NCBI RefSeq assembly: GCF_025165795.1
Contig: NZ_JAJAGO010000003.1
Span: forward strand, 496,001 to 560,000
Direction: 5' to 3'
DNA length: 64,000 nucleotides
Source of the DNA: Streptomyces gossypii
GTDB lineage: Bacteria > Actinomycetota > Actinomycetes > Streptomycetales > Streptomycetaceae
The notes beneath the pieces are model-generated. The model was given only the letters and a program-made list of their open reading frames with translations. It did not search any database and was not told where the DNA came from. Below, piece by piece: positions 1 to 64,000 of this stretch. Position numbers and translations under genes: made by a program. Position 1 is the first letter of the stretch. Each line of letters begins with the position of its first letter.

Positions 1-1314
1 ACCCAGCTGGCCCGGATGGCGAAGCTGGTGGAGGACGCGCAGAACGGCAAGGCGTCGGTGCAGCGGCTCGCCGACCGGATCTCGGGCGTCTTCGTGCCCG
101 TCGTCATCGCACTGGCGCTCGGCACCCTCGGCTTCTGGCTGGGCAGCGGCGCGGGCTGGACGGCCGCGTTCACCGCTGCGGTGTCCGTGCTGATCATCGC
201 CTGCCCCTGCGCGCTCGGTCTGGCGACGCCCACCGCACTGATGGTCGGCACCGGCCGCGGCGCCCAGCTCGGCATCCTGATCAAGGGGCCCGAAGTACTG
301 GAGACCACCCGCAGCGTGGACACCGTGGTGCTGGACAAGACCGGCACCGTCACCACCGGCACCATGACACTGCTTGCCGTGCGCACGGCCGCCGACGGGC
401 AGCGGGGTGACGCGGGCGCCCAGGAGGAGCTGGTGCTCCGGCTGGCCGGTGCGCTGGAGCACGCCTCCGAGCACCCCATCGCCCGTGCGGTGGCCCGTGG
501 TGCCGAGGAGCGGGTGGGTGCGCTCCCTGCGGCGGAGGACTTCAGAAACGTCCCCGGCCTCGGCGTGCAGGGCATCGTGGAGGGCCACGCGGTGCTCGTC
601 GGACGGCAGCGGCTGCTGCGGGAGTGGGCGATGGAGTTGCCCCCGGTGCTGCGGCGCGCTGCCTCGGAGGCGGAGGCGGCGGGCCGTACGGCGATCGCGG
701 TGGCCTGGGACGGCGAGGCCCGCGCGGTGCTGGAGGTGGCGGACGCGGTCAAGCCCGGCAGTGCGGAGGCCGTCCGCCGCCTGCGTGAACTGGGGCTGAC
801 CCCGGTTCTCCTGACGGGGGACAACAAGGCGGTCGCCGAGTCCGTCGCCGCCGAGGTCGGTGTCGAAGAGGTGATCGCCGAGGTGATGCCCGAGGAAAAG
901 GTCGACGTGGTGAAGCGCCTGCAGGCGGAGGGCCGCAGTGTCGCCATGGTCGGTGACGGGGTGAACGACGCCGCCGCCCTCGCCCAGGCCGATCTCGGGC
1001 TGGCGATGGGCTCCGGCACTGACGCCGCCATCGAGGCGGGTGACCTCACGCTGGTAAGGGGAGACCTGCGGGTGGCCGCGGACGCCATCCGGCTCTCCCG
1101 GCGCACGCTGGGCACCATCAAGTCCAACCTGTTCTGGGCCTTCGCCTACAACGTCGCCGCGCTGCCGCTCGCCGCCGCCGGGCTGCTCAACCCGATGCTC
1201 GCCGGTGCGGCCATGGCCTTCTCCTCGGTGTTCGTCGTCGCCAACAGCCTGCGGCTGCGGCGCTTCCGGTCGCTCACCCCGACCGAGGAGCCGGCAGGCA
1301 CCGTGGGCGCCTGA
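1..1314 (+). CDS. copA: Copper-translocating P1B-type ATPase, 3' part (5' end outside window)
   Basis: The frame is open from base 1, so this is the C-terminal 437 residues of a heavy-metal P-type ATPase; the metal-binding N-terminus and first membrane helices lie upstream. The sequence shows the CPC metal-binding motif in a membrane helix (bases 202-210), the phosphorylation motif DKTGT (aspartate at 334-336), an HP motif in the nucleotide domain ([10 protein letters not shown]), TGDN, the hinge [10 protein letters not shown] near base 955, and two C-terminal helices. CPC together with the SEHP motif is typical of Cu(I) exporters (CopA/CtpA), which pump cytosolic copper out using ATP. A strong hairpin follows the stop, so it probably ends its transcript. 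Metal specificity (copper versus silver or zinc) is inferred from motifs only. Confidence 0.93.
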
Positions 1315-1332
1315 ACCAGCCGAGCCCGCTGA

Positions 1333-1371
1333 CCGGTCCCCCGTCTGGAGTAATTTGCGGCGGGGGACCGG
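1333..1371 (+). terminator. Intrinsic terminator hairpin after the copper ATPase
   Basis: A perfect 11-bp inverted repeat (CCGGTCCCCCG at 1333-1343 and its complement at 1361-1371) flanks a 17-nt AT-richer loop, starting 18 bases after the stop codon. There is no long T-tract, which is usual for Streptomyces terminators. Confidence 0.75.
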
Positions 1372-1647
1372 CCCTTGTCCTGCCGGGCCTCCAGATGATT
1401 GCCCAAGGCGCCCGTCTCGTCCGAACTGCCTCCGAACCGCCCGCCGTAACGTGCTTCACACTCCGCTCCATACCGCTTCCGACCAGCATCGCAGCAGCGT
1501 ACGAAGGTGCGCGCGGAGCAGCCTCCCGCCATGGCAGGAAGTGGACAAAATCTGATAACCGAATCGCTGGCACACAGGGCTTATGGGAGGCACTATCGGC
1601 GGTAAGAACAACTGGGTCCGCCCCCTGATTGGCATCTGGAGGAACCC
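1372..1647. other. Gene-poor intergenic stretch
   Basis: No convincing coding sequence. Composition is less G+C-rich than the neighbouring genes, and the reading frames present lack third-position G/C bias. The last 15 bases carry a strong Shine-Dalgarno (GGAGGA at 1637-1642) for the small ORF starting at 1648. Confidence 0.5.
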
Positions 1648-1836
1648 ATGCGCGCATCCTGGACGGCGATGGTCCGTGTGTGCAGGGAAGTGGCTTACGG
1701 CATCGATTCGATGAACGCGGTGTGGCACGGCAAGCATCCGTCCCCACCCCCGTATACGTCACGGTCAGTTCACAGCGTCCCGATGTCCCTGACAACTACT
1801 CCGCAACCTCAGCGCATGCGCCAGCCCAGCGCCTGA
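1648..1836 (+). CDS. Possible small protein, 62 aa, unrecognised
   Basis: An ATG sits 5 bases after a near-ideal ribosome site (GGAGGA). The first ~30 residues, rich in W, M and V, use Streptomyces-like codons. The remainder is Pro/Ser/Thr-rich with poorer codon bias, so the true protein may be shorter or the frame degraded. No domain or signal peptide is recognised. Translated reading is not supported by any neighbour. It could equally be a leader or a remnant. Confidence 0.33.
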   Translation: MRASWTAMVRVCREVAYGIDSMNAVWHGKHPSPPPYTSRSVHSVPMSLTTTPQPQRMRQPSA

Positions 1837-1959
1837 CGCCGGCTGCGGACCGAACCGGAGGCGTGGTGTCCAGCTCCCAGCTGGCCCACGCCTCCGCCGC
1901 GTTTTCCGGGCCGTCAGGGCTTCTGGACTGTCAGGGCGTTCTGGGCTGTGGAGGCGTCC

Positions 1960-2022
1960 GGGCTGTGCGGGCTGTGCGGGCTGTGCGGGCTGTGCGGGCT
2001 GTGCGGGGGATGCGGGGGATGC
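1960..2022. repeat. 9-bp tandem array, (GGGCTGTGC)5 plus two variants
   Basis: Five perfect copies of GGGCTGTGC (1960-2004) are followed by two GGGGGATGC units (2005-2022). The array lies immediately 3' of the stop codon of the MreB-like gene on the opposite strand. Read on the minus strand it gives a repeating His-Ser-Pro pattern in a non-genic frame. Confidence 0.9.
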
Positions 2023-2029
2023 GGGCGGA

Positions 2030-3058
2030 TCAGCGGCAGCCGTGCACCGTCAACGGCCGTGCGTTGCCTTCCATCATCGCCGCCAGCCCCCGCACCGCGC
2101 AGCCCGCGGGGTCCTCCGCGATGTGCACGCTCATGCCGGTGCTCTCCCGCAGCCGGGCGTCCAGACCGGGCAGCAGCGCCGTGCCACCCGACAACACCAT
2201 GCCCCGTTCGGCCAGATCGGCGACCAGGTCCGGCGGGCAGTTGTGGAGTACCGAACGGATCGCGTCGATCAGCGCGGTGACGGGTGCCTGGACGGCGTTC
2301 CGTACGTCCTGCGGATCGACGCTGACCGTGCGGGCGAGGCCGGTGACCACATCGCGCCCGTGCACCTCGGTCGGTACGGAGGAGGCGGCGGCGGCGTCGC
2401 TCAGCGCGATGTGCAGCGGACGTACGGCATGGCTGGGCAGCAGCAGTTCGTGGTGGTTGCGCAGGTGCTGGACGAGCGTGTGGTGGATGGTGTCGCCGCC
2501 CATCGGCACAGTGGCCGCGGAGACGATCGCGCCCAGCGACAGCACCGCCACCTGGGTGGTGGTGGCACCGCAGACCAGGATCATGGTGGCCTCCGGCTGC
2601 TCCACCGGGAGCCCGCAGCCCACCCCTGCCGCAGTCGGCGCGTCCACCAGTTCGACCCTGCGAGCACCCACCCCCGCCAGCGTCTCCACCGCCGCCCGCC
2701 GGGCGAGCGGGTCCGCGTTCTGCGGTACGCACACGGCGGCCCGCAGCATCGGGCGCCGCCGCCAGGCCCGCCGTACCTTCTCGCCGACCAGGGCCCGCAG
2801 CATCCGCTGGGCCATCTCGATGTCGACGACCATGCCGCCCGTGACGGGGTGCACGACCCGGATGTGCGCGGGCGTGCGACCCGCCATCCGTTCGGCGCCG
2901 GCACCGACCGCGATCAGCGCACCGGAGAAGGTGTTGACCGCGACGACGGACGGCTCGTCGACGACGAGTCCGGAGTGTTTGACGTGGACGCGGGTCCGGG
3001 CTGCGCCGAGGTCGACTGCCACGGTGCAGCGACGCAGCTGGTCAAGGCTGAAGGTCAC
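2030..3058 (-). CDS. MreB/Mbl-like actin-family protein with degenerate ATPase motifs
   Basis: A 342-residue actin/Hsp70-fold protein close in length to MreB (about 340-350). The start is chosen at GTG 3058, preceded by GGGAAGGA; it lies directly before the core strand (VTFSLDQLRRCTVAVDLG). Recognisable parts are phosphate-1 (AVDLGAARTRV), the connect region (LVDAPTAAGVG), phosphate-2 (LVCGATTTQVAVLSLG) and the adenosine motif (MVLSGGTALLPGL). MreB normally has DIGGGTTE in phosphate-2 and an E-E-P connect motif. Here these read VCGATTTQ and D-A-P, so the usual catalytic acid is absent. It probably belongs to the Mbl-like paralogues of Streptomyces rather than to the housekeeping mreBCD operon, as no mreC, mreD or pbp2 is adjacent. 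A role in spore-wall assembly is inference. Confidence 0.82.
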   Translation of the reverse strand: MTFSLDQLRRCTVAVDLGAARTRVHVKHSGLVVDEPSVVAVNTFSGALIAVGAGAERMAGRTPAHIRVVHPVTGGMVVDIEMAQRMLRALVGEKVRRAWRRRPMLRAAVCVPQNADPLARRAAVETLAGVGARRVELVDAPTAAGVGCGLPVEQPEATMILVCGATTTQVAVLSLGAIVSAATVPMGGDTIHHTLVQHLRNHHELLLPSHAVRPLHIALSDAAAASSVPTEVHGRDVVTGLARTVSVDPQDVRNAVQAPVTALIDAIRSVLHNCPPDLVADLAERGMVLSGGTALLPGLDARLRESTGMSVHIAEDPAGCAVRGLAAMMEGNARPLTVHGCR

Positions 3059-3126
3059 GGCGGATCGGGTCCTTCCCGGTGGACGGACTGACGGACCGCC
3101 CACCCGGCGGCCCCTCCGCTCATCGT

Positions 3127-3152
3127 GCGGGCGGCACGAAGGCCCCGCCCGC
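3127..3152 (-). terminator. Weak hairpin between two minus-strand genes
   Basis: An 8-bp stem (GCGGGCGG / CCGCCCGC, 3127-3134 and 3145-3152) with a 10-nt loop lies downstream of the ABC exporter gene. It could terminate that transcript or sit in the leader of the MreB-like gene. Confidence 0.33.
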
Positions 3153-3243
3153 CGGGAGGGTCCGGTCGGGCGAGGCCTGTGGAGCGCCTGATGACGGCCA
3201 GTCAGCTCGTACGCGTCGCCGTGCCGCTGCTGCCTGCGCCGGC

Positions 3244-5181
3244 TCAGCCGCCGGCCGGGGTCAGCTCCGCACCGGGCTGGTCTTCACCGGCCCGGCCTGC
3301 GCCCGTGCTCCCGGAGTCGTCCTCCTCGCTGAACTGTGTCCTGTACAGCTGCTCGTACCGCCCCTGCGCCGCGAGCAGTTCGGTGTGCGTTCCGCGCTCC
3401 ACGATCCGCCCCTCCTCCAGTACGAGGATCAGGTCGGCCGCCCGCACGGTGGACAGCCGGTGCGCGATCACCACCGACGTGCGCCCCTGCAGTGCCTCCG
3501 ACAGCGCCTCCTGTACCGCCGCCTCCGAGGTCGAGTCCAGATGGGCGGTAGCCTCGTCCAGGATCACCACCTGCGGCTGAGCCAGCAGCAGCCGGGCGAT
3601 GGTCAGCCGCTGCCGCTCACCGCCGGAGAGCCGGTAGCCGCGCTCTCCGACCACGGTGTCCAGCCCGTCCGCCAGCCCCGCGATCAGCCCGTCCAGCCGG
3701 GCGCGGCGCAGCGCGTCCCAGACCTCCTCGTCCGTCGCCTCCGGCCTGGGCAGCAGCAGGTTGGCGCGGATCGTGTCGTGGAAGAGGTGTCCGTCCTGGG
3801 TGACCATGCCCAGGGTGTGCCGCACCGAGGCGGCGGTCAGATCCCGTACGTCCGTGCCCGCGAGCCGGACGGTGCCGCTGTCGGTGTCGTACAGCCGCGG
3901 GGCGAGCTGCGCGATCGTCGACTTGCCCGCGCCCGAGGAGCCGACGAGTGCCACCATCTGGCCCGGCTCGGCGCGGAAGGAGATGCCGTGCAGCACTTCC
4001 TCGCCGCCCCGGGTGTCCAGCGTGGCGACCTCCTCCAGGGAGGCGAGGGAGACCTTCTCGGCGGACGGGTAGGCGAAGCGGACGTCGTCGAACTCGACCG
4101 AGACGGGCCCCGGCGGCACCGCCTTCGCGTCCGGCTTCTCCGCGATCAGCGGCTTCAGATCCAGCACCTCGAACACCCGCTGGAAGCTGACCAGTGCGGT
4201 CATCACCTCCATCCGCGCGCTGGCCAGTGCGGTCAGCGGGGCGTAGAGCCGGGTGAGCAGCATCGCCAGCGCGACGACGGCGCCCGGTTCCAGGGAGCCG
4301 CGCAGGGCGAAGAAGCCGCCCAGGCCGTAGACCAGGGCCAGTGCGAGGGCGGAGACGAGGGTGAGCGCGGTGATGAAGTAGTGCTGCACCATCGCCGTAC
4401 GCACGCCGATGTCCCGGACCCGGCTCGCCCGGTCGCCGAACTCCGCCGACTCCTCGTCCGGTCGCCCGAAGAGCTTGACCAGGGTCGCGCCCGGGGCGGA
4501 GAAGCGCTCGGTCATCTGGGTGCTCATCGCGGAGTTGTGCTGGGCGCGCTCGCGCTCCAGCTGGGCCAGCCGGGCGCCCATCCGGCGCGCGGGCAGCACG
4601 AAGACCGGCAGCAGTACGAGCGCCAGCAGCGTGATCTCCCAGGAGATCCGCAGCATCACGACCAGCGTCAGCAGCAGCGTGACCAGATTGCTCACCACTC
4701 CGGAGAGGGTGTCGCTGAACGCGCGCTGGGCGCCGATCACGTCGTTGTTGAGGCGGCTGACCAGTGCGCCCGTACGGGTGCGGGTGAAGAAGGCGACGGG
4801 CATCCGCTGCACGTGGTCGTAGACCGCGGTGCGCAGTTGGAGGATCAGGCCCTCGCCGATCCGTGCCGACAGCCAGCGCGTGCCGATGCCGACCGCCGCC
4901 TCGGCCACCGCGATGAGGGCGATCACCCCGGCCAGCCACAGCACCACGCTGGTCTCGCTGCCGTCCACGATCGCGTCGACTACCTGGCCCGCGAGCAGCG
5001 GTGTCGCGACGGTGAGCACGGCGAGCACACTGCTCAGCGCCAGGAAGAAGCCGATCTTCCGGTGGTGCGGGTGGGCGAAGCGCACGATGCGGCCCAGCGC
5101 AGCCTTGGAGAAGGGGTGCAGGTCTTCCTTGGCGTTGCGTGCGTGGTGCAGTGCGCTCCACGCGGTCATTTCCATGCTCAT
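3244..5181 (-). CDS. ABC exporter, fused membrane and ATP-binding half-transporter
   Basis: 645 residues: a six-helix ABC transmembrane domain (about residues 40-330) joined to a nucleotide-binding domain. The NBD has Walker A (VGSSGAGKST), a Q-loop (GMVTQDGHLF), the signature LSGGERQR, Walker B (VVILDEATAHLD) and an H-loop (VIAHRLSTV). It should act as a homodimer, or with an unlinked partner, in the plasma membrane; the substrate cannot be read from the sequence. The ATG is preceded by GAGGGG 8 bases upstream. A MerR-type promoter lies 32 bases upstream of the start, suggesting that a ligand-sensing MerR regulator induces this pump, as for known multidrug exporters. An ordinary lipid/drug exporter is the default reading. 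Confidence 0.9.
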   Translation of the reverse strand: MSMEMTAWSALHHARNAKEDLHPFSKAALGRIVRFAHPHHRKIGFFLALSSVLAVLTVATPLLAGQVVDAIVDGSETSVVLWLAGVIALIAVAEAAVGIGTRWLSARIGEGLILQLRTAVYDHVQRMPVAFFTRTRTGALVSRLNNDVIGAQRAFSDTLSGVVSNLVTLLLTLVVMLRISWEITLLALVLLPVFVLPARRMGARLAQLERERAQHNSAMSTQMTERFSAPGATLVKLFGRPDEESAEFGDRASRVRDIGVRTAMVQHYFITALTLVSALALALVYGLGGFFALRGSLEPGAVVALAMLLTRLYAPLTALASARMEVMTALVSFQRVFEVLDLKPLIAEKPDAKAVPPGPVSVEFDDVRFAYPSAEKVSLASLEEVATLDTRGGEEVLHGISFRAEPGQMVALVGSSGAGKSTIAQLAPRLYDTDSGTVRLAGTDVRDLTAASVRHTLGMVTQDGHLFHDTIRANLLLPRPEATDEEVWDALRRARLDGLIAGLADGLDTVVGERGYRLSGGERQRLTIARLLLAQPQVVILDEATAHLDSTSEAAVQEALSEALQGRTSVVIAHRLSTVRAADLILVLEEGRIVERGTHTELLAAQGRYEQLYRTQFSEEDDSGSTGAGRAGEDQPGAELTPAGG

Positions 5182-5212
5182 GTCCGTCGCCCCTCGAGTA
5201 GTGAATAGGATG

Positions 5213-5243
5213 ACCGTAGAAGTTCAACGGCACTTCAAGTCAA
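5213..5243 (-). promoter_or_regulatory. MerR-type promoter with 19-bp spacer upstream of ABC exporter
   Basis: On the minus strand: -35 TTGACT (5238-5243), a 19-bp spacer, and -10 TACGGT (5213-5218). The spacer contains a centred dyad GAAGT-N8-ACTTC. A 19-bp spacer with a central dyad is the hallmark of promoters activated by MerR-family proteins through DNA distortion. The expected transcription start is about 25 bases before the exporter ATG. Confidence 0.6.
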
Positions 5244-5259
5244 GTGCTTCCCGCGCCGC

Positions 5260-6324
5260 TCAGCGGGCCGTGTAGACGACCCAAACCGGCCCGCGGGCGA
5301 ACGTCATCCGCTCGTCGCCCTCCGGCAGCGTGTACGTGGTGCCGGAGTCGTCCGTGGGCCGCTTCCACTCGGTTGCGTACGCCTTGCCGTCACGCAGCAC
5401 CGTGGCCTTCCCGGTGCCGACGGTCTCGATGTACGGGGTGACCGCCCCGGCGACGTCGCGGAAGCGTGAGGCTCTGACCGTCACCCGCTGCTCGATGACC
5501 GTCGGCGCGCCGAGCCGCTCGCCGTCCGCCGTGCGCGCCGCCGTACCGTCCATCGAGACCAGCCAGCGCCCCTCCCCGGGCGACCAGTCGAAGCGGAAGG
5601 AAGCCGCCGGATAGCGCACGGTGTGCTGGGCGGCCGGCTCGCCGCCCGCCGGTGCGGCACCGAAGCGGAAGCCTATGTCCCGGGGCGCGCTCACGCCCGG
5701 TGCGGACCGCAGCGCCTCCTCGGGGCGGAGGAAGAGGTTGTGGGGTGCCGCACGGGTGTCCGAGCGGGAGTAGGCGGCGGGTGCCTTCGAGGGTGGCAGC
5801 CGCCGCACAGGAGCGCGGCGCAGGTCGTCCTGGAGAGCGGAACGCACACCGGAATAGGCGAGCGCCGGACGGCCGAACTGGCCCAGCAGTTCGATGTCCG
5901 ACTCGCGCGCACTGCGCACCGGGCCGACGGAATCCGGCAGTCGCCGGGAGTAGACGGCCATCAGCCTGCTCGATCCGCCCTCCACCTGCTCGACGAAGAC
6001 GAGGTCGGCCTTCTCGAGGCCGGTGGGCGGGCGCGCCCCGGGCGCGTTGTCTATCTTGACGGCCAGCACGGGGCCGAGCCGGCCGGACACGTCGGTGAAC
6101 GGCGAGCGGCCGTGCGTCGGCGCCTGGTCGCGCTCATGCGGATCGCGCTGCGAGTCGTCCTCGGAGGTGTCGCAGGCGGCGGTCACGCAGAGGAGTGCCG
6201 CGGCCGTCAGCGCCAGCAGGCGGCGTGCGGCCCGCCGCGCCTGCCCTCGTGCCCGCCGGGTCGGCGCTGCCCGCTGTGCGGTCCAGGTGTCACGGGCCTG
6301 TCTGCCCGCTGTCCATGCGGCCAT
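5260..6324 (-). CDS. DUF3048 (YerB-like) lipoprotein
   Basis: 354 residues starting at ATG 6324, which has GGGAGG 8 bases upstream; longer upstream starts lack a ribosome site. A basic N-terminus is followed by a hydrophobic segment ending in a lipobox (LLCVTAAC), so it should be exported and lipidated at the cysteine. The rest matches the DUF3048 pattern: KIDNAPGARPPTGLEKADLVFVEQVEGG, SRLMAVY, GPVRSAR, SDIELL and LAYSGV early, and a C-terminal half with the YIETVGTGKATVLRDG stretch. The family is found on Gram-positive cell surfaces; its biochemical role is unknown. It is transcribed toward the exporter gene, with its stop next to that gene's promoter. Confidence 0.85.
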   Translation of the reverse strand: MAAWTAGRQARDTWTAQRAAPTRRARGQARRAARRLLALTAAALLCVTAACDTSEDDSQRDPHERDQAPTHGRSPFTDVSGRLGPVLAVKIDNAPGARPPTGLEKADLVFVEQVEGGSSRLMAVYSRRLPDSVGPVRSARESDIELLGQFGRPALAYSGVRSALQDDLRRAPVRRLPPSKAPAAYSRSDTRAAPHNLFLRPEEALRSAPGVSAPRDIGFRFGAAPAGGEPAAQHTVRYPAASFRFDWSPGEGRWLVSMDGTAARTADGERLGAPTVIEQRVTVRASRFRDVAGAVTPYIETVGTGKATVLRDGKAYATEWKRPTDDSGTTYTLPEGDERMTFARGPVWVVYTAR

Positions 6325-6806
6325 CCCGGCCACCTCCCAGGGTCGGCGGACGCCTCTGCGCCCTGCCTGCGTCCTGCCCTCGCGGCGGCGCACGCACCAC
6401 GCCAGCCGAGCCTTCTTACGATGATGCGCCCGCGCGCGAGGTCGCGCCGTACGCCCTCCGCTGCCCCCGTACTCGTGGGCTATATCTTTTTCCGGATCGC
6501 TGGAGGCAGACGGGCGTTAATTGCGTCTTTCCGTTCGTGCGAACGCCGGTGAGTTTTTCCTGAGACATGACACAGACCGTCCGTCATCGGATGCGTGCAC
6601 ATCGAATTGATAGCGATAAGAGGTATTCCGCTTGTGACGCTGGCATATGCATACGCTTCTGACCGGCTGTGATGACCTAGCGACTGGGGGTCGTGCACGT
6701 GCATTGACGCATGCATTGGCACGTGAACAGCGTTATGATCCGGGAGAGTTGGAGGTGCCGCTTTCTCGTGGGCACCAGACGCAGTGCCACCCCCCAGGAG
6801 ACTCCA
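6325..6806. other. AT-enriched intergenic and promoter region before DUF397 gene
   Basis: About 480 bases with no convincing gene. Composition between roughly 6480 and 6740 is clearly less G+C-rich than the surroundings. It holds the promoter of the DUF397 gene: a -10-like TATGAT at 6734-6739 and, just upstream, an inverted pair CACGTGC (6696-6702) / GCACGTG (6719-6725). Nothing else recognisable was seen. Confidence 0.5.
6694..6703. promoter_or_regulatory. Candidate operator palindrome TGCACGTGCA (copy 1)
   Basis: A perfect 10-bp palindrome located 30 bases upstream of the -10-like TATGAT of the DUF397 gene. The identical palindrome recurs at 7938-7947, in the divergent promoter region of the same cluster. 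This makes it a reasonable candidate site for the cluster's XRE regulator. Confidence 0.4.
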
Positions 6807-7046
6807 GTGCCTCACGCGTACAACGGAATGGCCGCCAGAGACCTCCGAGGGGTCCAGTGGCAGAAGAGCCGGCACAGCAACTCACAGGGCACGTGTGTGG
6901 AGTTCGCCAAGCTGCCGGGGGGTGATGTGGCCGTGCGGAACTCACGCTTCCCGGAGGGGCCCGCGCTCGTCTACACGCCGGCCGAGGTGCAGGCGATGCT
7001 GCTGGGGATCAAGGACGGCGAGTTCGACCACCTGGTGCAGGGCTGA
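6807..7046 (+). CDS. DUF397 small protein of a WhiJ/Scr1-like cluster
   Basis: 79 residues with the DUF397 signature: W-x-K-S-x-x-S (VQWQKSRHSNSQGTCVEFAKL), VAVRNSRFPEGPALVYTPAE, and a C-terminal FDHLV. The start is GTG 6807, with GGAG 6 bases upstream. DUF397 proteins pair with Scr1/WhiJ-type XRE regulators in Streptomyces. In the whiJ and bldB-related systems they are thought to bind the regulator and relieve repression. Here the partner regulator (8042-8947) is about 1 kb downstream on the same strand, with an HATPase gene between on the other strand. Confidence 0.9.
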   Translation: MPHAYNGMAARDLRGVQWQKSRHSNSQGTCVEFAKLPGGDVAVRNSRFPEGPALVYTPAEVQAMLLGIKDGEFDHLVQG

Positions 7047-7084
7047 TTCCATCCCCCTCCGGCGGGACTTCTCAAAACACGCCC

Positions 7085-7250
7085 TGAGGGCTGTCCCGTG
7101 ATCCCTGGTGGATCAGCGCGCGGCGTCAGATGCGGTGCTTCGCAAGGTGGAGGGGCGTCCTCATGCTGGGCGTGTCCGGGCGTTCCGGCAACGCAGCGAG
7201 GTGCCGTGGCTGTCGTCGTGCGCCCGCCAGGGATTACGGGACAGCCCTCA
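7085..7250. mobile_element. 166-bp MITE-like element, copy 1
   Basis: Two 24-bp terminal inverted repeats (7085-7108 and 7227-7250; one mismatch) enclose about 118 bp of non-coding sequence. A second copy of identical length lies in opposite orientation at 32572-32737. The ends begin TGAGGGCTGTCCCGTAA. The right terminus supplies the TGA stop of the neighbouring HATPase gene. No transposase is encoded, so it must be mobilised, if at all, by an enzyme supplied elsewhere. Confidence 0.85.
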
Positions 7251-7763
7251 GCTGCAGGAGCTGAGCCGGAACATCGCCCAGACGACCTTCCCCGGCAGCA
7301 TGCCCGCCAGCGGGTGCCAGCCCCAGCAGTCGCTGAAGGAGTCGACGAGGCACAGCCCACGGCCCGACTCCGCCGCGAAATCCACGAACTCACCGAAGCC
7401 GCTGTCCTCCACGGCGGTGACCTCGGGCGCCTCGGAGCTCGGATCCCGCACGGCGCACACCAGACGCGCGGACCAGCGCATCAGGTGAAGCCGTACCGGA
7501 GGTTCGAGCTCCGGAAGCGCACTCGATGGCACGCCGTGCCGCATGGCATTGGTCACCAGTTCGGAGACCACCAGCGCCACGTCGTCGAACTCGGCCGTAA
7601 TGCTCCAGCGGTGGAGTGTCCTGCGGGTGAACTCCCGCGCGTTCTTGACGGCTTCGTAGCGAGCCGGGAGCGCGCATGACGCCGCCCCGGACAGGGCGGC
7701 GGCATCGAGTGCGGGGAGTCCATGCCGTAACGGCTCGAGCACGGTCGATGCTTCGGTCCCCAT
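7248..7763 (-). CDS. Anti-sigma/RsbW-like ATP-binding (HATPase_c) protein
   Basis: 171 residues from ATG 7763 (GGAG 9 bases upstream). The GHKL fold is visible: N-box (VVSELVTNAMRHGV), G1-like region (VRDPSSEAPEV), G2 (ESGRGLCLVDSFSDCWGW) and a terminal strand (GKVVWAMFRL). It lacks any sensor or phospho-acceptor domain, as in RsbW/SpoIIAB-like anti-sigma kinases. Standing between a DUF397 gene and a WhiJ-like XRE gene, it is the third member of the classic Streptomyces three-gene cluster (AbaA/WhiJ type). Its partner sigma or anti-anti-sigma factor cannot be named. The stop codon lies in the MITE terminus. Confidence 0.87.
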   Translation of the reverse strand: MGTEASTVLEPLRHGLPALDAAALSGAASCALPARYEAVKNAREFTRRTLHRWSITAEFDDVALVVSELVTNAMRHGVPSSALPELEPPVRLHLMRWSARLVCAVRDPSSEAPEVTAVEDSGFGEFVDFAAESGRGLCLVDSFSDCWGWHPLAGMLPGKVVWAMFRLSSCS

Positions 7764-7937
7764 GGCGAGCCACTCCTGGGCATTTGCGGCTGTGATGATC
7801 CTCGCGGATCCCGGTCCTCGGTGCTCCCCCGTAGAAAGCTCAAGACCATTGGTCGTAGAGTCTTCAACTTCCTTAGCACCGCGTGCACTTGTGCGATCCC
7901 TATGGTTCCCAAAGACTTGGGCGGATGCAAGGGCAGA

Positions 7938-7947
7938 TGCACGTGCA
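7938..7947. promoter_or_regulatory. Candidate operator palindrome TGCACGTGCA (copy 2)
   Basis: Same 10-bp palindrome as at 6694-6703, placed in the 278-base divergent region between the HATPase gene and the XRE regulator. A related half-site pair (TGCACTTGTGC) occurs at 7884-7894, and another palindrome, GTGTG-TAAT-CACAC, at 7964-7977. Together they suggest autoregulation by the XRE protein. Confidence 0.4.
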
Positions 7948-8041
7948 CGCGCTACTTTCGATCGTGTGTAATCACACGAGCACGCAACGAAGCCCGGAGA
8001 TGGCAGACTGCCCCCGAGTAAGGGGTGGAGGGTTAATCGAA

Positions 8042-8947
8042 ATGAACACAAGACCGGCAAACAGTGAGAGTTACGGCGTGAACGGGACGAGTAGTTCAAG
8101 CGGATCCATGGTCCGCCGTATCCTGCTCGGCTCCCAGCTGCGGCGACTCCGCGAGGCACGCGGGGTCACCCGTGAGGCAGCCGGTTACTCGATCCGCGCC
8201 TCCGAGTCCAAGATCAGCCGGATGGAGCTGGGCAGGGTGAGTTTCAAGGCGCGTGACGTCCAGGACCTGCTCACGCTCTACGGCGTGACGGACGAGGCGG
8301 AGCGCGAGCCGCTGCTGGGCCTCGCCCGGGACTCCAACAAGGCCGGCTGGTGGCACAGTTACAGCGACGTGCTGCCCGGCTGGTTCCAGACATACGTGGG
8401 CCTCGAGGGCGCCGCCTCGCACATCAACACCTACGAGGTGCAGTTCGTCCACGGCCTGCTGCAGACCGAGGACTACGCCCGCGCCGTCATCAGCAGCGGT
8501 CACAAGACGGGTCTGCCCGACGAGGAGATAGACCGGCGGGTCGCGCTCCGGCTGGAGCGGCAGAAGCTCCTGCTGTCCGAGCAGGCCACCCAGCTGCTCT
8601 GCGTGCTGGACGAGGCCGCGCTGCGCCGCCCGTTCGGCGGCCGGGCCGTGCTCGACGCCCAGCTGAGGCATCTCGCCGAGATCTCGGAGGCCTCGAACGT
8701 CCGGCTGCAGGTCGTCCCGTTCGAGCTCGGCGGGCACGCCGCGGAGAGCGGTGCTTTCACGCTGCTTCGCTTCCCGGAGTCGGACCTGTCGGACGTCGTC
8801 TATCTGGAGCAGCTGACCAGTGCGCTGTATCTCGACAAGCGCGAAGAAGTCGACCGCTACGAGGCCGTGCTCAACCGGTTGGCCGAAGTCAGTCTCTGTG
8901 CGGACAAGACGCGGGATCAGCTTCAGAAGATCCGCCAACTTGCCTGA
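8042..8947 (+). CDS. XRE-family regulator, Scr1/WhiJ type (HTH plus DUF5753)
   Basis: 301 residues. The ATG at 8042 follows GGAGGG by 9 bases. An N-terminal helix-turn-helix (about residues 25-85; LGSQLRRLREARGVTREAAG, SESKISRMELGRVSF) is followed by a DUF5753 domain with its hallmarks WWHSYSDVLPGWFQTYVGLE, FVHGLLQTEDYARAV, RLERQKLL and VVYLEQ. Members repress or modulate developmental and antibiotic genes in Streptomyces, and are modulated by DUF397 partners. One such partner is present at 6807-7046. The repeated TGCACGTGCA palindromes flanking the cluster are its likely targets (inference). Confidence 0.92.
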   Translation: MNTRPANSESYGVNGTSSSSGSMVRRILLGSQLRRLREARGVTREAAGYSIRASESKISRMELGRVSFKARDVQDLLTLYGVTDEAEREPLLGLARDSNKAGWWHSYSDVLPGWFQTYVGLEGAASHINTYEVQFVHGLLQTEDYARAVISSGHKTGLPDEEIDRRVALRLERQKLLLSEQATQLLCVLDEAALRRPFGGRAVLDAQLRHLAEISEASNVRLQVVPFELGGHAAESGAFTLLRFPESDLSDVVYLEQLTSALYLDKREEVDRYEAVLNRLAEVSLCADKTRDQLQKIRQLA

Positions 8948-9015
8948 AACAGAAGTACGATGACATGCCATCAAAAGTTGAATCCGGCCTCTTCCGACCC
9001 CCCCGAAGGAATGGC

Positions 9016-10473
9016 ATGTCCTACTTCACGGACTTGGCGCTTCAGTACATCGACGGTGAGTGGCGTCCCGGGAACGGCTCCTGGGACATCATCGACTTCA
9101 ATCCGTACAACGGAGAGAAGCTCGCCTCGATCACCGTGGCCACGACCGAAGAGATCGACCAGGCATACCGCGCGGCCAAGCGCCACCAGCCCGCGTGGGC
9201 GGCCACCAACCCGTACTCGCGGCGGATCGTCTTCGAGCGCGCGGTGCGCATCATCGAGGACCGCGAGCAGGAGTTCACCGAGGCGATCATCGCCGAACTC
9301 GGCGGCACCCGTCTGAAAGCCGCGTTCGAGCTGCACCTCGCCAAGGAGTTCCTTCGCGAGGCGATACAGCTGGCGCTCCGCGCCGAGGGCAGGATCGTGC
9401 CGTCCCCGGTGGACGGCAAGGAGAACCGCGTGTATCGCGTCCCGGTGGGCGTGGTCGCGGTGATCTCCCCCTTCAACTTCCCCTTCCTGCTCTCCATCAA
9501 GTCCGTCGCCCCCGCGCTCGCCCTGGGAAACGCGGTCGTGCTCAAGCCGCACCAGAACACCCCGGTGTGCGGCGGCGCGCTGGTCGCCAAGGTGCTGGAG
9601 GAGGCGGGACTCCCGCCGGGTCTGCTCAATGTCGTCGTGACCGACATCGCCGAGATCGGCGACTCCCTCATCGAGCACCCCTCCGCGAACGTCATCTCCT
9701 TCACCGGCTCGGACAAGGTCGGGCGCCATGTCGCCACGGTCGGCGCCTCGCACTTCAAGAAGGTCATCCTGGAGCTGGGTGGCAACAGCGCGATGCTGGT
9801 GCTGGACGACGCCGACGTCGACTACGCGGTCGACGCCGCCGTGTTCAGCCGCTTCGTGCACCAGGGCCAGGTCTGCATGGCGGCCAACCGGCTGATCGTG
9901 GACCGCAGTGTGCTGGAGGAGTTCACCGAGAAGTTCGTCGCCAAGGTGCGCACCCTGAAGGTCGGCGACCCGCAGGATCCGACGACGCACATCGGCCCGC
10001 TGATCAACTCCGGTCAGGCCGAGAGCATCACCGCCGTCGTCGACCAGACCATCGAGGACGGTGCGACCGTCCTGGTGCGGGGCGGCACCGAGGGCAACGT
10101 CGTCTCGCCCACCGTGCTCACGGACATACCGGCCGACTCCGCGGTGCTGCACCAGGAGGTCTTCGGCCCGGTCGCCCTGATCATCCCGGTGGACGGCGAG
10201 GAGGAGGCCGTACGAGTCGCCAACGACACGCCGTACGGGCTCGGCGGTGCCGTTCACACTCGCGATGTCGAGCGCGGCATCGCGGTGGCCCGGCGCATCG
10301 AGACAGGGATGGTCCATGTCAACGACTCGACCGTGGGGGACGAGCCGATAGTCCCCTTCGGCGGCGAGAAGCACTCCGGACTGGGCAGGCTGAACGGCGA
10401 CCAGATGGTGGAGGCGTTCACCGTCACCAAGTGGATCTCCATCCAGCACGGCCGCAGCGCTTTTCCGTTCTGA
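9016..10473 (+). CDS. NAD(P)-dependent aldehyde dehydrogenase
   Basis: 485 residues, full length for the ALDH superfamily. The start is ATG 9016, with GAAGGA 5 bases before it; the same frame stays open far upstream across the XRE gene, but that part is not coding. Catalytic features: the oxyanion/asparagine region (ISPFNFPFLLSIKSVAPALALG), cofactor lysine (VVLKPHQNTP), FTGSDKVGRHV, general base Glu in ELGGNSAM (about residue 253), nucleophile Cys in GQVCMA (about 287), and EVFGPVA. The closest named subgroup is benzaldehyde/vanillin-type dehydrogenase, oxidising aromatic or short aldehydes to acids. No aromatic-catabolism neighbours support a specific substrate. It ends at a clear terminator. 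Confidence 0.9.
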   Translation: MSYFTDLALQYIDGEWRPGNGSWDIIDFNPYNGEKLASITVATTEEIDQAYRAAKRHQPAWAATNPYSRRIVFERAVRIIEDREQEFTEAIIAELGGTRLKAAFELHLAKEFLREAIQLALRAEGRIVPSPVDGKENRVYRVPVGVVAVISPFNFPFLLSIKSVAPALALGNAVVLKPHQNTPVCGGALVAKVLEEAGLPPGLLNVVVTDIAEIGDSLIEHPSANVISFTGSDKVGRHVATVGASHFKKVILELGGNSAMLVLDDADVDYAVDAAVFSRFVHQGQVCMAANRLIVDRSVLEEFTEKFVAKVRTLKVGDPQDPTTHIGPLINSGQAESITAVVDQTIEDGATVLVRGGTEGNVVSPTVLTDIPADSAVLHQEVFGPVALIIPVDGEEEAVRVANDTPYGLGGAVHTRDVERGIAVARRIETGMVHVNDSTVGDEPIVPFGGEKHSGLGRLNGDQMVEAFTVTKWISIQHGRSAFPF

Positions 10474-10523
10474 CGCCGTCCGGCGCTGTGGTGCGGACAG
10501 GAGGCCGGGCAGACGGATGCCGA

Positions 10524-10562
10524 CGCCGGGTGTGAGGGGGCAGACCCCGCACCCGGCGTTTT
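10524..10562 (+). terminator. Rho-independent terminator after aldehyde dehydrogenase
   Basis: A perfect 9-bp stem CGCCGGGTG / CACCCGGCG (10524-10532 and 10550-10558) with a GC-rich inner hairpin is followed by TTTT. Confidence 0.85.
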
Positions 10563-10732
10563 GTGCGTCCGGGCCCGAGGACCTGATGCATGAGAAACCC
10601 CTGCTTGAGAATCCCTGCTTGAGAACCTCCCGTGAGGCTCCTGCTTGAGGACCAGAGCTGTCCGCATGACCGCATAGCTTTGGAGTCATCAGGAACGAGG
10701 CCCCGACAGGGCCCTGACGAGAGGTGACGCCC

Positions 10733-11287
10733 ATGCCCACTCTGGTTGACGCCGAGACCGCCGGTGACGAGCGCGGTGCGCTGCTCGGCTATCTGGAAGC
10801 CCAGCGCGGCGGCATGCGGCGCGCGCTGCACGGACTGAGCCCCGAGCAGGCGGTGAGCGCTCCGAGCGCGAGCAGCCTGTCACTCGCCGGGCTGCTCAAG
10901 CATGTCGCCGAGGTCGAGCAGGGCTGGCTGCGCGACGCCTGCGGACTGCCGCACGCGGTGGCCCGTGACGAGACCAACTGGGACGGCTGCTTCCGGCTCG
11001 AAGGTACGGAGACCGTCGAGAGCGTGCTCGCCTTCTACGAGGACGTGGCCCGGGAGACCGAGGAACTGGTACGTGCGGTGCCCTCGCTCGACGACGTGTT
11101 CGACCTGCCGCAGGCGCCGTGGAACCCCGACGAGCCGCGCTCCTGGCGCTGGATGCTGCTGACCCTGATCGTCGAGGTGGCCCGGCACGCGGGCCACGCG
11201 GACGTTATCCGCGAGTCGATCGACGGCCGGACGGCCTTCGAACTGGTCTGGGAGACCGGCGCGGCACCGAAGCCGGACTTCGGCTGA
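10733..11287 (+). CDS. DinB-like (DUF664) putative metalloenzyme
   Basis: 184 residues from ATG 10733 (AGAGG 8 bases upstream). The four-helix DinB fold is suggested by ALLGYLEAQRGGMRRALHGLSPEQ, LAGLLKHVAEVEQGWLRD (first metal-ligand His) and a C-terminal LIVEVARHAGHADVIRE (two further His). The three-histidine pattern matches the DinB/DUF664 family, which includes thiol-dependent (mycothiol/bacillithiol-like) transferases. In actinobacteria a mycothiol-dependent role is plausible but unproven. It is followed by a strong hairpin and the padR gene. Confidence 0.85.
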   Translation: MPTLVDAETAGDERGALLGYLEAQRGGMRRALHGLSPEQAVSAPSASSLSLAGLLKHVAEVEQGWLRDACGLPHAVARDETNWDGCFRLEGTETVESVLAFYEDVARETEELVRAVPSLDDVFDLPQAPWNPDEPRSWRWMLLTLIVEVARHAGHADVIRESIDGRTAFELVWETGAAPKPDFG

Positions 11288-11333
11288 GCCGGGGCAGCGA
11301 CGCCGCGCCCGGCAGTGCGCTCTAGGCTGGGCC

Positions 11334-11372
11334 GTGCCGGATCACGGCCACCCGGTGGCCGTCGTCCGGCAC
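11334..11372 (+). terminator. Long hairpin between DinB-like gene and padR (terminator or leader structure)
   Basis: Two stacked 8-bp stems (GTGCCGGA/TCCGGCAC and ACGGCCAC/GTGGCCGT) are interrupted by a 2x2 internal loop and capped by CCG. A -10-like TAGGCT lies directly before it at 11323-11328, so the hairpin could begin the padR transcript rather than end the upstream one. Confidence 0.6.
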
Positions 11373-11394
11373 GATTCGGGAAAGAGGACGCGAG

Positions 11395-12021
11395 ATGTCA
11401 GCGATCCGGCTGCTGGTGCTGGGCGCGGTCCGCCAGCACGGGCGGGCGCACGGCTACCAGGTCCGCAACGACCTGGAGTACTGGGGCGCGAACGAGTGGT
11501 CCAACGCCAAGCCGGGCTCGATCTATCACGCGCTCAAGCAGATGGCTAAGCAGGGACTGCTGCTCGCCCACGACGTCGCACCCAGTACGGCGGGAGGCCC
11601 GCCCCGCACCGAGTACGAGCTGACCGAGGCGGGCGAGGCGGAGTACCTGGCGCTGCTGCGGAGCGCGCTGACAGCCATCGACGAGAAGCCCGACATGCTC
11701 ACCTCCGGCGTGGGCTTCATCGTCGACCTTCCCCGGGACGAGGCGATCAAGCTGCTCCAGCAGCGGGTGGCGCTGCTGGATGCCTGGCGCGACGAGGTGG
11801 GCGAGCACTGGACGCCGCGGGGCAGTGACCCCGAGGAATGGGGCCACATCGGCGAGATCATGAGGCTCTGGGTGAGCACCGCGGAGAGCGGTGCCCAGTG
11901 GGCCCGCGGTCTGATCGAACGGCTTTCGAGCGGCGCGTACGTGATGGCGGGGGAGAGCGGCGCCCGCCCGGAGGTGCTGGCGCCCGAGTCGGGCAACCCG
12001 TACGCGGACGAGAACGGCTAG
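11395..12021 (+). CDS. PadR-family transcriptional repressor
   Basis: 208 residues. The N-terminal winged helix has the PadR pattern (IRLLVLGAVRQHGRAHGYQVRNDLE, then PGSIYHALKQMAKQGLL and EYELTEAGEAEY). An alpha-helical C-terminal half dimerises. The start codon ATG follows AGAGGA. It lies directly upstream of an ABC-2 type exporter pair, the standard arrangement for PadR repressors of drug efflux. Two near-identical 18-bp palindromes at 12037-12054 and 12085-12102, straddling the exporter promoter, are its probable operators. Ligand binding by the C-terminal domain would release repression. Confidence 0.92.
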   Translation: MSAIRLLVLGAVRQHGRAHGYQVRNDLEYWGANEWSNAKPGSIYHALKQMAKQGLLLAHDVAPSTAGGPPRTEYELTEAGEAEYLALLRSALTAIDEKPDMLTSGVGFIVDLPRDEAIKLLQQRVALLDAWRDEVGEHWTPRGSDPEEWGHIGEIMRLWVSTAESGAQWARGLIERLSSGAYVMAGESGARPEVLAPESGNPYADENG

Positions 12022-12036
12022 CTCTCGGCAAGCCCG

Positions 12037-12102
12037 GTAATCAAGTTTGACTACAAGGTGGCGAGGCGCTAACCTCTGGCCGAAGTAGTCAAATTTGATT
12101 AC
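12037..12102 (+). promoter_or_regulatory. Exporter promoter bracketed by two PadR operator palindromes
   Basis: Promoter: TTGACT (12047-12052), 17-bp spacer, TAACCT (12070-12075). Operator 1 (12037-12054) overlaps the -35 and operator 2 (12085-12102) lies just beyond the -10. Both fit GTARTCAAATTTGAYTAC, an 18-bp near-perfect palindrome; centres are 48 bp apart. The geometry explains repression by blocking polymerase. Confidence 0.8.
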
Positions 12103-12135
12103 TCGTGCGAGCTGCACGACCTGGGAGGAGATGCT

Positions 12136-13119
12136 TTGACGACTGGCGATCACGCGATCGTTGCCGAGGGGCTGCGCAAGGAGTACGGCACCAAGCACGC
12201 GCTCGCCGGGCTGGACCTGACCGTCCCGCGCGGCACCGTCCAGGGCGTACTGGGCCCGAACGGCGCGGGCAAGAGCACCCTCGTCCGCATCCTCGCCACC
12301 CTGCTGCGGCCCACCGCGGGCCGCGCCGAGGTCGCGGGAGTCGACGTGGCCCGGCACCCGGACGAAGTGCGCCGCAGGATCGGGCTGCTCGGCCAGCACG
12401 CGGCCGTGGACGAACACCTGAGCGGAATGCAGAACCTGGAGATGTTCGCCCGGCTGTACCACCTGGGGGCCCGGCGGGCGCGGAGCCGGGCGGACGAACT
12501 GCTGACGCGCTTCGGGCTGGCCGACACCGGCCGCAAACCCATCGGCAAGTACAGCGGCGGCATGCGGCGGCGGCTGGACCTCGCCGCCAGCCTGATCCTG
12601 GACCCGGAGATCCTCTTCCTGGACGAGCCGACCACCGGCCTCGACCCGCGCGGCCGTACGGAGGTCTGGGAGGCCGTGCGCACGCTGGTGGGCGGCGGCA
12701 CCACGGTGCTGCTCACCACCCAGTATCTGGAGGAGGCCGATCAGCTCGCCGACGCCCTGTGCCTTGTCGACGACGGGCGGATCGTCGCGGAGGGTACGGC
12801 CGACCAGCTGAAAGCCCGGCTGGGAGGGGACCGGATCGACGTGGTGGTGCGCGACCGCGAGGGGCTCGCTGCGGCGGCCTCGGTCGTCGGCATGGCGGCC
12901 CGCGCGGACACGGTGACCACGGACGCCGACCGGCGGCTGCTCAGCGCCCCGGTGACGGACCGGATGACGGCGCTGGCGGAGACCGTACGGGCCCTGGCCG
13001 CGGCCGGTATCGAAGCGGAGGACATCGCCCTGCGGCGGCCCACCCTCGACGAGGTCTTCCTGCACCTGACCGGCGCCACCGGCACCGTCACCGGCACGTA
13101 TGAGGAGGCGAGCGCATGA
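12136..13119 (+). CDS. ABC-2 exporter ATP-binding protein (DrrA type)
   Basis: 327 residues starting at TTG 12136, with GGAGGAG 5 to 6 bases upstream. ATPase motifs: Walker A (GPNGAGKST), Q-loop ([13 protein letters not shown]), signature [12 protein letters not shown], Walker B ([13 protein letters not shown]) and H-loop ([11 protein letters not shown]). The C-terminal extension of about 100 residues matches the daunorubicin-resistance ATPase (DrrA) subfamily, which exports antibiotics together with a six-helix permease. The stop overlaps the start of the permease gene by 4 bases. It is controlled by the adjacent PadR regulator and its two operators. Confidence 0.92.
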
Positions 13120-13898
13120 GCGCGGCGTACATACTCTCCGACTCCTGGACGATGACCCGGCGCGGCCTGGCCCACTGGGGGCGGCAGCCCGTGGCGGTGA
13201 TCGTCGGGCTGGCCTTCCCCGTCATGATGATGGTGATGTTCGCCTACCTCCTCGGCGGCGGAATGGAGGTCGGGGACTATCGCGAGTACCTGGTGCCCGG
13301 GATGTTCGCGCTGGCCATGGCGTTCGGCCTGGAGGCGACGATGGTCGAGCTCACCCGGGATCTCGACAAGGGCGTCATCGACCGTTTCCGCTCGATGCCG
13401 ATGGCACCCTCGGCGGTACTGATCGGCCGCAGCATCATCGACCTGCTCCAGTCGGCGCTCGGCCTGCTGGTGCTCATCGGCACCGGGCTCGTGATGGGGT
13501 GGCGCTGGCACGGCGGCCCCGCAGCCGCACTGGCGGCCGTCGGGCTGCTGCTCCTGCTGCGCTTCGCGATGCTGTGGGCCGGGATCTATCTCGGCATGGT
13601 GGCGGGCAGGCCGGAGATGGTCCAGGCGGTGCAGATCCTCATCTGGCCGGTCGCCTTCCTCTCCAACGCGTTCACCTCGCCGGACACCATGCCCGGCTGG
13701 ATGGGCACGATCGCCGAATGGAATCCGATGTCGGCGACGGCACAGGCTGTGCGGGAGCTGTTCGCCAACCCGGTCTGGGGCGGCGGTGACTCCTGGGTCA
13801 CGGATCACGCGGTGCTGATGGCGGTGGTCTGGCCGGTGGTCATGCTGGCGGTCTTCCTCCCGCTGGCGGTGCGGCGGTATCAGCGGCTGGGTGACTGA
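13116..13898 (+). CDS. ABC-2 exporter permease (DrrB type)
   Basis: 260 residues with six predicted membrane helices and the ABC-2 permease pattern ([81 protein letters not shown]). It starts at ATG 13116 inside the ATGA overlap with the ATPase gene, so translation is coupled. It should form the membrane channel of a DrrAB-like exporter. The substrate is unknown. Confidence 0.92.
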
Positions 13899-13903
13899 GC
13901 TGC

Positions 13904-13934
13904 TTGCACCCCACGCGGCGTGAGGCAGCAGGCT
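13904..13934 (+). promoter_or_regulatory. tipA-type autoregulated promoter (19-bp spacer, central dyad)
   Basis: -35 TTGCAC (13904-13909), 19-bp spacer, -10 CAGGCT (13929-13934). The spacer contains CCCACGC-GGCGTGAGG, an imperfect dyad. This matches from memory the layout of the S. lividans tipA promoter (TTGCAC, 19-bp spacer with CACG/CGTG dyad, CAG-type -10), at which thiostrepton-bound TipAL activates its own gene. Confidence 0.75.
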
Positions 13935-13963
13935 GGGGCTCACATCCGAGAGAGGAGACGGAC

Positions 13964-14722
13964 GTGAGCTACTCCGTCGGTCAGGTGGCCCGGTTCGCCG
14001 GCATCACGGTGCGCACGCTGCACCACTACGACGGGATCGGCCTGCTCGTCCCGTGCGGGCGCAACCACGCGGGGCACCGGCGGTACACCGACGCCGACCT
14101 GGACCGGCTGCAGCAGATCCTCTTCTACCGGGAGCTGGGCTTCCCGCTGGACGAGGTCGCCGTGCTGCTCGACGATCCGGACGCGGATCCGGTCGAGCAT
14201 CTGCGCCGTCGGCACCGGCTGCTGGAGACGCGGATCGGCAGGCTGCGGGAGATGGCCACGGCCGTCGAACACGCAATGGAGGCACACAAGATGGGGATCA
14301 GTCTCACACCTGAGGAGAAGTTCGAGGTCTTCGGCGACTTCGACCCCGAGGAGCACGCCGAAGAGGTGGAGCGGCGCTGGGGCGACAGCGACGCGTACCG
14401 CCAGTCGCAGCGGCGCACCGCCGCGTACGGCAAGGAGGACTGGCTGCGGATCAAGGGTGAACAAGAGGACTGGCAGCGCCGCTTCGTCGCCCTGATGGAC
14501 TCCGGCGCAGCTTCGGAGGGCGAGGCTGCGATGGATCTGGCCGAGGAGGCCCGGCAGCAGATCTGCCGCTTCTACTACGACTGCGACTACGAGATCCACA
14601 CCGGGCTCGCCGGAATGTATGTGGGGGACGAGCGCTTCCGCTCGTATTACGAGGACATCAGGCCGGGCATGGCCCGCTATCTGCATGACGCGATCCTGGC
14701 CAACGCCGTACGGAGCGTGTAG
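13964..14722 (+). CDS. tipA: MerR-family TipA regulator (TipAL with TipAS thiopeptide-binding domain)
   Basis: 252 residues. The GTG at 13964 is preceded by GAGAGGAG. The N-terminal MerR helix-turn-helix (YSVGQVARFAGITVRTLHHYD) is followed by a coiled coil and a C-terminal TipAS domain (LTPEEKFEVFGDFDPEEHAEEVERRWGDSDAYRQSQ). The conserved YDCDYEIHTG segment carries the cysteine that bonds covalently with thiopeptide antibiotics in TipAL. S. lividans tipA also makes the short TipAS form from an internal start. Here an internal ATG at 14291 (MGISLTPEEK), about 110 codons in, fits that role. Its own promoter is the 19-bp-spacer site just upstream. Confidence 0.95.
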   Translation: MSYSVGQVARFAGITVRTLHHYDGIGLLVPCGRNHAGHRRYTDADLDRLQQILFYRELGFPLDEVAVLLDDPDADPVEHLRRRHRLLETRIGRLREMATAVEHAMEAHKMGISLTPEEKFEVFGDFDPEEHAEEVERRWGDSDAYRQSQRRTAAYGKEDWLRIKGEQEDWQRRFVALMDSGAASEGEAAMDLAEEARQQICRFYYDCDYEIHTGLAGMYVGDERFRSYYEDIRPGMARYLHDAILANAVRSV

Positions 14723-14731
14723 CGGTAGGGG

Positions 14732-14757
14732 GCCGTCCGCCCGGTCCGGCGGACGGC
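14732..14757 (+). terminator. Terminator hairpin after tipA
   Basis: A 10-bp stem (GCCGTCCGCC / GGCGGACGGC) with a 6-nt loop starts 10 bases after the tipA stop. Confidence 0.7.
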
Positions 14758-14982
14758 GACAGGGGAGGGGGCTCGCACCCATGGTGCGGGCCCCCGGCGC
14801 ATGCGCCTTTCGCGCCCCCCTCGGGCGGGTCGAGGTGAACCCTCCTATGCTGCCAGCAGGCGGCGGTTCACCGGCTGAAACGTTTGTTTCCGGCCGGGGA
14901 GCGGGAACGCCGGAGGCTTGTCCGATGTTGAGGAACTCGTCGGCCAAGGGGGTTGCGTACGTAGACGAGGAGCAGGAGGACA

Positions 14983-16632
14983 GTGGCCGGGGAGTCCCAG
15001 CACGACGGATCCGGGTCCGGGAGCGAGCCGGAGCCGGCAGACGGCGCACCACATCCGGACGAGGTGCACAGCGCGTTCACGCCACCGTTCGGCGTACCGC
15101 TGCCGCCGCCGCCCGAGGAGGAGCACACCACTTCGGAATTCGCCGTACCCGAGGGGCTGCTGGCCTCGCCCCCCGCCGAGCCCTCCAGCAGTTTCACTCC
15201 GCCGGAGGGCATTCCGCGCCTGGGGGCCCGCCCGTTGCCGCCCTGGCAGGACCGGATGCGCACGATGGTCCGGATGCCGCTGGCGGAGCGGCCCGCTCCG
15301 GAGCTGAGCAGCCGCGGCGAGGAGGAGGGCACGGTCGGCCCGTCGGTGCCCCGCGTGCTCGACCTCACCCTGCGTATCGGTGAACTGCTGCTCGCGGGCG
15401 GCGAGGGCGCGGAGGACGTCGAGGCGGCGATGTTCGCCGTCGCGCACGCGTTCGGTCTGGACCGCTGCGAGCCGACGGTCACCTTCACCCTGCTGTCCAT
15501 CACCCATCAGCCCTCGCTGGTGGACGACCCGGTGACGCTCAGCCGGACCGTACGGCGCCGCGGCACCGACTACACCCGACTGGCCGCCGTGTTCCGGCTG
15601 GTCACCGATGTCACCACCGGCGAACTGACGCTGGAGGAGTCCTACCGGCGGCTCGCGGACATGCGCCGTAACCGTCACCCGTTCAGCAAGGGTGCCCTGT
15701 CGATGGCCAGCGGCCTGCTGGCCGGAGCCGCCTCGATGCTGGTCGGCGGCGGCTGGCTGGTTTTCGTGCTGGCGGCGATCGGCGCGATCCTGGGCGACTG
15801 GCTGGCCTGGTTGTGCTCCGGGCGGGGGCTGCCGGAGTTCTACCAGTTCGTGGCCGCGGCGATGCCGCCCGCCGCGATGGGTGTCTCGGTCGTGCTCATC
15901 GAGACCAACGTCACCGCCGAGATCCAGGCCGGTGCCGTGATCACCGGCGGTCTCTTCGCGCTGATCCCCGGCCGGGCACTCGTCGCCGCCGTCCACGACG
16001 GTCTCACCGGTTTCTACATCACCGCCTCCGCCCGGCTGCTGGAGGTCATCTATCTCATCGTCGGCATCGTCTGCGGTGTGCTGATCGTGCTGTACATCGG
16101 TGGAGAGCTGGGCGCGGAGCTCGACCCGGAAGCGCTGCAGCACCAGGAGCGGCCGGAGATCCAGTTGTTCGCCGCGATGCTGCTGGCGCTGGCCTTCTGC
16201 GTGCTGCTCCAGCAGGAACGTCACACTGTGGTGCTGGCCACCTTCAACGGCGGCGTCGCCTGGCTGATCTACGGGGCGATGCGGGACGTCGGCGAGCTCA
16301 ACCCGGTCGCCGCCACCTTCGCCGCGGCCGGTCTGGTGGGCCTCTTCGGGCAGCTGATGTCGCGTTACCAGTTCGCCTCCTCGCTGCCGTACATCACCGC
16401 GGCCATCGGCCCGCTGCTGCCCGGCAGCGCCACCTATTTCGGTCTGCTCAACCTGGCCCAGGGGAACATGGACCCGGGCATCGAGAACATCTCCCAGGCC
16501 ATCGCGCTCGCCCTCGCCATCGCCATCGGCGTCAACCTCGGCGGGGAGCTCGCCCGGCTGTTCATCAAGACCCCGGGTGTGGAGACCCCCTTGCCGGGCC
16601 GCCGTGCCGCCAAGCGCACCCGTGGATTCTGA
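14983..16632 (+). CDS. ThrE-like threonine/serine exporter (fused DUF1212-DUF3815) with low-complexity N-terminus
   Basis: 549 residues, GTG start with GGAGG 4 to 5 bases upstream. Residues 1-110 are acidic, Pro-rich and probably disordered, with repeated F-x-x-P-x-G modules. The rest is the two-part ThrE fold: a soluble/first-helix region (LDLTLRIGELLLAGGEGAEDVEAAM, ADMRRNRHPFSKG) and ten or so membrane helices in two bundles (ALSMASGLLAGAASML ...; VLIVLYIGGELGAELD ...; GLVGLFGQLMSRY). ThrE of Corynebacterium exports L-threonine and L-serine. Fusion of both halves is normal in actinobacteria. Substrate is inferred. Confidence 0.87.
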   Translation: MAGESQHDGSGSGSEPEPADGAPHPDEVHSAFTPPFGVPLPPPPEEEHTTSEFAVPEGLLASPPAEPSSSFTPPEGIPRLGARPLPPWQDRMRTMVRMPLAERPAPELSSRGEEEGTVGPSVPRVLDLTLRIGELLLAGGEGAEDVEAAMFAVAHAFGLDRCEPTVTFTLLSITHQPSLVDDPVTLSRTVRRRGTDYTRLAAVFRLVTDVTTGELTLEESYRRLADMRRNRHPFSKGALSMASGLLAGAASMLVGGGWLVFVLAAIGAILGDWLAWLCSGRGLPEFYQFVAAAMPPAAMGVSVVLIETNVTAEIQAGAVITGGLFALIPGRALVAAVHDGLTGFYITASARLLEVIYLIVGIVCGVLIVLYIGGELGAELDPEALQHQERPEIQLFAAMLLALAFCVLLQQERHTVVLATFNGGVAWLIYGAMRDVGELNPVAATFAAAGLVGLFGQLMSRYQFASSLPYITAAIGPLLPGSATYFGLLNLAQGNMDPGIENISQAIALALAIAIGVNLGGELARLFIKTPGVETPLPGRRAAKRTRGF

Positions 16633-16874
16633 CCTCCGCCGCCCCCGGCACCCCCGGCCGGCCCTTCGCGTGTCAAGGTGCGGGTGGCGGGAGAAACGTA
16701 GCGACTCCGTCCCCTGGGATCGGCAGCGGTGTCACGGACAGGATCAAGAGCGTCGAGAAGGGGTTGCACCCGCCGTGACGTGGCTAACATGGCGATCCCC
16801 GGCGGGCAGCGGTTCCGCCGCGGGGACACACTTGAGCCACGAGTCGTCGAGGGACGGGACGGGAGGCCGGCACG

Positions 16875-18722
16875 GTGAACCGCGGCAGCCGCGATCGGCG
16901 CCTGTCCGGATGGGGCGGTGAATCCGGTCGTTCCGGTGAGCCTGGTGGCCCCGGTGAGTCCGGTGACCAAGGTAAGTCCGGTGAGTCCGCAGGTTCCCGG
17001 CTCTCCCAGGTCTCCCGGCGGTTCCGACTGCGCCGCAAGGCCGCCGCCCTCGCCGACCGCTTCGGCGAACGCAGCCGCCTCGCCTGGCTGAACGACGCGA
17101 GCAGCAGGATCGGGACCACCCTCGACCTGGAGCAGACCGCACGGGAACTCGCCGAGTTCGCCGTGCCCCGGCTCTCCGACGGCTGCGCCGTCGACCTGCT
17201 GGAGTCGGTGCTGCGAGGCGAGGAGGGGGAACGTTCCACCAGTACGGGCATCCCAGTCACCCGTGCCATAGCGGTCGCCTCGGTCCCGGCGCTCGCCGAC
17301 CTGGAGCCGGACCCGATCGGCGACGTCGCCGTACATCCCGGCGCCCTCTCCACCGACCGGTGCCTGATGCGCCGCGAGTCCGTCATGGTCAACCTGGAGG
17401 CCCCCGCCGACTTCCTGAAGGTGGCGCCCTCTCCCCGCCGGGCGGACAAGCTGCGCGAGAAGGGTGTGCACAGCTTCATGGCGGTGCCGCTGATGGCCCG
17501 CGGAGTGCTGCTCGGCACCGCCGACTTCGTACGGGCGGGCAGCAGCCCGCCGTTCACCGAGACGGATGTCGCGCTCGCCGAGGAACTGGCGTCCAAGGCG
17601 GCGGTCTTCGTGGACAACGCCCGGCTCTACGGGCGGGAGCGCGAGCATGTCGTCTCCTTGCAGCGCAGCCTGCTGCCACGGGTCACGCCCAAGACGCCGG
17701 GCCTGACCGTCTCCGCCGACTACGCGCCCGCCGCCGACGCGCACGGCGTGGGCGGCGACTGGTACGACGTGGTGTCGCTGCCCAGCGGCCGTATCGCCCT
17801 GGTGGTGGGCGACGTGATGGGTCACGGGCTGCCCGCGGCCGCCACCATGGGCAGGCTGCGTACGGTGGCACGGACCCTCATGACCCTCGACATCGCGCCC
17901 GAACGGGTGCTCGCCCGGCTGGATCTGGCCACCCGTGACCTGGAGGACGAACAGGTCGCCACCTGCCTGTGCGCGGTCCACGACCCGGCCGAGGGGACGT
18001 ACACGCTGGCCAGTGCGGGGCATCCGCCTCCGCTCCTGGTGGACGCGGAGGGCCGGGCGACCTTCCTCGACGTCCCGGTCGGCGCGCCGCTCGGCGCAGG
18101 GGTCATCCCCTACGACGCCCTGGAACTACCGGTGCGCGACGGCGACCGGCTCGTCCTCTACTCCGACGGCCTGGTCAAGGACCGGCACGAGGATGTGGAC
18201 ATCCAGCTCGACCGGCTGCGCGACTCCGCGGCCGCGATGGCGTTCGGAGAGCTGGACGCGGCCGGGCTGATGGCCTCCGAGCATGACGCCGAAGGCCGTT
18301 TCGACGAGGCCGTACTGCTGGTGGCCACCAGCCGCAGCACCATGCCGGACGCCGAACTGCGCGTCTGGGAACTGCCCGGGGACGGGACGGCCGCCTCGGC
18401 CGCGCGCAAACTGGTGACCGAGCAGCTGGAGCTCTGGGGACTGGCCGACCTGTCGGACATCACCGAACTCGTCGTCAGCGAGCTGGTCGCCAACGCGCTG
18501 CGTTACGGCAGCGGCCCGGGGCAGCTGCGGCTGCTGCGGGACGACCGGGTGATGGTCGAGGTCTCGGACACCGGCCCCGACCTGCCCCAGATCCAGCACG
18601 CCGACCTCCAGGACGAGGGCGGACGCGGCCTCCAGCTGATCAACATGCTCTGCCGCCGCTGGGGTTCCTGCCGCACGACGACCGGCAAGGTCGTCTGGGC
18701 GGAGCAGGACATCCCGAGCTGA
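16875..18722 (+). CDS. GAF-PP2C (SpoIIE/RsbU-type) phosphatase fused to HATPase
   Basis: 615 residues, GTG start with GGGAGG 8 bases before it. Order: a Gly-x-y repeat tail (residues 15-38), a basic linker, a GAF domain (about 70-265; WLNDASSRIGTTLDLEQTARELAEFAVP), a SpoIIE-type PP2C phosphatase (about 270-490) with metal-binding motifs GGDWYD, GDVMGHG, SAGHPPP and YSDGLV, and a C-terminal RsbW-like HATPase (ITELVVSELVANALRYG, EGGRGLQLINMLCRRWG). Such proteins control anti-sigma/anti-anti-sigma switches. Carrying both phosphatase and kinase-fold domains, it could dephosphorylate an anti-anti-sigma factor and also bind a sigma factor or phosphorylate. No STAS partner is adjacent. Confidence 0.9.
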   Translation: MNRGSRDRRLSGWGGESGRSGEPGGPGESGDQGKSGESAGSRLSQVSRRFRLRRKAAALADRFGERSRLAWLNDASSRIGTTLDLEQTARELAEFAVPRLSDGCAVDLLESVLRGEEGERSTSTGIPVTRAIAVASVPALADLEPDPIGDVAVHPGALSTDRCLMRRESVMVNLEAPADFLKVAPSPRRADKLREKGVHSFMAVPLMARGVLLGTADFVRAGSSPPFTETDVALAEELASKAAVFVDNARLYGREREHVVSLQRSLLPRVTPKTPGLTVSADYAPAADAHGVGGDWYDVVSLPSGRIALVVGDVMGHGLPAAATMGRLRTVARTLMTLDIAPERVLARLDLATRDLEDEQVATCLCAVHDPAEGTYTLASAGHPPPLLVDAEGRATFLDVPVGAPLGAGVIPYDALELPVRDGDRLVLYSDGLVKDRHEDVDIQLDRLRDSAAAMAFGELDAAGLMASEHDAEGRFDEAVLLVATSRSTMPDAELRVWELPGDGTAASAARKLVTEQLELWGLADLSDITELVVSELVANALRYGSGPGQLRLLRDDRVMVEVSDTGPDLPQIQHADLQDEGGRGLQLINMLCRRWGSCRTTTGKVVWAEQDIPS

Positions 18723-18784
18723 TCGGCGGCACCCGTCTGCTGCCGGTGCACGCTGGCCCCGGTGCGGTGACCGTGCCGCCGATC
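18721..18784. terminator. Large inverted repeat between convergent genes, likely bidirectional terminator
   Basis: A 12-bp perfect inverted repeat (GATCGGCGGCAC at 18721-18732 and its complement at 18773-18784) encloses 40 bases that contain further GC-rich pairing. It begins within the stop codon of the phosphatase gene and sits 41 bases from the ppa stop. Confidence 0.6.
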
Positions 18785-18824
18785 GCCCGGCAGGGGCTCT
18801 CGTAGGACAACAGCTTCCCAGCGG

Positions 18825-19316
18825 TCAGTGACCGCCCTGGGCCTCCAGGCGCTTGCGGGACGCCTCGACCTCCGCCTCTGCGTCCGTACGGCCGACCCAG
18901 TTCGCCCCTTCGACGGACTTGCCGGGCTCCAGGTCCTTGTAGACCTCGAAGAAGTGCTGGATCTCCAGCCGGTCGAACTCGCTGACGTGATGGATGTCGC
19001 GCAGATGCTCCACCCGGGGGTCCGACGAGGGCACGCACAGCAGCTTGTCGTCGCCGCCTGCCTCGTCGGTCATACGGAACATACCGATTGCCCGGCACTT
19101 GATGATGCAGCCCGGGAAAGTCGGCTCCTCGAGCAGCACCAGGGCGTCCAGCGGGTCGCCGTCCTCGCCCAGGGTGTGGTCGACGAAGCCGTAGTCGGCC
19201 GGGTACACGGTCGAGGTGAAGAGGTGGCGGTCAAGTCGGATGCGACCGGTTTCGTGGTCCACCTCGTACTTGTTCCGCGACCCCTTCGGGATCTCGATGA
19301 CGACGTCGAACTCCAA
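18825..19316 (-). CDS. ppa: Inorganic pyrophosphatase
   Basis: 163 residues of a family I soluble pyrophosphatase. It hydrolyses PPi to 2 Pi and pulls biosynthetic reactions forward. Active-site residues are visible: [19 protein letters not shown], the Asp-rich motif [19 protein letters not shown], and DxxxHHVSEF. The start is placed at TTG 19316 (LEFDVV...), with GGAGGAG 6 bases upstream. This gives the usual Streptomyces length, and an ATG 8 codons earlier lacks a good ribosome site. The gene is divergent from dacB, as in other Streptomyces. Confidence 0.95.
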
Positions 19317-19401
19317 GGGAGGCTCCTCCGTGATCAACACATGTTCTGGTGATTAAGTGTCCCCTACGCACATGTGTGCTTGCGAAAGGGGCTGGTCCGA
19401 G

Positions 19402-20946
19402 GTGCGTGACAGGGCTGTACGGGCAACCGCCGCCACCGTCGAGACCGCCCGTGCCGCCGTACGGCGGACCCGGCGGCGTTGGCGGGCCGCCACGCCGCAG
19501 CAGCGGCAGACCTGGCGGCTGACGGCGGGTTCCGCCGCCGTCGGACTGGTGGTCGCGATCGCGGCGGTGACCGCGGCAGGACCATGGGACTCGGGCCAGC
19601 GTACGGCCGAGCGCGCCCGCGCGGCCGACCGGGAGGACGGGAGTGGCGCGGACCACACCTCGGACAAGGGCCCGGGCATGGTCGCCCCCGCCCCCAGCGC
19701 CCACCCGGTGCTGCCCGCGCTGGGCGGCGAGCCGAAGGCCGGGCCGGGCCGCGAACGCGGCGCGGGCGTCCCGCCGCCGCCCACCCTCGAGGGGCTGGCG
19801 GACGCCCTGGAACCGCTGATGGAGGATGCGGCGCTGGGGCCGGTGCGCACGGCGTCCGTGGTGGACGCGGCCAGCGGCAGGCAGCTGCTGGACGTCGACT
19901 CCGGGCGGCCCGTCACCCCCGCGTCCACGATCAAGCTCGCAACGGCGGTGGCCGCGCTGTCCGCACGCGGCCCCGAGTACCGGATCGAGACCCGGGTGGT
20001 GCGGGCCGGGGAGGGCAAGGTCATCCTCGTCGGCGGCGGCGATCCCACGCTCTCCGCCGAGCAGCTGGACAAGCTCGCCCGGGACACCGCCCGCGCACTC
20101 AAGGACGGCGGCGGCGAGGGCGGCGCCGTGGAGGTCTCCGTCGGCTACGACACCTCGCTCTACTCCGGCCCGGCGCGGCACAGCATCGGAGTGAACGAGA
20201 ACCTCGCTCTCGTCACCCCTCTGATGGTCAACGAGGGCCGGCTGGACGAAAGCCGCCACGGCCCGGCGCCCCGCGCCGTCGACCCCGCTCCGGCGGCGGC
20301 ACGCGCGTTCACCCAGCGCCTGACGAAGGCCGGAGTGAAGGTCACCAGGACCGCGACCCGGCCTGCGACGGCCCCGAAGGGCGCCGAGGAACTGGCCGCG
20401 CACCGCTCCGCTCCGCTCGCGGCGCTGGCCGAGCAGGCGCTGACGCACAGCGACAACGACATCGCCGAGGCCCTCGCCCGGCAGACCGCCCTGGCGGACG
20501 GCGCGCCGGCGAGCTTCGAGGGCGCGGACGAGGCGGTGCGGAAGCGGCTGGCCAAGCTGGGCCTGCCGGTCAAGGGCGCGCGCTTCGCGGACGGGAGCGG
20601 GCTCAGCCGGGACGACCGGGTTCCGGCATCGCTGCTGACCAGCATCCTGGCGCAGGCAGTCGGAGGGGAGCATCCGGAGCTGCGGCCGGTCCTGAGCGGC
20701 CTGCCGGTCGCGGGCTTCACCGGCACCCTGAAGAGCCGCTACCCGGACGCGGAGCGCGGCGCGGGTCTCGTTCGGGCGAAAACGGGGACCCTCACCGGGG
20801 TCAACACGCTGGCGGGCACGGTCGTGGACGCGGACGGGCGGCAGTTGGTCTTCGCGTTCATGACCACCGGCACCACGGACCGGCAGGGAGCGGGGGCCGC
20901 GCTGGACAAGCTCGCCTCCTCGCTGGCGAACTGCGGCTGCCGCTGA
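19402..20946 (+). CDS. dacB: D-alanyl-D-alanine carboxypeptidase/endopeptidase (PBP4 family)
   Basis: About 514 residues from GTG 19402; an in-frame GTG 15 codons earlier is possible, and neither has an ideal ribosome site. A basic N-terminus and one membrane helix (SAAVGLVVAIAAVTAAGPW) export the enzyme. A Pro/Gly-rich linker precedes the S13 peptidase domain. Catalytic motifs: S-x-x-K in TPASTIKLA, S-x-N in THSDNDIAEALAR, and KTG in VRAKTGTLTGVNTLAG. It trims or cleaves peptidoglycan side chains outside the membrane. Its position between ppa and the DUF2342 protease matches the conserved Streptomyces order. Confidence 0.92.
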   Translation: MRDRAVRATAATVETARAAVRRTRRRWRAATPQQRQTWRLTAGSAAVGLVVAIAAVTAAGPWDSGQRTAERARAADREDGSGADHTSDKGPGMVAPAPSAHPVLPALGGEPKAGPGRERGAGVPPPPTLEGLADALEPLMEDAALGPVRTASVVDAASGRQLLDVDSGRPVTPASTIKLATAVAALSARGPEYRIETRVVRAGEGKVILVGGGDPTLSAEQLDKLARDTARALKDGGGEGGAVEVSVGYDTSLYSGPARHSIGVNENLALVTPLMVNEGRLDESRHGPAPRAVDPAPAAARAFTQRLTKAGVKVTRTATRPATAPKGAEELAAHRSAPLAALAEQALTHSDNDIAEALARQTALADGAPASFEGADEAVRKRLAKLGLPVKGARFADGSGLSRDDRVPASLLTSILAQAVGGEHPELRPVLSGLPVAGFTGTLKSRYPDAERGAGLVRAKTGTLTGVNTLAGTVVDADGRQLVFAFMTTGTTDRQGAGAALDKLASSLANCGCR

Positions 20947-21013
20947 GCGCCGCGCGTCCGGTCATTACCGTCGTCGGCTCCCGCCGCGAGGCCGTGGCAC
21001 GTACCGTGAAGCT

Positions 21014-22165
21014 ATGACGAGCCTCGGTGGTGTGGAGATGGTCGACTGGAATCTCGCGGTCGCGACCGCGACCCGACTGGTGCGGCCGGGGCCCGAGGTG
21101 AGCCGGGACGAGGCGCGCGCCGTCGTCGCCGAGCTGCGGCAGCACGCGAAGGTGTCCGAGGAGCATGTGCGCACCTTCACCCGGATGGGTAACCGCACGG
21201 ACGCGGAGGCCGCAGCCTCGGGCGACACCCCGCCCCCGGTCCTGGTCGTGGACCGGGCCGGCTGGGTGAAGGCGAACGTCGCGGGCTTCCGCGAGCTGCT
21301 GTCACCCCTGCTGGGCAAGATGCACGAGCGGCGCACCGGCGGTCCCGGCGGCGCCATGCTCGGTGCCGTCGGCGGCAAGGTGACGGGCGTCGAGGTCGGC
21401 ATGCTGCTCTCCTTCCTCGCCTCCCGGGTGCTCGGGCAGTACGAGACCTTCGCACCGGCGACGCGGGAGCTGCCCGCGTCCTCGGAGGGCGGCGGCCGAC
21501 TGCTGCTGGTCGCGCCCAACATCGTGCACGTGGAGCGCGAGCTGGCCGTCTCCCCGCACGACTTCCGGCTCTGGGTCTGCCTGCACGAGGAGACGCACCG
21601 CACGCAGTTCACCGCCGTGCCCTGGCTGCGGGATCACATCCAGGGTGAGATCCAGTCCTTCCTGAGTGAGACGGACGTGGATCCGTCCACACTCCTCGAA
21701 CGACTGCGCGAGGCCGCGCAGTCGTTGACGGGTGCCAGGCCGTCCGGGGAGGAGGGCGAGGAGGCGAGCGACCGCAGCTTCGTCGAGCTTGTGCAGACTC
21801 CCGTGCAGCGCGAGATCCTGAACCGCCTCACCGCCGTGATGTCGCTGCTGGAGGGCCACGCGGACTACGTCATGGACGGGGTCGGGCCGGAGGTGGTGCC
21901 GACCGTCGCCGAGATCCGGGAGAAGTTCCAGAAGCGGCGCGCGACCGGGGCGGGGCGGCTCGACCAGGCGCTGCGCAAGCTGCTCGGGCTGGACGCCAAA
22001 CTGCGCCAGTACCGGGACGGCGAGCGGTTCGTGCGGGCCGTCGTGGAGGAGGTCGGTATGGACGGTTTCAATCGGGTATGGACTTCGCCGAACACGCTGC
22101 CGACCAAATCGGAGATCGCCAAACCGGCGGACTGGATTGCGAGGGTGCACCGCAAGGCTGACTGA
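21014..22165 (+). CDS. Zinc-dependent metalloprotease family (DUF2342)
   Basis: 383 residues. The family signature HEETHRTQF (zinc ligands in H-E-x-x-H) lies at about residue 195, preceded by FRLWVCLHE. Conserved surroundings are VDWNLAVATATRLVRPGP, FRELLSPLL, GVEVGMLLSFLASRVLGQYE, and the late GHADYVMDGVGPEVVPTVAEIREKF with a further acidic ligand candidate. It is found next to tilS and hpt in most actinobacteria. Some annotations call it an F420 biosynthesis-associated protein, but biochemical function is not established. The gene has ATG at 21014 with a weak ribosome site. Confidence 0.88.
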   Translation: MTSLGGVEMVDWNLAVATATRLVRPGPEVSRDEARAVVAELRQHAKVSEEHVRTFTRMGNRTDAEAAASGDTPPPVLVVDRAGWVKANVAGFRELLSPLLGKMHERRTGGPGGAMLGAVGGKVTGVEVGMLLSFLASRVLGQYETFAPATRELPASSEGGGRLLLVAPNIVHVERELAVSPHDFRLWVCLHEETHRTQFTAVPWLRDHIQGEIQSFLSETDVDPSTLLERLREAAQSLTGARPSGEEGEEASDRSFVELVQTPVQREILNRLTAVMSLLEGHADYVMDGVGPEVVPTVAEIREKFQKRRATGAGRLDQALRKLLGLDAKLRQYRDGERFVRAVVEEVGMDGFNRVWTSPNTLPTKSEIAKPADWIARVHRKAD

Positions 22166-22306
22166 CCCTGCCGAGTGCTTCACCAATCACCCATCCGAGG
22201 GACCGTTAGTCACGGGTCAGCGTGCGATGCTCAGGGACGCAGCCCGTCTCTGTCACCATCAATCCACTCAGCGTGACAAAACTCCCTTCGAGGAAGTGAA
22301 TCGGAC

Positions 22307-23419
22307 ATGGGTCCCCATCCCGCGGTCGCCGCAATACGCCTGGCGGTCCGCCGCGTTCTTCGTGACGTCCTGCGCGAGCACTCCGCGCGCTCCGGCCAGC
22401 AGCACTCCACTCACTCCACCCACCCCGCTCACTCTGCTCAGCCCGGCCAGTCCGGAAACACCGCCCACCCGGTGCCGCCGCTGGTCCTGGTCGCCTGTTC
22501 GGGCGGGGCCGACTCGATGGCCCTCGCCTCCGCCGTCGCCTTCGAGGCCCCACGGCTCGGCGTCCGCGCCGGGGGGATCACCGTCGACCACGGTCTGCAG
22601 TCCGGCTCGCCCGAGCGCGCACTCGACGTCGTCGCCCGGCTGACCGCCCTCCGGCTCGACCCTGTCGAGACCGTCACCGTGGCCGTCGGCCGCGAGGGCG
22701 GGCCCGAGGCTGCCGCCCGGGAGGCGCGCTACGCCGCCCTGGACGCCGCCGCCGAGCGCGCCGGAGCGGCCGCCGTGCTGCTCGGCCACACCCGCGACGA
22801 CCAGGCCGAGACCGTGCTGCTCGGCCTGGCCCGCGGCTCCGGCACCCGCTCGCTGGCCGGCATGGCCGCGGTGTCCGGGCCGTCCGGGCGCTATCGCCGC
22901 CCCTTCCTCGCCATCGACCGGCAGACGACCCGCCGGGCCTGCATGGTCCAGTCGCTCCCCGTCTGGGACGACCCGCACAACGCGGATCCGGCCTACACCC
23001 GCTCCCGGGTCCGCCACGAGGCGCTGCCGACTCTGGAGAAGGCCCTCGGCAAGGGCGTCATCGAGGCTCTCGCACGCACGGCAAGGCTCTCCCGCGACGA
23101 CGCGGACGCCCTGGATGCCTGGACGGACGAGGCCGAGCGCTCCGTCCGCGGCCTGCCCGTCGGCGAGCTGCCCGTCGGTGAGCCGGCCGTCGGTGAGCTG
23201 GATGTCGCCCGGCTCCACGCACTGCCACCCGCCGTTCGCCGCCGAGTGCTGCGCCGTACGGCCATCGCCGCCGGTGCACCCGCCGGCTCGCTCTTCGCCC
23301 GGCACATCGAGGAGGTGGACCGGCTGATCACGGCCTGGCACGGCCAGCAGGCCATCAACCTGCCCGGGCTGGTGGAGGCGCGCAGGCAGGGTGGCAGACT
23401 GGTCATCCGGCAGAGCTGA
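22307..23419 (+). CDS. tilS: tRNA(Ile)-lysidine synthase
   Basis: 370 residues. TilS changes the wobble C34 of tRNA-Ile(CAU) to lysidine with ATP and lysine, an essential step for AUA decoding. The PP-loop motif SGGADSM is at about residues 65-71, followed by [31 protein letters not shown], and the substrate-binding [21 protein letters not shown] region. Between the first helix and the PP-loop is an insertion of about 30 residues encoded partly by 9-bp repeats (22403-22438), not usual for the family. A second, imperfect repeat [15 protein letters not shown] occurs near residue 285. Start ATG 22307, with GAGGAAG upstream. Confidence 0.93.
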
Positions 23420-23458
23420 CAGCGCCGGCTGGTCCGGCATCGAGCGAGAGCGGCACGG

Positions 23459-24013
23459 GTGAATGAGAAAGACATGAGCACCGACCTGGAGTCGGTGCTC
23501 ATCACCAAGGAAGAGATCGACGCGAAGCTGGCCGAGCTGGCCGCCGGGATCGACGCCGAATACGCGGGCCGGGATCTGCTGCTTGTCGGGGTGCTCAAGG
23601 GCGCCGTCATGGTCATGGCGGATCTGGCCCGGACGCTGTCGTCTCCCGTCACCATGGACTGGATGGCGGTCTCCTCGTACGGCGCCGGGACGCAGTCCTC
23701 CGGTGTGGTCCGCATCCTCAAGGATCTGGACACCGACATCCAGGGCAAGCACGTGCTGATCGTCGAGGACATCATCGACTCCGGCCTCACGCTTTCCTGG
23801 CTGCTGTCCAACCTGGGCTCGCGGGAGCCCGCCTCGCTCAACGTGTGCACGCTGCTCCGCAAGCCGGACGCCGCCAAGGTGGCGATCGACGTGAAGTGGG
23901 TCGGTTTCGACATCCCCAACGAGTTCGTCGTCGGCTACGGCCTGGACTACGCGGAGAAGTACCGGAACCTGCCGTTCGTGGGCACCCTGGCGCCCGCGGT
24001 CTACGGCGGCTGA
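23459..24013 (+). CDS. hpt: Hypoxanthine phosphoribosyltransferase
   Basis: 184 residues from GTG 23459; an internal ATG 5 codons later is an alternative. It salvages hypoxanthine and guanine to IMP and GMP with PRPP. PRPP-binding motif [18 protein letters not shown], flexible loop [12 protein letters not shown], purine-binding [27 protein letters not shown]. It is 40 bases after tilS on the same strand and upstream of ftsH, the conserved bacterial tilS-hpt-ftsH cluster. Confidence 0.95.
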
Positions 24014-24090
24014 CGGGGCCGGCGGGCCCGTCCGTCATCCGGGAACGGATCCGGGCCGTCCACCGTTGGTACAGACGGGAACGGGACTAG

Positions 24091-24121
24091 TTGACTGTCC
24101 TCGGCGGCGCCGGGTGACAAT
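24091..24121 (+). promoter_or_regulatory. Candidate ftsH promoter
   Basis: TTGACT (24091-24096) followed after 19 bases by GACAAT (24116-24121), about 80 bases upstream of the ftsH start. Both hexamers are close to the vegetative consensus, though the spacer is 1-2 bp longer than optimal. Confidence 0.45.
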
Positions 24122-24199
24122 GCTGAGGTACCGTCCGAAGGTCAGTCTTTTTCAACTCACTGTGGCAGGAGGGACGGGGCGCCACCGCGCTCCGTATGG

Positions 24200-26236
24200 A
24201 TGGACGTGAAGCGATACTTCCGTGGGCCGGTCATGTGGATCGTGCTGGCCGTCCTCGCCGTAGTCGTGTTGATGCAGGTCGTCAGCTCTTCCGAGGGCCA
24301 CAAGACGGTGGACACCGGTCAGGTTGTCCAAGCCATCTACGACGACAAGGTCAAGTCCGCGCAGCTCACGACGGGCGACGAGCACGTCGTCAAGATCGAG
24401 CTGAAGGACGGCGCCAAGGTCGAGGGCAGCGACAAGGTCAAGGCAAGCTATATCGGCGACCAGGGGGTCGCCCTCGCTGAGAAGCTGCGCACGCAATACG
24501 AAGCCGAGAAGATTCCGGACGGCTACACCGTCTCGCCGCAGAAGCAGAACCCGTTCGTCGGGATGCTGCTCTCGCTGCTGCCTTTCGTGCTGATCATCGT
24601 CGTGTTCCTGTTCCTGATGAATCAGATGCAGGGCGGCGGCTCCCGCGTCATGCAGTTCGGGAAGTCCAAGGCGAAGCTCATCACCAAGGACACCCCGAAG
24701 ACGACGTTCTCGGACGTCGCCGGAGCGGATGAGGCGTGCGAGGAGCTCGAAGAGATCAAGGAGTTCCTGCAGGAGCCTGCGAAGTTCCAGGCAGTGGGCG
24801 CCAAGATCCCCAAGGGCGTACTGCTCTACGGGCCCCCCGGCACCGGCAAGACGCTGCTCGCGCGGGCTGTCGCGGGTGAGGCGGGTGTCCCGTTCTACTC
24901 GATCTCCGGGTCCGACTTCGTCGAGATGTTCGTCGGTGTCGGCGCCTCCCGGGTGCGTGACTTGTTCGAGCAGGCGAAGCAGAACGCCCCGGCCATCGTC
25001 TTCGTCGACGAGATCGACGCGGTCGGCCGCCACCGAGGCGCCGGCATGGGCGGCGGCCACGACGAGCGCGAGCAGACGCTGAACCAGCTGCTGGTCGAGA
25101 TGGACGGCTTCGACGTGAAGGGCGGCGTCATCCTGATCGCCGCCACGAACCGCCCCGACATCCTGGACCCGGCGCTGCTGCGTCCCGGCCGGTTCGACCG
25201 CCAGATCGCGGTGGACCGCCCGGACATGCTGGGGCGCCTGGAGATCCTCAAGGTGCACCAGAAGGGCAAGCCGGTCGCGGACGACGTCGACCTGAGCGCG
25301 GTGGCACGGCGTACTCCGGGCTTCACCGGCGCCGACCTGAGCAATGTGCTCAACGAGGCGGCGCTGCTCACGGCCCGCAGCGACAAGAAGCTTGTCGACA
25401 ACCACTTCCTCGACGAGGCGATCGACCGTGTCGTGGCCGGTCCGCAGAAGCGGACCAGGATCATGAGCGACAAGGAAAAGAAGATCACCGCGTACCACGA
25501 GGGCGGTCACGCCCTGGTCGCGGCAGCCTCGCCGAACTCCGATCCGGTGCACAAGATCACGATCCTCTCCAGAGGCCGTGCCCTCGGGTACACGATGGTC
25601 CTGCCGGACGAGGACAAGTACTCCACCACGCGGAACGAAATGCTCGACCAGCTGTCGTACATGCTGGGCGGCCGCGCGGCCGAGGAGCTCGTCTTCCACG
25701 ACCCGACGACGGGCGCGGCGAACGACATCGAGAAGGCGACCGCGACGGCTCGTGCCATGGTCACGCAGTACGGCATGACCGAGCGGCTCGGCGCGATCAA
25801 GTTCGGCTCCGACAGCTCCGAGCCGTTCCTCGGCAAGGAGATGGGCCACCAGCGCGACTACTCCGAGGAGGTCGCCGGGCTGGTGGACGAGGAGGTCAAG
25901 AAGCTGATCGAGACGGCGCACAACGACGCCTGGGAGATCCTGGTCGAGAACCGGGACGTCCTGGACAACCTCGTGCTGGCGCTGCTCGAGAAGGAGACGC
26001 TGAACAAGGAGCAGATCGCCGAGATCTTCGCCACCGTCGTCAAGCGTCCGCTTCGCCCGGCGTGGACGGGCTCCTCGCGACGCACGCCCTCCACCCGGCC
26101 TCCGGTCACCACTCCGCCCTCCGTGGCCAACCCCAACGGGGGGCCCCCGGCGATCGAGAAGGGCAAGGAGATCGGCCCGACCGACCCCCTCGGGGAGTCC
26201 GTCGACCTGGTCGAGGAGCCCCGCCCAGAGGCCTGA
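24200..26236 (+). CDS. ftsH: ATP-dependent zinc metalloprotease FtsH
   Basis: 678 residues. Membrane-anchored AAA+ protease that degrades misfolded membrane and regulatory proteins. Two membrane helices (residues about 10-28 and 115-138) flank an extracytoplasmic domain. The AAA+ module has Walker A GPPGTGKT (about 211), Walker [12 protein letters not shown], pore motif ([14 protein letters not shown]) and SRH ([19 protein letters not shown]). The protease has the zinc motif HEGGH (about 434) and the third ligand in the [10 protein letters not shown] region. A 50-residue Pro-rich, acidic tail ends the protein, as in other Streptomyces FtsH. It is followed by a strong terminator before folE. 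Confidence 0.96.
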
Positions 26237-26270
26237 CACCGCACCGGGCCGTCCTGCCCGGAATTCTGGC

Positions 26271-26311
26271 CGCGCCCCTCAGGTTCTTCAGCCTGAGGGG
26301 CGCGCGCTTTT
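26271..26311 (+). terminator. Intrinsic terminator between ftsH and folE
   Basis: A perfect GC-rich stem of at least 12 bp (GCGCCCCTCAGG at 26272-26283 with its complement at 26292-26303), an 8-nt loop TTCTTCAG, then CTTTT. Confidence 0.88.
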
Positions 26312-26344
26312 GCAGCGCGTACGCGCGTGAGGAACGAGGAAGAC

Positions 26345-26950
26345 ATGACCGACCCGGTGACGCTGGACGGCGAGGGGCCGATAGCCGAGTTCGACGAGAA
26401 GCGGGCTGAGAACGCCGTGCGTGAGCTCCTTCTCGCGGTGGGCGAGGACCCTGACCGGGAGGGCCTCCGGGAGACGCCGGCCCGCGTGGCGCGTGCCTAC
26501 CGGGAGCTGTTCGCCGGTCTCCGGCAGCGCCCGGAGGACGTGCTGACCACCACCTTCGATCTCGGCCATGACGAGATGGTGCTGGTCAAGGACATCGAGG
26601 TGGTCAGCCAGTGCGAGCACCACCTGCTGCCGTTCCACGGTGTGGCGCATGTCGGATACATTCCGGCGTCCAGCGGGAAGATCACCGGGCTGTCGAAGCT
26701 GGCGCGGCTGGTGGAGGTCTTCGCCCGCCGCCCCCAGGTCCAGGAGCGGCTGACCACCCAGATCGCCGACTCCCTGCTTGAGATCCTCGAACCGCGCGGC
26801 GTGATCGTCGTGATCGAGTGCGAGCACATGTGCATGTCGCTGCGCGGCGTCCGCAAGCCCGGCGCCAAGACACTGACCTCGGCCGTACGGGGCCAGCTGC
26901 GGGACGCCACCACGCGTGCCGAGGCGATGAGTCTGATCATGGCCCGCTAG
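26345..26950 (+). CDS. folE: GTP cyclohydrolase I
   Basis: 201 residues from ATG 26345 (GAGGAAG upstream); the in-frame GTG 18 bases earlier is less likely because the family begins [11 protein letters not shown] in Streptomyces. It opens GTP to 7,8-dihydroneopterin triphosphate, the first step of folate synthesis. Zinc ligands and active site: [35 protein letters not shown], and [12 protein letters not shown]. The last three codons and the stop are part of a 34-bp tandem duplication. Confidence 0.96.
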
Positions 26951-27005
26951 GGACGTGACAGAGTCGAGGGGCATGGCCCGCTAGGGACGTGACAGAGTCG
27001 AGGGG
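26938..27005. repeat. 34-bp perfect tandem duplication at the 3' end of folE
   Basis: The 34 bases at 26938-26971 are repeated without a mismatch at 26972-27005, and a third partial start (CATGG) follows. The first unit includes the final Met-Ala-Arg-stop of folE. The second copy is non-coding and lies between folE and the convergent DUF742 gene. Confidence 0.95.
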
Positions 27006-27023
27006 CATGGGCCCGCTCGGCGG

Positions 27024-27386
27024 TCAGAGCCTGCGGAGGCCCGCGAGTACCTGCTGGAGGAGGTCGGTGTCGGGCAGCCGTCCGCCCGCACCGGCCGCGT
27101 CAGGCCGTGGATGGCGCGCGGTGATCCGCCCCGCCGCCAGCAGGTCGCTCAGAAGTATCCGCACGATGCCGACCGGCAGGTCCAGGTCGGAGGCCAGCTC
27201 CACCACCGCGGTGGGTGCGCGGCAGATCCGCAGGATGGCGGAGTGTTCGGACTGCATGCCCGGCGCCGGGTCGCACGCGCCGACGACGAGCGTCACGAGG
27301 TCGAACACCTGGGTGTCGGCGCGGCTGCGGCCACCGGTGAGGGTGTAGAGCCGGTCCGGGACTTCGTCACGGCCCGGCCTGGTCAT
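27024..27386 (-). CDS. DUF742 protein of a conservon (CvnC-like)
   Basis: 120 residues with the DUF742 pattern RLYTLTGGRSRADT, DLVTLVVG, HSAILRICRAPTAVVELASDLDLPVGIVRILLSDLLAAG. These winged-helix-like proteins occur in Streptomyces conservons, with a sensor-kinase-like CvnA, a roadblock CvnB and a Ras-like GTPase CvnD. Here CvnA is upstream, but no full roadblock gene or GTPase is present. A 55-codon ORF links the two by ATGA overlaps. The locus is therefore a partial conservon. Confidence 0.9.
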   Translation of the reverse strand: MTRPGRDEVPDRLYTLTGGRSRADTQVFDLVTLVVGACDPAPGMQSEHSAILRICRAPTAVVELASDLDLPVGIVRILLSDLLAAGRITARHPRPDAAGAGGRLPDTDLLQQVLAGLRRL

Positions 27387-27550
27387 CGTGGACCGCAGCT
27401 GTCGACCTGTCGGCGCGGGGTCGCGCGGAGGCGCTCGCCCAGCTCTTCCAGGAGCCCGTTCCCATGGCGGCCCTCGGAGTGGCCGGTCGTCCGGCGGAGC
27501 CTGAGACCGTCACGTAGGAGGAGGCGTGCGTACCGGGTGCCGGTGATCAT
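27383..27550 (-). CDS. Small ORF coupled at both ends inside the conservon, 55 aa
   Basis: The ATG (27550) overlaps the stop of the sensor-kinase gene as ATGA, and its TGA (27385-27383) overlaps the ATG of the DUF742 gene as ATGA. It therefore fills the gap exactly. The product is basic (many Arg) with a central GNGLLEELGERLRATPRRQ stretch. No roadblock/LC7 similarity was recognised, although this is where a roadblock gene would normally stand. It may be a remnant, a coupling ORF, or a real small protein. Confidence 0.5.
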   Translation of the reverse strand: MITGTRYARLLLRDGLRLRRTTGHSEGRHGNGLLEELGERLRATPRRQVDSCGPR

Positions 27551-29190
27551 TCAGCCCCCTCCTCCGGACGTGGACGGGCGGACGCGGGCGGGCCGCTGGG
27601 AGTGGACGGGGTGCCGCCCTGCCAGTCAGGCCCATCAGCCCCGTCCGGCCCGTCAACGCGTTCCCGTCCGGCGCGGCGGAAGCCGGCGAACCGTGCGCCC
27701 GACTCCTCGGGGGAGCGCGCCTCCCGCGGCTGAGCGGCGGGCGGGGTGGCCGGCGGACGCTGGGCGGCGGCCGGTTTCCGTACGGAGCGCCGCAGGGGCA
27801 GGCCGCTCTCCTCGTCCCGTACGGCGCCACCGTGCTCCGCCTGCGGCTCGTCCGCGCCCCTCGGGACGACGGGGACCTCCGGCGCGTCCTGCAGATCCTC
27901 TACGCCCCGCACGTCCAGGATGCCCTGCACGTCCCGCATGCGCTGCACGTGCCGGGGATGCCTCGGTTCCCGTACGGCGGCCGCTCTCGTCGGGGTGTCC
28001 GTGTCCGTGTCCGGGTGCGGATGGGTGATCAGCGCCTGCGGTATCCGCAGCAGGACGCCGGTGCCGCCGTGCGCGGACGGTCGGTAGGAGACCGTCAGGT
28101 CGTGTCTGCGGGCGAGCAGTCCCACCACGGTGAGCCCGAGCCGGGCGGCGGAGCGGGTGTCCGGTGCCACGGCACCTGAGTTGACCGCTTTCTGGGCGCG
28201 GCCGAGCGCCGCCTCGTCCATCAGCAGGCCGCCGTCCTCGACGGCGATGACCACACCGGAGGAGACCTCCTCCACATAGACATGGACCTCCGCTGTGGGC
28301 GGCGAGAACGTGGCCGCGTTGTCCAGCAGTTCGGCGAGTGCGTGCATGACACCCTCGGCCGAGTCCCCGTCGACTGCCGCGGTGCAGGTGGAGTGCAGCC
28401 GGACGCGCCGGTAGTCGTTGATCCGCCCCATCGCGCCGCGCAGGATGCTCTCCATCACGATGGGCTTGGCCCAGCGCCGTTCCGAGCGGGCGCCGGCGAG
28501 CACGGCGATGGAGTCGGCGAGCCGCCCGGTCTGTGCAGTGCGGTGGTCCAGCCGCAGCAGATCGCCCAGCACGTCGGCGTCGTCGTGCTGGTGCTCCATC
28601 TCCCGCAGGTCTGCGGCCATGCTGGTGGTGAGTGCCTGCGCCCGGCCCGCCGCGGTCGCGCAGGCGGCCATCGCCGTGGCCCGGGCGGTCTCGCTGCGGT
28701 GCAGCTCGGCGGCGAGCGTGCCGAGCACCCGTCGTTGCGCCGGGTCCGACGGTGCCGGGGATAAGCCGGCCAGCGCGGTGTCCGCCGAGGCTCCGCCACG
28801 CAGCCGCGTCACCAGGGCCGGTACGGTCTCTTCGGCGAACCGGAGCGTGCCGTCGCGGAGGGCGTCGGCCTCCGCGTGCTGGGCGGCGAGCAGGACGCGC
28901 AGGCGACGGCCGGCCAGGAGCTGCCAGGCGGCGAAGCCGACGGCGGCACAGAGCGCGAGCCCCGCCGCTCCGCTGCCCCAGGCGATTCCGGCCCTGGCCG
29001 ACTGCGGTGCCGCGTACACCGAGAGCAGGCAGGCGGGGGCGGTGACCAGCAGTGCGCAGAGTGCGGCGAGTGCGGTGCGGGGGCCGATGCCGGTTGGGCC
29101 ACCGTCGGCGCCGGTGATGGCGTGGGTGGGGGTGGGGGTGGGGGTGGGGGCTGGAACCGGGTCCGGGGACCGCGATGCGTCAGATGTCAT
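27547..29190 (-). CDS. Sensor-kinase-like ATP-binding membrane protein (CvnA-like)
   Basis: 547 residues. After a Pro-Thr repeat tail (about residues 10-25) there are two membrane helices (ALAALCALLVTAPACLLSVYA; GIAWGSGAAGLALCAAVGFAAW) with a short extracellular link and no extended nitrate-sensing domain. A helical dimer region (EMEHQHDDADVLGDLLRLDHRTAQTGRLADS) includes the family's H-x-x-x-x-x-x-L-x-x-LDH. An HATPase follows (VMHALAELLDNAATFSPP, VIAVEDGGLLMD, RLGLTVVGLLARRHDL, GGTGVLLRIP). The C-terminal 170 residues are disordered and Arg/Pro-rich. In conservons such proteins couple membrane sensing to a Ras-like GTPase; no GTPase is nearby here. Confidence 0.88.
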   Translation of the reverse strand: MTSDASRSPDPVPAPTPTPTPTHAITGADGGPTGIGPRTALAALCALLVTAPACLLSVYAAPQSARAGIAWGSGAAGLALCAAVGFAAWQLLAGRRLRVLLAAQHAEADALRDGTLRFAEETVPALVTRLRGGASADTALAGLSPAPSDPAQRRVLGTLAAELHRSETARATAMAACATAAGRAQALTTSMAADLREMEHQHDDADVLGDLLRLDHRTAQTGRLADSIAVLAGARSERRWAKPIVMESILRGAMGRINDYRRVRLHSTCTAAVDGDSAEGVMHALAELLDNAATFSPPTAEVHVYVEEVSSGVVIAVEDGGLLMDEAALGRAQKAVNSGAVAPDTRSAARLGLTVVGLLARRHDLTVSYRPSAHGGTGVLLRIPQALITHPHPDTDTDTPTRAAAVREPRHPRHVQRMRDVQGILDVRGVEDLQDAPEVPVVPRGADEPQAEHGGAVRDEESGLPLRRSVRKPAAAQRPPATPPAAQPREARSPEESGARFAGFRRAGRERVDGPDGADGPDWQGGTPSTPSGPPASARPRPEEGAE

Positions 29191-29375
29191 TTCTCACAGT
29201 CCTCATGCACAGGTCAGTTCCGGACGGCAAAAAACTCTGGCCAATACCGCATCAATATAGGCGAGTTGGCTGTGACGCAAGGGCGTCTCGGAGGGGAATG
29301 GCCTCCGAAAGTGGCTGACCGGGAGCGGAGGGTGACTCCGGCCACCCGACGGCTGGAGCCTGCCGGGTGGCAGGC

Positions 29376-29834
29376 TCAGCCTTCGATGTCCTCCTCGTCC
29401 GGTTCGTCCTCGCCCTCGACCAGCACCGGCGAGCCGTGGTGGGACCACACCTTCCAGCCGCCGTCCTCCGCCCTGCGGAAGACGTTGGTGGCCACCACCA
29501 GGCCGCCGACCAGTGGCCCCGCCGAGCCGTCCTCCTCAGCCGGGCCGCCGCTGAGGATGTTCTCCGTGCAGCTGACGAGCGCGGTGTCCCCGAGGACCGT
29601 GACCTCCACATCGGTGAGGAAGAACTGGATGTAGTCGGTGTTCGCCATGATCAGCGCGTAGGAGCGCATCACCTCGCCGCGCCCGGTGAGGACCGGCCAG
29701 CCGGGATGGACGACGCTGATCTCGTCGTCGAGCCACAGCTCCGCCAGGGCGTCGAGATCGCCGCGTTCCACCGCGTCGTAGAGCGCGGTGTTCGCCGCCT
29801 CGACGGCTTCGCCGTCCGCGGTCGCCCCGCTCAC
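29376..29834 (-). CDS. NTF2/SnoaL-like small protein
   Basis: 152 residues with the cone-shaped NTF2-like fold pattern: ANTALYDAVERGDLDALAELWLDDEISVVHPGWPVLTGRGEVMRSY at the start and WKVWSHHGSPV near the end; the tail is acidic. The GTG start overlaps the folP stop by 4 bases (GTGA), so it is translated with folP. Related 'nuclear transport factor 2 family' proteins sit beside folP in other Streptomyces. Enzymatic or accessory role unknown. Confidence 0.85.
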   Translation of the reverse strand: MSGATADGEAVEAANTALYDAVERGDLDALAELWLDDEISVVHPGWPVLTGRGEVMRSYALIMANTDYIQFFLTDVEVTVLGDTALVSCTENILSGGPAEEDGSAGPLVGGLVVATNVFRRAEDGGWKVWSHHGSPVLVEGEDEPDEEDIEG

Positions 29835-30691
29835 GCAGCGCCCTCGACGGCACGGGCGACGCGTACCGCGTCCGCGCTGGCGCGGACCTCGTGCACCCGG
29901 ACCGCCCAGGCGCCCTCACGGGCGGCCAGTGCGGTGACTGCGGCCGTGGCCGCGTCCCGCTCCCGGGCCGGGGGCGGGACGGTGGCCCCCTCGCCTGCGA
30001 GCACATCACCGAGGAACCGCTTACGGGAGGCCGCGACCAGGATCGGACGTCCCAGCTCGCCGCGCAGCCGGGACAGCGCGGCCACCAGTGCCAGATCGTG
30101 CTGGGCGCGCTTGGCGAAGCCGAGGCCCGGGTCGATGACGATCCGCTCCGGGGAGATGCCGCCGGAGACCGCATGATCCAGTGTTGCCCGCAGCTCCGCG
30201 ATCACCTCGGGGACGACCTCTCCGTACGCTGCTCGGTTGTTCATGTCGATCGACTGTCCGCGCCAGTGCATCACGACGAAGGGCACGTCGGCGGCTGCCA
30301 CCGCGCGGATCATGTCCGGGTCCGCCTGGCCGCCGCTCACGTCGTTGACCAGGACCGCGCCCGCCTCCACCGCCAGCTCGGCCACCGCGGCGCGCATGGT
30401 GTCGACGCTGACGCGCACGCCGTCCGCCGCCAGGCCGCGCACGACCGGCAGCACCCGGCGCAGCTCCTCCGCCTCGTCCACCCGCGCCGCGCCGGGCCGG
30501 GTGGACTCTCCTCCGACGTCGACGAGATCGGCGCCCTGGGCGACCAGATCCAGCCCGTGCTTGACGGCGGTCTCGACGTCGAACCACCGGCCTCCGTCGG
30601 AGAAGGAGTCGGGCGTGACGTTCACCACGCCCATGACCGCGCACCGGTCCAGCTCCGGCAGACCAGTCACCCGGCCACGCAAGGTCGTCAT
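29831..30691 (-). CDS. folP: Dihydropteroate synthase
   Basis: 286 residues. It joins p-aminobenzoate to dihydropterin pyrophosphate, the sulfonamide target step. Motifs: MGVVNVTPDSFSDGG, GADLVDVGGESTRPGA, VSVDTMRAAVAELAVEAGA, LVNDVSGGQAD, IVIDPGLGFAKRAQHDL, and the SRKRFLG pterin/phosphate loop. The ATG has no clear ribosome site and a -10-like TAGGCT lies 6 bases before it on the minus strand, so the transcript may be leaderless. folP faces away from folB and folK, whereas a single co-directional fol operon would be simpler. Confidence 0.96.
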   Translation of the reverse strand: MTTLRGRVTGLPELDRCAVMGVVNVTPDSFSDGGRWFDVETAVKHGLDLVAQGADLVDVGGESTRPGAARVDEAEELRRVLPVVRGLAADGVRVSVDTMRAAVAELAVEAGAVLVNDVSGGQADPDMIRAVAAADVPFVVMHWRGQSIDMNNRAAYGEVVPEVIAELRATLDHAVSGGISPERIVIDPGLGFAKRAQHDLALVAALSRLRGELGRPILVAASRKRFLGDVLAGEGATVPPPARERDAATAAVTALAAREGAWAVRVHEVRASADAVRVARAVEGAA

Positions 30692-30703
30692 GTCGCCAGC
30701 CTA

Positions 30704-30805
30704 GTGCTTCGCCGCACAGGTCCCGCGAGGGTCGGTGCGGCGTCGGATGGCCGTACCAGGCGTCACCAGGCGTCCACCCGCCGCAGGACCTGTGCGGCGA
30801 GGCAC
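30704..30805. repeat. 20-bp inverted repeat with 62-base spacer upstream of folP
   Basis: Arms at 30704-30723 and 30786-30805 match at 19 of 20 positions. The arm nearest folP overlaps the region between its -10-like hexamer and -35 position. The spacer holds a short direct repeat (CCAGGCGTC twice). The remaining intergenic sequence up to 31000 shows no gene. Confidence 0.8.
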
Positions 30806-31001
30806 CGAGTGGTGACCGCGGAGGGCGCAGCGGCGCATTCGCGCAGTGGCGCAGGAATGTGGTGCCGGTGCCGCGTGGTGCTCTCGTCCGGGAATGGTGG
30901 AGTGGCTCCAGGTGTCGAAGGGTAGAGGCCGGGAGCCGCGTGATCGCGCGTCGGTGTCCGGGCCGCGGACGCATACGGGCCGGACCCCCGCGGGCAGGGA
31001 C

Positions 31002-31023
31002 TGTCAGTGCCCGCAGGTAGATT
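31002..31023 (+). promoter_or_regulatory. PafBC/RecA-NDp-type promoter motif upstream of folB
   Basis: TGTCAGTG (31002-31009), exactly 8 bases, then TAGATT (31018-31023). This matches the tTGTCRgtg-N8-TAnnnT motif described for RecA-independent DNA-damage promoters in actinobacteria (later linked to PafBC). It is about 98 bases upstream of the folB start and oriented toward it. Confidence 0.55.
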
Positions 31024-31120
31024 CGACAGGTCAGCGTGCACCGTACGGTCCGCCGACCCGCCGACAGACAGACCGAAGAACCGGGATGACCGACCGGGAT
31101 TACCGACGGGAGTGATGCGC

Positions 31121-31480
31121 GTGGACCGCGTCGCACTGCGCGGACTGAGAGCCCGTGGGCATCACGGCGTGTTCGCGAGGGAACGTGAAGAGGGACAGAC
31201 GTTCATCGTCGACCTCGACCTGGGTCTGGACACCCGCCCCGCCGCCGCGAGCGACGATCTCTCGAAGACCGTCCACTACGGCATCGTGGCCGAGGAGGTC
31301 GTGGCCCTCGTCGAAGGTGAGCCCGTCGATCTGATCGAGACGCTCGCCGAGCGGATCGCCGAAGCCTGCCTCGCGCACGAGGCCGTCCGTGAGGTCGAGG
31401 TCGTCGTCCACAAGCCGGAGGCACCGGTCACCGTCCCCTTCGACGACGTGACCATCACTATCAAGCGGAGCCACGTATGA
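31121..31480 (+). CDS. folB: Dihydroneopterin aldolase
   Basis: 119 residues from GTG 31121, which has GGGAG 8 bases upstream; ATG 31115 is too close to that site. It cleaves dihydroneopterin to 6-hydroxymethyl-dihydropterin and glycolaldehyde. Family motifs are LRGLRARGHHGVFAREREEGQTFIVDLDLG (active-site Glu in REEGQ), KTVHYGIVAEEV and LIETLAERIAE, with VVHKPEAPV containing the conserved Lys. It overlaps folK by 4 bases (ATGA), so the two are translated together. Confidence 0.95.
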   Translation: MDRVALRGLRARGHHGVFAREREEGQTFIVDLDLGLDTRPAAASDDLSKTVHYGIVAEEVVALVEGEPVDLIETLAERIAEACLAHEAVREVEVVVHKPEAPVTVPFDDVTITIKRSHV

Positions 31481-32073
31481 CACCGAACAGCGACCCGACC
31501 GTGCAGCCGGTGCCCGCATCCGTGGTGCACCAGGTCGATGCGGCGGACACGACACTGAGCAATCCGCAGCGGGCAGTGATCGCGCTCGGCAGCAACCTCG
31601 GCAACCGCCTCGAGACCATGCAGAGCGCCGTCGACGCGCTGGCGGACACTCCCGGCCTGCGGGTCAAGGCGGTCTCCCCGGTGTACGAGACGGTGCCCTG
31701 GGGGGTCGAGCCGGGCAGCCAGCCCACCTACTTCAACGCGGTGGTGCTGATCAGGACGACACTGCCGCCCTCCTCGCTGCTGGAGCGCGGGCAGGCGATC
31801 GAGGAGGCCCTGGAGCGGGTGCGCGACGAGAAATGGGCCGCGCGCACCATCGACGTCGACATCGTGGCGTACCAGGACGTCGTCTCCGATGATCCGGTCC
31901 TCACGCTGCCGCATCCGCGTGCGCACGAGCGGGCTTTCGTGCTCGCCCCGTGGTTCGACATCGAGCCCGCGGCCGAGGTGCCGGGCCGAGGCGCGGTGGC
32001 CGACCTGCTGACCGCGGTGGGCAGAGAAGACGTCTCGCCGCGTGCCGACCTGGAACTGAGCCTGCCCGACTGA
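31477..32073 (+). CDS. folK: 6-hydroxymethyl-dihydropterin pyrophosphokinase
   Basis: 198 residues, ATG inside the folB stop overlap. Transfers pyrophosphate from ATP to make the folP substrate. HPPK motifs: IALGSNLGNRLETMQ, VYETVPWGV, FNAVVLIRT, and RTIDVDIVAYQD with the two metal-binding Asp, then LPHPRAHERAFVLAPW. The first ~30 residues are a non-conserved extension. It is followed 12 bases later by the DUF3180 gene. Confidence 0.95.
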   Translation: MTPNSDPTVQPVPASVVHQVDAADTTLSNPQRAVIALGSNLGNRLETMQSAVDALADTPGLRVKAVSPVYETVPWGVEPGSQPTYFNAVVLIRTTLPPSSLLERGQAIEEALERVRDEKWAARTIDVDIVAYQDVVSDDPVLTLPHPRAHERAFVLAPWFDIEPAAEVPGRGAVADLLTAVGREDVSPRADLELSLPD

Positions 32074-32085
32074 CGTTGGTGACCT

Positions 32086-32574
32086 GTGAGACAACTGCGA
32101 ATCAGGACACTGGCGGGGCTCTTCGCCATCGCCGGGGTCCTCTCCTGGGCCGGCGCCCGGATGCTGGACGCGCTGGGCTCGCTGCCCAGCGTGCCGGTCG
32201 AGGCGCCCATCGTGCTGACGGCCATCGCCGCGGTGCTGCTCGCCACGGCGCTGTCGCTGCGTTCCCGGCTCAAGGCGCAGCGGGAGCGGCAGCCGGGCGC
32301 GAAGGGCGTCGATCCGATGATGGCCGCGCGTGCGGTGGTCTTCGCACAGGCGAGCGCGCTGGTGGCCGCCCTGGTGTCGGGCATGTACGGCGGCACAGGG
32401 GTCTTTCTGCTGCTCAGCGAGATCGATCTGCCAGCCCGTGGCGATCAGGCGCTGTACGCCGGGCTGTCGGTGGCGGCCGGTGTCGCGGTCTTGGCGGCGG
32501 CGGTCTATCTGGAACGCGTGTGCAAGCTTCCGGAGGACGAGGACGACGACAACCCGACGGCGACGCCCGCCTGA
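32086..32574 (+). CDS. DUF3180 membrane protein
   Basis: 162 residues from GTG 32086. Four membrane helices are evident (LAGLFAIAGVLSWAGARML; IVLTAIAAVLLATALSL; AVVFAQASALVAALVSGMYGG; LYAGLSVAAGVAVLAAAVYLE), with the conserved KGVDPMMAARAVVFAQASAL segment and an acidic cytoplasmic tail (KLPEDEDDD). It habitually follows folK in actinobacteria; function unknown. Its TGA stop is the first triplet of the MITE at 32572-32737, so insertion may have trimmed or replaced its original end. Confidence 0.88.
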   Translation: MRQLRIRTLAGLFAIAGVLSWAGARMLDALGSLPSVPVEAPIVLTAIAAVLLATALSLRSRLKAQRERQPGAKGVDPMMAARAVVFAQASALVAALVSGMYGGTGVFLLLSEIDLPARGDQALYAGLSVAAGVAVLAAAVYLERVCKLPEDEDDDNPTATPA

Positions 32575-32737
32575 GGGCTGTCCCGTAATCCCTGGCGGGC
32601 GGAGGACGACAGTTACGGCACCTCGCTGCGTTGCCGGGACGCCCGGACACGCCCAGTATGAGGACGCCCCTCCGCCTTGCGAAGCACCGCATCTGACGCC
32701 GCGCGCTGATCCACCAGGGGCTACGGGACAGCCCTCA
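32572..32737. mobile_element. 166-bp MITE-like element, copy 2 (inverted relative to copy 1)
   Basis: 24-bp terminal inverted repeats at 32572-32595 and 32714-32737 (two mismatches). The reverse complement of the interior matches the element at 7085-7250 over its whole length with few differences. The left terminus provides the stop codon of the DUF3180 gene. Both copies are flanked by C on the left and G on the right, but no convincing longer target duplication is visible. Confidence 0.85.
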
Positions 32738-32776
32738 GGGTCTGTCGTTCGGATCGTGCTGGATCGGTGAGCGGGG

Positions 32777-33973
32777 TCAGGCGGTGGGCTTCGCCGCCTC
32801 GGTGGGCACCTGGCCGGCCGTGCCGGTGACGTTCACGTCCTCGCCGATGGAGCGCCGCAGCGCCTCGTGCAGCCCCGCAGGGGTGAGGACGCCTTCGAAG
32901 CGGTCGCCGTCCAGGACGGCGATCCACCCCGCGTCGTGCTGGAGCATGGTGCTGAAGGCATGCTTGAGCGAGGAGCCCACGGCGAGCCACGCCTCCATCC
33001 GCCGTGCGTACCGCTGCACCGTCGCGTCCTTGTCCGGCGACGCCGCCTCTGAGCCCAGCGCCGACGGATCCAGCGTGTCGGCCGAAACCCAGCCGTGCAG
33101 CCCGCCCGCGGCGTCCAGCACGACGGCCCAGCGGGCGCCCTCGGCGCGCATGCGGTCCGCGGCGGTCTCCCGCAGGTCGTCTAGGCGGACGACCGGTGGC
33201 TGCTCCAGGTCGCTCCGCCGTACGGGCGTCACCGACAGCCGTTTCAGCCCTCGGTCCGCGCCCACGAAGTCCGCCACATAGGGGGTTTCCGGGGCGCCGA
33301 GGATCTTGGCGGGTGCGTCGAGCTGTTCGATGCGCCCGTGCCCGTACACGGCCATCCGGTCGCCGAGGCGTACCGCCTCCTCGATGTCGTGCGTGACGAA
33401 GAGCACGGTCTTGCGCACGGTCTCCTGGAGCTTCAGGAATTCGTTCTGCAGGTGCTCGCGCACGAGGGGGTCGACGGCGCCGAACGGCTCGTCCATCAGG
33501 AGGACGGGGGGATCGGCGGCGAGGGCGCGCGCCACGCCCACCCGCTGCCGCTGGCCGCCCGAGAGCTGGTCGGGGTAGCGGTCCCCGTGCGTGCCCGGAT
33601 CCAGCCCGACGAGTTCGAGCAGCTCCGCTGCCCGCGCGCGGGCCTGCGAGCGCCGCCAGCCCAGCAGGTGCGGGACGGTGGCGGTGTTGTCCAGGACGGT
33701 CTTGTGCGGAAACAGCCCGACCTGCTGGATGACATAGCCGATCCGGCGGCGCAGCTCGACCGGGTCGACGGTGGAGATGTCGGCCCCGTCCAGCAGGATG
33801 CGGCCATCGGTGGGCTCGATGAGCCGGTTCACCATTTTCATGGTCGTCGTCTTGCCGCATCCGGACGGACCCACGAGCGTGACCAGTTCGCCTTCCGCCA
33901 CTTGGAAGGAGAGATCGTTCACTGCCCAAGTGCCGTCGGGGTAGCGCTTGCTGACCTGTTCGAAACGAATCAC
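32777..33973 (-). CDS. Quaternary-amine ABC importer ATPase with CBS domain (OpuCA/ProV type)
   Basis: 398 residues. ATPase motifs: Walker A (GPSGCGKTT), Q-loop (GYVIQQVGLFPH), signature LSGGQRQRVGVARAL, Walker B (VLLMDEPFGAVDP) and H-loop (FVTHDIEEA). The C-terminal part (about 255-390) has CBS-like modules (VVRLDDLRETAADRMRAEGARWAVVLD, FSTMLQHDAGWIAVLDGDRFEGVLTP) that in OpuA/OpuC sense ionic strength. It is divergent from the permease and binding-protein genes, which is unusual because the four genes are normally one operon. Substrates are likely glycine betaine, choline or proline. Confidence 0.9.
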   Translation of the reverse strand: MIRFEQVSKRYPDGTWAVNDLSFQVAEGELVTLVGPSGCGKTTTMKMVNRLIEPTDGRILLDGADISTVDPVELRRRIGYVIQQVGLFPHKTVLDNTATVPHLLGWRRSQARARAAELLELVGLDPGTHGDRYPDQLSGGQRQRVGVARALAADPPVLLMDEPFGAVDPLVREHLQNEFLKLQETVRKTVLFVTHDIEEAVRLGDRMAVYGHGRIEQLDAPAKILGAPETPYVADFVGADRGLKRLSVTPVRRSDLEQPPVVRLDDLRETAADRMRAEGARWAVVLDAAGGLHGWVSADTLDPSALGSEAASPDKDATVQRYARRMEAWLAVGSSLKHAFSTMLQHDAGWIAVLDGDRFEGVLTPAGLHEALRRSIGEDVNVTGTAGQVPTEAAKPTA

Positions 33974-34042
33974 ACTTCATCATGACAGCTGTGTCGTGTG
34001 CAGCTCGGAAAAGGTCCCTGACTGCTATGGATGTGAGCGAGT

Positions 34043-34741
34043 GTGACCACGGCAGGCTGCATGGCGGCCAACGAGTGGATCTGCGGTGAGTACGTACGTT
34101 CCCGCCAGGAGGAGTTGTTCGACGCGACGCTGCAGCATGTGGGGATCGCCTTCTCGTCCGTGCTCCTCGGCCTGATCGCCGCGTTTCCGCTGGCCCTGGC
34201 CGCGCGCCGCTGGGGCGCGGGGCCGGTGCTGACGCTGACCACGGTGCTCTACACCGTGCCCTCGCTCGCGATGTTCGCGCTGCTGCTGCCTCTCTTCGGC
34301 ATCTCGGCGTCGGTCGTCGTCACCGGGCTGGTCCTCTACTCCCTGACCGTGCTGGTCCGCAACATACTGGCGGGCTTCGCCTCGGTGCCCGAGGAGGCGA
34401 GGGAGGCCGCGCGCGGCATGGGTTACGGGCCGCGCCAGCTGCTGCTGGGCGTGGAGCTGCCGCTGATGGTGCCTGCCCTGATGGCGGGCGTGCGCATCGC
34501 CACGGTGTCGGCCATCTCGCTGACCACGGTCGGTGCCATCGTCGGTTACGGCGGGCTGGGCAATCTGATCTACAGCGGCATGGAGGGCTTCTTCAAGGCG
34601 GAGGTGCTCACCGCCTCGGCGGTCTGCGTGCTGCTCGCCGTACTGGCGGACGTCCTGCTGCTCGGGCTCCAGCGGCTGCTGACACCATGGGCCCGGCACC
34701 GGACACGAGCCGCCCGGGTGCGGCCGGGAAAGGCGGGTTGA
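34043..34741 (+). CDS. Quaternary-amine ABC importer permease 1 (OpuCB type)
   Basis: 232 residues as drawn from GTG 34043; ATG 34061 would give 226 and neither has a strong ribosome site. Five to six membrane helices and the permease EAA loop: PEEAREAARGMGYGPRQLLLGVELPLMVPALMAGVRIATV. The family residue pattern VPSLAMFALLLPLFGI is typical of ProW/OpuC permeases. It is the first gene of a three-gene run with a second permease and a binding lipoprotein. Confidence 0.9.
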   Translation: MTTAGCMAANEWICGEYVRSRQEELFDATLQHVGIAFSSVLLGLIAAFPLALAARRWGAGPVLTLTTVLYTVPSLAMFALLLPLFGISASVVVTGLVLYSLTVLVRNILAGFASVPEEAREAARGMGYGPRQLLLGVELPLMVPALMAGVRIATVSAISLTTVGAIVGYGGLGNLIYSGMEGFFKAEVLTASAVCVLLAVLADVLLLGLQRLLTPWARHRTRAARVRPGKAG

Positions 34742-34745
34742 GCCG

Positions 34746-35510
34746 GTGGACATGGTCTCGGGGGCCTGGGAATGGCTGATCACAGGTGCCAACTGGTCCG
34801 GTGAGGGCGGCGCGTGGCAGCGGCTCAGTGAGCATCTGGTCCTGACGGTGGTCAGTCTCGGGCTGGCCTGTGCGATCGCCCTCCCGATCGCCTTCTGGCT
34901 CGGTCATATCGGCCGGGGCGGCGCTCTCGCCGTCAACATCTCCAATGCGGGCCGGGCCGTGCCCACCTTCGCGGTGCTGGTGCTGCTCACGCTCAGCCCG
35001 CTGGGCGAGTACGGCAGCTGGCCCACGATCGTCGCGCTGGTGCTGTTCGCCGTCCCGCCGCTGCTGACCAACGCCTATGTGGGCCTGCGCGAGGCCGACC
35101 GGGACGTGGTGGAGGCCGCCCGGGGGATGGGGATGAACGGGCGTCAGCTGCTGGTGCGAGTCGAGCTGCCGCTGGCCTTCCCGCTGATCATGACGGGTGT
35201 GCGGTCCGCGTCGGTGCAGGTCGTCGCTACGGCGACGCTTGCAGCGCTGCCCGGCGGGGGAGGACTCGGGAGGATCATCACGGCAGGCTTCAACACGTAC
35301 GACACGCCGCAGGTGGTGGCGGGTGCGCTGCTGGTCGCGGCGCTGGCGCTGCTGGTCGAGGCGGTGCTGGTGGTGGCGAGCAGGCTGTTCGATCCGGTGC
35401 GGAGGCGGGCGGGAGCGGAGCGCAAGGCAGCCCGGCCCGGCCCCGGAGCGCCGTTGCACGACGGGGAAGAGGGCAAAAGGCCGTCCGAAGGCCGTACAGC
35501 CCTTGTGTAA
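34746..35510 (+). CDS. Quaternary-amine ABC importer permease 2 (OpuCD type)
   Basis: 254 residues, GTG 34746, four bases after the previous stop. Membrane helices plus the EAA loop ADRDVVEAARGMGMNGRQLLVRVELPLAFPLIMTGVRSASVQ and the GRAVPTFAVLVLLTLSPLG region. A basic, Pro-rich tail of 25 residues ends it. Two different permeases in tandem are the rule for OpuC-type importers and should pair as a heterodimer. Confidence 0.9.
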   Translation: MDMVSGAWEWLITGANWSGEGGAWQRLSEHLVLTVVSLGLACAIALPIAFWLGHIGRGGALAVNISNAGRAVPTFAVLVLLTLSPLGEYGSWPTIVALVLFAVPPLLTNAYVGLREADRDVVEAARGMGMNGRQLLVRVELPLAFPLIMTGVRSASVQVVATATLAALPGGGGLGRIITAGFNTYDTPQVVAGALLVAALALLVEAVLVVASRLFDPVRRRAGAERKAARPGPGAPLHDGEEGKRPSEGRTALV

Positions 35511-35550
35511 TGCTGTGCTTCTCATATTCGAACACTTGGACGGTGAAGTT

Positions 35551-36546
35551 GTGAACGCACCTAGGAGCTCCTCCCGCCTGCGGCGCGGAGCACGCGGCAC
35601 TCTCGCCCTCGCCACCACGGCGGTACTGGCGGCGGGCATCTCCGCCTGCGGGAGCGACAGCCTGGAGGAGGAAGGAGGCAGCGGTGCGGACGCCGACGCC
35701 AAGGGCTCCCTGACGATCGGTTCGGCCGGATTCACCGAATCGAAACTCTTGGCGAACATGTACGAGAAGCTGCTCTCCGACGCGGGTTACGACACCACGA
35801 TCAAGACGGTGAACAACCGCGAGCTGTACGCACCCGCCTTGGAGAAGGGCCAGATCGACGTCGTTCCGGAGTACGCGGCCACGCTCGCCGAATTCCTCAA
35901 CACCAAGGTGAACGGCGCGAAGACCGCCGCCGAGAAGCCCGTCGCCTCCAGCGATGTCGACGAGACCGTCGCCGCATTGAAGAAGCTGGCCGGCCCACGC
36001 GGCCTGAAGGTCCTGGAGGCCGGTGAAGCCGTCGACCAGAACGCCTTCGCGGTGACCAAGGACTTCGCGGAGAAGCACAAGCTCAAGACGCTGTCCGACC
36101 TCGGCGCCACAGACGTCTCCGTGCGGATCGCCGCCGGTGACGAATGTGAGGAACGCCCCTTCTGCCGTCCCGGTCTGGAGGAGACGTACGGTATCGACGT
36201 CGCCGCTGTCGACCCCAAGGGCGTGGGCACCGTCCAGTCGAAGCAGGCGGTCAAGGACGGCAAGGACCAGATGGTGCTCACCACCACCACCGACGCCACG
36301 CTCCCCGACTTCGACCTGGTCGTGCTGGAGGACGACAAGAAGCTGCAGAACGCCGACAACGTCCTTCCGGTCGTGAACGCGAAGGACGCGGGGAGCAAGG
36401 ACATCGCGTCCGTGCTCGGCAAGCTCACCCGCGTACTCACCACCGACGACCTGATGGATCTGAACCGTCAGGTCGACTCCGAGCGCAAGAAGCCCAAGGA
36501 TGTCGCGGAGGAGTATCTGAAGTCGAAGGACCTGCTGGGCGGCTGA
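35551..36546 (+). CDS. Substrate-binding lipoprotein for the quaternary-amine importer
   Basis: 331 residues from GTG 35551. Lipoprotein signal with lipobox ISAC after VLAAG. The mature part has the OpuAC/choline-binding fold: LTIGSAGFTESKLLANMYEKLLSDAGY, NRELYAPALEKGQIDVVPEYAATLAEFL, KTLSDLGATDVSVRIAAGDECEERPFC, and YGIDVAAVDPKGVGTVQSKQAVKDGKDQMVLTTTTDATL. The pattern fits the clade binding betaine, choline or carnitine. It follows the permeases closely and completes the importer. Confidence 0.9.
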   Translation: MNAPRSSSRLRRGARGTLALATTAVLAAGISACGSDSLEEEGGSGADADAKGSLTIGSAGFTESKLLANMYEKLLSDAGYDTTIKTVNNRELYAPALEKGQIDVVPEYAATLAEFLNTKVNGAKTAAEKPVASSDVDETVAALKKLAGPRGLKVLEAGEAVDQNAFAVTKDFAEKHKLKTLSDLGATDVSVRIAAGDECEERPFCRPGLEETYGIDVAAVDPKGVGTVQSKQAVKDGKDQMVLTTTTDATLPDFDLVVLEDDKKLQNADNVLPVVNAKDAGSKDIASVLGKLTRVLTTDDLMDLNRQVDSERKKPKDVAEEYLKSKDLLGG

Positions 36547-36657
36547 CGGGAACCGACCGGACCCGCGACGGCGTCTGTACGGTCCGTGGCGTGGAGAGGG
36601 CAAAGGATGACATCGCACGGTGTCGCGGACCGGGGTGAACCCGGTAAATTTCAGGCC

Positions 36658-37761
36658 ATGTCACGAGGACGCCATCGCCATGCGCCGTCTCTGCACCGGC
36701 TCCTGCCACCGACGGCCATAGCGGCCTTCGGACTGGCCTGTGCGGGTGGCGCCTGGCTGGTCGGTGATCCCGGCCTGGGAGATCCGGACACCGTGCTGCT
36801 CCGCGGCCTCACCGCCGCCGCCGCGCTGGCCGGGGTCTCGGCGGCGGTGCTGGCGCGCAGGTGGGACCGGCGCGCGGGCCGCCGCCTTGCCGAAGTGAAG
36901 GCGCGGCAGACGGGCGTGGAATGGCGGGCCGAGGAACGCCAGGCCGATCTGGAGGGTGACCTCGAGGAGGCCCGCGAGCTGCGCGCGGCCCTGGAGGCGA
37001 AGCTCGGCGACAAGCGCGCCGAACTGGCCGGATTGCGCAGTGAGCACGCGGCGCTGCTGCGGCGGTACGCCAAGGCGGAGACCGGGCGGGCCAGCGCACT
37101 GGAGGGACGGCGGCAGCTGGAGATAGAGGCCGGCGCAGCGGCACCCGCACTGACCGCACAGGTGACGGACCACCGTGCCGCCTCGGGAGCCCCGACCCCG
37201 CTGACGTATCTGCAGGCGAGTGAGGCGCTCCGGCATCTGAAGCGGAGCGCCGCACGGCAGCGGGAGCTGCGGCTGGCCCAGCAGGAAGCGCCACGGGCGC
37301 AGTCGCCGGAACAGCATCCGGAACAGCATCCGGAGCAGCACCCGGAGCAGCACCCGGAGCAGGCGCGGGTGCAGTCGCGTCCGGTGCCGGAGCCCGGGGC
37401 GGGCGCGACGGCTTCCGCGCTCGTCCCCCGCACCCCTGCTCCTCGGCCGCAGTCGCAGCAGACGGAAGGCCAGTTCGACTTCTTCGGGTCACCCAAGGAG
37501 GCGAGCGCCGAACCGGCTGAGGACACGTCCGGGCCGGGGACAGCGGTCGCGGTGGCGAGGCCCTCGCCGCCCGGCGGCGCGGGGAAGGTGATCGATCTGG
37601 CCGAGCCCGACGATCCCGGCCCCGACGACGACGTCTATGGCGAAGGCGCCGTCGACCGGGTGGATCGTGTCGAGCGCGTGGACCGGCCGGGGCACCAGGA
37701 CGGCAAGCCCGCTGCGGACAGCTCAGAGCTGGGCGCCTCCGCACTGCGCCGCGCGATCTGA
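36658..37761 (+). CDS. Coiled-coil membrane protein with Pro-Glu-Gln-His repeats, function unknown
   Basis: 367 residues from ATG 36658; ATG 36607 with a GAGGG site is an alternative giving 384. After a short basic head (SRGRHRHAP) two hydrophobic segments follow (TAIAAFGLACAGGAWLVG; GLTAAAALAGVSAAVLA). Then comes a long coiled coil (EVKARQTGVEWRAEERQADLEGDLEEARELRAALEAKLGDKRAEL...) and a disordered acidic tail. (PEQH)4 at 37306-37362 is encoded by 12-bp tandem repeats, and a VDRVDRVERVDR stretch follows later. It resembles a conserved Streptomyces secreted/membrane family of unknown function. Confidence 0.75.
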   Translation: MSRGRHRHAPSLHRLLPPTAIAAFGLACAGGAWLVGDPGLGDPDTVLLRGLTAAAALAGVSAAVLARRWDRRAGRRLAEVKARQTGVEWRAEERQADLEGDLEEARELRAALEAKLGDKRAELAGLRSEHAALLRRYAKAETGRASALEGRRQLEIEAGAAAPALTAQVTDHRAASGAPTPLTYLQASEALRHLKRSAARQRELRLAQQEAPRAQSPEQHPEQHPEQHPEQHPEQARVQSRPVPEPGAGATASALVPRTPAPRPQSQQTEGQFDFFGSPKEASAEPAEDTSGPGTAVAVARPSPPGGAGKVIDLAEPDDPGPDDDVYGEGAVDRVDRVERVDRPGHQDGKPAADSSELGASALRRAI

Positions 37762-37778
37762 TCCCTCGCCCTCGGGTC

Positions 37779-38054
37779 TCACGCGCAGCACTGCGCCTGC
37801 CCGGAGCCGGAGGGTGACGCCGCCTCCGGCCGACGGGCACGCGGCGTGCGCGTCACCCGGCGTGCCAGGCGCCCGAGAAGTCCCGCGCCCTTCGGCCCGT
37901 CGCCGCCGCGCCTCCGTAGCCGCCGGGAATCCAGGTGCGCGTCGCGCAGCTCCCGTACGGTCCGCCAGTCGTGGGTGCCGGGGGCGGGCGGGGGCGTGGT
38001 GCCGTGCTGGGTGGAGCGGTAGAGGTCGAGTGCGTACTGCTGGGTGACGCTCAT
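37779..38054 (-). CDS. Small basic protein, 91 aa, Streptomyces-type hypothetical
   Basis: ATG 38054 with an excellent GGAGGA site 4 bases upstream. N-terminal MSVTQQYALDLYRSTQHG, then a Pro-rich HDWRTVRELRDAHLDSRR region and a strongly basic C-terminal half (GLLGRLARRVTRTPRARR) ending in CCA. There is no membrane span. It is divergent from an ArsR-type regulator gene, which suggests that the two share a promoter region, possibly controlled by that regulator. Function unknown. Confidence 0.75.
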   Translation of the reverse strand: MSVTQQYALDLYRSTQHGTTPPPAPGTHDWRTVRELRDAHLDSRRLRRRGGDGPKGAGLLGRLARRVTRTPRARRPEAASPSGSGQAQCCA

Positions 38055-38192
38055 GGTGTCCTCCTGGTCCGGCGTGGACAGACATCGGCCGCTGCGGACC
38101 GCTGCGACCGACGCGGCCCGAGGTGATCCGAAGCTGCCCTCGGGTGGGCTGAGCACCACCGTGCAACCTGCCCGTCCGGCCCGTCGTGCCGA

Positions 38193-38209
38193 TTGACCGA
38201 GGCAGTCAA
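38193..38209. promoter_or_regulatory. Inverted repeat TTGAC-N7-GTCAA in the divergent promoter region
   Basis: TTGACCGAGGCAGTCAA lies between the divergent 91-aa gene and the ArsR-type gene (start 38251), about 42 bases upstream of the latter. A good candidate operator for that regulator, but no second copy was found for comparison. Confidence 0.4.
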
Positions 38210-38250
38210 ACGAGGCCGTCACTCGTTCGGGTGCCATGCATCATGGCGTC

Positions 38251-39366
38251 ATGAGCGTGGACATCGACATCACCGGCCTGCCTGCCGAGCGGATCGTCTT
38301 CAGCCCCTCCCCGCTGGCCGAGCTGGGCAACGCCCTGCACGCACTCGCGGCGCCGGGCCACCATCCCGGTCTGCACGGCTGGACCGCCGCTACCGCCGCC
38401 GGGCTCAAGCCGGACCTCGCCGACCGGCTGTACGAGGCGCACTTCCTGTGGAGTCCGGGCTTCTCCGACATCCTGATGGCGTTCGCGGCGGTGCCGGACC
38501 GGCAGGGGCAGCCCGGTGCGACGCTGGCCGAGGAGCTGGACATCCTGGACCAGCTGGACGACGAGCGTTTCGTCGCGTCCGCGCTGGAATTCAGCTGCTC
38601 CGCCACCTACAACTCGGGCGGTCCTTCCCCGTTGATCGACCCGCCCGGCCGGGAGCGCGCACTGCAGACAGCCGCGGCGCGCGGTCCGCGGCAGGAGGAC
38701 TTCACCCGTCGGCTGCTGACCGATCCGCCCGCCATACGGGCCTGGATACGGCGCCTCCTGGAGGACTGCGAGCAGGCGTTCTTCGCGGACACCTGGCAGC
38801 GGCTGCGCGTACAGCTGGCCGCCGACGCGCGTCACAAGGCGGATCTGCTGCGCCACAAGGGGCTCGCCGAGGCGCTGGCCGCGATCTCGCCCGCGCTGAG
38901 CCTGACGGGCGAGGGCCGCATCTCCGCCGACAAGCTGACGGACGGGCTCGCCACGGCCCTGGACCCGGCCGTCGGGGCCGGGATCACCTTCGTGCCGACC
39001 ACGATGGGCTGGCCGCACCTGCTGGTGCTGCACGCGGCGGGCTGGCGTCCCGTCGTGCACTATCCCGTGGACGAACCGGACCTGCCGCGGCCGCCGTCCG
39101 TCCAGATCGTGCGGCAGCGGCTGGAGGCGCTGGCGCACCCGAGGCGGATGGAGCTGGCCCGCTTCCTGGCGCGTGGCGCGTATTCAACGGTGGAGCTGGT
39201 GGAGGTGGTCGGGATGAGCGCGCCGGAGGTCTCCCGGCATCTGTCGACGATGAAGAAGGCGGGACTGGTCACCACCCGGCGGCGGGGGCGGTACGTGCTG
39301 CACCAGCTGGACCTGACGGTCGCCGCCAGGCTCGGCAGCGATTTCCTGGCGGGCATCCTCCGCTAG
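38251..39366 (+). CDS. DUF5937 / ArsR-type winged-helix regulator
   Basis: 371 residues from ATG 38251, which lacks a clear ribosome site. The N-terminal ~270 residues match the DUF5937-type domain (VFSPSPLAELGNALHALAAPGHHPGLHGW, YEAHFLWSPGFSDILMAF, ITFVPTTMGWPHLLVLHAAGWRPVVHYPV). The C-terminal winged helix reads RLEALAHPRRMELARFLARGAYSTVELVEVVGMSAPEVSRHLSTMKKAGLVTTRRRGRYVLHQLD. There are no metal-binding cysteines, so it is not a typical metal sensor. Its last 4 bases overlap the end of the response-regulator gene on the other strand (CTAG). Confidence 0.87.
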   Translation: MSVDIDITGLPAERIVFSPSPLAELGNALHALAAPGHHPGLHGWTAATAAGLKPDLADRLYEAHFLWSPGFSDILMAFAAVPDRQGQPGATLAEELDILDQLDDERFVASALEFSCSATYNSGGPSPLIDPPGRERALQTAAARGPRQEDFTRRLLTDPPAIRAWIRRLLEDCEQAFFADTWQRLRVQLAADARHKADLLRHKGLAEALAAISPALSLTGEGRISADKLTDGLATALDPAVGAGITFVPTTMGWPHLLVLHAAGWRPVVHYPVDEPDLPRPPSVQIVRQRLEALAHPRRMELARFLARGAYSTVELVEVVGMSAPEVSRHLSTMKKAGLVTTRRRGRYVLHQLDLTVAARLGSDFLAGILR

Positions 39367-40034
39367 CCGCCCGCCCGCACCAGCCCCGTCTCGTACGCGA
39401 GGACCACCGCCTGCACGCGGTCGCGCAGCCCCAGCTTGGTCAGTATCCGGCCCACATGCGTCTTGACCGTGGCCTCCGACAGGGTCAGGTTGGCCGCTAT
39501 CTCGCCGTTCGACAGGCCCTGCGCGATGAGGACCAGCACCTCCCGCTCCCGGGTGGTGAGCCGCTCCAGTTCCCGGGCGAGCGGTTCGGGCACGGTGGCG
39601 GGCAGCACGCTCGAGAAGCGGTCGATCAGCCGCCGGGTGGTGCTCGGCGCGACCACCGCGTCACCGCTGTGCACGGCGCGGATGGCGCTCAGCAGCTCGT
39701 CGGGCGGCACGTCCTTGAGCATGAAGCCGCTGGCACCGGCCTTGAGCGCGCTGAAGGCGTACTCGTCCAGGTCGAAGGTGGTCAGGATCAGCACCTTCGG
39801 CTCGTGGCCGCCGCTGCCGTCGCAGATGCGGCGGGTCGCCTCCACTCCGTCCAGATGCGGCATCCGGACGTCCATGAGGATCACGTCGACCTTCGTGCCG
39901 CGCAGCACCTCCAGGGCCTGCACGCCGTCTCCGGCTTCGGCGACGACCTCCATGTCCGGCTGCGCCGCGAGCACCATGCGGAAGCCGGTGCGCAGCAGCG
40001 CCTGATCGTCGACGAGCATCACGCGGATGGCCAT
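39363..40034 (-). CDS. NarL/LuxR-family response regulator
   Basis: 223 residues. The receiver domain contains VDDQALLRTGFRMVL, phosphorylated Asp in VILMDVRMPHLDGVEA, T in ILTTFDLDEYAFSALKAGASGFMLKD, and a LuxR helix-turn-helix (LTTREREVLVLIAQGLSNGEIAANLTLSEATVKTHVGRILTKLGLRDR). It pairs with the histidine kinase encoded 163 bases upstream. Start ATG 40034, with AGGGA upstream. The target genes are not evident. Confidence 0.95.
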   Translation of the reverse strand: MAIRVMLVDDQALLRTGFRMVLAAQPDMEVVAEAGDGVQALEVLRGTKVDVILMDVRMPHLDGVEATRRICDGSGGHEPKVLILTTFDLDEYAFSALKAGASGFMLKDVPPDELLSAIRAVHSGDAVVAPSTTRRLIDRFSSVLPATVPEPLARELERLTTREREVLVLIAQGLSNGEIAANLTLSEATVKTHVGRILTKLGLRDRVQAVVLAYETGLVRAGG

Positions 40035-40197
40035 GCGGAAGTCCCTAACTCTCGGTACCCGCTCGGCGCGGGCTGGTGCGTGCGGATCTGGTGCGTGCGG
40101 ATCTGGTGGCTTGGGGGCGGTGCGGGCCTGGGGCGAGCGAGGGCTGATGCGACAGGGTCGGTGAGGTGGGTGCGGGGCGTGTGCGGCCGTGGCCGCG

Positions 40198-41421
40198 TCA
40201 GTGCGCGCCCTTCAGCGGCAGCACCGCGCTGATGCGGAAGCCGCCGCCCGGCCTGGGCCCCGCCTCCAGATTTCCGCCGACCATACCCACCCGCTCCCGC
40301 ATACCGATGAGCCCGTGGCCGAGACCGTCCGTCCCGCCGTCCTCGTAGAGATCGCGCTGCGAGCCGCGCCCGTCGTCCTCGGCGAGGAGGGCGAGCTCGC
40401 CGTCACCGTAGGTGAGTCGCACATTCGCGCCGACGTCCGGACCGCCGTGCTTGCGGGTGTTGGTCAGCGCTTCCTGGACGATGCGGTAGGCCGTGAGTTC
40501 CACGCTGCTGGGCAGCGGACGCGGCGTTCCCTGGATCTTGAAGCTCACGGTGAGCCCGGCCCCGCGCACCTGGTCGACGAGGTCCGCGAGCTGCTCGACC
40601 CCGGGCTGCGGTACGTACTCGCCGCCGTCCTTCGCCGGTTCACCCGTCCGCAGCACCCCCAGCAGGCGGCGCATCTCGGCGAGCGCCTGGCGGCCGGTGC
40701 CCGAGATGGTCTCCAGCGCCTGCCTGGCCTGGCCTGGAGCGGCGTCCAGGACGTACGCGGCGCCGTCCGCCTGCACGACCATCACCGACACGTTGTGCGC
40801 CACGACGTCGTGCAGCTCGCGTGCGATCCGGGCACGCTCCGCGGCGACCGCGACCTTTGCCTGCGCCTCGCGCTCCTTCTCCAGCCGGGCGGCGCGCTCC
40901 TCCAGCTGGTCGTAGTAGGCGCGCCGGGTGCGCATCGAGTCGCCGAGCACCCAGGCCAGCAGGAAGACCGCGGTGAGCAGCAGGCAGGCGAACACGGCCT
41001 CGGTGGTGTCCTGCTTCGGTGAGGGCCACCGGACGGAGGCGATGGTGGGCGCGGCGAAGGCGCTGGCCAGGGCGAACCGGGACGCCCACTGCACCGACCG
41101 GGAGGCCACGGTGAAGATGATCACCAGGAAGGCGAAGTCTCCGAAGAACTGCGGGACGTCCACGACGAGCTGGACGCACCCCGTGCCCGCGGCGAGCAGC
41201 AGCATGCGCTCGGGGGCCCGCCTGCGCCACGCCACCACGGCGCTCAGCGCAAGTGAGATGGGTACGGCCGCCGCCTGCGCCACGGGGCCCTGCGGCGCAC
41301 CCTCCAGGTCGGCCTGGGTGCTCGCGATGATCCAACCTGCGGACGTCAGCAGCAGCAGGACGGCCCAGAAGACGTCCACCCCTGTCGGGTGTCTGCGGAT
41401 GAAATCATAGATGCGGTGCAC
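40198..41421 (-). CDS. NarL-type sensor histidine kinase
   Basis: 407 residues, GTG start. Four to five membrane helices (residues ~15-170: [60 protein letters not shown]), a HisKA_3 dimer region with phospho-His in [22 protein letters not shown], then HATPase ([56 protein letters not shown]). No extracellular domain is seen, so it probably senses through the membrane. It is partner of the LuxR-type regulator just downstream; the intervening 163 bases hold a 15-bp direct repeat and no gene. Confidence 0.95.
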
Positions 41422-41547
41422 GTAACCCAGCGTATGTACGGGAAGCGGGTGGATGGGTCAGCCGGACGGCCGATCCGTAAAACGTTCACCTACTCCACAA
41501 GGTGGAGGCCGCGCCGCCGGAAGCGGCCGTCCCCGTACCGTATCGGC

Positions 41548-42660
41548 GTGAGCGGGCAGCTGAACAGCGATGGAGACGGCGGGCACGGCGGGGGCGGGTG
41601 CCCTTGCGGCTGGCGGAGGGCGATGGACCGGGCGCTGTACGGCCCGGACGGCTTCTTCATGCGGGAGGAGCCCGGGGCCCACTTCCGTACCTCCGTGCAC
41701 GTCTCGCCGCTCTTCGCGGAGGCGGTGGCCCGGTTGCTGGCCCGGGTCGACGCCGCGCTGGGGCACCCCGCGGAGCTGACCCTGCTGGATGTCGGCGCGG
41801 GGCGAGGGGAGCTGTTGCGCGGAGTGCTGGACGCGCTGGCCGAGACGGACGGTGCGGACGGGGGCCCGGCGGCGGGCCTCGCCCGCCGGGTGCGGCCGGT
41901 CGCGGTCGAGCGGGCATCGCGGCCGGAGGGGCTCGACCCGCGGATCGGCTGGCGGCGCGAGCTGCCGCCGCCGGGCTCGGTGACGGGGCTGGTCTTCGCC
42001 AACGAATGGCTGGACAACGTGCCGGTGGACCTCGCGGAGACGGACGCGGTGGGCGTTCCGCGCTATGTGGAGGTGGACCGTACGGGCACGGAGCGGCTCG
42101 GCGGCCCGGTAGTCGGCGAGGATGCCGACTGGCTGGCCCGCTGGTGGCCGCTCGGCGGCCGGGACGGGGCTCCTCCCGTCCCGGGAGGCGCTCCCTGGCC
42201 GGGGCTGCGGGCGGAGATCGGCAGCCCGCGCGACACGGCCTGGGCCGAGGCCGTGCACACGCTGGACGCGGGGCTGGCCGTCGCCGCCGACTACGGGCAC
42301 ACGCGTGCGGACCGTCCGCCGTTCGGCACCCTCACCGGCTACCTCGACGGACGCGAGGTGCGGCCCGTCCCGGACGGCGAGCGCGATCTGACCGCACATG
42401 TGGCACTGGACGCCTGCGCGGCAGCCGCGGCGGGTGACGGTGACGGTGGCGTCGGCGCCGTGCACACCCAGCGCGCCGTGCTGCACGCCCTCGGTGTGCA
42501 CGGCGGCCGCCCGCCACTGGCTCTGGCGTCCGCCGACCCGGCAGGCTACGTCCGTGCCCTGCGCACTGCGGGCGAGGCGGCTGAGCTGACCGACCCGCAC
42601 GGCCTGGGCGCCTTCAGCTGGCTGGTGTGCCCGGTGGGTGTAGCCGACCCGTTCGGGTGA
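41548..42660 (+). CDS. SAM-dependent methyltransferase, MidA/NDUFAF7-like
   Basis: 370 residues from GTG 41548, with a -10-like TACCGT just before it and no ribosome site, so it is probably leaderless. After a Gly-rich head comes the family motif [43 protein letters not shown]-binding [32 protein letters not shown] and ADYGHT. In mitochondria NDUFAF7 methylates an arginine of the complex I subunit NDUFS2 (NuoD homologue). A NuoD paralogue is encoded 2.6 kb downstream at 45306-46454, so a modification link is an attractive but untested inference. Confidence 0.85.
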
Positions 42661-42723
42661 CGCGGTGCGGCGCCCGCCACCCGTAAGCTGATCAGGACGA
42701 GACCCACCGAGAGAGGTGTCGCC

Positions 42724-43290
42724 ATGGCTGTGGCCTACGCGCGGATGCGCGAGATCGCCGAAGAGATGTCCCATGTGCCCGAGGCGTGGGCCGTCGAGGT
42801 CTCAGGGGGAGAGATCACCATCATGATGAGTCCGGCAAAACGTCACGAGTTCATCGTGGCCCTCACGGCCCGTCAGCTGAACCATCAGCTGGACGACATC
42901 GATCCGAGCCTGGTCGCCCATGGCGGTGCGGAGATCGAGGACCCGGCCGCAGGCGTGATGCGCCGTCCGGACCTGTTGGTGCTCCCCTTGGACTCCTTGG
43001 ACGAGCAGGGCGACTACGTGGACCCCAAGGAGATCCGTGTCGCCATGGAGGTCGTCTCGAAGTCCAACCCGGAGAACGACTACACGGGCAAGATGCGCGA
43101 CTACCCGAGGATCGGCATCCCGTGCTATGTCATCGTCGATCCGCGCCTCGGCACCGGCGTCGTGCTCTCCGAGATCGGCCCTGGGGAAGACGGCGGGCCC
43201 GCATACCAGCACCGCGAGTCCTTCACCTTTGGTGAGACCGTCAGTGTCGGCGAGTGGACCATAGACACCTCGCAGTTTCCGCTCTACTGA
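42724..43290 (+). CDS. Uma2-family PD-(D/E)XK nuclease-fold protein
   Basis: 188 residues. ATG with AGAGG 7 bases upstream. Domain pattern: EAWAVEVSGGEITIMMSPAKRHEFIV, GVMRRPDLLVLPLD (active-site Asp), AMEVVSKSNPENDYTGKMRDYPRIGIPCYVIVDPR (Glu and Lys). Uma2 proteins are abundant in Streptomyces and cyanobacteria and usually act alone. Their DNA targets are unknown. The 3' end overlaps the convergent PH-domain gene by 7 bases. Confidence 0.9.
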   Translation: MAVAYARMREIAEEMSHVPEAWAVEVSGGEITIMMSPAKRHEFIVALTARQLNHQLDDIDPSLVAHGGAEIEDPAAGVMRRPDLLVLPLDSLDEQGDYVDPKEIRVAMEVVSKSNPENDYTGKMRDYPRIGIPCYVIVDPRLGTGVVLSEIGPGEDGGPAYQHRESFTFGETVSVGEWTIDTSQFPLY

Positions 43291-44660
43291 GCCGGTCCCG
43301 TCAGCCACCGCTCCGGGCCCGCCTCGCGGCGGCCCGTGCGGGAGCGTTCTGCCTGAGCGGCGACGAGTGCCCGTGCCTCCTCCTCGTCGCGCAGCCGCGC
43401 CTCCGCCCAGCCGTTCGCACCGTGGTCGACCGAGACGTTCGCCAGCCGCATCCGCCGCTGCCACGGCCCCTGCCCGAAGCGGACGCTCTGCACCTTCGCG
43501 TGCGGCACCAGCTCCGTACGGCGGCGCAGCAGTCCGTACCGGGTGACGAAGACGGTGCCGGTCACCCCGTGCGCGTAGCCGCACCGGCGCACCGGGGCGC
43601 ACCAGCGGGACCGCTTCGGCGGCGGTGTGGCGGCACCGGCGGCGGCGGCCAGGTCGACCCCGGGCAGCACCCGCGCCAGTACGCCCGCCGCGTCCTCACG
43701 GGTGGCGACCGGCAGCAGCACGCCGCCCTTGCCCTTCGCCGCGCCCGCGATCTCCAGCTCTACCCGCACCCAGCCGCGCCGCCGCCACAGCAGCGGCTCG
43801 CTGATCCGCACATACTGCACGCGTCCCGGCGGTACGGTCGCGTGGTCCCGGTCCAGCAGGCCGTGGTCGATGCGCAGGCCGTCCGGTGATTCGGCCACCG
43901 TCCAGTCGTACTCGGTGAGGAAGCGGCCGATGCTGCTCGCCCACACGCCGCCGAGCAGCGGCAGGGCGACGGCGAGCGTGGGCCACAGGCTTTCGGTGGC
44001 CAGATAGATCAGCGTCGGTATGACCAGTACGGCCGCCAGCGCTGCCCACACCCCGCCGAGCAGCAGCAGCCCGACGATCAGCGTGCCAGAACGCACCCGC
44101 AGCAGCTCCCTGGCCGGTGCCTCGCCCACCTCCGGTGCCGCGTCGGGCGCCATACCGCCCGCCCGCGCGAGCAGCTCGGCGCGCAGCGCCACGGCCTCGC
44201 GTTCCCCCAGATAGGCGAGTTCGTCCTTGGCCTCGGTGCCGACGACGTCCAGCTTGAGCTTGGCGACCTGGGCGATACGGGCGAGCAGCGGGCGGCTCAC
44301 GTCGACCGCCTGGATCCTGTCCAGCCGGATGTGCGCGACCCGCCGGAAGACCAGTCCGGTGCGGATGCGCAGCTCGGTGTCCGTCACCACGTAACTGGTG
44401 AACCACCAGGAGAAGAAGCCGTACGCGGCGGCGGCCGGGATCACCGCGGCGAAGCCGAGGATCAGCCAGCCCACCGTCAGCTCCTCGAACCACCCGCGGG
44501 TGCGCTCGAAGTCCTGCACGGCGAACGCGGTGAGGCCGGCGATGGGCGCCCAGGCGCGGCGCCAGGGGGTGATCGGGTGCAGCCGGTTGCCCTCCGGGCG
44601 CTGCGGGAGCCGGGACCTTACCGTCATGCGTCCCGCTCCGCTCGCCGTCCGGCCGCTCAC
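43284..44660 (-). CDS. PH-domain (bPH2, YdbT-like) membrane protein
   Basis: 458 residues, GTG start overlapping the stop of the upstream gene as GTGA. Pairs of membrane helices (LTVGWLILGFAAVIPAAAAYGFFSWWF; LIVGLLLLGGVWAALAAVLVIPTLIYLAT; LWPTLAVALPLLGGVWASS) alternate with three bacterial PH (DUF304) modules, e.g. YVVTDTELRIRTGLVFRRVAHIRLDRIQAVDV and VTRYGLLRRRTELVPHAKVQSVRFGQGPWQRRM. It is co-translated with a short YdbS-like partner. The YdbS/YdbT pair of Bacillus affects sensitivity to certain bacteriocins; the role here is unknown. Confidence 0.9.
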   Translation of the reverse strand: MSGRTASGAGRMTVRSRLPQRPEGNRLHPITPWRRAWAPIAGLTAFAVQDFERTRGWFEELTVGWLILGFAAVIPAAAAYGFFSWWFTSYVVTDTELRIRTGLVFRRVAHIRLDRIQAVDVSRPLLARIAQVAKLKLDVVGTEAKDELAYLGEREAVALRAELLARAGGMAPDAAPEVGEAPARELLRVRSGTLIVGLLLLGGVWAALAAVLVIPTLIYLATESLWPTLAVALPLLGGVWASSIGRFLTEYDWTVAESPDGLRIDHGLLDRDHATVPPGRVQYVRISEPLLWRRRGWVRVELEIAGAAKGKGGVLLPVATREDAAGVLARVLPGVDLAAAAGAATPPPKRSRWCAPVRRCGYAHGVTGTVFVTRYGLLRRRTELVPHAKVQSVRFGQGPWQRRMRLANVSVDHGANGWAEARLRDEEEARALVAAQAERSRTGRREAGPERWLTGPAQ

Positions 44661-45151
44661 AGACCCGCCGAGCGGGCCTCGCCCAGTTCAGTGAGGCGGT
44701 CCCGGAGCCGCTCGGCCTCGGCGGGCGTCAGGCCGGGAACCGTCGCGTCCGTCGTCGCGGCGGCGGTGTGCAGCTGGAGCCGGGCCAGCCCGTACCGCCG
44801 CTCCAGCGGGCCCGAGGTGACCTCGACAAGCTGCATCCGCCCGTACGGCACCACCGTCGTCTTCCGCCACTGCACGCCGTGGGCGATCAGCAGGTCGTCC
44901 GCACGCTCCGCGTATCTCCAGGAGCGCCAGTTGCGGGCGAGTGCGCCCCAGCCCCAGGCCGCGCCGGCCAGCGGCGGCAGCGCCCACAGGGACCACACCG
45001 CGCCCGCCAGCAGACCGGGCAGCAGCCCGGCGAGCAACGCGAGCGGCAGCAGGGCGCAGAGCAGCACGAGCCGCCGCAGGCGCAGCAGTGCACCCTCCAC
45101 ACCGCGCCACCGTTCGCCGGGGGAGCGGTGGGCTTCGGTGGCCGTCGTCAT
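44657..45151 (-). CDS. PH-domain (YdbS-like) membrane protein
   Basis: 164 residues. Two membrane helices (RLVLLCALLPLALLAGLLPGLLAGAVWSLW; ALPPLAGAAWGWGAL) and one bPH2 domain (YAERADDLLIAHGVQWRKTTVVPYGRMQLVEVTSGPLERRYGLARLQLHTA). Coupled by a 4-base overlap to the YdbT-like gene downstream, which is the standard pair. Confidence 0.92.
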   Translation of the reverse strand: MTTATEAHRSPGERWRGVEGALLRLRRLVLLCALLPLALLAGLLPGLLAGAVWSLWALPPLAGAAWGWGALARNWRSWRYAERADDLLIAHGVQWRKTTVVPYGRMQLVEVTSGPLERRYGLARLQLHTAAATTDATVPGLTPAEAERLRDRLTELGEARSAGL

Positions 45152-45305
45152 GGCGTCAGGGTATGGGGTTCGATGCGCTCGGTACTCCTCAGAGGGGAAC
45201 GGAAAACCGACGTCGGTGGGCAGCGGTGTCCCGAGGGAGCGGAGCGCATGAGGCGAACCGAGCGCATCACGGGCGAACCGCGCGCATCGAGAAGGCTGTC
45301 AGACT

Positions 45306-46454
45306 ATGGCCATGACGGAGACGACGGTCGGTATCGGAGGTGCCGCGGAGAGCACGGACATGGTGCTCAACATCGGCCCTCAGCACCCCTCGACGCACGG
45401 CGTGCTGCGGCTGCGGCTCGTCCTGGACGGCGAGCGGATCGGCGCCGCCGAACCGGTGGTCGGCTACATGCACCGGGGCGCCGAGAAGCTCTTCGAAGCA
45501 CGCGACTACCGCCAGATCATCGTGCTGGCCAACCGGCACGACTGGCTCTCGGCGTTCTCCAACGAGCTGGGTGTCGTACTGGCCGTCGAACGGATGCTCG
45601 GCATGGAGGTCCCCGAGCGCGCCGTGTGGACCCGCACCCTGCTCGCCGAGCTGAACCGCGTGCTGAACCACATGATGTTCCTCGGCTCCTACCCCCTGGA
45701 ACTCGGCGGCATCACGCCCGTCTTCCACTCCTTCCGTGAACGCGAAGAGCTCCAGAACGTCATGGAGGAGGTCTCCGGCGGACGCATGCACTACATGTTC
45801 AACCGGGTCGGCGGCCTCAAGGAGGACCTCCCGGCGGGCTGGGCGGGGCGCGCCCGGCAGGCCGTGGCGGCCGTACGCTCCCGGATGGACGTCTACGACC
45901 GGCTCGTGCTGGGCAATGAGATCTTCCGTGGGCGCACCCGCGGCGTGGGAGAGCTGGCACCCTCGGTCGTACACGCTTACGGCGTGAGCGGGCCCATCGC
46001 ACGGGCCTCCGGCGTGGACTTCGACCTGCGCCGCGACGAGCCCTATCTCGCCTACGGCGAACTGCAGGACGTACTGCGGGTCGTCACCCGGCGGGAAGGC
46101 GACTGCCTCTCCCGCTTCGAGGTGCTGCTCGGGCAGGCGCACAACTCCCTCGACCTGGCCGACGCCTGCCTCGACCGGCTCGCCGAGCTGCCCCCCGGGC
46201 CGGTGAACCAGCGGCTGCCCAAGGTGCTGAAGGCTCCCGAGGGCGCGACCTACGCCTGGACGGAGAACCCGCTCGGGCTGAACGGCTACTACCTCGTCTC
46301 CAAGGGCGAGAAGACGCCGCACCGGCTGAAGCTCCGCTCGGCCTCGTTCAACAACATCCAGGCCCTGGTGGAGCTGCTGCCCGGCACGCTCGTCGCCGAC
46401 ATGGTGGCGATCCTGGGGTCCTTCTTCTTCGTGGTCGGCGACATCGACAAGTGA
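45306..46454 (+). CDS. nuoD2: Orphan NADH dehydrogenase subunit D paralogue (NuoD2)
   Basis: 382 residues. Complex I 49-kDa/NuoD family: [76 protein letters not shown] and LVVGDIDK-type C-terminus ([10 protein letters not shown]). The quinone-site His-Pro-Ser-Thr-His is intact. NuoD is part of a 14-subunit complex, yet no other nuo gene is in the window. Streptomyces usually carry such an extra copy apart from the main nuo operon. Whether it replaces NuoD in an alternative complex is unknown. It ends at a perfect hairpin. Confidence 0.9.
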
Positions 46455-46464
46455 CGCCAGGCTT

Positions 46465-46495
46465 GGATCCGGCGGCGTGCGCCGCCGCCGGATCC
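46465..46495 (+). terminator. Terminator hairpin after nuoD2
   Basis: Perfect 12-bp stem (GGATCCGGCGGC at 46465-46476, complement at 46484-46495) with a 7-nt loop, 10 bases after the stop. Confidence 0.85.
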
Positions 46496-46581
46496 GGGTC
46501 GCTGACGCGCTCACGTAGCATGGCCGGGCATCGTCCGGTACCCACCGCGGACCGGAACGGAAGACGGAAGGTCATGGCTCC

Positions 46582-47583
46582 GTGAACGCTCAGCAGCACC
46601 CCGCACCCGCCCTGCGGGCCGAGGACCGCCCGGCACGGCTCAGCGTCGGCGTCGTCGGTACCGGCAGGGTCGGATCCGCCCTCGCCGCGGCGCTGCGGCT
46701 CGCCGGGCACCGTCCGGTCGCGGCCTCCGGCGTCTCCGACGCCTCCCGCAGGAGAGCGGCGGCCCTGCTCCCCGGTGTCCCGCTCGTCGGTCCCGCGGAG
46801 GTACTGGCCCGCGCCGATCTGGTGCTGCTCACCGTCCCCGACGACGCGCTGCCCGGCCTGGTGGCGGGGCTCGCCGAGACCGGTGCCGTCCGCCAGGGGC
46901 AGCTCCTGGTGCACACCTCCGGGCGGTACGGGGCCGCGGTGCTGGAGCCGGCGACGCGGGCGGGCGGGCTGCCGCTGGCGCTGCACCCGGCGATGACCTT
47001 CTCCGGTACACAGGTGGACGTGGAGCGGCTCGCGGGCTGCTCGTTCGGCGTGACCGCGCCCGAGGAGCTGCGGCTCGCCGCCGAGGCGCTCGTCATCGAG
47101 ATGGGCGGCGAACCGGAGTGGATCGAGGAGGAGGCCCGCCCGCTCTACCACGCGGCGCTGGCCATCGGCGCGAACCACCTGGTCACGCTGGTCGCACAGT
47201 CCCTCGAACTGCTGCGGAGCGCCGGCGTGTCCGCCCCCGACCGGATGCTCGGCCCGCTGCTCGGCGCCGCGCTCGACAACGCGCTGCGCTCCGGGGACGC
47301 GGCCCTCACCGGGCCGGTGGCCCGCGGTGACGCGGGCACCGTCGCGGCGCACATCACCGAACTGCGCGCGCACGCGCCGCACGCCGTCGCCGGATATCTG
47401 GCGATGGCACGTACGACCGCGGACCGCGCGCTGGCGCACGGGCTGCTCAAGCCGGAGCTGGCGGAGGACCTGCTCGGAGTGCTGTCCGCGCCGCAGCCCC
47501 CGGCCCCCGGCCCGGCGGGCGGCGGCGGCGAGCCCGGCGGCGGCGACGACGGTAACGACGGCGACCGAGGAGGAGAGCAGTGA
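46582..47583 (+). CDS. DUF2520 / Rossmann-fold dehydrogenase-like protein, panC neighbour
   Basis: 333 residues from GTG 46582. NAD(P)-binding VGVVGTGRVGSALAAALRLAGHRPVAAS, DLVLLTVPDDALPGLVA, TSGRYGAAVLEP, ALHPAMTFSG, and a C-terminal helical domain (YHAALAIGANHLVTLVAQSLELLRSAG). The fold is that of ketopantoate reductase/ImeS-type dehydrogenases. It habitually precedes panC in actinobacteria and may replace or assist PanE; activity unproven. The Gly/Pro-rich tail overlaps panC by 4 bases (GTGA). Confidence 0.87.
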   Translation: MNAQQHPAPALRAEDRPARLSVGVVGTGRVGSALAAALRLAGHRPVAASGVSDASRRRAAALLPGVPLVGPAEVLARADLVLLTVPDDALPGLVAGLAETGAVRQGQLLVHTSGRYGAAVLEPATRAGGLPLALHPAMTFSGTQVDVERLAGCSFGVTAPEELRLAAEALVIEMGGEPEWIEEEARPLYHAALAIGANHLVTLVAQSLELLRSAGVSAPDRMLGPLLGAALDNALRSGDAALTGPVARGDAGTVAAHITELRAHAPHAVAGYLAMARTTADRALAHGLLKPELAEDLLGVLSAPQPPAPGPAGGGGEPGGGDDGNDGDRGGEQ

Positions 47584-48587
47584 CACATCCTTCCGCCGCA
47601 ACGGCGAGCGGCCATGCCGAGGGAGATCCGGCGGCACCGGAGATGACCGGCAGTCTCCCGCGACTGGCCCGTACGGCAGCGGAGCTGTCCGAACCGTCCG
47701 AGACGCCCTTGTCGGAGCGCGCGGTCGTGATGACCATGGGCGCACTGCACGACGGTCACGCCGCCCTGATCCGAGCCGCCCGCCGAAGGGTCGGCCCGGA
47801 CGGCCAGGTGATCGTCACGGTCTTCGTCAACCCACTCCAGTTCGGAGCGGGCGAGGACCTCGACCGCTATCCCCGCACGCTGGACGCCGATCTGCGCATC
47901 GCCGGCGACGCGGGCGCCGACACCGTCTTCGCGCCCGCAGCCGAGGAGGTCTACCCCGGCGGCGAGCCCCAGGTGCGGATCACCGCCGGGCCGATGGGCG
48001 AGCGGCTGGAGGGCGCCGCGCGGCCGGGCCACTTCGACGGCATGCTCACGGTCGTGGCCAAGCTGCTCCATCTGACCCGGCCCGGAGTCTCCTTCTACGG
48101 CCGCAAGGACGCCCAGCAGCTGGCCCTCATACGGCGGATGGTGCGCGACCTGAACTTCCCCGTCGAGATCGTCGGGGTCCCCACCGTCCGCGAGCCCGAC
48201 GGACTCGCGCTCTCCAGCCGGAACCGCTACCTCTCGGCGGCGGAGCGGGACACGGCGCTGGCGCTCTCCCGCGCCCTGACCACCGCCCGTTCGGCGGCGG
48301 ACGGGGGGCCGGTGGCCGTACGGGAAGCGGCGCGGCGGGTGCTGGACGAGGCGGCGGCCGGTGCCGGACCATCCCTCGCCCTGGACTATCTGGCGCTCGT
48401 CGACCCGGCGGACTTCACCGGGGTCGCGGACGATTTCGCGGGCGAAGCGCTGCTCGCGGTTGCCGCCCGGGTCGGCGCCACCCGGCTGATCGACAACATG
48501 CCCGTCCACCTCCCCGGCACGGCGCCCGCCCCGGCCGGTCCCGCACCCGGCACCACCGTCCCGGCCGTCTCACCGGGAGCCCACTGA
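47580..48587 (+). CDS. panC: Pantothenate synthetase
   Basis: 335 residues, GTG within the preceding stop. It joins pantoate and beta-alanine using ATP. Motifs: VVMTMGALHDGHAALIRAAR, VTVFVNPLQFGAGEDLDRYPRTLDAD, VSFYGRKDAQQLALIRRMVRDL, and DGLALSSRNRYLSAAER. Ala/Pro-rich extensions at both ends exceed the usual ~285 residues. It is followed by 289 bases without a gene before nadB. Confidence 0.95.
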   Translation: MTHPSAATASGHAEGDPAAPEMTGSLPRLARTAAELSEPSETPLSERAVVMTMGALHDGHAALIRAARRRVGPDGQVIVTVFVNPLQFGAGEDLDRYPRTLDADLRIAGDAGADTVFAPAAEEVYPGGEPQVRITAGPMGERLEGAARPGHFDGMLTVVAKLLHLTRPGVSFYGRKDAQQLALIRRMVRDLNFPVEIVGVPTVREPDGLALSSRNRYLSAAERDTALALSRALTTARSAADGGPVAVREAARRVLDEAAAGAGPSLALDYLALVDPADFTGVADDFAGEALLAVAARVGATRLIDNMPVHLPGTAPAPAGPAPGTTVPAVSPGAH

Positions 48588-48876
48588 TGACAGCAATCCC
48601 CGCGCGCAGCCGCGGCGGGCCTGGGGCGTGCTGGAGAAGTCCCGCCTGTCTCGCGGGGTCCGGCACGCACGCTCGCTGCGTTGTCCGTCGTCGGCGCAGC
48701 CCGCTGCGCTCTCCTCCCTGCGCCTTGCAGCCGCACGCGCCTGCCGCCATCCCGCGCCGCCCTGACGGGCGCCACGGCGCTACCTTCGCAGTACGCCCCC
48801 GTGCTGGAGCGTTTCTGCACATGCTGTGGACAGACCGCGCACCCGCACGCCGCCGCGCAGAGCCAGGAGGCGCCGC
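48588..48876. other. Non-coding stretch before nadB, possible dispersed repeat
   Basis: 289 bases, very GC-rich, with several overlapping open frames on both strands but none with a start site and codon bias together. The texture (alternating CGCTGCGC, CTGCGCC, CCGCGCC words) resembles dispersed intergenic Streptomyces repeats, but no second copy is in the window. The last bases carry the AGGAGG site for nadB. Confidence 0.4.
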
Positions 48877-50775
48877 ATGACCCCCGACGACACCCCCGAC
48901 GCGGAGACCGAGACCCCGACCGAGACCGAGATCCCGACCGGGACCGGCAGGGCACCGGCACCCACCGCGCCCGCACCACGGGTGACCAACCTGCCCGCCC
49001 CCGCCCCCGGCTGGACACTGGACGCGGATGTCGTCGTGGTCGGCTCCGGTGTCGCCGGGCTCACCACCGCGCTGCGCTGTGCGGCGGCGGGCCGGCGCAC
49101 CGTCGTGGTCACCAAGGCGCGCCTGGACGACGGCTCGACCCGCTGGGCGCAGGGCGGGATAGCCGCCGCGCTCGGCGAGGACGACACCCCCGAGCAGCAC
49201 GAGGCCGACACCCTGGTCGCGGGCGTCGGCCTGTGCGCCGACGACGCCGTCCGCGCGCTCGTCACCGAGGGCCCGGCCGCCGTACACCGGCTGATCGCCA
49301 GCGGCGCACGCTTCGACACGTCCCCCCGCACCGGCACCGTGGCGCTCACCCGCGAAGGCGGCCACCACCGGCGCCGCATCGCCCACGCGGGCGGCGACGC
49401 GACGGGCGCGGAGATATCGCGCGCCCTGGTGGAGGCGGTGCGGGCCCAGCAGGGGCAGGGCATACGCACGGTCGAGAACGCGCTCGTCCTCGACCTCCTC
49501 ACCGGTCCCGACGGGCGCACCAGGGGCGTCACCCTCCATGTCATGGGCGAGGGGCAGCACGACGGCGTCGGCGCCGTCCACGCCCCGGCCGTCGTACTGG
49601 CGACCGGAGGCATGGGCCAGGTCTTCTCCGCGACGACGAACCCGGCCGTCTCGACGGGGGACGGTGTGGCGCTGGCGCTGCGCGCGGGGGCGGAGGTGAG
49701 CGACCTGGAGTTCGTGCAGTTCCACCCCACCGTGCTCTTCCTGGGCCCGGACGCGGAGGGGCAGCAGCCGCTCATCTCGGAGGCCATACGCGGAGAGGGC
49801 GCACATCTGGTCGACGCGGACGGTGAGCGCTTCATGCTCGGCCAGCACGAACTGGCCGAACTGGCACCGCGCGACATCGTCGCCAAGGCGATCACCCGGC
49901 GGATGCGCGAACAGGGCACCACCCACATGTATCTGGACGCCCGGCACTTCGGCGCGCCCATGTGGGAGCAGCGCTTCCCGACGATCCTGGCCGCCTGCCG
50001 CGCCCACGGCATCGACCCCGTCACGGAACCCATACCCGTCGCCCCGGCCGCGCACTACGCGTCCGGCGGCGTCCGCACCGACCTGCACGGGCGTACGACC
50101 GTCCCCGGGCTGTACGCCTGCGGGGAGACCGCCTGCACGGGGGTGCACGGGGCGAACCGGCTGGCCTCGAACTCCCTGCTGGAGGGCCTGGTCTTCGCCG
50201 AGCACATCGCCGAGCACATCTCGGAACTGAGCACGGAGCAGGCCACCGGGCAGCCCACCGGGCAGAGCGGCCCGGCGCCCGCGCTCTCCCCGGCCGACAG
50301 CGCCGACAGCGCCGACAGCGCCGACAGCGCCGACAGTGCCGCCACCGTGACGCCGCTGCTGCCGCCCGCCGCCCGGACCGCACTCCAGCGGATCATGACC
50401 CACGGCGCCGGCGTACTCCGCTCCGAGGAGAGCCTCACCCAGGCCGCCGCCCAGCTCGCCGCGCTGCACGCGGACACCGAGGACAAGCCCGCCGAGCCCG
50501 GAGTGGACACCTGGGAGACCGCAAACCTCCAGCTGGTGGCGCGGGTACTGGTGGCCGCCGCGATCCGCCGCACCGAGACCCGCGGCTGCCACTGGCGCGA
50601 GGACCACCCGGAGCGCGACGACGCCGCGTGGCGGCGCCATCTCGTCATCACCCTGCGCCCGGACCAGCAGAGCCCTACGCTCGACACGCTCGCGTTTCGT
50701 ACGACCGACGCGACCGCCTTCCCGCCCGTCACCGCAGCGGCGGCCGATCCGGCCGCCCGCAAGGAGAAGTCTTGA
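48877..50775 (+). CDS. nadB: L-aspartate oxidase
   Basis: 632 residues from ATG 48877, with AGGAGG 6 bases upstream. A flavoprotein that oxidises L-aspartate to iminoaspartate for NAD synthesis. FAD-binding VVVVGSGVAGLTTALRCAAAGRRTVVVTK, active-site region RWAQGGIAAAL, HRRRIAHAGGDATG, HPTVLF, HYASGGVRTDLHGRTTVPGLYACGETACTGVHGANRLASNSLLEGLVF. A repetitive (Asp-Ser-Ala)5 segment encoded at 50296-50340 and a Pro/Thr head of 50 residues are additions beyond the family norm. The stop overlaps the nadC start. nadA is not in the window. Confidence 0.95.
   Translation: MTPDDTPDAETETPTETEIPTGTGRAPAPTAPAPRVTNLPAPAPGWTLDADVVVVGSGVAGLTTALRCAAAGRRTVVVTKARLDDGSTRWAQGGIAAALGEDDTPEQHEADTLVAGVGLCADDAVRALVTEGPAAVHRLIASGARFDTSPRTGTVALTREGGHHRRRIAHAGGDATGAEISRALVEAVRAQQGQGIRTVENALVLDLLTGPDGRTRGVTLHVMGEGQHDGVGAVHAPAVVLATGGMGQVFSATTNPAVSTGDGVALALRAGAEVSDLEFVQFHPTVLFLGPDAEGQQPLISEAIRGEGAHLVDADGERFMLGQHELAELAPRDIVAKAITRRMREQGTTHMYLDARHFGAPMWEQRFPTILAACRAHGIDPVTEPIPVAPAAHYASGGVRTDLHGRTTVPGLYACGETACTGVHGANRLASNSLLEGLVFAEHIAEHISELSTEQATGQPTGQSGPAPALSPADSADSADSADSADSAATVTPLLPPAARTALQRIMTHGAGVLRSEESLTQAAAQLAALHADTEDKPAEPGVDTWETANLQLVARVLVAAAIRRTETRGCHWREDHPERDDAAWRRHLVITLRPDQQSPTLDTLAFRTTDATAFPPVTAAAADPAARKEKS
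50296..50340 (+). repeat. 9-bp tandem array inside nadB, (GACAGCGCC)4 plus one variant
   Basis: Four perfect GACAGCGCC units (50296-50331) and one GACAGTGCC (50332-50340), in codon phase, encode Asp-Ser-Ala repeats. They lie in the linker between the FAD domain and the C-terminal helical domain of L-aspartate oxidase. Confidence 0.92.
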
Positions 50776-51887
50776 CCAGCCCCACCTCCGACGAAGAGCG
50801 CCGCCCGCAATCGGTGGACGTGCCGCTGCTCCACATCGGCGCCGCCCCCGAGGCCACCACGGGGGGCTGCGGCGACAGCTGCGGCTGCGGGGACCGGGAG
50901 GGCGGCCAGGGCCGCGACTACGGTCTCGACCCGCTCGACTGCGGCCTCGACCCCGGGCTCGCCGAGCTCCTCCAGGACGCGGGTCTCGACCCCGTCCAGG
51001 TCGAGGACGTCGCGCACCTCGCCGTCGAGGAGGATCTCGCCCACGGCGTGGATGTGACCACGGTGGCGACGATCGCCGAAGACGCGCGGGCCACCGCCGA
51101 CTTCACCGCCCGCGAGGCGGGCACCGTCGCCGGGCTCCGGGTCGCGGAGGCCGTCCTGTCGGTCGTCTGCTCCGACGAGCTGGAGGTCGAGCGGCACGCC
51201 GAGGACGGCGACCGGGTGGCCCAGGGCCAGCTGCTGCTGACCGTACGCGCCCGCACCCGCGACCTGCTGACCGCGGAGCGCAGCGCGCTCAACCTGCTCT
51301 GCCGCCTGTCCGGCATCGCCACCGCCACCCGCGCCTGGACGGACGCCCTAGCCGGGACGGACGCGCGGGTCCGCGACACCCGTAAGACCACCCCGGGGCT
51401 GCGCGCCCTGGAGAAGTACGCCGTCCGCTGCGGGGGCGGGGTCAACCACCGATTCGCGCTCTCGGACGCGGCGCTCATCAAGGACAACCATGTGATCGCG
51501 GCGGGCGGCGTCGTCCAGGCCTTCAAACAGGTACGCGACGCGCTGCGGGAATCCGGCGCCGGCGACCTGCCCATCGAGGTGGAGGTCGACCGGCTCGACC
51601 AGATCGAACCCGTCCTCGGGGAAGGGGCCGAACTGCTGCTGCTCGACAACTTCTCGCCGGAGCTGACCGCCGAGGCGGTGGCACTCGTCGCGGGCCGCGC
51701 GAAGCTGGAGTCGTCCGGCCGCCTCACCCTGGACAACGCACGCGCGTACGCGGAGACCGGCGTCGACTACCTCGCCGTCGGCGCCCTCACCCACTCGTCC
51801 CCGATCCTCGACATCGGACTCGACCTGCGGGAAGACGCGGCCGAGGCCGAAGGCCAGGACGCCGGACGCGACGGCGGGGGCCGCTGA
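50772..51887 (+). CDS. nadC: Nicotinate-nucleotide pyrophosphorylase (quinolinate phosphoribosyltransferase)
   Basis: 371 residues from TTG 50772, which overlaps the nadB stop (TTGA) with GGAG upstream. It converts quinolinate and PRPP to nicotinate mononucleotide. Motifs: EEDLAHGVDVTT, LRVAEAVLSVV, LTAERSALNLLCRLSGIAT, RDTRKTTPGLRALEKYAVRCGGGVNHR, KDNHV, VEVDRLDQIEPVL and LLLDNFSPE. The first ~75 residues form an extension with a cysteine cluster (GGCGDSCGCGDREGG), which is beyond the ~285-residue enzyme core and could bind metal. Confidence 0.95.
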   Translation: MTSPTSDEERRPQSVDVPLLHIGAAPEATTGGCGDSCGCGDREGGQGRDYGLDPLDCGLDPGLAELLQDAGLDPVQVEDVAHLAVEEDLAHGVDVTTVATIAEDARATADFTAREAGTVAGLRVAEAVLSVVCSDELEVERHAEDGDRVAQGQLLLTVRARTRDLLTAERSALNLLCRLSGIATATRAWTDALAGTDARVRDTRKTTPGLRALEKYAVRCGGGVNHRFALSDAALIKDNHVIAAGGVVQAFKQVRDALRESGAGDLPIEVEVDRLDQIEPVLGEGAELLLLDNFSPELTAEAVALVAGRAKLESSGRLTLDNARAYAETGVDYLAVGALTHSSPILDIGLDLREDAAEAEGQDAGRDGGGR

Positions 51888-51888
51888 C

Positions 51889-52686
51889 ATGCTGCTGACG
51901 ATCGACGTCGGGAACACCCACACCGTCCTCGGCCTCTTCGACGGCGAGGAGATCGTCGAACACTGGCGCATCTCCACCGACGCCCGCCGCACCGCCGACG
52001 AACTGGCAGTACTCCTCCAGGGTCTGATGGGCATGCACCCGCTGCTCGGCGAGGAGTTGGGCGACAACATCGAGGGCATCGCGATCTGTTCGACGGTGCC
52101 GTCCGTCCTGCACGAGCTGCGCGAGGTCACCCGCCGCTACTACGGCGACATCCCCGCCGTACTCGTCGAACCGGGGGTGAAGACCGGGGTGCCGATCCTC
52201 ATGGACAACCCGAAGGAGGTCGGCGCCGACCGGATCATCAACGCGCTGGCCGCGATCGAGCTGTACGGCGGCCCGTGCGTCGTCGTCGACTTCGGCACCG
52301 CCACCACGTTCGACGCGGTCTCGGCACGCGGAGAGTACGTCGGCGGCGTCATCGCCCCCGGCATCGAGATCTCCGTCGAGGCGCTGGGCGTGAAGGGCGC
52401 ACAGCTGCGCAAGATCGAGCTGGCACGGCCCCGGAGCGTGATCGGCAAGAACACGGTGGAGGCCATGCAGGCGGGCATCCTCTACGGCTTCGCGGGCCAG
52501 GTCGACGGTGTGGTCCGGCGGATGTCGGTCGAGCTGGCCGACGAGCCGGACGATGTCACCGTCATCGCGACGGGCGGCCTCGCGCCCATGGTCCTCGGCG
52601 AGTCCCCGGTCATCGACGAGCACGAGCCCTGGCTCACGCTGATCGGGCTGCGCCTCGTCTACGAACGCAACGTCGCGCGCGGCTGA
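51889..52686 (+). CDS. coaX: Type III pantothenate kinase
   Basis: 265 residues, ATG one base after the nadC stop. It phosphorylates pantothenate, the first step of CoA synthesis, and does not use the CoA feedback of type I. ASKHA-fold motifs: TIDVGNTHTVLGLFDGEE, PGVKTGVPILMDNPKEVGADRIINALAA, VVVDFGTATTFDAVSARGEYVGGVIAPGIEIS, and VIATGGLAP. Together with nadB and nadC it forms a tightly coupled cofactor operon. Confidence 0.95.
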   Translation: MLLTIDVGNTHTVLGLFDGEEIVEHWRISTDARRTADELAVLLQGLMGMHPLLGEELGDNIEGIAICSTVPSVLHELREVTRRYYGDIPAVLVEPGVKTGVPILMDNPKEVGADRIINALAAIELYGGPCVVVDFGTATTFDAVSARGEYVGGVIAPGIEISVEALGVKGAQLRKIELARPRSVIGKNTVEAMQAGILYGFAGQVDGVVRRMSVELADEPDDVTVIATGGLAPMVLGESPVIDEHEPWLTLIGLRLVYERNVARG

Positions 52687-52791
52687 GCGCGGCCTGCTCC
52701 GCTGACCCGCCCGGACCCGGCCTGGGTCTGGCGCCACGCCATAGGCCGGTTCATAAGGCGATTTAGTGGCCAAAACACCTAAAGTCACCCC

Positions 52792-53670
52792 ATGCCCACG
52801 CCATACGGATCCCGAGGCGGCATGGCGTTCAGCGCTGACGAGCTGCGTGTGCTCCGAGGCGCCCTCGCCGTCGCCCTTCAGCCCGCACCGGTGCACAGCT
52901 CCGACACCGGCGACACCGGGGCCTACCGCCAGCTAGCCGAGGCTCTGGACGAAGCCGTCCGCGAGGGGAGCAGACTCCGCTCCTTCGTGCTGGCCGACCT
53001 GGCCCGAGACCGCGCAGCCCTGCCCGGCTCCGCGGCGGGCTATCTCGAGCAACTGGAAGACGCCCTCGCCGCGGGCTATCTGCCCCGTCCCGACGATCTG
53101 GCCGCACTCCGACTGCTGTGTGCGGATCCCGCGGGCCCGGTGGAGGCGGCCCGCCGTGCGGAACTGCTCCGGCGCGGTGAACGGCTCGCCGCGCGAGCGG
53201 TACGGGCGCGGCTGCTCGTACTCCCCGGGGGCCGTTCCGCGCTCTCCGCGGAGCGGACGGCCGGGGGCAGCGGGCACCCGCGCGCCGGCGGCCCGGACGA
53301 GGCCCCGGAGGAAGCGGGGGAGGAGACCGGGGAACAAGCACCGGGCGAGAACCCTGCCGAGCCGCCCGCAGTCGCACCTGCGTCCGCTCCCGAGGAGCGT
53401 CCGGACGAGGCCCCGGAGAAGCCCCCCGCCAAGCGTCCCGCCAAAAAGCCCGCCGCACCCCCGGAGGCCCCCGCACCGTCCCGCCCGGTGCCCACCCCGG
53501 CCGAAGTGTTCCCGCCCCGCAGGCGCCCGGCGGAGCCCCCGCAGGAGGCCCTCCCGGACTGGGGGTGCCGCCGGAGCTCCTCCCCCTGGGCTCTGCCCGC
53601 CCAGGAAGTACCCCCCTTTCTCCCACCCCCCGACCCGCACCTCTGCTGTGCGGCAGCGGCCTCCGAGTAG
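52792..53670 (+). CDS. Conserved hypothetical downstream of coaX, with disordered Pro-rich tail
   Basis: 292 residues. The N-terminal ~140 residues are helical and conserved-looking (MAFSADELRVLRGALAVALQ, YRQLAEALDEAVREGSRLRSFVLADLARDRAALPGSAAGYLEQLEDALAAGYLPRPDDLAALR). The rest is a Glu/Pro/Ala/Lys-rich disordered tail. The last ~35 residues (WGCRRSSSPWALPAQEVPPFLPPPDPHLCC) look unlike the rest and could reflect a frameshift near the 3' end. The N-terminal segment recurs next to coaX in other Streptomyces; function unknown. Confidence 0.8.
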   Translation: MPTPYGSRGGMAFSADELRVLRGALAVALQPAPVHSSDTGDTGAYRQLAEALDEAVREGSRLRSFVLADLARDRAALPGSAAGYLEQLEDALAAGYLPRPDDLAALRLLCADPAGPVEAARRAELLRRGERLAARAVRARLLVLPGGRSALSAERTAGGSGHPRAGGPDEAPEEAGEETGEQAPGENPAEPPAVAPASAPEERPDEAPEKPPAKRPAKKPAAPPEAPAPSRPVPTPAEVFPPRRRPAEPPQEALPDWGCRRSSSPWALPAQEVPPFLPPPDPHLCCAAAASE

Positions 53671-53683
53671 CCCCTGCCCAAAA

Positions 53684-53712
53684 CGACCTCCCCCCTGTCG
53701 CGGGGGAGGTCG
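53684..53712 (+). terminator. Terminator hairpin after the coaX-linked hypothetical gene
   Basis: A perfect 11-bp stem CGACCTCCCCC / GGGGGAGGTCG (53684-53694, 53702-53712), 7-nt loop, 13 bases after the stop codon. Confidence 0.8.
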
Positions 53713-53720
53713 CGAGCACC

Positions 53721-53760
53721 CAGCCGCCCAGCCACCCAGCCACCCAGCCACCCAGCCACC
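53721..53760. repeat. 8-bp tandem array (CAGCCACC)4 plus one variant
   Basis: One CAGCCGCC and four perfect CAGCCACC units, directly abutting and partly forming the left arm of the large hairpin at 53754-53802. Confidence 0.92.
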
Positions 53761-53802
53761 CAGGCCCCCGGCAGCCCCGCGCTGCCGGGGGCCTGGGTGG
53801 CT
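53754..53802. terminator. Very long perfect hairpin (21-bp stem, 7-nt loop)
   Basis: Arms 53754-53774 and 53782-53802 are exactly complementary. The base of the left arm consists of the neighbouring 8-bp repeat unit. As a second hairpin within 50 bases of the first terminator it may act as a backup or bidirectional terminator. Confidence 0.75.
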
Positions 53803-54275
53803 CCGCCCGGTCCCGCACGCCCACGCGCCTCACCGCGTGCGGCGTTCCGCGCATGAGCCGAGTTCGCCCCGGTTCCCCGGCGAACCGGGGGGCCGGAGCC
53901 GCGCCGCGCGCGGGGCCGCAGATCGGGGGCAGCGGGTATGGGCGGGTCACCGGAGCGGGTCGCGCCCGGCTGCGCACAGTCGGGCGGGGCGTTTCCTGCG
54001 TGAGTCCGCTCGGGTCGGGGCCGGGTCAGCGGTGGTCGGGGCCGGGTCAGCGGTGCAGTCCCGCCGCGCGGCGGAGCCGTAGAGCGGCGGCAGTGGGGAG
54101 GGGCGGTTCAGGGGATCAGGCCGTGGCCGGCCACGCGCACACCCGCCGCGCCCCGCCGCGAATGCGCTGCGCAGCGGGCGATCGGGTCCGGGCCGTCAGG
54201 CCCAGGGGCACGCCCGGGACCGTCCCGCCCGGGGGTTAGGCTGAGGAAAGCCGCACACCGAGGAGGCCGACGGCC
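53803..54275. other. GC-rich intergenic stretch without a gene
   Basis: No convincing coding sequence in either strand. It includes a 21-bp tandem duplication (54014-54034 and 54035-54055, no mismatches). The final 20 bases include GAGGAGG, the ribosome site of the small membrane protein at 54276. Confidence 0.5.
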
Positions 54276-54425
54276 ATGGATTACGTCTCTGCTCTGACCC
54301 CGCCGATCGTGATGGCGATCGCCTTCACCGCGCTGGTCGTGACCATCGTGAAGAGCCAGGGCGGCGCGAACAAGGCCAAGGAGGATGCCATCGTGGACGC
54401 GGCCGCACGCAAGACGGACGGCTGA
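54276..54425 (+). CDS. Tiny single-span membrane protein, 49 aa
   Basis: ATG 54276, with GAGGAGG 9 bases upstream. One membrane helix (LTPPIVMAIAFTALVVTIV) followed by a short charged tail (KSQGGANKAKEDAIVDAAARKTDG). Codon usage is Streptomyces-like throughout, including at the third positions. It sits 30 bases before the BlaI-type regulator, whose promoter -35 would overlap its stop. Function unknown; it could be a small regulator or a membrane-complex subunit. Confidence 0.75.
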   Translation: MDYVSALTPPIVMAIAFTALVVTIVKSQGGANKAKEDAIVDAAARKTDG

Positions 54426-54455
54426 ATTCGCGACATCTCCGCCTATTATTCTCCT

Positions 54456-54845
54456 GTGCCTCGGCCATTGGGAGAGTTGGAAGACGTCGTCATGACACGG
54501 GTATGGCAGTGGAACCGCCCGGTCACTGTGCGAGAAGTGCTCGAAGACCTGCAACAGGAACGGTCGATCGCCTACACGACAGTGATGACGGTAATGGACA
54601 ACCTGCATCAGAAGGGTTGGCTCCGGCGCGAACAAGAGGGCCGAGCCTATCGATATGCCGCCGTCTCCACCAGGGCCGCCTACTCGGCCGCGCTGATGCA
54701 CGAAGCGTGGTCGGCCAGTGACAACCTCGCGGCCGCGCTCGTGGACTTCTTCGGGATGATGTCGGCGGAAGAGGGCGACGCGCTCCGGGATGCTCTTCGG
54801 GTCGTACAGGTGAGCGGCGTGCGCTCCGATGTGCCGGAGAGATAG
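54456..54845 (+). CDS. BlaI/MecI-family winged-helix regulator
   Basis: 129 residues. GTG 54456 is preceded by TATTAT (54444-54449) at -10 spacing and no ribosome site, so a leaderless transcript is likely. Pattern LGELEDVVMTRVWQWNRPVTVREVLEDLQQERSIAYTTVMTVMDNLHQKGWLRREQEGRAYRYAAV is diagnostic of the BlaI/MecI/CopY family. The C-terminal helices dimerise. The usual partner BlaR1 protease is not beside it; the next gene is a GNAT acetyltransferase 9 bases downstream. Confidence 0.92.
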   Translation: MPRPLGELEDVVMTRVWQWNRPVTVREVLEDLQQERSIAYTTVMTVMDNLHQKGWLRREQEGRAYRYAAVSTRAAYSAALMHEAWSASDNLAAALVDFFGMMSAEEGDALRDALRVVQVSGVRSDVPER

Positions 54846-54854
54846 CGTCCTGGT

Positions 54855-55382
54855 ATGCCCGATCATCTGACCCGCGCGAGTGCGGTGACCGTGCGGCGCG
54901 CGCGTACGGCTGATGTCCATGCCGTACGCCGTCTCGTGGACTCCTACTCGCGCGATCGTATCCTGCTCGACAAAGCGACCGTGACCCTTTATGAGGACAT
55001 CCAGGAGTTCTGGGTCGCAGAACGCGACCATGACGCCGAGGTGGTCGCCTGCGGTGCGCTGCATGTCATGTGGGAGGACTTGGCTGAGGTCAGAACTCTC
55101 GCGGTCGACCCGGCGCTGAAGGGCTCCGGGGTGGGGCATCTGCTGCTGGAGAAGCTGTTGCAGACGGCTCGCTGGCTCGGCGTGCGCCGCATTTTCTGTC
55201 TCACCTTCGAAGTGGAGTTCTTCGTCAAGCACGGCTTCACCGAGATCGGCGAGACGCCGGTCGACGGTGATGTCTACAGCGAGCTCCTGCGTTCCTATGA
55301 CGAGGGTGTCGCCGAGTTCCTCGGTCTCGAACGGGTGAAGCCCAACACCTTGGGTAACAGCCGGATGCTGCTGCATCTCTGA
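54855..55382 (+). CDS. argA: Amino-acid N-acetyltransferase (short ArgA-type GNAT)
   Basis: 175 residues. GNAT fold: VTVRRARTADVHAVRRLVDSYSRDRILLDKATVTLYEDIQEFWVAE, acetyl-CoA-binding VRTLAVDPALKGSGVGHLLLEKLLQTARWLGVRRIFCLTFEVEFFVKHGFTEI. The stand-alone GNAT N-acetylglutamate synthases of actinobacteria have this length and these motifs, making the first arginine-pathway intermediate. The other arg genes are elsewhere. It probably shares a transcript with the BlaI-type gene. Confidence 0.82.
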   Translation: MPDHLTRASAVTVRRARTADVHAVRRLVDSYSRDRILLDKATVTLYEDIQEFWVAERDHDAEVVACGALHVMWEDLAEVRTLAVDPALKGSGVGHLLLEKLLQTARWLGVRRIFCLTFEVEFFVKHGFTEIGETPVDGDVYSELLRSYDEGVAEFLGLERVKPNTLGNSRMLLHL

Positions 55383-55529
55383 CTGATCCGCTATGTCCGA
55401 AAGATCCCGTGAATCCCCTCGGGGTGGGAGGGTAAACTCTCATCGAGGGTTTGTGTTTCTCGCGGAAAAGCGGTTTGCTTTCGTCGGCAGTATCCGTAAT
55501 CGGTTTTCGATGACGAATGGGAGTTACCG

Positions 55530-55868
55530 GTGGCACAGAAGGTTCAGGTTCTTCTGGTCGATGACCTCGAAGGCGGCGAGGCCGATGAGACCGTGACGTT
55601 CGCGCTCGACGGCAAGAGCTACGAGATCGACCTCACCACCGCCAACGCGGACAAGCTCCGTGACGCACTGGCGGACTTTGTGAAGGCCGGCCGCCGCACC
55701 GGCGGCCGTTCCGCGCGAGGAAAGGGCCGTGCTGCGGCAGCGGCGGGTGGCTCTGGTCAGGACACGGCAAAGATCCGTGCCTGGGCGAAGGAGCAGGGTT
55801 ACGAGGTCAATGACCGCGGCCGCGTCCCGGCCAACATCCGTGAGGCTTACGAGAAGGCCAACGGCTGA
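55530..55868 (+). CDS. lsr2: Nucleoid-associated xenogeneic silencer Lsr2
   Basis: 112 residues, GTG 55530 with GGGAG 6 bases upstream. N-terminal dimerisation domain (AQKVQVLLVDDLEGGEADETVTFALDGKSYEIDLT), a Gly/Arg/Ala linker (GRRTGGRSARGKGRAAAAAGG), and the C-terminal AT-hook-like DNA-binding domain (KIRAWAKEQGYEVNDRGRVPANIREAYEKANG). Lsr2 binds AT-rich DNA and silences horizontally acquired and specialised-metabolite genes. The 146 bases before it are the most AT-rich in this part of the window, consistent with autoregulation. Confidence 0.97.
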   Translation: MAQKVQVLLVDDLEGGEADETVTFALDGKSYEIDLTTANADKLRDALADFVKAGRRTGGRSARGKGRAAAAAGGSGQDTAKIRAWAKEQGYEVNDRGRVPANIREAYEKANG

Positions 55869-56328
55869 ACCGCCGCGGCGACAGCCGAAGCGGTAGGGAA
55901 ATGCGTACGCCGCAAACGAGCCCGGTGGCTTTCTGCCGCCACGGCGTCGACCAGGCGTACGAGATCGGGTGCGGGATCGGATTCGGGTGCCGCACCGATC
56001 GAGATCCAGCGCGGGCAGGGTTCGGTGGGCTCGCTCGCCCTTGCGTCCCCGTGCGGGAGGCCGCAGCCAGACGGCGGCCTCCCGCCGCTCACGTCCGGCG
56101 GGCCGGCCGGACGGGCCTTCGCGCCTCATTCCCGGCTTTCCGGCCCGCCCCGGCCGAGTTCCTCGTTCCCCGCGGCACCAGCGGACGTCCGGGTGTCCGG
56201 CGTACGGCCGTGGGATCGTGAGCTGAGCGGGTAGGAGTCGTGCGGGAGGTGGCGTATGCGAGTCGACCGCGGAAGGCGTCCGGGTGACGAACAGTCGGGG
56301 CCACGGGACGCAGCGTGTGCGCAAGCTT
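55869..56328. other. Intergenic stretch between lsr2 and clpC control region
   Basis: 460 bases with no supported gene. A perfect 12-bp hairpin at 56053-56085 (GCGGGAGGCCGC and complement, 9-nt loop) could terminate lsr2. A minus-strand frame roughly 55880-56090 has fair codon bias in its first half only and overlaps the lsr2 end, so it may be a gene remnant. Confidence 0.45.
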
Positions 56329-56342
56329 GTTCGCTCGCAGCG
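56329..56342 (+). promoter_or_regulatory. ClgR-type box 1 upstream of clpC
   Basis: GTTCGC-TCGCA-GCG matches the GTTCGC-N5-GCG motif reported for ClgR activation of clp and lon genes in Streptomyces. It lies 332 bases upstream of the clpC start. Confidence 0.55.
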
Positions 56343-56368
56343 GATGCATACGGTCACCCCGCATGGAC

Positions 56369-56390
56369 TGTCAGTGTCAGCGGGTAGGAA
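56369..56390 (+). promoter_or_regulatory. PafBC/RecA-NDp-like promoter motif upstream of clpC
   Basis: TGTCAGTG (56369-56376), 8 bases, TAGGAA (56385-56390). The upstream half is perfect; the -10 lacks the final T of TAnnnT. It is the same layout as the motif upstream of folB. Confidence 0.42.
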
Positions 56391-56454
56391 GTTCCTAGTG
56401 GAACGGGGGTCAAGTGGCGATGGGCAGGGGAGACGGGCGTGTCGGCGGTGCAGC

Positions 56455-56468
56455 GTTCGCCATCGGCG
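56455..56468 (+). promoter_or_regulatory. ClgR-type box 2 upstream of clpC
   Basis: GTTCGC-CATCG-GCG, a second exact match to GTTCGC-N5-GCG. It lies 32 bases upstream of the SigR-like -35 element. Confidence 0.58.
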
Positions 56469-56500
56469 TACGTGATCCAGGTGAATACGCCTGGCCTGCG

Positions 56501-56526
56501 GGAACATCGTCTCGCACCATCGGGTT
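56501..56526 (+). promoter_or_regulatory. SigR-like promoter upstream of clpC
   Basis: GGAAC (56501-56505), 18 bases, GTT (56524-56526). This is one base off the GGAAT-N18-GTT pattern of thiol-stress sigma factor SigR. The expected start point would leave a leader of about 140 bases before clpC. Confidence 0.45.
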
Positions 56527-56673
56527 GGAACTGTTGTCAGCTGTTCGGGGCAGGAGGCCCGGGACGGGCGTCGGCAGTTGGAATGAGCGGTCCCCCGTTG
56601 CGGGACTAAGCTGCGGAAGGACAGGGAGGGGACCGACCCCTAACTGCCTGACCGCTCTGAGGAGCGATTAACG

Positions 56674-59202
<2,529 letters not shown>

Positions 59203-59215
59203 GCCGCACGCTCAC

Positions 59216-59251
59216 CGTCAGGGCCCCTGCCACCAGGCAGGGGCCCTGACG
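59216..59251 (+). terminator. Strong terminator after clpC
   Basis: Perfect 15-bp stem (59216-59230 / 59237-59251) with a 6-nt loop, 14 bases after the stop. It also faces the end of the convergent NACHT gene. Confidence 0.88.
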
Positions 59252-59284
59252 TGTGGGTACCTCGCGGCGAGAGGTCCCGCACGG

Positions 59285-61837
59285 TCAGGAGATGAGGCGG
59301 ATGCCCTCCGGGATGCCGGTGACGCGGGGGAGCCGCGGATTCACCCGCAACGTCGTCAGCTTCGGGAACGCCTCCAGCCATTCCAGGCCGCCCGCGCCCA
59401 GGTCGTACGCCAGCCACAGGTGTGTCAGCCGCTCCCGTACCAGCCCCTCCCGCAGCTCGTCGACCGTGAAGTGCCCCGCGATCTGTACGCACTCCCGTCC
59501 GCCGAGTTTCGCCAGCACCGCCAGTTCCACCCGTTCCGTGACGGGGAAGTAGAGGCCCTCCGGGTCGAGGTGCCGGATGACCTCGTCCGCGTACCGCTCG
59601 GTGTCGAAGTTGCGCCAGCCGCGTGCGAGTTCCGCCCGCAGCGGCAGCGAGGAGCGGTCCCGCAGGCTGGCCAGGTAGTGGACGGCCGCGTCATCGTTGA
59701 TCCGGGTCACGGTGACGGCGAGCCGGTGTGCCTCGTCGTCGGAGACCGTCCCGGGGTCGGGCAGCATCTCCAGCACGATCGGTCCGACCCAGCCCAGCCC
59801 GCGCGCGGCGGCGATGTTCGAGGGCCGCACCATGTTCTGGGTCTCCCGGCGGATACGGGCGTGCGTCTCCGGGTCCAGCTCGGTTACATGCTCCAGGCAG
59901 GCGGCTGCGAGCAGCCGCCGCCGGTTGCGCTGGAAGCCGGTGTATCCGGGGGCGATCAGGCCCTCCAGCAGCTCGGCGCACTCACTGGGGCGTGCGTGCG
60001 CGACGGCCATCCGGATCACCTCCTCCCACTCCGGCTCGTGCGCGTGTTCCAGCAGCAGGCCGAAGGCGCGGCGTTCGACGGCCTCCTTGGCGGCCAGGTA
60101 GTCCTGCACGGTCCGGTGGACGAACTCCACCGCACCGTCCTGCTGGGCCCGCAGCAGACCGGTGCGCTGGAGCAGATGGCTGAAGATCTCCTCCGGCGAG
60201 CCCTGCCGGGCCAGTGCCGGGATCGCGGGCAGATGGCGGGCGATCTCCCCGACCGCGGCGGCCTCGTCCAGTACGGGCCGCTGGTCGACGAGCATCCGGT
60301 AGGCGAGCTTCCGCAGCAGCCGCTCGCGCGGTGCCCGCTGGACGGACACCTCGTCCGCGTACAGCACCCGCCGCTCCGGGTCGCGCCGCTGGAGCAGCAT
60401 CTCCATCGCCGCCTCGTACAGTTCGCGGCGGCCCTTGGGCAGGGAGCCGGAGCGGTCCCGGTTGAGCGCGCAGATCAGGCCGCACATCAGCGGGTTGGTG
60501 GCCAGCCCGCGCAGCTCGCGGTAGAGCGGAATGGACTGGACGAGCTTCTCCCGGTAGTCGTCCAGCTTGCGGTGGTCTTTGCCCTCGTCGGTACGGGCCG
60601 CGTGGTGCCAGGCGGTGATGAACGAGGCGACCTGGTCGCGGGTCATCGGGACGAGGGAGAGTTCGTTGAAGCCCTCGTCGGCCAGCCATTCCGCGCCGAC
60701 GGCCGGCGGGCGTGCGGTGACCAGGCAGAAGTTGCCGCTGTAGATCCGCAGCACTCGGCGCAGTTGGTCCCGCAGCTCATCCCGCCGCCCCTCCGGCGCC
60801 TCGTCGATCCCGTCGATCAGCAGCAGCGCCCGCTCCTCCGCCAGCACGCGTACCACCCACCCCTCGGGGGCCTCGGCCGCGAGGGGATGGCCGACGGCGG
60901 TCAGGAAGTCGTCGGGGTTGGGAAAGCCGTCGCGGGCGAAGCGGCGCACGGGCAGTACGAAGGGGATGCGTCCGCGCAACGGCTCCAGCTCCTCCGGCAG
61001 CTGTCCGCGCGCCGTGGAGACCGCCAGCCACTGCACAAGGGTGGTCTTTCCGGAACCGGCGACGCCGCGCAGCAGTACGCGCTCCTGGCCCGCCAGCGCT
61101 CTGTCCGCCGGCATGACGGGCTCCGGCGGCGATGGGTCCTCCGTGGCGTCGAACTCGGCGCCCAGGCTGAGGTAGGTGGCGTCCAGGGGCCAGTTGTCGG
61201 GGGTGTTGGGGTTCGGCAGGTCGATGCCGTAGATGGTGACCCGGTTGTACTTCCCGACGATGCTGCGCAGATACCGCTCCTCGAACTCCGCGTCCTGCGG
61301 TGACGGCGCGGGGCGCCGCCGTACGGCCGCCACGTCGCCGAGGTCGACCAGCTGCCGGATGCGGTGGCTGCGCTCCGGCAGCCGCTCGGCCAGCCCGGGG
61401 GAGCGGTCGATCAGCAGGTTCAGCACGTGCAGGCAGACGGCCACCAGCAGGCTGTCGTGGAAACAGGCCGACTCCTGGGACAACTCCCGAGCCGCACCTG
61501 GGACTTCGGCACGCAGTCGGCGCGCGTAGTCCTGCGGGCCCAGCCGTACGGCCAGCACGTCGGTGGTGTCCAGCTCGCCCATGATGGCGAGAGTGCGGGC
61601 CAGTACCGACGCCACCTCGTCGGCCTCGGTGCCGGGCAGCTCTCGCCCGGCCAGGCCGAGCCGTACGAACTCCGCGGCCAGCCGGTCCAGGTCGCCGTAG
61701 CTGCACTGCGGGCTGACGCCTCGGAAGGAGACGAGCCCGGCGATCAGTTCGTCCGTGTCGGCGGTCGGCGGTTGGGCGCCGAAGAGCTTTGCGACGAGCG
61801 GTGCGGTGGCGCTGGAGGGCAGGCGTACCGGTTCCAT
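59285..61837 (-). CDS. NACHT-domain STAND NTPase, NLR-like candidate defence protein
   Basis: 850 residues from ATG 61837 (GGGGGAG 4 bases upstream); an ATG 18 codons earlier has no ribosome site. Residues ~1-200 are a helical N-terminal effector/NNH-like domain of unknown activity. NACHT: Walker A LLRGVAGSGKTTLVQWLA (about 255), Walker B ALLLIDGIDEAPEGRRDELRDQLRRVL (about 340), then LVTARPPAVG, and the NACHT-associated region ELRGLATNPLMCGLICALNRDRSGSLPKGRRELYEAAMEMLL. EFVHRTVQDYLAAKEAV is the winged-helix 'FxHxTxQEFLAA'-type motif. A helical repeat region leads to a short leucine-rich end. Bacterial NACHT proteins with this plan include antiphage NLRs, but nothing here shows what it recognises. 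Confidence 0.85.
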   Translation of the reverse strand: MEPVRLPSSATAPLVAKLFGAQPPTADTDELIAGLVSFRGVSPQCSYGDLDRLAAEFVRLGLAGRELPGTEADEVASVLARTLAIMGELDTTDVLAVRLGPQDYARRLRAEVPGAARELSQESACFHDSLLVAVCLHVLNLLIDRSPGLAERLPERSHRIRQLVDLGDVAAVRRRPAPSPQDAEFEERYLRSIVGKYNRVTIYGIDLPNPNTPDNWPLDATYLSLGAEFDATEDPSPPEPVMPADRALAGQERVLLRGVAGSGKTTLVQWLAVSTARGQLPEELEPLRGRIPFVLPVRRFARDGFPNPDDFLTAVGHPLAAEAPEGWVVRVLAEERALLLIDGIDEAPEGRRDELRDQLRRVLRIYSGNFCLVTARPPAVGAEWLADEGFNELSLVPMTRDQVASFITAWHHAARTDEGKDHRKLDDYREKLVQSIPLYRELRGLATNPLMCGLICALNRDRSGSLPKGRRELYEAAMEMLLQRRDPERRVLYADEVSVQRAPRERLLRKLAYRMLVDQRPVLDEAAAVGEIARHLPAIPALARQGSPEEIFSHLLQRTGLLRAQQDGAVEFVHRTVQDYLAAKEAVERRAFGLLLEHAHEPEWEEVIRMAVAHARPSECAELLEGLIAPGYTGFQRNRRRLLAAACLEHVTELDPETHARIRRETQNMVRPSNIAAARGLGWVGPIVLEMLPDPGTVSDDEAHRLAVTVTRINDDAAVHYLASLRDRSSLPLRAELARGWRNFDTERYADEVIRHLDPEGLYFPVTERVELAVLAKLGGRECVQIAGHFTVDELREGLVRERLTHLWLAYDLGAGGLEWLEAFPKLTTLRVNPRLPRVTGIPEGIRLIS

Positions 61838-62135
61838 GAGGCTCCCCCGGGGGCCATCTGGCAGGCGTACGGCGTAAGTTGACGCCGACATCGGTGATTG
61901 CGCGGGTACCTTGAGTACCCGGCTCCAGGGTAGGGCCTGTGCGGCGGATCGACTCCGGGTACAGGTACTCGGTGGGTGCCGTGGTCCCAGGCCACCCGAC
62001 AGGCCCGTACGTCCGTTCGGGCCTGAGGGCGGGAGGACGCGACGAGACGTAGGTAACCGTACGCGTGCGCAATACTACCGAGCGTATTAATTCGGAGTCG
62101 GATCAACCAGCGCGTGTGCGGGGCACGGTGAGTGC
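61838..62135. other. Divergent region between NACHT gene and HATPase gene
   Basis: No gene. Contains AATAC-N8-GTATT (62071-62088), an inverted repeat in an AT-richer patch with TATTAA (62085-62090) that could be a -10 for the rightward HATPase gene, and the leader of the NACHT gene. Confidence 0.4.
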
Positions 62136-62618
62136 ATGGCACCTCAGACGCAGCGCCAACCTTCGGTTACCGTACGTGTGTTCAATCAGCGGTTCAGCTC
62201 CACCCGACGCGGTGCGCGGCTGGCCCGGCTGTTGGCTCTCCACCAGCTCGACAGCTGGCTGATCCCCTACCGCAGCTCGCTTTCCGAGTCCGTCGGGCTC
62301 ATCGTCGCCGAGTTGGCCACCAACGCCGCCACGCACGGCTGCGTGCCGGGGCGGGACTTCGAGCTCGGCCTCTTGCTGACCATGGGTTCGCTGCGCGTCG
62401 AGGTCTCCGACACCCGTGGCGACCGCGTACCGCCGGGCCCGGACCTGCTGGCGCCGCCGTGTCCGCTCGCCGACGCGGGCCGCGGGCTGTGCCTGGTGGA
62501 CGCGCTCGCCACCCGCTGGGGCATCGCCTCCCGGACCCCTGCGCCGGGCAAGACGGTCTGGGCCGAACTGGCGGTGGGGCCACCCGGCGGACACGTGGCC
62601 GGGCGGCCCCTGGGATGA
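62136..62618 (+). CDS. Anti-sigma/RsbW-like ATP-binding protein
   Basis: 160 residues. GHKL kinase fold only: LSESVGLIVAELATNAATHGCV (N-box), VEVSDTRGDRVPP (G1), DAGRGLCLVDALATRWG (G2) and GKTVWAELAV. As for the HATPase at 7248-7763, no partner STAS protein or sigma factor is adjacent. It is divergent from the NACHT gene across 298 bases; a functional connection is possible but unsupported beyond position. Confidence 0.88.
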   Translation: MAPQTQRQPSVTVRVFNQRFSSTRRGARLARLLALHQLDSWLIPYRSSLSESVGLIVAELATNAATHGCVPGRDFELGLLLTMGSLRVEVSDTRGDRVPPGPDLLAPPCPLADAGRGLCLVDALATRWGIASRTPAPGKTVWAELAVGPPGGHVAGRPLG

Positions 62619-62664
62619 GAACAGCCATGCTGGTCGTACCGGTCGTCCAGCCGTGCGGGTCCCG

Positions 62665-63462
62665 TCAGGCGGAGGAACCGCCGTCGATCACCAGGTCGAC
62701 GCCGACGGCCGACCCGGCCTCCGGCGAGGCCAGGAAGAGCACCGCCGCGGCGACCTCGGCCGTCGTGGAGACCCGGCCGACCGGCGACTGCTCCTTCATG
62801 CGCACGGCCCGCTCGGCTTCGCTCTCACCGGGCTGCAGGGACATGAGGGTGTCCGAGGCACCGGGGCTCACGGCGTTGATCCGGATGCCGTCGCCGATGT
62901 GGTCCAGGGCCCCGGCGCGGGTGAGCGCGCTGACGGCGGCCTTGGACGCGATGTACCCGGCAACACCGGGAATCCTGATGTGCGCTCCGAGATTGGAGGA
63001 GAGGTTCACGATCGCGCCGCCGCCGTTGGCGCGCATGTGGGCGATCTCGGCCTGCATGGAGAGCAGCACGCCCGTGACGTTGGTGTCGAGCAGCGCCTGC
63101 CAGTCCTCCTCGGCCAGATCACCGAGGGGCTGGCCGCCGCCCCGGAGAAGTCCGGCGTTGTTGACGGCGATGTCGAGGCCGCCGAAGTGCTCGACCGTGC
63201 GGGCGACCAGGGCCCGTACGTCGGTGGCGCGGGTGACGTCGGCGGTGACGGCGAGGGCGGTGCCGCCCGCCGCCTCGATCAGGGCGGCGGTCTCGTCGAG
63301 GGTGGCGGCGGTGCGCCCGGCGACGGACACCCGCGCGCCCTCTGCGGCGAAGGCGAGGGCGATGGCACGGCCCAGGCCGGACCCGGCGCCGGTGACGAGG
63401 ACACTGCTGCCGTCGAAACGGCCGGGGCCGGTGGTGGGAGCGGTGGTGGCGGGCGTGGACAT
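62665..63462 (-). CDS. Short-chain dehydrogenase/reductase
   Basis: 265 residues; ATG 63462 with GGGAG 6 bases upstream. Classical SDR: cofactor motif TGAGSGLGRAIA, GRTAATLDE, DIAVNNAGLL, catalytic Ser in IVNLSSNLGAHI, Y-x-x-x-K in GYIASKAAV, and INAVSPGASDT. Arg in 'GRT' after the second strand suggests NADP preference. It follows a MFS transporter gene on the same strand, perhaps an export/modification pair. Substrate unknown. Confidence 0.92.
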   Translation of the reverse strand: MSTPATTAPTTGPGRFDGSSVLVTGAGSGLGRAIALAFAAEGARVSVAGRTAATLDETAALIEAAGGTALAVTADVTRATDVRALVARTVEHFGGLDIAVNNAGLLRGGGQPLGDLAEEDWQALLDTNVTGVLLSMQAEIAHMRANGGGAIVNLSSNLGAHIRIPGVAGYIASKAAVSALTRAGALDHIGDGIRINAVSPGASDTLMSLQPGESEAERAVRMKEQSPVGRVSTTAEVAAAVLFLASPEAGSAVGVDLVIDGGSSA

Positions 63463-63529
63463 AGGGGTCTCCCAGTGGGTGGTGTGGGTTTCGTCGGTTC
63501 GTTCGGTTGGTTCGGTTCGGTGGTGCGCT

Positions 63530-64000
63530 TCAGGTGGTCCGTCGGGCGGCGCTCGGGCTTCGCAGGCGGTGCGGGCGGCCGCGCAGGGTGGTGATGCCGA
63601 GGGCGGTGAGCCCCAGGCCCGCGCCGGCCGCCGCCAGCGGGCGCGCGTCGCCGCCGAAGGTGAGCAGCAGGGCGAGGACCACCGTCGGTCCCAGCTCCAT
63701 CGCGGTGTTGAGCACGCCTCCGGCCAGGCCGGTCTGGCGCGGCGGCACGTCCGCGGCGGCCAGCACGGCGGCCCCGGCGAACGCGGCGGCGGCCCCGGCG
63801 GCCAGCAGGACGAGGCCGGGCAGCAGCCCGAGTGCGTACGGGAGTTCGGGGTCGAGCCCGGTGGCCGACAGCAGGGCCAGCCCCACCGCGCCGACGGCGA
63901 GGCCGGTGGCGGTCACGGCGACGGTGCCCCGGCGGGCGATCAGCGGCCCGGCGGCACGGGAGGAGCACAGCAGCGCGACGGCGAACGGCACGAACGCGCC
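63530..64000 (-). CDS. MFS transporter, C-terminal part (5' end outside window)
   Basis: 157 codons up to the window edge, frame still open (Gly-Ala-Phe at 63992-64000). Four helices remain: LLCSSRAAGPLIARRGT, VAVTATGLAVGAVGLALL, YALGLLPGLVLLAAGAAAAFAGAAVLAAADVPPRQTGLAGGVLNTAMELGPTVVLALLL, and a final helix. The GLAGGVLNTAMELG pattern and P-L-I-A-R-R-G loop are typical of 14-helix drug:H+ antiporters (EmrB/QacA, DHA2). Specificity unknown. Confidence 0.85.
   Translation of the reverse strand, partial: GAFVPFAVALLCSSRAAGPLIARRGTVAVTATGLAVGAVGLALLSATGLDPELPYALGLLPGLVLLAAGAAAAFAGAAVLAAADVPPRQTGLAGGVLNTAMELGPTVVLALLLTFGGDARPLAAAGAGLGLTALGITTLRGRPHRLRSPSAARRTT

Follow-up and report, generated by a model that had tools for sequence, protein, structure and literature searches.

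We present here a candidate DNA damage promoter upstream of the folate genes of Streptomyces gossypii, located in a 64-kb stretch of DNA that was analyzed as a whole (the window). Positions 31002 to 31023 probably constitute a PafBC-type (RecA-NDp) promoter for folB-folK-DUF3180. Comparison among relatives makes it very likely that this promoter is of the PafBC type but labile, and its best reading is a nearly fixed basal core combined with a PafBC box that comes and goes. The promoter and the genes that follow it are listed below.

31002..31009, + strand: PafBC-type -26 box TGTCAGTG, an exact match
31010..31017, + strand: 8-bp spacer CCCGCAGG, of the form CYCGCRGG kept among relatives
31016..31025, + strand: conserved core GGTAGATTCG, including the -10 hexamer TAGATT at 31018-31023
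31030, + strand: predicted transcription start, from start-codon positions at other sites in the genome
31121..31480, + strand: folB, dihydroneopterin aldolase (PF02152, E 4.1e-38), with a GTG start
31477..32073, + strand: folK, HPPK (PF01288, E 6.3e-40), with an ATG start and a 4-nt overlap with folB
32086..32574, + strand: DUF3180 gene (PF11377, E 2e-33), with a GTG start

The sequence-only reading had proposed a box, exactly 8 bases, and TAGATT at 31002-31023, directed at folB-folK-DUF3180. This arrangement was borne out, the motif being exact and all three genes being confirmed with Pfam. A search of both strands for TGTCRGTG-N(7-9)-TANNNT returned this site as the single exact match in the 64 kb, where 0.03 were expected, and exact matches arose in 3 of 100 shuffled windows. 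Relaxing the search to 2 mismatches gave 10 matches in the window versus 8.3 expected, so near matches within it carry little weight. One near match, at 56369-56390, lies approximately 285 nt upstream of the clpC ATG (56674), where the same motif layout had been claimed. The box TGTCAGTG and the N8 spacer are present there, but the hexamer TAGGAA has one -10 mismatch, the final T of TANNNT being missing. The clpC site is a weak parallel that does not reach the standard of the folB motif. No canonical -35 element was found at the folB promoter, either in a scan of 30800-31140, which returned no sigma-70-type sites, or in 100 core-bearing folB loci (see below), none of which matched at least 4 TTGACA positions at spacers of 15 to 19.

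The genome (7,518,892 bases in 49 contigs) contains 39 exact TGTCRGTG-N8-TANNNT sites, versus 3 for a reversed-pattern control. When spacers of 4 to 12 were allowed, 44 matches were found (12 for the reversed control), 39 of which have a spacer of 8, and the geometry itself is therefore favored. The folB site is mid-range in score, with 15 of the 37 other sites scoring lower. A search for the conserved core as GCRGGTAGATTCG gave 9 genomic matches with up to 1 mismatch, versus 3 for the control, the sole exact copy being at folB. Each of 30 genus genomes, including this one, carries 17 to 68 sites, versus 0 to 3 for the control. Two sites in this genome (L017 and L019; G000:C4:87202 and C7:170440) lie with mfd in a 2,322-base stretch that is identical between two contigs, representing an assembly duplicate or a recent duplication, which leaves 38 nonredundant sites.

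The first gene 3′ of each site was called mechanically from codon composition, and 32 of the 37 non-folB downstream proteins were scanned for protein families (5 of the 39 genes fell outside the scan). Repair, recombination, or replication family matches follow 18 of the 38 nonredundant sites, several of these matches being below NCBIfam cutoffs or from cut proteins. They comprise a RarA-like ATPase, RuvC, a PD-(D/E)XK nuclease, a RecD2-like protein, Mfd, a DEDDh exonuclease, Ogt, UvrB, Ung, exonuclease III, DnaX, Nth, RadA, RecA, a DinG/YoaA-like helicase, RecD2, a UvrD/PcrA-like helicase, and XseA. Other site-preceded genes encode ThyX, Cas3 and Cas5c (type I-C), DUF3375, YjbR, and AAA_16 proteins, and the remaining scanned downstream proteins include some with no family match. 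At 19 of the 39 sites, the called start codon lies 28 to 32 nt past the motif's first base, which is the pattern expected for transcripts beginning at the start codon (leaderless). The same distance fits the earlier proposal that folB transcription would start at about 31030. By this rule, taken from the other sites, folB would have a leader of approximately 91 nt, whereas many other sites in the genome look leaderless. ThyX is a thymidylate synthase that consumes methylenetetrahydrofolate. Since thyX is also preceded by the motif, this genome carries it at two steps of a single supply line (folB-folK and thyX).

The genome encodes PafB and PafC as two adjacent proteins, both with WYL and WCX domains and one with HTH_PafC, located after a Pup ligase gene and one intervening gene. 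In mycobacteria, single-stranded DNA activates PafBC, which then joins the housekeeping polymerase, with PafB reading the -26 element and PafC holding sigma domain 4 (PMC11804915), and the motif in M. tuberculosis is TGTCGG/TGTCAG/TGTCAC-N10-TA-N3-T (PMC8151990). The folB site is like the mycobacterial PafBC promoters in its box and spacing and in a -35 element not being needed (PMC8151990, PMC11804915). It differs from them in that the target is a folate operon and that the spacer and -10 exceed the box in conservation.

Conservation was assessed in a folB panel of 110 upstream regions, comprising this genome, 29 other genus members, and 80 loci with record titles (mostly Streptomyces, together with Streptacidiphilus, Kitasatospora, Peterkaempfera, and two records titled Streptosporangium and Microtetraspora). 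Of the 110 loci, 53 have an exact box (37 of the 80 titled loci and 15 of the 29 other genus members), 76 have one within 1 mismatch, and 34 are off by at least 2 mismatches. Among 22,000 shuffled 200-nt regions, none had an exact box and 7 had one within 1 mismatch. With identical upstream sequences counted once, 52 of 108 loci are exact and 23 are one off (75 of 108 in total), and the looser M. tuberculosis form, TGTCRG-N10-TANNNT, is present in 72 of the 110. Across a shared panel of at most 30 genomes, recA is preceded by the exact box in 30/30, ruvC in 27/29, folB in 16/30, thyX in 14/29, and radA in 12/28, and folB is therefore among the variable targets. No folP upstream region reached 7 of 8 box positions in the 76 of 80 titled loci with usable upstream sequence, after 3 that were too short and a lone match that was an artifact of a cut folP (L112) were set aside. 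Among non-Streptomyces actinomycetes, none of 59 genomes (taken from 132 with a folB match) reached 7 of 8 within approximately 300 nt of folB, a stretch that may often be coding in this outgroup.

The reading of 31002-31023 as a PafBC/RecA-NDp promoter, also made earlier from the window, is well supported at the level of sequence, since it fits the geometry, the genomic association with repair genes, the pafB and pafC genes, the missing -35 element, and the recurrence at folB. As an account of damage control it is partly supported, and folB appears to be a labile target, unlike recA, with an exact box in about half of the panel. We propose that DNA damage would activate PafBC through single-stranded DNA and that activated PafBC would let the housekeeping RNA polymerase use the -35-less folB promoter. 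PafB would read TGTCAGTG at -26 and the sigma factor TAGATT, with transcription starting near 31030. The box would overlie a nearly invariant core, CYCGCRGGTAGATTCG, as the probable source of basal expression, and PafBC control of folB would have been gained and lost among species. The purpose would be to supply, together with thyX, the folate needed to make dTMP and purines while repair proceeds. PafBC binding, damage induction, the start site, and the purpose at folB are what we infer from sequence comparison. The motif before the folate genes, here and in about half of the relatives, suggests that folate supply may be raised upon DNA damage.

The lability of the box raises the question of whether folB has mainly a constitutive, -35-less housekeeping promoter built on the extended core, with TGTCRGTG as a lineage-dependent extra under little or no PafBC control. 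Such an arrangement seems unlikely to us, and it does have points in its favor. The core, defined after inspection of the alignment as GGTAGATT or GGTAAATT no more than 200 nt from folB, occurs in 100 of the 110 loci and changes state 2 times on a rapidly built folB-folK tree with 110 rows. On the same tree, the exact box changes 23 times, at least 18 of which are forced by well-supported branches, and the one-mismatch box changes 16 times. In those panel rows that match 5 or more of the 8 box positions, the information content at folB is 1.74 bits per column for the spacer, 1.57 for the box, and 2.00 for the -10, the last value being partly fixed by anchoring on TANNNT. The spacer thus exceeds the box at folB, the reverse being found at thyX (box 1.73, spacer 1.39), ruvC (1.83 and 1.33), and radA (1.46 and 0.80). 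However, the box columns are themselves conserved well above their flanks (T79 G95 T86 C95 per cent in 96 rows), and elsewhere in the genome the same box and spacing are concentrated before repair genes. Moreover, recA, with its box in every genome of the shared panel, is conserved throughout (box 2.00, spacer 1.68) and likewise has a conserved spacer and -10. The conservation is most economically explained by the reading that we prefer, with a basal core retained for an always-needed cofactor and a PafBC box gained and lost by species.

We regard as very improbable that another activator or repressor acts on a partial dyad around the box, with GCGAGC-like arms, and that the PafBC likeness is secondary. 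By eye, several species show a partial inverted repeat on either side of the box, and conservation is moderate from -31 to -20 ahead of it; however, the arms are not fixed in sequence, and of 11 pairs tested, only 1 showed covariation above that of shuffled data (P = 0.043, uncorrected). That the motif is a chance match without function is barely credible, given the exact box at the orthologous place in so many loci and in none of the shuffled regions, although the 3 matches of the reversed control imply that a few of the 39 genomic sites may be due to chance.

Other candidate features around the motif were considered and rejected. A LexA/SOS promoter was not supported, CGAACNNNNGNNCG occurring within 300 nt upstream of folB in 3 of the 110 loci; a loose LexA scan of the window gave 1154 matches with up to 3 mismatches and was uninformative. 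An open reading frame begins at a GTG inside the motif (31007), and a coding extension from it was rejected because the distance between motif and folB varies among relatives by non-multiples of three. No structured RNA in the window matched at Rfam gathering scores. At the lax threshold, the matches in 30650-31250 were limited to microRNA models scoring under their cutoffs, which fell on a hairpin at 30704-30805, and to one match at chance level at 31046-31083.

The genes folP, a SnoaL-like gene, folB, and folK are colinear in 109 of 109 relatives, and the order ftsH-folE-folP-SnoaL-folB runs in a single direction throughout in six of them. In this window, by contrast, folP and its SnoaL-like neighbor are on the - strand (27550-30691), divergent from folB (31121, + strand), and a local inversion is therefore likely. 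With folP and the SnoaL-like gene divergent, the promoter here heads folB-folK-DUF3180 alone, and its box is exact. Beside the two divergent genes lies a HATPase_c gene for which no counterpart was seen in the flanks of the relatives. The hairpin at 30704-30805 is strong (24-nt arms, 92% complementary; z of -7.1 as RNA) and sits between the divergent folP and the folB promoter, close to the likely inversion breakpoint. A short element resembling a miniature inverted-repeat element is present in two copies (7088-7247 and 32575-32734) with inverted GGGCTGTCCCGTAATCCCTGG ends, the second copy lying directly 3′ of the DUF3180 gene.

RecA-NDp promoters have been described before recA of Streptomyces rimosus and before SCO6735, the latter being UV inducible (PMC5087735, PMC9411070). 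The folB site has the promoter type and genus in common with these; it differs in that folB-folK is a biosynthetic operon and in that its box varies between species. The Streptomyces LexA/SOS response, as outlined in a 2022 study of S. venezuelae, also places recA and ruvC under damage control but through a different box, tCGAAC-N4-GNNCGa (PMC9380542). The authors of that study wrote that, from an initial search, the PafBC motif of M. smegmatis seemed not to be conserved in S. venezuelae and that a RecA/LexA-independent response in Streptomyces is still to be shown (PMC9380542). Enrichment of the motif in the 30 genus genomes, among which S. venezuelae was not picked out by name, speaks against the former remark for the genus. 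Among the titles and abstract openings returned by a literature search, with subscription journals mostly outside it, none reported a PafBC regulon in Streptomyces or joined PafBC with folate genes, and no fol gene was named together with PafBC in the texts consulted.

We consider it an even call that Streptomyces possesses a complete PafBC regulon made up of tens of promoters, many of which are leaderless, including a folate-nucleotide arm (folB-folK and thyX) and, in this genome, sites before type I-C cas genes, and that the repeated switching on and off of the folB box over an unchanged -10 core represents regulon rewiring. Through folB-folK and thyX, the supply of folate and dTMP would be linked to the response to damage, and species with and without the box at folB offer a natural comparison. 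Motif enrichment in 30 of 30 genus genomes, together with the repair-gene sites found here, makes the RecA/LexA-independent response of Streptomyces testable on named promoters.

Two further groups of sites were observed. Exact PafBC-type sites precede cas5c and cas3 of the type I-C CRISPR system (L034 and L035; G000:C34:555163 and 558045). A search of 150 genus genomes found Cas5c in 5, and an exact site is near cas5c in 4 of the 5 loci, two of these 4 sites apparently being aimed away from cas5c. An exact PafBC-type site also precedes a DUF3375 gene (PF11855; L009:300-1849), a family that we take to be part of Wadjet-type defense.
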